Position numbers and translations under genes: made by a program
The notes under the pieces: generated by a model
Told to the model about the DNA's origin: nothing
Database searches by the model: none
The model's input: only the letters and a program-made list of their open reading frames with translations
Source of the DNA: Candidatus Solibacter sp.
Lineage (GTDB): Bacteria > Acidobacteriota > Terriglobia > Bryobacterales > Bryobacteraceae
DNA length: 15,920 bases
Direction of reading: 5' to 3'
Assembly: GCA_017883345.1 (NCBI GenBank)
Contig: JADGNT010000022.1
Span: 1-15,920, forward strand
In this document: positions 1 to 15,920 of the stretch, one piece after another
Layout: every line of letters starts with the position of its first letter
Position numbering within the stretch: the first letter of the stretch is position 1

Positions 1-629
1 ACGCGCGGCAGCATCTGGTGGATCACGAGATCGACGTAGTCGCGGATGCGGCCGAGATACTCGTCGGGGACCTCGTGGGCGCCCAGGAACGTGGGTACGT
101 AGCGCAGGCGGGCGTCGGCGTTAAGTTGGCGGATGGTGTTCAGGATCTTGATTTCGGCATCGGGCGAGAGGCCGTAGCCCGACTTGGCTTCGATGGTGGT
201 GGTGCCGCCAGAAAGGAACCAGTCGGCGTAGCGGCGGCCGGCGGCGAGCAGCCAATCGGCGGAGGCCTCGCGGGTGAGGCGGACGGTGGCTCGGATGCCC
301 CCGCCGGATGCCGCGATCTCGGCGTAGGTGGCGCCTTCCACGCGGCGTTCAAACTCGCCGGCGCGGTTGCCGGCGAACACCGGATGCGTGTGTGCGTCGA
401 TGAAGCCGGGGAGTACGATGCGGCCGCCGGCGTCGACGATTTCGGTGTCCGCGGAGAAGGAACGCTCGATCTCCGCGCGCGGGCCCACGGCGGCGATGCG
501 TCCGTCGCATACGTGCAGAGCGCCATCGGCGATGATGGCGAGAGAGCGCATGGCGGGTCCCGAGCGCGCGCCGGGCGGGCCCGCGAGGGTGACGAGTTGG
601 CGGCAGTGTAGGACGGCGAGATCAGTCAT
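1..629 (-). CDS. hutI: Imidazolonepropionase, N-terminal part (cut by window edge)
   Basis: Third step of histidine degradation: hydrolysis of 4-imidazolone-5-propionate to N-formimino-L-glutamate, in the cytoplasm. The reading frame opens with ATG at 627-629 ([12 protein letters not shown]) and stays open for 209 codons to the left edge, so about half of a usual ~410-residue protein is visible. Seen in the sequence: the amidohydrolase metal motif [11 protein letters not shown] near residue 80, the substrate-side stretch [20 protein letters not shown] directly after it, KSGYGL, and FLGAHEVP near residue 190. These are hallmarks of HutI within the amidohydrolase superfamily. It is the last visible gene of the hut operon, 163 bases downstream of ftcD, with an inverted-repeat element in the gap. 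The C-terminal metal ligands lie outside the window and cannot be checked. Confidence 0.95.
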
Positions 630-649
630 GGGTCAGGCACTCCAGCCGT

Positions 650-771
650 GTGGGGCGGACCCCCGGTCCGCAGCCGACGCCCTCGCCGGCTTGCTTCGTT
701 TGGTTGAAGCTGATTTCGTTGGCGAGAAGCGGGTCCAGGGGGACCCGCGCGGACCAGGGGGTCCGCCCCAC
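650..771. repeat. MITE/REPIN-like inverted-repeat element between ftcD and hutI
   Basis: The left arm (650-671, GTGGGGCGGACCCCC...) and the right arm (749-771) are reverse complements apart from a single inserted base. Next to the right arm lies a perfect inner hairpin at 729-748 (GCGGGTCC AGGG GGACCCGC). No open frame makes a convincing protein here. The arrangement of two nested inverted repeats within about 120 bases fits a small non-autonomous repeat (MITE or REPIN type). In a hutH-U-ftcD-I transcript it would fold into a strong stem-loop between two cistrons. Whether it is repeated elsewhere in the genome cannot be seen from this window. Confidence 0.7.
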
Positions 772-792
772 CATGGCTGGCGGCATTACGAT

Positions 793-2202
793 TCATTTTA
801 GGGACTGTATGCGCGTGGTCACGGCCAGCTTGAAGGCTTCGTCCTGGATTGACTCCAGATTGATGTTGACGTTTTCCAGCGCGCCGGCGCGGGCGGCTGT
901 TGCCAGGGCTTTCGCCACGGCTAGATCGCTGGCGAACCTGGCGGGGATCTGGAGGGCGTCGAGACGCTGCTGCATGGCGTGAATCCGCTCCACCACCTGA
1001 AGCGGCACAACGGCTGCGCCGTGGAGCGCCTCCTCGATGAACCCAGCGCGCTCGGCTTTGGGCCGCTTGTAGGCGAGCATCACGGCGTTGAAGGCTTCGG
1101 CGTCGCGATCCACGGCCGCGGTGAAGAAGCGGCGGTCGTCTTCGAAGGGCTCGCTCGCCAGTTTGGCGAGGCGCGTCACCATGGAACCGAGGGCGGCGGA
1201 CATGGCTGCGGCGGCCGCCGCGGCGCTGCCGCCGCCTGGGGTGGCACTGGGCGAAGCCAGCGCGTCGAGAAATTCGGGCAGTCCGCGGCGCGCGGAGAGC
1301 GCTTCGGCGATGCGGTTTTCCAGCACGAGCTCGGGGCGGAAGTTCTCGTAGCGCAGGAAGTATTCGGCGGAGAGTTCGATGGCCTTGCGGGGAATCAGCC
1401 CGACGATTTCGCTGCCGGCCACGGCGACGCCATAGCGCTCGGCTTCGCGGCGCACGGCCTCGAACACTACATGCATGGGCGTCTGTTCGAAATCGGTGAG
1501 GTTGATCGACACTTGCGCGAGGTTGCGCGAGACCAGCATCACGCCCATGGACTTCACGTAGCGGAAGCCGCCGCTAGAGAAGCGGATGGTCTTGGCGATG
1601 CGTTTGGCAATGGCGACGTCGGGCGTGTTGAGGTTGATGTTGTAGGCGATCAGAAATTTGCGCGCGCCGGTGACGGTGGCGCCGGCGGTGGGGTGACAGA
1701 CCGGGTCGCCGATATCCGGATCGCGCGCCGGGACGGTGCCCATTTCTTGGACCAGCGCCTCGAACTGGCCGCGGCGGATGTTCTCCAGGTTGGTGCGTTC
1801 TGGCCGGCGCGCGGCGGCCTCGTAGAGGTAGACCGGGACCTTCAGTTTGCTCCAGATCTCCGCGCCCAGCCGCTCGGCGAGTTGGACGCACTCTGCAAGC
1901 GTGACAGATTCGATGGGGATGAAGGGGACCACGTCGGCCGCGCCGATGCGCGGGTGCGCGCCCTGCTGCCTGGTGAGATCGATCAGGGCGACGGCCTTTT
2001 CCACCGCGCGGAAGGCGGCATCGGCCACCGCGGCGGGCGGGCCTACGAAGGTGAGGACGCTGCGGTTGTGATCGGCATCGGCTTCGCGGTCCAGCAGGAC
2101 CACCTCGGGGACGGCGAGGATGGCCTGCACGATGGCGTCAATTTTGCCGGCATCGCGGCCTTCGGAAAAATTGGGGACACACTCGACGAGTTGGCGCGGC
2201 AT
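793..2202 (-). CDS. ftcD: Bifunctional glutamate formimidoyltransferase / formiminotetrahydrofolate cyclodeaminase
   Basis: Transfers the formimino group of N-formimino-glutamate to tetrahydrofolate, releasing glutamate, then deaminates the product to 5,10-methenyl-THF. At 469 residues it has both family domains: the transferase (about 1-300; start RQLVECVPNFSEGRD, and GAHPRIGAADVVPFIP with the expected catalytic His at residue 83) and the cyclodeaminase (about 305-469, with the TPGGGSAAA motif at 321-329). The ATG at 2200-2202 is preceded by an AGGAGA ribosome site at sensible spacing. It lies between hutU and hutI on the same strand, so this organism takes the folate route instead of HutG or HutF hydrolysis. 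The gap to hutU is about 300 bases of repeat. The domain assignment is firm; the reaction is inferred from the family. Confidence 0.95.
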   Translation of the reverse strand: MPRQLVECVPNFSEGRDAGKIDAIVQAILAVPEVVLLDREADADHNRSVLTFVGPPAAVADAAFRAVEKAVALIDLTRQQGAHPRIGAADVVPFIPIESVTLAECVQLAERLGAEIWSKLKVPVYLYEAAARRPERTNLENIRRGQFEALVQEMGTVPARDPDIGDPVCHPTAGATVTGARKFLIAYNINLNTPDVAIAKRIAKTIRFSSGGFRYVKSMGVMLVSRNLAQVSINLTDFEQTPMHVVFEAVRREAERYGVAVAGSEIVGLIPRKAIELSAEYFLRYENFRPELVLENRIAEALSARRGLPEFLDALASPSATPGGGSAAAAAAAMSAALGSMVTRLAKLASEPFEDDRRFFTAAVDRDAEAFNAVMLAYKRPKAERAGFIEEALHGAAVVPLQVVERIHAMQQRLDALQIPARFASDLAVAKALATAARAGALENVNINLESIQDEAFKLAVTTRIQSLK

Positions 2203-2273
2203 TTACTCTCCTAATGTAACAACGTGGGGTCACTGCGCCGCAGGGCATCTTCACCGCGTTTGAAGGTGCGATC

Positions 2274-2486
2274 TTGACGCGGAGACGCGGAGACGCGGAG
2301 CAAGACGCGGAGAACCGAAGCGAGAGAGTCAAAAACCTGAGAACACGGAGACAGCGGAGGAAGACTCGTCGTCGCGGCTCTGTGACTAGCGAAGGGCGCT
2401 GTTGTTTCCTCTTGGGGAACCTCCCCGCTTCGCGCCGCAGGCCACCGTCCTCCGCTTCCTCCGCGCCTCCGCGCCTCCGCGTCAAA
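2274..2486. repeat. Long inverted repeat built of GACGCGGAG units between hutU and ftcD
   Basis: The 304 bases between the two genes hold no believable gene. The left arm (about 2274-2310) is a run of GACGCGGAG units. The right arm (about 2450-2486) is its inverted copy (CTCCGCGCCTCCGCGTCAA); the first ~28 bases match with two A/G differences, then an indel. The roughly 140 bases between the arms contain more CGGAG-like units. Short tandem units of this GACGCGGAG / AACGCAGAG type recur at 8386-8460, so I take this as one dispersed repeat family. The remainder of the gap (2203-2273) shows nothing recognisable beyond the ftcD ribosome site. Confidence 0.75.
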
Positions 2487-2506
2487 GTCACTGTCTCGGG
2501 TTTGCG

Positions 2507-4143
<1,637 letters not shown>

Positions 4144-4147
<4 letters not shown>

Positions 4148-5700
4148 TGACATGCTCCCACCGGGGCCGGCAGCGACTCCGGAATGGCCCATTCGTCAAA
4201 CTTGCCCTGGCGGATGGCGCGGGCGAGGTTCTCAATATCGATGGAGAGCGGGCGGTCTTCGCCGAGCGGCGGAGCGATGGTGCGGACCACGTCGCGCACG
4301 CGGCGCAATTCCGGACCCGGCTCGAAAGCTTCGCGATAGCGTAGGGCTTCCGTGGCGGCCAGCAGTTCGATGGCGGCGATGTACTCGCCGTTCTCCACGA
4401 TGGTGCGCAGCTTGAGGGCGGCGGTCATGCCCATGGAAACGTGATCCTCCTGGCCGCCGGAGGTGGGCACGTTATCGACGCTCGCGGGATGCGCCAGCAC
4501 CTTGCACTCGTTGAGCAGCGAGACGGCGGCGACGTGGGCGATCATGAAGCCGCTGCTGAGGCCGGGATGAGCGGCGAGAAACGCGGGGAGCCCCTGGTTG
4601 AGGTCGGGATTGACCAGGCGATCGATGCGGCGTTCGGCGACGCCAGCGAGGGTGGTGAGGGCGATGGCGGCGGTATCGAAGGCGAGAGCGAGCGGCGCAC
4701 CGTGGAAGTTGCCGCCGGAGAGCACGGCACCGGATTCGGCGAAGACGAGCGGGTTATCGGTGGCGGAGCCGGTCTCGATCTCGACGCTGCCGGTTGCGAA
4801 GCGCAGTGCGCCGCGCACCGCGCCGTGCACTTGCGGCATGCAGCGCAGGCTGTAGGCGTCCTGCACGCGGGCGGGAGCGGTGCGGCGGTCGGGCGCGACG
4901 TCGCTCCCCTCCAAGAGTGCGCGCAGGCGGGCGGCGACGATGCCCTGTCCGGGATGCGGGCGCGCAGCGTGTATGCGCTGGTCGAAGGCGACGGGGGTGC
5001 CGAGCAGGGCGGCGAGAGTCATGGCGCCCGCGACGTCGGCGAGGCCGGCGAGGCGTGTGGCCCGCCACAGGGCGAGCGCGCCCACGGCGGTGAGCGCCTG
5101 GGTTCCATTGAGCAGCGCGAGACCTTCCTTGGCTTCAAGGCGGACGGGCTCGATGCCGGCGCGCTCTAGCGCAGTGCGGCCCGGCATGCGCTCGCCGCGA
5201 TAGATGGCTTCGCCTTCGCCGATGACACAGAGCGCGAGGTGGGCGAGCGGGGCGAGATCGCCAGAGGCGCCGACCGAGCCTTTCGAGGGGATCACGGGAT
5301 GCACGCCGCGATTCAACATGAGCGTGAGGGTCTGGGCAACGAGGGGGCGCACGCCGCTAAGCCCGCGCGCCAGCGTGTTGGCGCGCAGGGCCACGATGAC
5401 GCGCGTCTCAGGCTCGGATAGCGGTACAGAGAGCCCGCAGGCGTGGCTGCGCACCAGGTTGAGTTGCAGGCGAGCGAGTTCGCCGTTAGAGATGCGCACC
5501 TCGCAGAGTTTGCCAAAGCCGGTATTGATGCCGTAGACGGGGAGGCAACCTTCGGCGACGCGGCGCACCACGGCGCGCGAGGCGTCCATTTGGGCGATGG
5601 CGGCGGGAGAGATCTGAACGCGGACGGACCCAGAGGGTACCCCGTCCGCGATCCGAGCGATTTCGTGCAATGAAAGAGGCTGACCGCTGAGTTGCAGCAT
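4144..5700 (-). CDS. hutH: Histidine ammonia-lyase
   Basis: First step of histidine degradation: elimination of ammonia from L-histidine to give trans-urocanate. The 518-residue product carries the MIO-forming Ala-Ser-Gly in [14 protein letters not shown] (ASG at 145-147, matching the usual position). It also has [10 protein letters not shown] near 56, GNFHGAPLA, and the C-terminal QEDHVSMGM block. The frame is open back to 5772, but that start would overlap the divergent regulator gene and add 24 residues unlike HutH. The ATG at 5698-5700 ([11 protein letters not shown]) gives the normal length. No strong Shine-Dalgarno is seen before it. It is the first gene of the operon and overlaps hutU by four bases. 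Confidence 0.95.
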
Positions 5701-5764
5701 TCTGTCGGAATAATAACTCGCGACGGATGGTTTTTGAATAGCGAATCGTCGGTAAAATGAGGAT
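5701..5764. promoter_or_regulatory. Divergent control region between hutH and the Lrp-type regulator
   Basis: Only 64 bases separate the two divergent start codons, so both promoters and any operator must lie here or overlap the coding ends. The stretch is clearly more AT-rich than its surroundings (GGATGGTTTTTGAATAGCG, TCGGTAAAATGAGG). GAGG sits just before the regulator ATG. Lrp/AsnC proteins commonly bind AT-containing degenerate palindromes near their own gene, but I cannot point to one unambiguous operator or one sure -35/-10 pair. The assignment rests on position and composition. Confidence 0.5.
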
Positions 5765-6223
5765 ATGGCCATCGAATCGAGTGTATTGTTGGACGAAATC
5801 GGCAGAAAGCTGCTCGCGGCGCTACAGGAGGACGCGCGTTTGAGCTACGCGGAGTTGGGGCGGCGGATCGGGCTGTCGCCCGCGGCCACGGCGGAGCGTC
5901 TGCGCCGCTTGGAGGAAGTGGGGATCATCACGGGGTACCGGGTGGAAATCGACCGCGAGGCACTCGGGCTGCCGGTGCTCGGGATCGTGCGGTTGAGCTG
6001 CGACGGGGTGAAGTACCGGCCGTTTTTGAAGGCGGTGCAGGCGATGGAGCGCGTGACGGAGTGCCATCACGTGGCCGGCGGCGACGCGTTCATTTTGAAA
6101 GTAGTGGCGGAGAGCGTCACGGAGTTAGGTCGGGTGGTGGAGAAGCTGCTGGATTTCGGCGTGCCGACGACGAGCATCGTATTCTCGTCGCCGGTGCCAC
6201 GGCGGGCGCTACGCGTGGGGTAG
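5765..6223 (+). CDS. Lrp/AsnC family transcriptional regulator
   Basis: A 152-residue protein, the usual Lrp/AsnC length. Residues about 9-60 form the winged helix-turn-helix (LDEIGRKLLAALQEDARLSY, then ELGRRIGLSPAATAERLRRL). Residues about 70-145 form the RAM effector-binding/oligomerisation domain, including the typical CHHVAGGDAFILKV stretch. Family members sense amino acids and act as dimers or octamers. Being divergent from hutH with a 64-base gap makes it the likely regulator of histidine degradation, perhaps in place of the usual HutC (GntR-type); this is inference from location. ATG at 5765 has GAGG two bases upstream, which is tight, but no better in-frame start preserves the HTH. 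It converges on the 6284-7015 gene with a hairpin in between. Confidence 0.93.
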   Translation: MAIESSVLLDEIGRKLLAALQEDARLSYAELGRRIGLSPAATAERLRRLEEVGIITGYRVEIDREALGLPVLGIVRLSCDGVKYRPFLKAVQAMERVTECHHVAGGDAFILKVVAESVTELGRVVEKLLDFGVPTTSIVFSSPVPRRALRVG

Positions 6224-6253
6224 AGGCTCCTTTCGGACATCTAACTCCCAAAT

Positions 6254-6284
6254 GGAACAGACCACAAAAGCCGGTGGTCTGTCC
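6254..6284. terminator. Hairpin between convergent genes, possible bidirectional terminator
   Basis: ACAGACCAC and GTGGTCTGT form a perfect 9-base stem around the loop AAAAGCCG. It is extended by GG/CC after a one-base bulge. It sits between the stop of the Lrp-type gene (6223) and the stop of the convergent gene (6284-6286), where a shared terminator is expected. There is no T-run after it on either strand, so it is not a textbook intrinsic terminator. Confidence 0.45.
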
Positions 6285-7015
6285 TACCGCGGGACGACGG
6301 TAAAATCGTCGAAGAGGCTGACGCTGTCGGTCTTCGACCAGACGCCCACCTTGCCAGTGACGGGCTCGGGCAAGGTGTAGTCGAGCAGCTTCTTGCCATT
6401 GAGATAGCCTTCTAACTTAGTGCCCTGGACGGCAATCTTCATGGCGTACCACTCTTTGCGCTGGAGCGGCATGTCCTCGGCGCCTTTCTTGACGAACTTG
6501 CGCGTGCCTTTGTTAAAGGTCCATAAGACGAGGTTATCTTCCTTGCCGTTGAAGCGGACCGTGAGGTAATCGCCGTTGGGTTTGACGTTGAAGAGGATGC
6601 CGGCGCAGGTGTCGAGCGCGCCATCCACCAGTTGAAAGCGCATGGAGATTTCGCCGTTACGGAAGTCGTCGACGCCCTGCGCCACGGCGTAGGGGAAGTA
6701 GGCGAACGCCTTCACGTTGTCGATGAAGTCTTCGTGTTTTGCGCCGTAGATGGCGCGGGCCTTATCGGCCAGACCGCCGGAGGGATCGCCGCGCTTCCAC
6801 TGGCGGCCATCCACCATCAATACGTTCTTCGCGCCGTCCTTGGTCACGATCCAGTTACCCACGATGGGAATGAAGTGGGTGGGCTCGGCGCCGGCCTTCT
6901 CGCCGGCAACGTCGATCTTGACGGGCTTTAGTTGGGCGAGCGGGGGTTGGGCGAGCGCGAAAAAGTTGGCGGAGAGCGCGCAAACTACGGAGGCGATAGT
7001 AGTGATTCGATTCAC
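6284..7015 (-). CDS. Secreted jelly-roll protein, DUF1080/LamG-like
   Basis: A 243-residue protein with an N-terminal signal peptide (hydrophobic core about 6-20, likely cleavage after ALA near 22). The mature part has alternating strands with FRNGEISMRFQLVDG, AGILFNVKPNGDYLTVRFNG, EWYAMKIAVQGTKLEGYLNG and a terminal SLFDDFTVVPR. This pattern fits the concanavalin-like beta-sandwich of DUF1080 (3-keto-disaccharide hydrolase) and LamG-type domains, which often bind or process sugars. I see no catalytic set that would allow an activity to be named. The start is GTG at 7013-7015 with GGAG eight bases upstream. It begins three bases after the stop of the ABC permease gene, so it belongs to that operon and is probably coupled to it. 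Confidence 0.75.
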   Translation of the reverse strand: MNRITTIASVVCALSANFFALAQPPLAQLKPVKIDVAGEKAGAEPTHFIPIVGNWIVTKDGAKNVLMVDGRQWKRGDPSGGLADKARAIYGAKHEDFIDNVKAFAYFPYAVAQGVDDFRNGEISMRFQLVDGALDTCAGILFNVKPNGDYLTVRFNGKEDNLVLWTFNKGTRKFVKKGAEDMPLQRKEWYAMKIAVQGTKLEGYLNGKKLLDYTLPEPVTGKVGVWSKTDSVSLFDDFTVVPR

Positions 7016-7018
7016 GGA

Positions 7019-8338
7019 TTAGCTCCAGTTCCGCAAGTGTAGCCACCCGGCGATGGCTATGGCAAGTGGCCAGATGGCGTAGTAGAGCACGGCTGCGCCG
7101 CTTGGGGTGGCGGGCAGCGGGTGGCCGGGGAATTCGCTTTCGCGGCGGACCGGCGGCGGCACCCGCGCCAGTTGATAGAGATTGTCGAGCACGATGGGTT
7201 CGGTGGTGGAGCGGGTCATCGATTTGCGGCCGGCGAGTTGGTACCAGACCTCGCCGTAACGATCGCCGCCCGCTTCGAAGAGTCCGGTGCGGGAATGCGC
7301 GGCATGGACGATTTCGACTTCGGGGAGGATGCGGGCGAGTTTGGCGAGGATGTTGCGGTCCAGGTCCATCAGGCGCGGGTCTTCGGGGGAGAGGAATACG
7401 GTGACGCGGAGAGGCTGGCGGATGCGGGCGAGGGCACTCTCGTCGGCGGCGGAGAAGCTGTTGCGGCGATTCTCGCTGAGGTCCCTGGCGGAGCGCAGGC
7501 GCGAGGCGGCGGCGCCGGTGAGGGTCAAAAGTAACAGGATGGCGGCTCCGGCGATGAGGCGGTAACGGATGGTGCGGCCGGGGTGGAGCCAGACGGCGGC
7601 GAGGGCAAATCCGGCGAGGCCGATGGCGACGGTGACGAGAACCGTCGCGAGGCGGAGTTCTCCCTGTTCGAAGACGCGCAGGGCGGCGGTGGGGGTGTAG
7701 GACGCGAGCTTCTGAAGCGCGCCGCCGCGGCCGGCGGCGATAAATTCGAGGGCCCACGTGCCCACCGTGAAGCCGAGGGTCGCGATGGCGGCAGAGGCCG
7801 CCCCGTTGGCGATGGCGCCGGCGGCAACGGCAAGCCCCGCCGCCAGCACGACGCGCAGCAGGTGGCCGAGCAGGAGATTCAGCACCTCTGGCTGATAGAG
7901 GGTTCCGCCGTAGAGTTTCCAGAGGACGAGCGCGGCGAGCCCGGGAAGCCAGGCGACGAGCCAGCCGGCGAGCAGGGTCAACCCTTTGGCGAGCAGCATG
8001 GCGCCGGGCGAGGCGGGCGATTGCAGCAGGAGCTTCCAAGCGCCGCTGGCCTTTTCGGCGGCGACCAGGCGGATGGCGACGAAGGGGAAGAGCAGGGTGA
8101 CGGCGAGATCGTAGGCGCCGAAGGTGGGCACGAGGATGCCATCGAGCGGGCTGAGTCCCTGCCCGAGCGCGGCGGGTCCGCCGGCGATGCCGCTGGCTTC
8201 GGCGTAGGTATCCACGGCGGTGATGAAGCCGTGGCCCACCAGCGGGCCGATCATGAGGAGCAGGAGCCAGAAGGCGCGGGAGGCCATGAGCTCGCGGAAT
8301 TCCTTGGCGGCGAGCCAGCGGAATCTACGTGAGGGCAA
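7019..8338 (-). CDS. ABC-2 type permease fused to a GldG-like auxiliary domain
   Basis: A 439-residue inner-membrane protein. Residues about 22-250 carry six hydrophobic segments (roughly 22-42, 78-95, 112-140, 155-178, 181-201, 230-251), as in ABC-2/GldF permeases. A further segment at about 260-278 is followed by DLSENRRNSFS (286-296) and LRVTVFLSPEDPR, the start of a GldG-like (ABC_transp_aux) periplasmic domain; a last helix lies at about 416-436. It therefore looks like GldF and a shortened GldG joined in one chain. The ATPase at 8530-9252 is the partner. I chose TTG at 8336-8338 because GGGAGG lies six bases upstream; an earlier TTG at 8389 falls inside the repeat insertion. The substrate is unknown. 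GldFG-like systems serve export or gliding in Bacteroidota, but no other gliding genes are visible here. Confidence 0.85.
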   Translation of the reverse strand: MPSRRFRWLAAKEFRELMASRAFWLLLLMIGPLVGHGFITAVDTYAEASGIAGGPAALGQGLSPLDGILVPTFGAYDLAVTLLFPFVAIRLVAAEKASGAWKLLLQSPASPGAMLLAKGLTLLAGWLVAWLPGLAALVLWKLYGGTLYQPEVLNLLLGHLLRVVLAAGLAVAAGAIANGAASAAIATLGFTVGTWALEFIAAGRGGALQKLASYTPTAALRVFEQGELRLATVLVTVAIGLAGFALAAVWLHPGRTIRYRLIAGAAILLLLTLTGAAASRLRSARDLSENRRNSFSAADESALARIRQPLRVTVFLSPEDPRLMDLDRNILAKLARILPEVEIVHAAHSRTGLFEAGGDRYGEVWYQLAGRKSMTRSTTEPIVLDNLYQLARVPPPVRRESEFPGHPLPATPSGAAVLYYAIWPLAIAIAGWLHLRNWS

Positions 8339-8545
8339 GGGGGGCCTCCCTAAGCCGGCGAGTTTTGGAGAGCGAAGGGGTCCATTCAACGCAGAGACGC
8401 CGAGAACGCAGAGGAAAGCGCAGAGAAGGTATTTTGACGCGGAGACGCGGAGGAAAGGAGAGTCCGAGGAGGAAAAATGCCCCCATGAATGGGGTCGGCC
8501 CAGAGGGCACCCCAGCCTGAAAGGCTACGCTACGTGAGGGCAAGG
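8325..8545. repeat. Repeat insertion bracketed by 16-base direct repeats in the ABC operon
   Basis: CTACGTGAGGGCAAGG occurs at 8325-8340 and again at 8530-8545. Similarity continues for about 20 more bases on the right of each copy (CCTCC, then ...CCGGCG). The roughly 190 bases between contain AACGCAGAG/GACGCGGAG tandem-like units (8386-8460), the short hairpin CCCC ATGAAT GGGG (8481-8494) and AGCCT GAA AGGCT (8514-8526). No protein is encoded. On the minus strand the right copy holds the last codons and stop of the ATPase. The left copy holds the ribosome site and TTG of the permease. Confidence 0.75.
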
Positions 8546-9252
8546 AAGACCTCCTCGAGTCCGGCGCCGTCCACGCCGGCGAGACCAGCGAGAGAGCGCA
8601 GTTCGGGCAGCGTGCCCACGCCCACGACGCGGCCGCGGCTGAGCAGCACCAGGCGGTCGCACATGCGGGCGGCATCGACCAGTTGGTGAATCGAGACGAA
8701 GAGGGTGCGGCCGCGCGCGGGGACGGTGCGCAAGAGCGCCATGACGTCGCGAGTCTGGCGAAAATCGAGGCCGTCGAAGGGTTCGTCCAGCAGCAGCAAG
8801 GGTTGCGGCGTGAGCAGGCCGAGAGCCAGCAGGACGCGCTTGGCTTCTCCCTTGGAGAGCGAGCCGATGCGCGAGCGGAGGAGAGGCTCGAGTTTGAGAT
8901 CTCTTGTAATTGCGGCGGCGAGCGCGGCGCCTTCGCCTGGCGGACGCCCGTAGAGCGCTTCGAAGAAGGCGAGCACCCAGTGGACGGGCTGGTCGGCCCA
9001 GGGGCGTATGCCATCCGGGAGGTAGAAAAGCGCCTGCTTGCGGCGGCTCGCGGGCAGCGGCGCGCCGCGGAACTCGACCGTGCCGCCATCGGTGGGGAGG
9101 AGTCCGGCGAGGCATTCGAACAGCGTGGTCTTGCCTGCGCCGTTGGGGCCGATCAAGCCGAGGACTTCGCCTTCGTGGATGGTGAAGCTGGCCGCCTCCA
9201 GCACGGTGCTGGGTCCGTAACGTTTGGTGATGCCCTGGGCCTTGCACAGCAT
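8530..9252 (-). CDS. ABC transporter ATP-binding protein
   Basis: A 240-residue cytoplasmic ATPase that should power the permease encoded downstream. Visible motifs: Walker A GPNGAGKTT (35-43), an ABC signature in the variant form LSKGEAKRV (132-140), Walker B LLLLDEP (152-158), D-loop FDGLD, and the switch His in SIHQL (H189). The position of the usual Q-loop glutamine reads LFYLPDGI, with no Gln. The variant signature and Q-loop resemble ABC-2 exporter ATPases more than importers. ATG at 9250-9252 lies four bases after the stop of the BNR gene and has no clear ribosome site, so coupling is likely. It ends in FLALT inside the 16-base direct repeat that borders the repeat insertion. Confidence 0.93.
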   Translation of the reverse strand: MLCKAQGITKRYGPSTVLEAASFTIHEGEVLGLIGPNGAGKTTLFECLAGLLPTDGGTVEFRGAPLPASRRKQALFYLPDGIRPWADQPVHWVLAFFEALYGRPPGEGAALAAAITRDLKLEPLLRSRIGSLSKGEAKRVLLALGLLTPQPLLLLDEPFDGLDFRQTRDVMALLRTVPARGRTLFVSIHQLVDAARMCDRLVLLSRGRVVGVGTLPELRSLAGLAGVDGAGLEEVFLALT

Positions 9253-9256
9253 GGGG

Positions 9257-10270
9257 CTAATGGGCGGGCGCCAGGAAACGCGCGATGCGGCCTTGCGGGC
9301 CGACGGCCCATCCGGCGCCGCCAGGGACGAAGCTCATGGCGTTGTAAGCGCCGCTATCGAAGAGCTTCCAGGTTTTGCCGCCATCGCCGGAGAGGTCGGA
9401 ACCGGAGGTGCCGGTGACGATCCACAGCTTGCGGCCGGGCACGTAAGAGACGGCGGAACGGAAGCCTTTGGGGCCGGCGTTCGGCGGGGACGACCAGGAG
9501 CGGCCGCCATCGGAGGTGAGGGCGATGTTCTGGCGGTCATCGGTGTCCTTGGAGTAATCGCCGCCGACGGCGATGCCGTGGCTAGGGTCGGCGAAGGCGA
9601 GGGAGAAGATGCCGGCGGAAGGGCTATCGTGGCGAATCGGGGTGCCGGCGACTGTCCACGAGAGGCCGCGATCTCTGGAGTGGAAGATGCGGGCGGCGCT
9701 GGGGCCGCCGGTGGCGAAGAAGGCGTCCTGCTTGCCGAGCAGGGTGAGGCACGTATTGCTGGCGGCGAACGAGCCCTCGTTGGGCAGCGCCGCGGGAGGG
9801 TTGCGGCGCTGCCAGGTGGCGCCGCCGTCATCGGTGGTGAGGACCTCGGCGCGGCCGTCGATTGGGTCGCCGATCACGATGCCGTGTTGCGCATCCCAGA
9901 AAGCGATGGCGTCGAAGAAGCCTTGGGGATCGGGGTTGGTGAACAGGAGTGTCCAGTGGCGGCCCGCGTCGCTGGTTTTATAGATGCGGGATTGGTCGCC
10001 GGAGCCGGCGCTCATGAGGTAGACGGTGCGCGCGTCGATGGCGCGGATGCCGCGGAAGTCGAGGGTTTCGGCGCCCGGGACTTTGGCGGCGCGCCAGGTG
10101 ACGCCGCCATCGGTGGTGGCGAGCCAGGCGCCGCCGCTACCGCTGGCCCAGACGGAGCGGGCGTCGACCGCGCTGACACCGCGCAGCGAGGCGCGGGTGT
10201 TGCTGGTCTGGGGCGCCCAGGTCTGCGCCAGGAGAGCAGCGGTGAAACATAGCGCGGGAAGGAGCTTCAT
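9257..10270 (-). CDS. Secreted BNR/Asp-box beta-propeller protein
   Basis: A 337-residue protein with a signal peptide (MKLLPALCFTAALLAQTWA). Six Asp-box motifs (S/T-x-D-x-G-x-x-W) are spaced about 45-50 residues apart: TTDGGVTW near 53, TSDAGRHW near 99, TDDGGATW near 146, SRDRGLSW near 198, TSDGGRSW near 252 and SGDGGKTW near 294. This predicts a beta-propeller of the sortilin/sialidase/Ycf48-like fold. I see no sialidase Arg triad that would support an enzyme call. An in-frame start exists 24 codons upstream, but ATG at 10268-10270 opens the signal peptide and has GGTGA before it. It is the first gene of the operon with the ABC ATPase, permease-GldG fusion and jelly-roll protein, so a role at the cell surface with that transporter is plausible but unproven. 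Confidence 0.85.
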   Translation of the reverse strand: MKLLPALCFTAALLAQTWAPQTSNTRASLRGVSAVDARSVWASGSGGAWLATTDGGVTWRAAKVPGAETLDFRGIRAIDARTVYLMSAGSGDQSRIYKTSDAGRHWTLLFTNPDPQGFFDAIAFWDAQHGIVIGDPIDGRAEVLTTDDGGATWQRRNPPAALPNEGSFAASNTCLTLLGKQDAFFATGGPSAARIFHSRDRGLSWTVAGTPIRHDSPSAGIFSLAFADPSHGIAVGGDYSKDTDDRQNIALTSDGGRSWSSPPNAGPKGFRSAVSYVPGRKLWIVTGTSGSDLSGDGGKTWKLFDSGAYNAMSFVPGGAGWAVGPQGRIARFLAPAH

Positions 10271-10351
10271 GTTTTCACCATGGTAGTCGATTGCGGCGTG
10301 GCGGCGTAGTTGGGCGGTGGGACGAAAAACCACCTCGCACATCGTGCCAGA

Positions 10352-10427
10352 CCGGGGACAGACAGGCCTGACAGCGAATTTCCGGCAAAGTCAGCCAGAA
10401 ATTCATGTCAGGCTTGTCAGTCCCCGG
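10352..10427. repeat. Imperfect 30-base inverted repeat in a divergent intergenic region
   Basis: The left arm (10352-10381, CCGGGGACAGACAGGCCTGA...) and right arm (10399-10427) are inverted copies with two substitutions and a short indel, around a 17-base loop. The arms include repeated TGACA/TGTCA words. It fills most of the 191-base gap between the BNR gene and the DUF5666-like gene, ending 34 bases before the start of the latter. It could be a REP-like dispersed element or a large operator; the length of the arms favours a repeat. The rest of the gap shows only the ribosome sites and a weak promoter candidate. Confidence 0.65.
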
Positions 10428-10441
10428 GGCCGTGCTAGTGT
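10414..10441 (+). promoter_or_regulatory. Possible sigma70-type promoter for the DUF5666-like gene
   Basis: TTGTCA (10414-10419) matches five of six bases of the -35 consensus. Sixteen bases later comes TAGTGT (10436-10441), a poor -10 but preceded by TG as in extended -10 sites. The start codon follows at 10462. The -35 lies inside the right arm of the inverted repeat. The evidence is the match alone. Confidence 0.3.
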
Positions 10442-10461
10442 GAATGAGAGGAGCGTTCCGG

Positions 10462-11103
10462 ATGCGGGCGATCGGGATCATGCTGCTCATCCCGTGGGTG
10501 GGCGGCGCGCAAGCGGGGTACCCTCCGGGTCCGCCGGAGAATGCGGCGCTGGTGCGCGGAGTGCTGCTGGAGTGCGATGCGCGCTCGGCGGGCGAGTTGA
10601 GCATCCGCGCCGGCGACAACCGGGTACTGCGTTATCAGTTCGACCGCAAGACTTACGTGGAACGCGAGGAGCACCTGACGGAGGCTGCGCGGCTGGTAGC
10701 GGGCGAGACGGTGGAAGTGCTCTCCGACGCCGTCGCCGGGTACGCGCTGCGCTACGCGCGAACCATCCACGTCATCGAGCGCGCGCTACCGCCCCGGCCC
10801 CAGACGCTGGGCAGGCTGCGCGCGTACGACCCCAAAACGGAACCGGCGATTCGAGCGGGAAACATCACGTTTGCCGGAGTGGTATTCCGCTTGAACAGCC
10901 AGCGGGTGGTACTGCACACCCGCGAGGCGGGCGACCTGAGCATCCTGCTGCGCAAGGACACGCGTTACCTGGCCGACGGGCAGTTGGTGGATGCCGAGTC
11001 GCTAAAACCCAACATGCGCGTCTTTGTGCGGGCGGGCAAGGATCTCTACAACGAGGTAGAAGCCTACCAGGTGATTTGGGGCACGATTCTCACTCCACGC
11101 TGA
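10462..11103 (+). CDS. Secreted protein with two DUF5666-like repeats
   Basis: A 213-residue protein with a signal peptide (MRAIGIMLLIPWVGGAQA). Two related beta-rich blocks follow: about 31-107 (VRGVLLECDARSAGELSIRA ... VAGETVEVLSD) and about 135-210 (FAGVVFRLNSQRVVLHTREA ... LKPNMRVFVRAG). The pattern (a G-x-V strand, a statement strand, then Q/E-L-x-x-G-x-x-V) resembles DUF5666, a small OB-like extracytoplasmic domain of unknown function. An ATG 18 bases upstream (10444) is in frame, but AGGAG at 10449-10453 sits eight bases before 10462, which decides the start. It converges on the M20 peptidase gene with a 10-base gap. The function is unknown. Confidence 0.65.
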   Translation: MRAIGIMLLIPWVGGAQAGYPPGPPENAALVRGVLLECDARSAGELSIRAGDNRVLRYQFDRKTYVEREEHLTEAARLVAGETVEVLSDAVAGYALRYARTIHVIERALPPRPQTLGRLRAYDPKTEPAIRAGNITFAGVVFRLNSQRVVLHTREAGDLSILLRKDTRYLADGQLVDAESLKPNMRVFVRAGKDLYNEVEAYQVIWGTILTPR

Positions 11104-11113
11104 CCTTGGCGGC

Positions 11114-12343
11114 TCAGCGGGCCAGCGCGATGGCCAGCAGGAGGGCGCGTTGGGTGCCGCGCCACGAGTCCGTGGCGTCGAAGGTCTCGTTGAGCGAGTG
11201 GGCTCCGGCGCCCGCGCCGCCGCCGCTGATGGTGATGGCGGGAATCTTCAGATTCATAGGCACGTTGGAATCGGTGGAGCCTTCGCGGAGCGCCTCCTCG
11301 ATCTGCATGGCGTGGGACACAGCGATGGCGGTCTGCACGATCGGGCTATCCTTGGCAGTCTGGCCGGCCGGGCGCACGCCGACCAGTTCGGCGGAGGCGG
11401 AGACCGGGCCGCGATTGTTCCAGCGGGCGTTTTCCTCGGCGACGGCCTGCTGAATCGCGGCATGGAACCGGGTATCGAGATCCTGGAGCGCGGCGGGTTC
11501 GGCCGAACGCATGTCCACTTCCATCCAGGCTTCAAAGGGGATGGCGTTGACGGAGGTGCCGCCGCCGACGCGTCCCACGTTGAAGGTGGTCTTGGGCTGG
11601 CGCGGGACTTCGAGGGCGTCGATCCTGGCGATGGCGCGCCCCATGGCCTGTATGGGATTGGCCATGCCGAAAGCGCCGTAGCTGTGGCCGCCGGGCCCTT
11701 TGAACGTCACCTTGTAGCGGTGGCTGCCCACGCCGATGTGCGTGATGCCGAGACCGGCGCCGTCCACCGAGACGAACTTATCGATCTGTCCTTTGAGACT
11801 GTCGAAGAAGAGGCTCTTCATGCCGCGCAGGTCGCCCAGGCCTTCCTCGCCGACATCGGCGACAAAGGTGATGGTGCCGGGGGTTTCGACGGGCCCCGCG
11901 TTCAGGGCGCGGATGACGGCGAGCATGACGGCAAGACCGCGGCAATCGTCGCCGATGCCCGGGGCTTTGAGGACATTGCCCTGGCGGGTGACTTTGACGT
12001 TGGTGCCTTCCGGGAAGACGGTATCGAGGTGGGCGGCGAATACCAGGTTGGGCCTCGCGGCCTTGCCGGGACGGACGCCGATCACGTTGCCGGCCCCGTC
12101 GATGCGTACGTCGCGCAGGCCCAGTTCCTGGAACAGGCGTTGCAACTCCTGTCCGCGGACGGCTTCCTGGAAGGGCGGTGCGGGAATTTCGCAGAGCCGG
12201 GCCTGAAGGTCGAGGGTACGCGGCTCGTTGCGCCTGGCGGCTTCCATGGCGGCGCGCACGGCGGGAACGTGGCTCAGTTCGGCAGGCGTTTGGCCCAGGC
12301 AAACTCGCGCCGCGAGGAGCAGCAGAGTGTATCGAAACGTCAT
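11114..12343 (-). CDS. Secreted M20 family zinc metallopeptidase (PepT/ArgE-like)
   Basis: A 409-residue protein with a signal peptide (MTFRYTLLLLAARVCLGQ), so it probably acts in the periplasm or outside on small peptides or acylated amino acids. The M20 metal site is complete: AAHLDTVF (H105, with D107), GIGDDCRG (D132), DVGEEGLGD (general-base and ligand Glu at 166/167), SVDGAG (D194) and GAHSLNE (H382). The dimerisation lid domain is marked by GPGGHSYGAFG and NVGRVGGGTSVNAIP. M20 members also include deacylases and carboxypeptidases, so the substrate is open. ATG at 12341-12343 opens the signal peptide; no good Shine-Dalgarno is visible. Its promoter must lie within the 160 bases up to the recombinase-trio element. 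Confidence 0.92.
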   Translation of the reverse strand: MTFRYTLLLLAARVCLGQTPAELSHVPAVRAAMEAARRNEPRTLDLQARLCEIPAPPFQEAVRGQELQRLFQELGLRDVRIDGAGNVIGVRPGKAARPNLVFAAHLDTVFPEGTNVKVTRQGNVLKAPGIGDDCRGLAVMLAVIRALNAGPVETPGTITFVADVGEEGLGDLRGMKSLFFDSLKGQIDKFVSVDGAGLGITHIGVGSHRYKVTFKGPGGHSYGAFGMANPIQAMGRAIARIDALEVPRQPKTTFNVGRVGGGTSVNAIPFEAWMEVDMRSAEPAALQDLDTRFHAAIQQAVAEENARWNNRGPVSASAELVGVRPAGQTAKDSPIVQTAIAVSHAMQIEEALREGSTDSNVPMNLKIPAITISGGGAGAGAHSLNETFDATDSWRGTQRALLLAIALAR

Positions 12344-12369
12344 GATTCAGAGTGGCACAAGTCGCTCAT

Positions 12370-12384
12370 GACGCCTACGGCGTC
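12370..12384. other. Short hairpin upstream of the M20 gene
   Basis: GACGCC TAC GGCGTC is a perfect six-base stem with a three-base loop, 27 bases upstream of the peptidase start. It may be a transcript leader hairpin or a remnant of a dispersed repeat. Nothing else recognisable lies between the M20 gene and the element boundary apart from the repeat-like GAGGAAGAATGCCCCC at 12469-12484. Confidence 0.35.
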
Positions 12385-12477
12385 TGACCGAATGATGAAC
12401 ATGTTCGTCCGGCGGGGTCGCGCCGTGTGTGCAGGACGGTCTCCGGGGCGGAATAACGCGGCGGCGCGGAGGAAGAA

Positions 12478-12509
12478 TGCCCCCTATGCCGCATGCGGCA
12501 TAGGGGGCA
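12478..12509. repeat. Perfect 32-base palindrome at the left boundary of the element
   Basis: The sequence from TGCCCCC to GGGGGCA is its own reverse complement over 32 bases, with TATGCCGC ATGCGGCATA in the middle. Its right seven bases (GGGGGCA, 12503-12509) are also the first seven bases of the terminal inverted repeat. Its left seven (TGCCCCC, 12478-12484) equal the last seven bases of the window (15914-15920). It may therefore be the target, a junction left by a circular form, or an outer recombinase site. Confidence 0.8.
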
Positions 12510-12536
12510 CTATGCCGCTTCCCGGACTATGCCGCG
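12503..12536 (+). repeat. Left terminal inverted repeat of the RIT element
   Basis: A perfect 34-base match to the reverse complement of 15887-15920. It contains two tandem copies of ACTATGCCGC (12509-12518 and 12526-12535), 17 bases apart, beginning GGGGGC. The match stops at 12537. Confidence 0.93.
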
Positions 12537-12579
12537 GGGATTAGAACGAACTGGTCCAAGCCCCTCAGAATGCAGGGTT

Positions 12580-12593
12580 GCTGGCGCGCCAGC
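12580..12593. other. Perfect GC-rich palindrome downstream of the third recombinase gene
   Basis: GCTGGCGCGCCAGC is self-complementary over 14 bases. It lies 35 bases beyond the stop of the last recombinase gene, inside the left end. A wider pair CCAAGCC (12556-12562) / GGCTTGG (12619-12625) encloses it. It could help terminate the trio transcript or place the recombinase sites. A similar GC-rich palindrome (GGCGCGCGCGCC, 15871-15882) sits in the right end. Confidence 0.4.
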
Positions 12594-12597
12594 CGTT

Positions 12598-12617
12598 CAA
12601 CATGCGGCATAGTCCGG
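12598..12617 (+). promoter_or_regulatory. Inner recombinase-type site, left end
   Basis: CAACATGCGGCATAGTCCGG matches 15882-15901 at the right end in 19 of 20 bases, in direct orientation. Its last 14 bases (12604-12617) are a perfect inverted repeat of 12522-12535 in the left terminal repeat. It lies just after the stop of the third recombinase gene. Probably a binding site for one of the recombinases; this is inferred from repetition only. Confidence 0.6.
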
Positions 12618-12627
12618 AGGCTTGGGA

Positions 12628-13638
12628 TCAGAGTTGTTTGAGGAAGGCCAGCAACTCGTCGTCCGGTTGATAGCGTTTGGGAGCGCCTTTGACCGGGTTG
12701 GTCTTGGCCAAGGCTTGTTCCTTCAACGCAAGATCGGCGTCGAGATAGATCTGGGTGGTTTCGACGGACTCGTGGCCGAGCCAAAGCGCAATCACCGCTC
12801 GATCTACACCGGCCTGTAGCAACTCCATGGCAGCGGCGTGCCGCAGGACATGTGGCGAGACTCGTTTCTTGCGCAGTGAAGCGCAGTTTTTCCGCGCCTG
12901 CGCCACGTGGCGTGCCAGCAAGTGCTGAACACCATCGGCACTCAAAGGTCCGCCTCGGGTGCTGGGAAACAGCGTTTTAGAGTCTTCTCTGCCTGGCTCC
13001 CGAATCCAATGCTTCAGGACCGCGACCGTAGGCTTGGCCAAGGGAGTACAACGTTGCTTTCGTCCTTTTCCCCGGCAACGCACATGTGCGCCGGCTCCGA
13101 GCGTGACGTCCTCGTGCCGCCACGCGGTCATCTCGCTCAATCGCAGGCCGGTCTGAACAGCAGTGAGCAGAAAAGCGTGGTCGCGGCGTCCCAGCCACTT
13201 CGTTCGATTCGGCGGGGTACCCTCTGGGTCCAGCAGCGCCTCGATCTCTGGCCGGGTCGGAAAGCCCACCAGTGCGCGTCGCTGCCGTTGGTTGGGAATC
13301 GCCAGCACGCGTTGGATGATGCCGCTGTGCGCCGGCGCTTCCAGCGAGGCGTAGCGGAAAAACGACCGGATGGCCGTCAAACGCAGGTTCCGGCTTCTGG
13401 CGCCATTGTGCCGGCGGTTTTCCAGATCTTCCAGGAACGCCCCGATCAAAGAGGCATCCAGATCGTCCAGCCCCAACTGAGAGGGGGCCTTGCGTAGCCG
13501 TTTCTGGGCGAACTGCAACAGCAGGCGGAACGTGTCGCGATAGGAGGCGATGGTGTGAGGGCTGACTTTCCGCTGCGTCATCAAACGGGTAGTGAAGAAC
13601 GACTGCAACAAGGCAGGAAGATTAGCGGGATCCCGCAT
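12628..13638 (-). CDS. ritC: Tyrosine recombinase, third gene of the RIT trio (RitC)
   Basis: A 336-residue site-specific recombinase. The N-terminal SAM-like core-binding domain spans about 5-105 (HTIASYRDTFRLLLQFA) and the catalytic domain about 125-310. The catalytic set is complete: R166 in TGLRLSEM, K191 in RGKGRKQRCTPL, H263 and R266 in HVLRH, H289 in LGHES, and the nucleophile Y298 in TTQIYLD. ATG at 13636-13638 overlaps the second recombinase gene by 17 bases and has GGGAGG six bases upstream, so translation is coupled. In RIT elements all three proteins are thought to act together; which DNA site each uses is unknown. The name follows gene order in the element. Confidence 0.93.
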   Translation of the reverse strand: MRDPANLPALLQSFFTTRLMTQRKVSPHTIASYRDTFRLLLQFAQKRLRKAPSQLGLDDLDASLIGAFLEDLENRRHNGARSRNLRLTAIRSFFRYASLEAPAHSGIIQRVLAIPNQRQRRALVGFPTRPEIEALLDPEGTPPNRTKWLGRRDHAFLLTAVQTGLRLSEMTAWRHEDVTLGAGAHVRCRGKGRKQRCTPLAKPTVAVLKHWIREPGREDSKTLFPSTRGGPLSADGVQHLLARHVAQARKNCASLRKKRVSPHVLRHAAAMELLQAGVDRAVIALWLGHESVETTQIYLDADLALKEQALAKTNPVKGAPKRYQPDDELLAFLKQL

Positions 13639-14566
13639 GCAAGGCCTCCCATCGTTTCTCCAGCCTCTTGGCGGCTGCTCCCAACAGTTCGGGAGTGCCG
13701 GTCAGATACCAATAGGTGTCGGTAACATGGGCATGCCCGAGATAGGTGGACAAGATGGGCAAGCGCCGCTTGGGATCCTCCCCATTGCGATACCAGCGCA
13801 ACAAAGTCTCGACCGCAAATCGGTGTCGAAAATCGTGCAAGCGCGGGCCACGGCTGGCATCCACAGCACGCAATCCAATCTGTCGAGACAGGATGTAGAA
13901 CGCCCGGTGGACCTCGCCTTTATCCAGCCGGTTGCCGTTCAGCTTTACCAGGAAATGTCCCTCGGCGCGCACGCCAAAGCGCTCGTCCCGGCGTTTCGCG
14001 TAGTCGGCCAGGACCTTACAAGTCGAGGCATGCAGCGGCACCAGACGGGACTTTCCAAACTTGGCCCCTCGAATCGTGAGAATGCCTTCGGACCAATCCA
14101 TATCCCCAGCTCGGAGGCTGAGCGCCTCACCCAGCCGCAGGCCTGTGACCGCCAGCAACCCGAACAGACAGTGGTAGGTCCAGGGCCGTAGAGGGTCGAT
14201 GGAAGGCCGGGTCTTAGCAGCCTTCAGCAGCGTTCGGATTTCGTGATCGGAATAGAAGTAGGGCTGAGCGCGTTGGGGCCGGTAGGGCAGCAGACCCAGT
14301 GGCGGAACCTCTGTCGAGGGATCCGTCGCACTCCAGTGCCGGGCGAAGCCACGCACGATGCTGAGCCGCGCCGCCCATTCACCGGGTGTGTGATGGGCCT
14401 CTTGCGTGGCCCATTCCAGTGCCAGGTTTACGGTAATGCGGGCACTGCGTTTTCGTGCCAGGAATGACACGAACTCCCGCAGCCCGGCCTCATGTCGAAC
14501 CAGCTTGAACCCCAGGCCACGGCGCATCGTCAGGTAGTCTCCGACAGCCTTGCTAAGGCGATTCAT
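13622..14566 (-). CDS. ritB: Tyrosine recombinase, second gene of the RIT trio (RitB)
   Basis: A 314-residue site-specific recombinase. The N-terminal DNA-binding domain covers about 5-95 and the catalytic domain about 105-300. Catalytic residues: R144 in TGLRLGEA, Lys in the RGAKFGKSRLVPL hairpin (K169 or K172), H244 and R247 in HDFRHRFA, H278 in LGHAHV, and Y287 in TYWYL. The set is intact. ATG at 14564-14566 overlaps the stop of the first recombinase gene as ATGA and is preceded by AGGGGGTGG, giving strong coupling. It is the shortest of the three, as expected for the middle gene of a RIT trio. Confidence 0.93.
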   Translation of the reverse strand: MNRLSKAVGDYLTMRRGLGFKLVRHEAGLREFVSFLARKRSARITVNLALEWATQEAHHTPGEWAARLSIVRGFARHWSATDPSTEVPPLGLLPYRPQRAQPYFYSDHEIRTLLKAAKTRPSIDPLRPWTYHCLFGLLAVTGLRLGEALSLRAGDMDWSEGILTIRGAKFGKSRLVPLHASTCKVLADYAKRRDERFGVRAEGHFLVKLNGNRLDKGEVHRAFYILSRQIGLRAVDASRGPRLHDFRHRFAVETLLRWYRNGEDPKRRLPILSTYLGHAHVTDTYWYLTGTPELLGAAAKRLEKRWEALHAGSR

Positions 14567-15801
14567 CGACCACCCCCTGGCCAGGGCAACGCCAAGGTGT
14601 GCAAGGCGGTGACATCTACTTTGGCGTAGATCGCTGTCGTGTTTGGGCTTTGCTGCCGCGGCAGTTCGCCAATCTCATCCAGCGAGCCTCCCTGCCGAAG
14701 CAGGCTCGTGGCTAGAGAATGGCGAAGCACATGGGCGCCGGTGTGCGCCGACTCCACGCCGGCATGTTTCAGGGCGCGCCTAACGAGCGAGGAGATCGTC
14801 GATGAGTTCCCAAAGCCGACTAACGGAGCCCGGTGGCGAAGGAACACTCTGCGGGTGGCCGACCGCGGGCGGTCGTGACGTAAATAGGCGGCAAGGGCCG
14901 CGCCTACGTCGGCGGCCAACGGCAGTTGGGCCGATTTCCCGCCCTTTCCGCGAAGGGTAATCTGACCCGTGCTCCAATCGATATCGTCTAAGCTCAGCCC
15001 CACAACCTCCCCAGCGCGTACGCCGAGCCTGGCGAGCAGCAGCAAGATCGCATGGTTCCGCCGTCCGACGGACGTCGTTTGATCGCAGCACTCCAGAATA
15101 CGCTCCACCGTGGCAGCCGGAAGAAACCTCGGAAGCGTGGAAAGCGACCAGTTGGGGACCGTGGGGACGCAAGCAGCAAGATCGGTAGCGATTGCTCCGC
15201 GGTGTCGCCGATAGCGAAAGAAAGACCGAAGCGCCGTTACCATCAGCCTGGCCCGCATAGGACTCAACTGACGCGCGTGACGCATCACGAATCCGGTGAC
15301 GTGCGGTGCGCGTAGCATGGCGAAGTTCGGAGCCCTGTTGTGAAATCGCTCGGACAAGAACTGCTCCATGACGGCAACGTAGTGGAGCAGCGTTAATGGG
15401 GACAGACCGCGTTCCTGCAATAGGTAGCGCTGGAAGTCGGCGACGATCCTGGCTTGGGCGTTGTCCGTGACCGGTGGCTGGTGCGGCTTCACAACGCCTT
15501 TCTGGCGAAGCATGGTCAACAGTCGCTGCAAGGTCTTCGGATCGCCTCTGCGAACCCGCCGCGGCCGACCGCGAAGTCGCAGAAATCGATCCACAACCTT
15601 GCTGTCCAGCGCGTGGACATCAATGTTTTTCTGCTTCCGCCACCGGCTGAAATCGGCGATTGCGACAATCTGCTGTCTGATCGAGTCGTGACTATAGCCC
15701 TGTTCGGCTACACCGGCCGCATCGGCATCGAGGTGTTCACTCAAAGGCCCTTGGCGAAGCCGTTCAATCGTGCTTGAGAAGGTGAAGAGTTGGTTTATCA
15801 C
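14563..15801 (-). CDS. ritA: Tyrosine recombinase, first gene of the RIT trio (RitA), His-to-Gln at a catalytic position
   Basis: A 412-residue site-specific recombinase with a longer N-terminal region (1-110) before a SAM-like domain (about 113-205) and the catalytic domain (about 222-405). Present: R262 in LGVRAGEV, K286 in RGKGGKSAQLPL, H357 and R360 in HVLRHSLAT, and nucleophile Y392 in TTAIYAKVD. Nine residues before the Tyr, where His or Trp is expected, the protein has Gln (Q383 in ELPRQQSPNTTAIY). The Gln codon CAG is one base away from His. The start is GTG at 15799-15801 without a convincing ribosome site; no in-frame ATG occurs before residue 97, which would be too late. A copy of ACTATGCCGC (15831-15840) lies about 30 bases upstream of the start, so recombinase binding could repress the operon. 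Confidence 0.9.
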   Translation of the reverse strand: MINQLFTFSSTIERLRQGPLSEHLDADAAGVAEQGYSHDSIRQQIVAIADFSRWRKQKNIDVHALDSKVVDRFLRLRGRPRRVRRGDPKTLQRLLTMLRQKGVVKPHQPPVTDNAQARIVADFQRYLLQERGLSPLTLLHYVAVMEQFLSERFHNRAPNFAMLRAPHVTGFVMRHARQLSPMRARLMVTALRSFFRYRRHRGAIATDLAACVPTVPNWSLSTLPRFLPAATVERILECCDQTTSVGRRNHAILLLLARLGVRAGEVVGLSLDDIDWSTGQITLRGKGGKSAQLPLAADVGAALAAYLRHDRPRSATRRVFLRHRAPLVGFGNSSTISSLVRRALKHAGVESAHTGAHVLRHSLATSLLRQGGSLDEIGELPRQQSPNTTAIYAKVDVTALHTLALPWPGGGR

Positions 15802-15830
15802 TCTTCCAGAGTGCCAAGCAGGGAACCAAA

Positions 15831-15840
15831 ACTATGCCGC
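15831..15840 (-). promoter_or_regulatory. Inner recombinase-type site, right end, upstream of ritA
   Basis: ACTATGCCGC, the reverse complement of the GCGGCATAGT core found twice in the right terminal repeat, so it faces them as an inverted copy. It is followed by GGCGCCGCAGTCC, which resembles a degenerate opposite copy. Being about 30 bases before the ritA GTG, it overlaps the only space for a ritA promoter. Confidence 0.55.
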
Positions 15841-15886
15841 GGCGCCGCAGTCCAAACGCCTATGAATGGCGGCGCGCGCGCCAACA

Positions 15887-15920
15887 CGCGGCATAGTCCG
15901 GGAAGCGGCATAGTGCCCCC
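15887..15920 (-). repeat. Right terminal inverted repeat of the RIT element
   Basis: The perfect reverse complement of 12503-12536. It contains two tandem GCGGCATAGT cores (15888-15897 and 15905-15914), 17 bases apart, and ends TGCCCCC at the window edge. It may continue beyond the window. Confidence 0.93.

Follow-up and report, generated by a model that had tools for sequence, protein, structure and literature searches.

The window (the whole stretch of DNA analysed, 15,920 nucleotides) ends in a RIT (recombinase in trio) element, in which three tyrosine recombinase genes, ritA, ritB and ritC, lie between exact inverted ends. With a probability of about 0.7, this is an element of two segments: a 3.4-kb trio with two identical ends (M1) in inverted orientation, and, apart from it, a 20-bp palindrome (P) that likewise has two identical ends. 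A circle formed of the trio and P would integrate by strand exchange over 6 bp, preferably at codons of catalytic motifs, the target in the present case being a non-coding hairpin repeat. The window is an entire contig that stops exactly at the right arm, and the right host flank of this copy is for that reason missing from the data. The features of the element and its surroundings are as follows.

14563..15801, minus strand: ritA, tyrosine recombinase of 412 aa in which R262, H357xxR360, H361 and Y392 are present, with Pro381-x-Gln383 at box III
13622..14566, minus strand: ritB, tyrosine recombinase of 314 aa, catalytic set complete
12628..13638, minus strand: ritC, tyrosine recombinase of 336 aa, catalytic set complete; an 18-nt host micro-repeat lies in frame at 13213-13230
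12510..15913, no strand: trio segment, outer end motif M1 to M1', with two end motifs spaced 17 bp on both sides
12510..12518, plus strand: M1, outer end motif, GCGGCATAG on the minus strand and CTATGCCGC on the plus strand
12527..12535, plus strand: M2, inner end motif, 17 bp from M1
15888..15896, minus strand: M2', ritA side
15905..15913, minus strand: M1', ritA side
12604..12612, plus strand: third copy of the end motif, inverted, ritC side
15832..15840, minus strand: third copy of the end motif, inverted, ritA side
12440..12483, plus strand: L-half of the dispersed host repeat (target), with up to 45 nt common to other copies; the last 6 nt are o, and 12440 is only the start of the query
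12478..12483, plus strand: o, left copy of the target's 6-bp crossover sequence, TGCCCC, preceded by the L-half of the host repeat
12484..12503, plus strand: P, 20-bp perfect palindrome CTATGCCGCATGCGGCATAG, element segment, with one occurrence in the genome (up to 3 mismatches)
12504..12509, plus strand: X2, 6-bp spacer GGGGCA between P and M1, the reverse complement of o
15914..15919, plus strand: second copy of o, TGCCCC, whose continuation lies beyond the contig end
15920: last base shared by both continuations possible under the model, the host R-half CACGAATGG or P

A sequence-only reading had proposed a RIT element of three overlapping recombinase genes without cargo, and both points hold: the three minus-strand reading frames overlap by 4 and 17 bp, all three products match Pfam Phage_integrase, and the other frames between the ends are antisense or short. 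Each protein falls into its own class when aligned with 129 RitA, 144 RitB and 105 RitC sequences, and plasmid relatives keep the gene order ritA-ritB-ritC unchanged. Inverted ends of about 28-34 bp and a total size near 3.5 kb were taken as the marks of a RIT, and the window element has both. An Rfam scan of the window gave no family at the gathering threshold. Transfer across phyla might be read from the 94% identity of RitB to that of L115, from a MAG labelled Gemmatimonadetes, but a contig of 5 kb may be mis-binned.

The inverted repeat (12503-12536 and 15887-15920) is 34 nt long and 100% complementary. At up to 3 mismatches the 34-nt end has only these two matches in the window (0.00 expected from 200 shuffles) and none elsewhere in the genome, and no second copy of the element was found there. 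The host repeat, GGAAGAATGCCCCC followed directly by ACGAATGGGGGCATGGCAGCC, has 83 uninterrupted copies in the same genome at up to 3 mismatches, and a reversed control has 0. The window's copy of this repeat is broken directly after TGCCCC, and the outer 7 bases of the 34-base ends are target sequence, since the uninterrupted host copies carry them. The perfect 34-base repeat is therefore real as a match, but only about 27 bp of it derive from the element, the outer 6-7 bp being crossover sequence of the target. With a dispersed host repeat as the left flank, nothing points to a larger integrated element of which this one would be a part. The window insertion postdates the spread of the repeat, which, of the 9 genomes searched in the genus, has abundant copies in that of this species only. 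The target itself is a box-II-like stretch of this non-coding hairpin repeat, which has more than 80 copies in the genome; by a matrix of R-halves it ranks in the top 7 of 31,796 window positions, with a score of 8.34 against a median of 17.5 (lowest -1.7) for known R-halves.

P lies outside the left arm, 6 bp from the trio. The genome contains a single occurrence of it, the empty copies of the host repeat lack it, and the relatives L115 and L116, whose targets differ from that of the window, carry it unchanged. For these reasons it is assigned to the element; a host origin was rejected on the last two of these grounds. The element had been placed at 12503 to 15920, between which the trio does lie, but P has to be added, and the left boundary is found outside those coordinates (12478-12503). 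The setting of P was surveyed in relatives and plasmids. After places with short flanks or no repeat had been left out, 125 were retained, and trios were parsed in 88 of them, the other 37 being left out for want of a clear end pair. The 88 trios represent 86 distinct contigs (L066 duplicates L137 and L067 duplicates L160, with the same length and match) and have 176 ends, 30 of which are cut by contig ends. P is found at 60 of the 146 uncut ends, and in 58 of these 60 its length is 20 bp and its distance from the trio 6 bp. Such regularity bears on whether the 34-bp repeats are simply the true ends of an ordinary inverted-repeat element that moves like a transposon, P being a chance palindrome or part of the host hairpin. 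The exact 34-bp match would suit that account, as would the RITs with 34-bp terminal inverted repeats in the part of PMC10214605 consulted; the outer bases in empty host copies, the lack of P there, its presence in relatives in other targets and its constant length and distance all argue against it. The empty copies have already largely refuted this account, and we regard it as highly improbable.

The two-segment reading is carried further by the flanks of the surveyed ends. A flank of 80 nt or more is available at 138 ends (132 distinct flanks), 80 of them direct and 58 with P. Direct ends adjoin the HxxR half of the target in 43 cases (40 distinct), the CK half of IS66 in 9, LGHS in 3 and radC in 3, with 22 unclassified; P ends adjoin the opposite box II half in 34, the ET half of IS66 in 7, LGHS in 2 and radC in 2, with 13 unclassified. 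Judged from these flanks, direct ends adjoin one half of the target and P the other, a rule that no classified end contradicts, 35 of the 138 being unclassified. In a strict first test on box II, none of 43 direct and 15 P ends was crossed. The looser pattern for the P side and the IS66, radC, LGHS and HExxH motifs were chosen after inspection of the data, and the HExxH class was recognised only once a held-out set had been inspected. This set comprised 14 plasmids, hand-picked for spread from two lists of 60 (L226, L231 and L233 have no clear end pair, and L236 C was read by eye). Its 14 direct ends adjoin HxxR in 5 cases and HExx in 4, with 5 unclassified, and its 8 P ends adjoin the opposite box II half in 3 and the HExx/H continuation in 4, with 1 unclassified; none contradicts the rule. 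Several unclassified ends counted as direct (L097 A, L098 C, L120 C, L123 A and perhaps L177 A) resemble P ends by eye, with a variant motif that the parser would have missed, and the count of direct/direct elements is accordingly too high.

When the flanks of 42 direct/P pairs are joined, HxxR and H come together in one frame in 23, with at least 20 open codons on each side in 22; other joined flanks meet at LGHS or HNHPSG/D. The target seen most often is HxxR/H in genes for tyrosine recombinases, frequently those of other RITs, and all five truncated flank genes tested match Phage_integrase. Of 39 distinct pairs, 15 have the same 6-bp sequence on both sides of the element, where shuffling gives a mean of 2.0 and at most 8; in the other 24 it is unequal.

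This anatomy, with its 6-bp overlaps, two target halves, empty copies and attachment of P to one half, is seen directly in the sequences compared. Each classified junction can be described as a 6-bp crossover between one arm of the class target R-half or P and one arm of the class target L-half or M1, from which it would follow that circularisation is possible only as trio plus P. Such a circle and a target R.o.L would, by tyrosine-recombinase strand exchange over the 6 bp, yield R.o.[trio].X2.[P].o.L; the circle itself, the order in which strands are exchanged and the assignment of recombinases to arms are what we infer. Preferred targets would be codons of catalytic motifs in mobile-element genes, chiefly HxxR/H of tyrosine recombinases, other RITs included, and the window copy would have used the box-II-like sequence of the hairpin repeat instead. 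An R.o.M1 junction is predicted for this copy, with its right flank beyond the contig end. The sequence past 15920 should be CACGAATGGGGGCAT in the integrated form or CTATGCC if P follows, and reads across the right arm should contain CACGAATGGGGGCATGGCAGCC when the element is integrated, or CTATGCCGCATGCGGCATAG for the circle or an inverted trio. A predicted by-product, P between two L-halves without the trio, was not found among 57 P-like palindromes collected with one pattern from the loci assembled by then; the three for which no matching M1 was given are ordinary ends whose M1 is atypical.

P might instead fold and serve as an attachment site in single-stranded form, one strand being excised and reinserted and replication completing the process, as is proposed for strand-biased circularising elements (SEs) or integron cassettes. 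In the window o, P and X2 could fold into a hairpin whose stem is 14 bp long (DNA fold z -3.5), X2 is the reverse complement of the adjoining o in 17 of 58 P ends (shuffled mean 2.0, maximum 8), giving one long palindrome, and SEs have 6-bp spacers and a proposed single-strand route according to the portion of PMC10214605 seen. However, double-strand core sites already account for the half-target rule, and X2 and o differ in the other 41 of the 58, so that a perfect long hairpin is not required; this route is considered unlikely. A telomere-resolvase-like reading of the palindromic junction, with symmetry alone in its favour, was rejected.

Within the two-segment reading, the present state of the window copy is a separate matter. 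The sequence-only reading had noted near-complete catalytic sets, and this is borne out: RitB and RitC have complete motifs, and RitA retains the box I Arg, HxxR and Tyr. Two substitutions have, though, turned its box III Leu-x-His into Pro-x-Gln, and position 383, Gln only here, is His in 128 of 129 aligned RitA. Together with the host micro-repeat in ritC, these substitutions indicate residence and possible inactivity, and the copy may, by its sequence, be inactive. That identical ends mark a recent or still mobile copy does not stand on this evidence, the outer identity of the ends being a consequence of the mode of integration. Whether the copy is a dead remnant, uninformative on movement, comes close to an even question, with the odds slightly against: all three frames are open, the catalytic Tyr is kept, the element ends are intact, and accelerated decay of RitA is not seen against three relatives, from which it diverges by 14-16%, the relatives differing among themselves by 14-20%.

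In the sections of the published RIT accounts examined there is no mention of a P segment, a 6-bp crossover, a half-target rule or HxxR/H targeting, one such account mentioning an overlapping palindromic sequence without analysis. RIT insertions in an IS66-type transposase gene and in radC are described in the section of PMC2864759 consulted, the need for three recombinases is called hard to see in that of PMC3414803, and tests of target specificity and movement are lacking according to a table in PMC10214605, as far as that excerpt goes. The data offer a target rule, a 6-bp crossover and a second segment for RITs. A broader reading is put forward tentatively, with the balance leaning against it: RITs may consist of two segments, use half-sites of three kinds (M1, the P/R class and the target L-half), specialise on the active-site codons of rivals and spread by disabling them. 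The codons would be HxxR/H of recombinases, HExx/H of ArdC-like proteins and HNHPSG/D of RadC, and the rivals other mobile elements, other RITs included. With three kinds of half-site, the need for three recombinases would be accounted for, as would the inability of an identical-ended trio to form a circle when the 20-bp P is missing. If the P site recombined with a second target, a RIT would be left between two N-halves, so that each move could also rearrange the replicon. If this is true, RITs would home on the catalytic codons of the mobile elements with which they compete, and P would be a required piece for any laboratory RIT jump.

Integration of Tn916-like elements through coupling sequences resembles the RIT model in that a short overlap derived from the flank moves with the element, but it differs in relying on one integrase and an excisionase, and is not known to involve identical inverted ends or a second segment. 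SEs and GInts share with RITs the possession of several tyrosine recombinases, and SEs carry along a 6-bp spacer (PMC10214605, in the part seen). Unlike the window element, which has three genes between its ends, they are recognised by four conserved genes; SE ends are 13-19 bp, and a second segment goes without mention in the portion of the published account consulted. The known RITs of Cupriavidus metallidurans CH34, Rhizobium and Aromatoleum aromaticum EbN1 are like the window copy in their ritA-ritB-ritC order, gene overlaps (four to eight in the published excerpt, against 4 and 17 bp here), size of about 3.4 kb and inverted ends, and unlike it in that the window copy sits in a non-coding hairpin repeat.

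The recombinase-in-trio (RIT) element claimed by the sequence-only reading is borne out. Three tyrosine recombinase genes, ritA, ritB and ritC, lie on the minus strand with overlaps of 4 and 17 bp, and a Pfam Phage_integrase domain is present in all three products (3/3). They are enclosed by an exact inverted repeat of 34 nt, for which the expected number of matches in shuffles is 0.00 and which has no further match in the genome at up to three mismatches. The element is a real RIT, of a family already known. The window is an entire contig of 15,920 nt from a MAG that is 79% complete and split into 890 contigs, and because the contig stops at the right arm, host sequence on that side lies beyond its view. 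The left flank, as far as TGCCCC (12483), is a single copy of a repeat dispersed in the host, interrupted directly after TGCCCC and followed by these parts:

Parts of the window element
Directly after TGCCCC, left side: P, a 20-bp perfect palindrome CTATGCCGCATGCGGCATAG
After P, before the trio of genes: X2, a spacer of 6 bases, GGGGCA
At the trio ends: M1 and M2, outer and inner copies of the motif CTATGCCGC, 17 bp apart
12503-12536 and 15887-15920: arms of the 34-nt inverted repeat

At the far trio end TGCCCC is found again with one more base, and then the contig ends. As TGCCCC stands at both ends and also in uninterrupted host copies, the outer 7 bases of the repeat are the crossover sequence of the target (o) plus one base; the ends of the element are redrawn accordingly. 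All three 6-bp sequences, both o copies and X2, agree in this element.

This anatomy is general across the RIT relatives sampled, which were drawn from RitB relatives in 151 genomes, 35 of which gave a match, from PLSDB plasmids and from 80 loci of genome_contigs. Both ends were located for 88 trios (86 distinct, two contigs being in twice) of 125 places examined; their 176 ends comprise 30 cut by contig ends, 86 joined directly to the flank and 60 with P. P measures 20 bp and its spacer 6 bp in 58 of these 60 ends, and the P halves (n = 118) are closer to M2 in 59 cases and to M1 in 20, with 39 ties. The P of the window element is identical in two near relatives, L115 and L116, whose targets differ. 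By eye, 20-bp palindromes of other sequence occupy the same place in L081, L083, L093, L095, L097, L098, L120 (ritC side) and L123 (ritA side); these RITs fall outside the parser motif and were left out of the P count, and some are among the unclassified direct ends.

The targets follow a rule of halves. Among 80 direct ends, 43 (40 distinct) encode H-x-x-R when read inward to the element, and the junction there holds the first two bases of the His codon; 34 of 58 P ends encode the continuation of this box II motif (HxxR|H) of tyrosine recombinases. Other targets are IS66 transposases (nine direct ends, seven P ends), the LGHS motif of tyrosine recombinases and RadC HNHPSG|D (three direct and two P ends each); 22 direct and 13 P ends are unclassified. 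Among the 80 direct and 58 P ends examined, none of the classified direct ends carries the second target half, nor does any classified P end carry the first; a strict first test on box II gave 43 direct and 15 P ends with 0 crossed. When flanks are joined across the element, HxxR and H fall in one frame in 23 of 42 direct/P pairs, in 22 of which the frame stays open for 20 codons or more to either side (e.g. SPHVIR|HSTAMHLLQ). All five truncated flank genes tested match Phage_integrase. The N-halves (n = 46; 42 without duplicate contigs) include 13 RitC-like and three RitB-like (two distinct), so that RITs often insert in other RITs; 14 score below the cut-off of every Rit class, and a further 16 (13 distinct) lack the length needed for assignment. 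One RIT subgroup (L150, L151, L184) is inserted at the LGHS box, and not at HxxRH, within tyrosine recombinase genes.

Once the rule was fixed, 14 further plasmid RITs were retrieved as a held-out set, and both ends were obtained in 11. Its 14 direct ends divide into five HxxR, four HExx and five unclassified, its eight P ends into three continuations of box II, four of HExx|H and one unclassified, and none of these 22 ends goes against the half rule; the box II ends test it more strictly, since the HExxH class was spotted only once the set was seen. The genes split at HExxH belong to plasmid RITs of another subgroup (L235, L236, L238, L239), and are annotated as ArdC-like in L238 and L239, as ssDNA-binding in L236, and recognized by motif alone in L235. 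On the ritA side of L229, L230 and L237, direct ends adjoin similar-looking stretches (KLKTLC / NQKNLC).

Of 39 distinct pairs of o copies flanking an element, 15 have the same sequence twice, and in nine of these X2 matches both; at 17 of 58 P ends X2 is the reverse complement of the adjacent o. For the 15 pairs as for the 17 ends, shuffles gave a mean of 2.0 and a maximum of 8. Judged from these comparisons, the 6-bp sequences behave like crossover overlaps. The o copies are unlike in 24 of the 39 pairs, a difference that exchange between dissimilar overlaps, or later change, could account for.

We infer a circle and an order of steps from these arrangements. The arms would form two classes, the target R-half and P against the target L-half and M1, and at every classified junction the two classes meet, one arm from each, across 6 bp. 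As both its ends are M1, the trio cannot close on itself; P, as two arms of the other class, could close it into a circle, whose insertion in a target R.o.L would give one direct end and one P end. Direct/P is the commonest form (42 of 88 trios). Recombination of the leftover P-trio site with a second target would then place the trio between two R-halves. Direct/direct forms number 18 (16 distinct), in some of which the parser overlooked a P. HxxR flanks both ends of six of the distinct ones (L066, L067, L110, L131, L161, L170), and L103 is bordered twice by one and the same IS66 half. A further four trios carry P at each end. Among 57 P-like palindromes picked out by one pattern in the loci searched, none was the reciprocal product, with P between two L-halves. 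At 24 of 30 cut ends the contig ends 2-6 nt outside M1, which fits trios present in more than one context, though multi-copy assembly explains it too.

The window target is a hairpin repeat and not a gene; the nearest relatives of the element (L115, L116 and that in G008, a genome of the same genus) are inserted in box II genes. The REP-like repeat, GGAAGAATGCCCCCACGAATGGGGGCATGGCAGCC, lies at 12440-12483 and in 83 other places of the genome, and is expanded in the window species. Uninterrupted copies, reading GGAAGAA.TGCCCC.CACGAATGGGGGCATGGCAGCC, number 83 at up to three mismatches (reversed control 0), as against 2 and 1 in two other genomes of this genus and none in six more. Under a matrix built from 40 box II R-halves, the predicted window R-half scores 8.34. 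This places it in the best seven of 31,796 positions in the window, yet under the 17.5 that known R-halves reach at the median (their lowest being -1.7), and it therefore looks like a weak mimic of box II. The window copy entered after the hairpin repeat had spread in this species, and has changed since. Box III of its RitA (14563-15801) reads Pro381-x-Gln383, whereas three near relatives have Leu-x-His; this His to Gln change occurs in one of 129 aligned RitA, the window copy. An 18-nt motif, GACCCAGAGGGTACCCCG, lies in frame within ritC at 13213-13230, where relatives carry two alanine codons, and again at 5627-5644, with a near copy at 10513-10532. It is found in 156 places of the window genome at up to one mismatch (reversed control 0), and has no match in three out of nine genomes searched within the genus; G008 has none. 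It is a dispersed host micro-repeat that entered a coding gene.

As far as the available portions of the RIT literature go, PMC3414803 mentions an inverted repeat of 28-9 bp along with an overlapping palindrome, not analysed further, PMC8138268 a RitA with two core-binding domains, and PMC10214605 lists the target specificity, the empty site and the movement of RITs as untested; PMC12306157, in the part available, uses 'RIT' in a different sense. The P segment, the 6-bp rule and the HxxR|H target are unstated in those portions of PMC3414803, PMC10214605, PMC8138268 and PMC2864759, and parts may be contained in Ricker 2013 and Van Houdt 2009. The point of interest is an anatomy of two segments together with targeting of a catalytic codon across the sampled relatives, both of which are directly testable.
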